From Candidatus Atribacteria bacterium (GTDB lineage Bacteria > Atribacterota > JALVIU01): a stretch of DNA of 5,720 bases. Below, in pieces: positions 1 to 5,720 of the stretch. Under the pieces are notes generated by a model. The model searched no databases and was not told the origin of the DNA. It saw only the letters and a list, made by a program, of their open reading frames with translations. The stretch covers positions 1 through 5,720 of the forward strand of contig JALVIU010000077.1 in the NCBI GenBank assembly GCA_027028665.1, given 5' to 3'. Made by a program: the position numbers and the translations under genes. Within the stretch, counting starts at the first letter, position 1; each line of letters opens with the position of its first letter.

Positions 1-213
1 GGAAGACATATCTTACATTTTCATATAGCAGATAGTAATAGATGGCCACCTGGATATGGTCATCTTGATTTTGAAAGTATTTTGAGTACCTTGTTTTCTG
101 TAGGATACGAAGGATATATATCAGGGGAGATGCTGCCTAAGCCATCACCTGATGAAAGTATGAAGAAAACGATAGTATATCTAAATGAGATTTCAAAAAA
201 ATTACATATATGA
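1..213 (+). CDS. Sugar-phosphate isomerase/epimerase, TIM-barrel family (C-terminal 70 residues; 5' end outside window)
   Basis: An open frame runs from base 1 to a TGA at 211-213 with no start in view, so this is the tail of a longer gene. The visible part resembles the last strands of the xylose-isomerase-like TIM barrel (AP endonuclease 2 superfamily). It contains HIADSNR at visible residues 8-14, PPGYGHLDF at 16-24 and GYEGYISGE at 35-43. In D-tagatose/D-psicose 3-epimerases, a metal-ligand His, a substrate-binding Arg six residues later and a metal-ligand Glu 35 residues after the His form the end of the active site. Here H8, R14 and E43 have exactly that spacing. The enzyme probably isomerises or epimerises a ketose or related sugar in the cytoplasm using a divalent metal. 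The actual substrate cannot be told from this fragment. IolE or hydroxypyruvate isomerase relatives are alternatives. The next gene begins 15 nt after the stop. Confidence 0.8.
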   Translation, partial: GRHILHFHIADSNRWPPGYGHLDFESILSTLFSVGYEGYISGEMLPKPSPDESMKKTIVYLNEISKKLHI

Positions 214-228
214 TCAACATTACTTACC

Positions 229-1728
229 ATGAAAAAGGATAATGTTTCAAAGATAAGAGAAATAAAAAGAACTTTTTATGATGTATTAGAAAATCCAGAA
301 TATAAATTTAGACATGTTGTAGATTTTATAATTATTATACTTATTTTTGCCTCTGTTGTAACATATTTATGGGAACTCTCACTTCCCTCGAATAGTTATC
401 TTATCCCATTTTTTGAGGTATTAAATTCTTACTTTCTCATACTTTTTATCATAGAATACACTTTGAGATTCTGGGTTTCTACTGATTTTTTAGATGATAT
501 AAGATTTAAATATAAAAAGGAAGGAAAATCATTATTTTATGCTATATTATATGCAATAAAAAATAAGATTAAATGGATCTTAACACCTGCAAGTATTCTT
601 GATCTTTTGGGCATTATTCCATTCTTAAGGATTTCTCGAATGTTTAGGATATTTAGAGTATTTAGAATCTTTAGGCTTGCAAGATTTGCTGTAACTTCTA
701 ATATATATATAAATGTGTTTAGAAAAAGAGCTCTGGAGATCGGTTTTCTGCTTTTTATATCCTCTTTTATAATAATTTTTTCTGCTGTAATGGTATTTAC
801 CGTGGAGAAAACGGCAGGTAATAACCAATTCTCTTCCTTAAAAGATGCACTATGGTGGAGTGTGGTGACACTTACAACAGTGGGTTATGGTGATAAATAC
901 CCTGTTACTACATTGGGAAGGTTTTTTGCATCTGTTATAATGTTTATGGGGGTGGGAATTATAGCTTTACCTGCAGGCATTATCGGTTCTGCTTTAACTG
1001 AGGAGTTCAAAAACATAAAGGAGGGAAAGGTAAATTTAAAAAAGATGAAAGATCATATACTTATACTTGGATGGAATTCTTCTGCATCAAGAATAATCGA
1101 TGAACTGGAAAAAAGAGGTATCCTTCTTCATAGAAAGATTATAGTTCTTACGCCCGAGGGAGACATAGACGATGAAAGAGTTATATATAAAAAGGGTGAT
1201 CCTTCCAAAGAAAAAGACCTAATAGAGTCTGGTATAGAGGATGCGCATACCATCGTTGTATTGGCAGAGGATGTAAATAGTAGTTCAAGAAATCCTGATG
1301 CCTTTACCATGATTACTACTATGCTTGCAAAGGCGCTAAATCCTCTTGCCCATATCATAGTAGAAATAGTAGATCCTCAAAATGCAGAGCTTTTGGAAAA
1401 TAATTTGTATGGAGTAGAAATTATATACAAAGAAGAAGTCTCTATACAAATGCTTGTAAATTCCATCTGTACACCTGGGGCAGGAAAAATAGTTACGACA
1501 CTACTTAATTATAATTATGCAAATATCTATGAAGTCCCCATAACTTTACTAAAGGATGAATTTTCCACCTTTGGAGAACTTTATAAGATCCTGGGGGAAA
1601 AATATAAGATTATTCCTATGGGGATAATAGATAGCGGAGGATACATAGTAAATCCTCCACGAGAATATCCTATAGAAGAAGATGCAAAACTTGTATATAT
1701 TGGAGAAAAGGAAATAGATCTAGAGTGA
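229..1728 (+). CDS. Six-transmembrane voltage-sensor K+ channel with C-terminal RCK domain
   Basis: This 499-residue protein is an inner-membrane K+ channel that would form a tetramer. Predicted segments are S1 31-47, S2 62-82 (acidic E76), S3 118-133 (D125), S4 134-153, S5 168-191, pore helix and filter 203-222, and S6 231-255. S4 carries Arg at 134, 137, 140, 143, 146, 149 and 152, a perfect every-third-residue series typical of a voltage sensor. The filter is TVGYGD (217-222) and S6 has PAG at 248-250, as in bacterial Kv channels. A Rossmann-like RCK_N domain follows from about 275 (HILILGWNSSA, 276-286; KKGDPSKEKDL, 321-331) to about 400. A TrkA_C-like domain lies at about 430-499 (NPPREYPIEEDA, 475-486). 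The GW loop, the GDP motif and the PPREY tail closely recall MthK. ATG is the only plausible start before S1: a stop lies 15 nt upstream in the same frame and no Shine-Dalgarno sequence is visible. The gating ligand is unknown. The kinase gene overlaps its stop by 4 nt. Confidence 0.93.
   Translation: MKKDNVSKIREIKRTFYDVLENPEYKFRHVVDFIIIILIFASVVTYLWELSLPSNSYLIPFFEVLNSYFLILFIIEYTLRFWVSTDFLDDIRFKYKKEGKSLFYAILYAIKNKIKWILTPASILDLLGIIPFLRISRMFRIFRVFRIFRLARFAVTSNIYINVFRKRALEIGFLLFISSFIIIFSAVMVFTVEKTAGNNQFSSLKDALWWSVVTLTTVGYGDKYPVTTLGRFFASVIMFMGVGIIALPAGIIGSALTEEFKNIKEGKVNLKKMKDHILILGWNSSASRIIDELEKRGILLHRKIIVLTPEGDIDDERVIYKKGDPSKEKDLIESGIEDAHTIVVLAEDVNSSSRNPDAFTMITTMLAKALNPLAHIIVEIVDPQNAELLENNLYGVEIIYKEEVSIQMLVNSICTPGAGKIVTTLLNYNYANIYEVPITLLKDEFSTFGELYKILGEKYKIIPMGIIDSGGYIVNPPREYPIEEDAKLVYIGEKEIDLE
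643..678 (+). repeat. Four 9-nt tandem units encoding the Phe-Arg-X core of S4
   Basis: TTTAGG or TTTAGA recurs at 643, 652, 661 and 670, giving four in-frame 9-nt units of the form TTTAGRNNN. They encode residues 139-150 of the channel as FRI, FRV, FRI and FRL. The repeat is a direct DNA-level counterpart of the voltage-sensor arginine ladder. Third codons and the AGG/AGA choice vary, so it is not a recent perfect duplication. Confidence 0.85.
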
Positions 1729-4181
1729 AAAAAATTTCAAAAAGTTTTTTAGATATACTCCCAAATAGGGAGATAATAAATAGCAAGATATTTAAAAGGA
1801 TCTTCACGTGTTTTCTTTTCACAGTAGTTATTTTGTTTGCTGTTTCTGTTATTTATTTTCATTTTAGGATCTACAGAAAAGAGCTTTTAGAGTTTATGGA
1901 ACTTACGAAAAAGAATATTGTATTTGAAGAAAAATTTCTAAATCATATTTTATCTGATATTACTGTTGAAATAAACTATTTAAGAAATGATAAAGACTTT
2001 TTAAAGGCATTATCAGCTCCATTAAATAAACTTAATACTGAACTTTCTTATTTTATAAAAAATAACCCTTTCATTTTTAATAAATTTTCTTTATATAAAG
2101 CGCTTATAATTGTAGAGAAGGGTAAACCTATTTTTTATTATCAATTAGATACTAACAAGGGAGTAGTTTTGCCACATAAGAGTATTTTAGAAAAAATAAA
2201 AGGCAAAGCCATAGGAGAAAAACGAGGACTTTCACTTATGTATTCCTTATCTTCCGAACCAAAGAAAGGCTGTTTGTTTTATTATTTTAGATCTGGAAAA
2301 AGATATATATATATAAAGATATTATTTTCAAATATAATCCAATATCTTTCTCGTTATACATCTTATAACGAAGATTTCAATTTCATATATACACCAGATA
2401 GAGAGCTTATATATTACAAAGAGCCAACAAGGAAGCTTAATATAAAATGGGAAAGTTTAATACATATAAAAAAGGACATATCTGATTCCATGCTTATAGA
2501 AAAAAAATCATTTTTTATAATCGTATATATCCCCTTTAGGATACCCCCTTTTGAAAAATCTTTTTTGTATGTAAAGGTAATCCCTTTTTATAAGGTATTC
2601 AAGTGGAAAGAATATAATATTATAATTGTGCTTCTCTTATTTTTTGCTGTTGTTTTAAGTATTGTCTTTTCTACTTTTATATTAAGACAGATTGTTGCTC
2701 CTCTTCAATACTTAAAAGAAGCTGTTGTTGGCATTGCTCAGGGGGATTTTAGGAGGCCTTTGAGAATTTCTACCCATGATGAATTTGAAGAACTTACCAA
2801 TGCTATAAATGTGATGGCAAGAAGGATAGAGGATTTATATTTGAATCTTGAAGAAAAAGTGAAGATAAGAACAGAAGAACTTGAAAAACAAAGATATAGA
2901 TTAAAGAAATTATATGAGGTAAGCTTCAAATTTAGAGATAGGGAAAGAATGCTTAAAACTCTTCTTGATTATCTTCTTAAGATCCTAAATGCAGATATAG
3001 GGGCGATTTCTTATAAAGAAGGAGAGTGGAAATATATGGAGTTCATAGATAAGGAGGAGAGATTCTCATATAAATCAGGAGATAAAATGGGATACCATCT
3101 TTTAGAAGAAGAGGTATATGAAAACAGGAAACCTCTTATAATAGAAGATGTGTTAAAAGATAAAAGATGGGAAAAGGTCTTTACAGAATTAGGTATACGT
3201 TCGTATGTAGGAATGCCTATATTTGTTGACAATAATATATATGGAATTTTGAGTATTTCCATGCGATATCCTTATAGATTTTCTGATCAAGATTTAGAAA
3301 TCATCTCTCTCTTTATCCAGAGAATCTCCTATTTCCTTGAGACAGAACTCTGGGAAAAGAGGATAATAGAAAAGCAGAGAGAACTTGAAGAGTTAAATAA
3401 CTTATTATACCTAAAAAATGAAGAACTTATGAGGCTTGCCGAAGATTTAAGACAGGCTAATAAGGCAAAGAGTAATTTTTTGGCAAATGTCTCTCATGAG
3501 CTTAGGACACCTCTTAATGCAATACTTGGATTCTCAGAAGTACTTTTAGAGGAGTATTTTGGTAAATTAAATGAGAAACAAAAAGAATATGTAAAAAATA
3601 TATTAGAAAGTGGAAAACATTTGTTTTCTCTTATAAATAATATACTTAGTCTCTCTAAAATAGAGGCAGGCGAAGAAAGCTTAAGGCTTGTACAGGTGAG
3701 ATTACAAGACATTATTGATTCTGTGGTAATACTTGTGAATGAAAAGGCAAAAAAACATAATATTAAGATTTCTATATATCATGATGAGAAGATAAAAGAT
3801 ATAGTGGTAGACGAATTAAAATTAAAACAAGCACTCTTTAATTTACTTTCTAATGCAATAAAATTTACCCATGATGGCGGGAAGGTAGGAATAGTAACAA
3901 AAGATTTAAAAATGTGGTATAAAATTTCTATATGGGATACAGGAATAGGTATAAAAAAAGAGGATATGAGGAAACTTTTTAAAGAATTTACCCAGATTGA
4001 AAATCCTTATACGAAAAGGTATAGTGGAACAGGGCTTGGACTTGCACTTTCAAAAAAACTTATCGAAATGCTTGGGGGTTTTATTACCGTAACGAGTGTT
4101 TATAGAAAAGGAACTACTTTTAATGTATTTATTCCGAAGGATTTAAGTGAAACAGGAAAAAAAGAGGATCTGTTTGGTTAA
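1725..4181 (+). CDS. Membrane sensor histidine kinase (extracytoplasmic sensor-HAMP-GAF-HisKA-HATPase)
   Basis: This 818-residue hybrid-free kinase should autophosphorylate on His in response to a signal and pass phosphate to a response regulator. TM1 is about 26-47. An extracytoplasmic domain of about 250 residues follows, with a long N-terminal helix and PAS-like strands, suggesting a double-Cache fold (inferred). TM2 is about 298-319, HAMP about 320-372 (P326, DEFEEL 352-357) and a coiled coil about 370-397. A GAF domain spans about 400-541 (YVGMPIFVDNNIYGILSIS, 494-512), followed by a second coiled coil to about 582. The H-box is NVSHELRTPLNAILGF (588-603) with phosphoacceptor H591. The ATP domain has an N-box (LLSNAIKFT, 707-715; N706, N710), G1 DTGIGI (738-743), F-box around 752-755 and G2 GTGLGLA (768-774). 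All catalytic motifs are intact and no receiver is attached. GTG 1725 overlaps the channel stop as GTGA and precedes TM1; the next Met (58) would lose TM1. AAAGGA at 1707-1712 is a weak, distant ribosome binding site, so translational coupling to the channel is likely. Confidence 0.94.
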   Translation: MKKISKSFLDILPNREIINSKIFKRIFTCFLFTVVILFAVSVIYFHFRIYRKELLEFMELTKKNIVFEEKFLNHILSDITVEINYLRNDKDFLKALSAPLNKLNTELSYFIKNNPFIFNKFSLYKALIIVEKGKPIFYYQLDTNKGVVLPHKSILEKIKGKAIGEKRGLSLMYSLSSEPKKGCLFYYFRSGKRYIYIKILFSNIIQYLSRYTSYNEDFNFIYTPDRELIYYKEPTRKLNIKWESLIHIKKDISDSMLIEKKSFFIIVYIPFRIPPFEKSFLYVKVIPFYKVFKWKEYNIIIVLLLFFAVVLSIVFSTFILRQIVAPLQYLKEAVVGIAQGDFRRPLRISTHDEFEELTNAINVMARRIEDLYLNLEEKVKIRTEELEKQRYRLKKLYEVSFKFRDRERMLKTLLDYLLKILNADIGAISYKEGEWKYMEFIDKEERFSYKSGDKMGYHLLEEEVYENRKPLIIEDVLKDKRWEKVFTELGIRSYVGMPIFVDNNIYGILSISMRYPYRFSDQDLEIISLFIQRISYFLETELWEKRIIEKQRELEELNNLLYLKNEELMRLAEDLRQANKAKSNFLANVSHELRTPLNAILGFSEVLLEEYFGKLNEKQKEYVKNILESGKHLFSLINNILSLSKIEAGEESLRLVQVRLQDIIDSVVILVNEKAKKHNIKISIYHDEKIKDIVVDELKLKQALFNLLSNAIKFTHDGGKVGIVTKDLKMWYKISIWDTGIGIKKEDMRKLFKEFTQIENPYTKRYSGTGLGLALSKKLIEMLGGFITVTSVYRKGTTFNVFIPKDLSETGKKEDLFG

Positions 4182-4279
4182 ATTAGTTAAAAGACAATAA
4201 TGAAAAATTGTGGTAATATTATTATGGAAACATTAGGGAAAGATAAAGATAGGTGATAGAATAAGGAGATATAAAAAAT

Positions 4280-4308
4280 TTGGAAAAGTAGTCTTTTAAA
4301 AATATGAA
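4280..4308 (+). promoter_or_regulatory. Weak candidate promoter for the HD-GYP regulator
   Basis: TTGGAA (4280-4285) and TATGAA (4303-4308) are 17 bp apart, each matching 4 of 6 bases of the sigma-70/A -35 and -10 consensus. It lies in the only sizeable gap of the window, about 30 nt before the start codon. In such AT-rich DNA matches of this quality arise by chance, so this is only a candidate. If it is used, transcription would start near 4315, inside the loop of the inverted repeat at 4291-4326, and the hairpin would be absent from that transcript. Confidence 0.2.
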
Positions 4309-4326
4309 ATTTAAGATTTAAAAGGC
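4291..4326 (+). repeat. Inverted repeat / possible RNA hairpin abutting the ribosome binding site
   Basis: CTTTTAAA (4293-4300) and TTTAAAAG (4317-4324) are perfect reverse complements separated by 16 nt. In RNA the stem extends outward by a U-G pair (4292/4325) and a G-C pair (4291/4326), giving ten pairs. The right arm ends one base before GGAGGT. There is no following T tract, so it is not an intrinsic terminator. It might be an operator for a dimeric regulator, an RNA element tuning initiation, or simple AT-rich chance. No other clear element is visible in 4182-4338 except an 18-codon ATG frame at 4200-4256 that has no support. Confidence 0.45.
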
Positions 4327-4327
4327 C

Positions 4328-4333
4328 GGAGGT
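4328..4333 (+). promoter_or_regulatory. Strong Shine-Dalgarno site fixing a TTG start
   Basis: GGAGGT lies 5 nt before TTG 4339-4341. It is the best ribosome binding site in the window. It decides the start of the response regulator, since no in-frame ATG occurs until residue 57, inside the REC domain. Starting at TTG leaves the usual short lead before the first REC strand (KILIVDDE). Confidence 0.85.
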
Positions 4334-4338
4334 ATAAG

Positions 4339-5400
4339 TTGAGGGATAGACCAAAGATCTTAATAGTAGATGATGAGAAGTTAAATGTGGATTTAATAGA
4401 AGCATTTTTAATCCCACATGGATATGAGATCCTCAGAGCATATAATGGAGATGAGGCATTGGAAATAATTTTTAAGGAACAGCCCGATATAGTGTTACTT
4501 GATGTAATGATGCCTGGTAAAAATGGATTTGAAGTAACAGAGGCTGTAAAAAATAATCCCGAAACCATTGATATACCTGTATTACTTGTAACTGCCTTAT
4601 CAGATAGGGAATCTCGTATAAGAGGGGTTGATGCAGGAGCCGATGATTTTATTTCTAAGCCTATAGATAAAACACTTCTTATAGCCAGAGTAAGATCTTT
4701 GCTTAAAATTAGGGCATTTAATATGCTACAAAAAGAGTATAGAAAGTCATTAGAGAAAGAAGTATCTAAGCTTACAGAGGACCTGCAAAAAATGTATGAT
4801 AAACTCAAACAAGCCTATCAAGATACAATTTATAGACTTTCTCTCGCCGCAGAGTTTAAAGATGAAGATACGTATAATCATATTAGGAGAGTAGGTTATA
4901 TCTCAAGGGAGGTATCAAAAGCTTTAGGACTTGATAAGAACCTTCAAGAACTTATATTTTTTACTGCTCCTATGCATGATATAGGAAAGATAGGAATTCC
5001 TGATGATATATTATTTAAGCCAGCAAAGCTTACCAAAGAAGAATTTGAAATAATGAAACAACATACATTAATAGGTGCTAAAATTCTTGGCGGATCAGAT
5101 GTTGATTACTTAAAAACAGGTGCAATTATTGCACTTAACCATCATGAAAAATTTGATGGCTCTGGATATCCTAATGGATTAAAGGGGAAGGAAATACCCA
5201 TAGAGGGTAGGGTTGTAGCTATCGCAGATGTATTTGATGCCTTAACATCCAGAAGGCCTTATAAGGAACCTTTTCCTATAGATAAATCCTTAAAAATTAT
5301 ACTTGATTCACGGGGTACACATTTTGATCCAGATGTAGTAGATGCCTTTTTCTCCGTAAAGAATAACATACTTGAGATAAAGGAGCAATTTAAAGATTGA
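4339..5400 (+). CDS. Response regulator with HD-GYP cyclic-di-GMP phosphodiesterase output (RpfG-like)
   Basis: This is a 353-residue cytoplasmic two-domain protein. The REC domain (about 5-122) has the acidic pair D11/D12, phosphoacceptor D55 in LLDVMMPG, T85 and K107-P108, so it should be phosphorylatable. A helical linker (about 125-165) leads to an HD-GYP domain (about 165-345). Its key residues are all present: H181 (HIRR), H213-D214 in HDIGKIGIPDD (213-223) with K217, H242, H268-H269, the GYP signature at 276-278, and D297 in ADVFDALTSRRPY (296-308). HD-GYP enzymes use a bi- or trinuclear metal centre to hydrolyse cyclic-di-GMP to pGpG or GMP. Phosphorylation of REC typically controls this activity. 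The length is usual for a REC-HD-GYP protein. The start is TTG, set by GGAGGT. The orphan kinase 157 nt upstream is the obvious phosphodonor, inferred from position. A degenerate or non-cyclic-di-GMP role is unlikely, though the substrate preference (cyclic-di-GMP or 3',3'-cGAMP) cannot be read here. Confidence 0.94.
   Translation: MRDRPKILIVDDEKLNVDLIEAFLIPHGYEILRAYNGDEALEIIFKEQPDIVLLDVMMPGKNGFEVTEAVKNNPETIDIPVLLVTALSDRESRIRGVDAGADDFISKPIDKTLLIARVRSLLKIRAFNMLQKEYRKSLEKEVSKLTEDLQKMYDKLKQAYQDTIYRLSLAAEFKDEDTYNHIRRVGYISREVSKALGLDKNLQELIFFTAPMHDIGKIGIPDDILFKPAKLTKEEFEIMKQHTLIGAKILGGSDVDYLKTGAIIALNHHEKFDGSGYPNGLKGKEIPIEGRVVAIADVFDALTSRRPYKEPFPIDKSLKIILDSRGTHFDPDVVDAFFSVKNNILEIKEQFKD
5379..5385 (+). 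promoter_or_regulatory. Shine-Dalgarno site for the downstream overlapping gene
   Basis: AAAGGAG lies inside the last codons of the HD-GYP gene, 11 nt before TTG 5397. The spacing is a little long but acceptable. Together with the TTGA stop/start overlap it supports a start at 5397 and translational coupling. Confidence 0.55.
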
Positions 5401-5720
5401 GGATTTTCTTAGATCCCTGGGATTCAGAATATACAGCTTTTTTTCAGGTAGAAGAAGAACAAAAAGCAGATAAAATAGATGTAAATGTGGAAATACACAA
5501 AGATAATTGGATACCTATTCTGGAGAAAAAGAGGGTAGTAGAAGATAGTGTTATATTTATAGATGGCGTAAGAAGCATGCATCAGAGGATTGTTGTAGAA
5601 GAGAATGGAAAGATCTTTTATGGAGGTTTTGGTACATATGTAGCAGGTGCTTTAAAGCTTGAGCGGGGAAAGAGAAATATTATATCTACTGCTCTTATTG
5701 AGATCTCTTTAAAGAGAGTC
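5397..5720 (+). CDS. Unrecognised protein, N-terminal 108 residues (possibly NurA-like; 3' end outside window)
   Basis: The frame opens at TTG 5397, which overlaps the TGA of the HD-GYP gene (TTGA), and stays open to the last base. Its base composition and codon use match its neighbours, so it is probably a real gene. The visible part has no signal peptide or membrane segment. It begins RIFLDPWDSEY (2-12), followed by a charged stretch, then VIFIDGVRSMHQRIVV (52-67) and a Gly-rich strand-like segment GGFGTYVAGALKL (76-88). A hydrophobic strand ending in Asp-Gly, followed by further strands, recalls the start of NurA-type 5'-3' nucleases, where the Asp is a metal ligand (D56 here). That is a weak resemblance from memory and the remaining catalytic residues lie beyond the window. 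It could equally be another RNase H-like protein or a family I do not know. The 4-nt overlap implies cotranscription with the regulator but not a shared function. Confidence 0.7.
   Translation, partial: MRIFLDPWDSEYTAFFQVEEEQKADKIDVNVEIHKDNWIPILEKKRVVEDSVIFIDGVRSMHQRIVVEENGKIFYGGFGTYVAGALKLERGKRNIISTALIEISLKRV

Follow-up and report, generated by a model that had tools for sequence, protein, structure and literature searches.

Response regulators of the HD-GYP type that are paired with a histidine kinase are well known. In the RpfC/RpfG system, the gene of a membrane kinase lies beside that of a REC-HD-GYP regulator, which is the arrangement also found in the locus described here, with RpfC being a hybrid kinase, whereas the kinase of the present locus has no receiver. 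On the side of the ion channels, Kch of Escherichia coli is a six-helix channel with an RCK domain, like the channel encoded upstream of this kinase. Among the REC/HD-GYP proteins, TM0186 is an active enzyme, while RpfG is devoid of two metal ligands (PMC4159591). Moreover, the cfcABCDE genes of Pseudomonas putida comprise a kinase and CheB/CheR genes clustered with a c-di-GMP response regulator (PMC4951495). With regard to potassium channels, YugO of B. subtilis acts via KinC, a kinase responsive to leakage of K+ (PMC3667857), and electrical signalling by K+ channels and c-di-GMP were reported to interact in Geobacter (PMC11283642). No paper joining a potassium channel, a histidine kinase and an HD-GYP protein was found in the literature searched; the first-pass annotation of this DNA had likewise known of no description of this combination as a module.

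The window, i.e., the whole stretch of 5720 nt that was analysed, corresponds to one entire contig (C77) of a metagenome-assembled genome (413 contigs, 1.79 Mb, 90% complete), and all of its genes are located on the plus strand (Table 1). The channel, the kinase and the REC-HD-GYP protein comprise 499, 818, and 353 aa, respectively. The kinase gene starts with GTG, overlapping the TGA of the channel gene by 4 nt, and the REC-HD-GYP gene starts with TTG, with a GGAGG motif a few nucleotides upstream. The edges of this cluster are not natural ones since genes continue on both sides, namely the isomerase gene ending 15 nt before the channel start and, downstream, the overlapping ORF, for which searches of Pfam, NCBIfam and 60 relatives gave no match. 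For the three genes, the coordinates, overlap and domain assignment given in the first-pass annotation were all reproduced by ORF calls and Pfam, including a kinase without receiver that is followed by a receiver fused to an intact HD-GYP domain with all catalytic residues.

Table 1. Features of the window and of the two loci encoding full-length relatives of its channel.
Stretch	Feature	Position	Strand	Basis or characteristics
Window	Sugar isomerase/epimerase-like gene, 3' end (xylose-isomerase-like TIM barrel, AP_endonuc_2)	1..213	+	Pfam AP_endonuc_2 E 2.4e-8, profile 178-245 of 249
Window	K+ channel, six-helix, Kv-type sensor, TVGYGD filter and one C-terminal RCK, BK/MthK-like	229..1728	+	Pfam, profile matches, AlphaFold/Foldseek, full-length relatives L244 and L245
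Window	Membrane histidine kinase: HAMP, GAF, HisKA (H591), HATPase_c, without receiver	1725..4181	+	Pfam, motifs, hydropathy, identity to G024 core
Window	Intergenic gap, 157 nt	4182..4338	+	No stable RNA structure, terminator-like site or Rfam match
Window	REC-HD-GYP response regulator, predicted c-di-GMP phosphodiesterase	4339..5400	+	Pfam, PmGH (4mcw) alignment, residue map versus PMC4159591
Window	Further ORF, 5' part, cut at contig end	5397..5720	+	4-nt overlap with HD-GYP stop; no family match
L244	Full-length channel relative	8648-10150		Voltage sensor and one RCK
L245	Full-length channel relative	3445-4941		Voltage sensor and one RCK

The REC-HD-GYP protein matches Response_reg (5e-28) and HD_5 (9e-36) in Pfam and features all receiver residues involved in phosphorylation (D11, D12, D55, T85, K107) as well as the key residues of an HD-GYP domain (D175, D177, H181, H213, D214, K217, H242, H268, H269, D297). 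The HD-GYP domain aligns gap-free with PmGH (4mcw) over 204 residues (E 7e-63), whereby the eight metal ligands of PmGH (E/D185, H189, H221, D222, H250, H276, H277, D305) correspond to D177, H181, H213, D214, H242, H268, H269, and D297. The exchange of E185 for D is an allowed variant of this ligand in HD-GYP proteins (PMC4159591). Both proposed catalytic residues (PmGH D183 and K225) and the arginine and lysine contacting the substrate (R314, K317) are likewise present. The E/D-T-G signature after the carboxylate ligand is absent, with the protein reading D-T-Y; it is no criterion for membership in the trinuclear, PmGH-type group, because PmGH itself reads E-T-Q. Owing to the complete conservation of the metal ligands and catalytic residues, the protein is likely an active c-di-GMP phosphodiesterase. 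A search of viral contigs with the HD-GYP protein yielded one distant match.

Signalling by c-di-GMP exists in the source genome, as matches to GGDEF (9), HD-GYP (4) and PilZ (2) occur there; GGDEF and PilZ proteins were those that the first-pass annotation had proposed to look for. Two further loci of this genome touch on the same subject. One of them (L252; G000:C59:5000-16574, 275-7000, plus strand) encodes a receiver, CheW, an unmatched ORF, an MCP, CheA with a receiver, CheR, and a REC-GGDEF protein and looks like a Wsp-like chemosensory operon driving c-di-GMP synthesis. The other one (L113; G000:C366, 2-3053, plus strand) is a locus of the chemosensory type, in which a CheA-type kinase is followed by a stand-alone receiver and then by an HD-GYP protein of 362 aa, a likely c-di-GMP phosphodiesterase.

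The kinase shows Pfam matches to HAMP (5e-11), GAF (1e-15), HisKA (2e-24), and HATPase_c (1e-26) and none to a receiver, and the predicted phospho-acceptor residue H591 was confirmed in its motif. Hydropathy peaks near residues 20-50 and 291-327 indicate two transmembrane helices around an outside region of approximately 250 aa, for which neither a recognised family nor a relative in 60 genomes was found. A Cache-like ligand sensor is plausible in this region by analogy, because related kinases show weak dCache matches. A single-sequence fold of the sensor region was set aside (pLDDT 42).

In nine other genomes (G024, G032, G045, G025, G007, G053, G014, G016, G052), a REC-HD-GYP gene is preceded, immediately or at a short distance, by a kinase gene in the same orientation, and the best matches of both proteins repeatedly share one locus. 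The closest of these loci, in G024, reaches 53% identity for the catalytic core of the kinase, 50% for the REC and 48% for the HD-GYP domain. Pairwise distances of the kinase core correlate with those of the REC (r = 0.84) and the HD-GYP domain (r = 0.69), values which partly reflect species relationships and neither of which was reached in 5000 permutations. Due to this conserved neighbourhood and parallel divergence, kinase and REC-HD-GYP protein are best read as a cognate two-component pair with presumed phosphotransfer between them, and the kinase-to-HD-GYP pairing put forward in the first-pass annotation thereby gains support. Most of the nine relatives' kinases carry one or two receivers. 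G024, G032, G025, and G007 encode CheR immediately ahead of the kinase, and in these relatives the stretch from the kinase core to the REC-HD-GYP gene contains receivers, either as part of the kinase or as separate proteins; in G024, these are two separate receiver frames, the first of which is incomplete. Thus, the order CheR, kinase, receivers and REC-HD-GYP recurs in four genomes of the source phylum as a module which may deserve its own description. The corresponding loci (L095, 2058-5719 on the minus strand, L096, L098, and L099) all show CheR directly upstream of the kinase with fused or free receivers and REC-HD-GYP, although the first of the free receivers of L095 has a short and perhaps disrupted reading frame.

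Based on these comparisons, it is quite probable that the window combines a cognate kinase/REC-HD-GYP pair for c-di-GMP breakdown with a channel gene serving separately in homeostasis. The membrane kinase would sense a signal via its own outside domain, the GAF domain or both, and, judging by its motifs, would autophosphorylate at H591. The phosphate would then pass to D55 of the regulator, as the conserved neighbourhood and parallel divergence suggest, and the phosphorylated regulator would switch the hydrolysis of c-di-GMP by the HD-GYP domain, for which the fully conserved PmGH active site argues. The pair would represent a reduced form, without CheR and the extra receivers, of the module that several genomes of this phylum possess. 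The channel may act in K+ or membrane-potential homeostasis and would share the transcription unit because the compact genome packs its genes densely. What speaks against this separation is that the sensor region of the kinase, being without recognised family, could in principle sense something related to the channel.

A kinase acting on stand-alone REC proteins encoded at other loci, with the HD-GYP protein being driven by a different kinase, appears unlikely in view of the recurrent adjacency and parallel divergence of both proteins. It would be consistent with the 157-nt gap between the two genes, with the occurrence of other kinases and chemosensory kinases in the source genome, and with the extra receivers between both genes in relatives, on account of which a relay via another receiver is conceivable. 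The gap is the largest in the cluster, and gaps at least as wide were found in 7 of 83 sampled same-strand pairs, itself counted. Its folding was weaker than that of shuffled sequences and an Rfam search gave no match, and promoter and terminator predictions were as numerous as in shuffles and hence uninformative.

The channel gene encodes matches to Ion_trans (2e-28) and TrkA_N (5e-10), with Ion_trans_2 likewise above the cut-off. It exhibits the features of Kv membership, i.e., regularly spaced S4 arginines (seven, at every third residue: 134/137/140/143/146/149/152) and a TVGYGD filter (TTVGYGD from residue 216), and additionally a C-terminal RCK domain as in MthK- and BK-type channels, recognised by Pfam, profile and model. 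Among solved structures, KCNQ channels come closest in sequence to the membrane part (KCNQ5 with E 1e-26), and the family profile matches MthK (7e-41) and BK/Slo1 (3e-40), covering both pore and RCK. An AlphaFold model built from 12 sequences (mean pLDDT 79) leaves the packing of the domains uncertain because of its pTM of 0.45; Foldseek placed MthK and Slo1 on top. The protein is a BK/MthK-like K+ channel, whose gating would probably depend on voltage and on a ligand of the RCK domain. Full-length relatives were absent from the 60 relatives, and two (34-36% identity, 498-500 aa) were detected in 77 genomes of another phylum. Both are encoded in the order LGT, TPR protein, channel and solute-binding protein, the next gene following closely or overlapping, and no kinase occurs in these neighbourhoods. 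A search of named genomes with the channel sequence alone gave no match, and the best 80 channels considered here derive from a search with an alignment. Some of them feature a voltage sensor with other C-termini and some an RCK without voltage sensor, whereas none of these 80 was seen to combine both. A full Kv voltage sensor joined to an RCK domain, as in the window channel and its two relatives, is therefore a rare architecture in prokaryotes. The source genome also possesses a TrkH gene adjoining a TrkA-type gene.

The joint occurrence of channel, kinase and HD-GYP gene was observed in the source genome only and fails in every relative examined, all of which are outside its family. A lack of adjacency between channel and kinase in relatives was one of the outcomes by which the first-pass annotation had proposed to judge its own idea, and it applies to all of them. 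Within the stretch examined, none of the nine kinase/REC-HD-GYP loci features a channel, and CheR occupies in four relatives the place that the channel has in the window. Conversely, channel loci show no association with kinase and HD-GYP genes: none of the best 80 channels of named genomes has an HD-GYP gene within three genes, and two of them adjoin a kinase on the same strand, with about one expected by chance, as kinases account for 7 of 896 ORFs in the background. In these two loci, from a Methanomicrobiaceae archaeon (L192) and Desulfocapsa (L162), a hybrid kinase lies directly upstream of the K+ channel.

The overlap of channel and kinase genes is real and implies cotranscription, as stated in the first-pass annotation, yet it is nothing special in this genome. 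Sampled neighbouring ORFs share the strand in 83 of 91 pairs (91%), and 62 of these 83 (about three quarters) are spaced by -20 to +30 nt, so that unrelated genes commonly lie close together here. In 14 of the 83 same-strand pairs, the downstream gene could begin with 4 or 1 nt of overlap. The sample comprised 20 drawn contigs, 12 of which read as N and contributed no pairs. As such overlaps are common in the source genome, the 4-nt overlap was rejected as a sign of functional linkage.

From the three-gene module initially proposed, the kinase/HD-GYP pair hence persists, while the channel as its co-component, be it source or target of the signal, finds no support at the related loci. Electrical control of c-di-GMP is likewise not supported because the channel is a neighbour in one genome only; it is probably just an operon neighbour of the pair. 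A kinase that senses channel-mediated K+ flux or depolarisation and thereupon controls c-di-GMP breakdown would fit the cotranscription implied by the overlap and has a distant precedent in YugO acting through KinC (PMC3667857), besides the interaction known from Geobacter (PMC11283642). It is nevertheless very unlikely since the related kinase/HD-GYP loci are all without channel, the channel relatives without kinase, and YugO is encoded with MstX and not with KinC. The more specific idea that a BK-like voltage- and ligand-gated channel replaced CheR in the module, whereby c-di-GMP breakdown would receive direct input from membrane potential or K+ flux, is met with the same strong doubt. Still, the link of channel and kinase could be an innovation of this lineage, an idea based on a single genome, as the compared relatives all belong to other families. 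Regulation of the channel or its expression by the phospho-relay or c-di-GMP is very improbable: despite the shared transcription unit and the binding of regulatory ligands by RCK domains of known channels, the association is not conserved, the output domain is an enzyme and not a DNA-binding domain, and nothing here points to c-di-GMP binding by the RCK of the window.

Should the channel provide input to the pair, c-di-GMP and the electrical signalling of bacteria, as yet tied only indirectly as fields of study, would be joined directly at the genetic level. As it stands, with the pair and the channel taken as separate, the locus mainly documents, for a phylum that has received little study, a conserved kinase/REC-HD-GYP module, which in relatives comprises CheR and additional receivers, along with a rare prokaryotic channel uniting a full Kv voltage sensor with an RCK domain.

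Compared with described channels, the window channel shares pore and RCK with MthK, BK (Slo1), and GsuK. It differs from MthK and GsuK by its voltage sensor and from BK by having one RCK domain instead of two. An MthK-like GW motif is present, and D324 and E379 fall on two of the three Ca2+ ligand positions of MthK, the third being V. The closest NCBIfam model is that of E. coli Kch (PRK10537), with 84 bits versus a cut-off of 425, so that the channel is no member of this family. YugO/KinC links a K+ channel with a histidine kinase within a single biofilm pathway; unlike in the window, its relay leads to Spo0A without an HD-GYP protein, and its channel and kinase genes lie in separate operons. 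Regarding the pair, the cfcABCDE genes resemble the CheR-kinase-REC-HD-GYP loci of the relatives, with a diguanylate cyclase as output versus HD-GYP here and with CheR missing in the window. In contrast to PmGH of Persephonella marina, which shows no receiver match, the window protein carries a receiver, and, whereas RpfG misses two metal ligands, it keeps all eight, sharing its REC/HD-GYP architecture with the phosphodiesterases of the TM0186 type.
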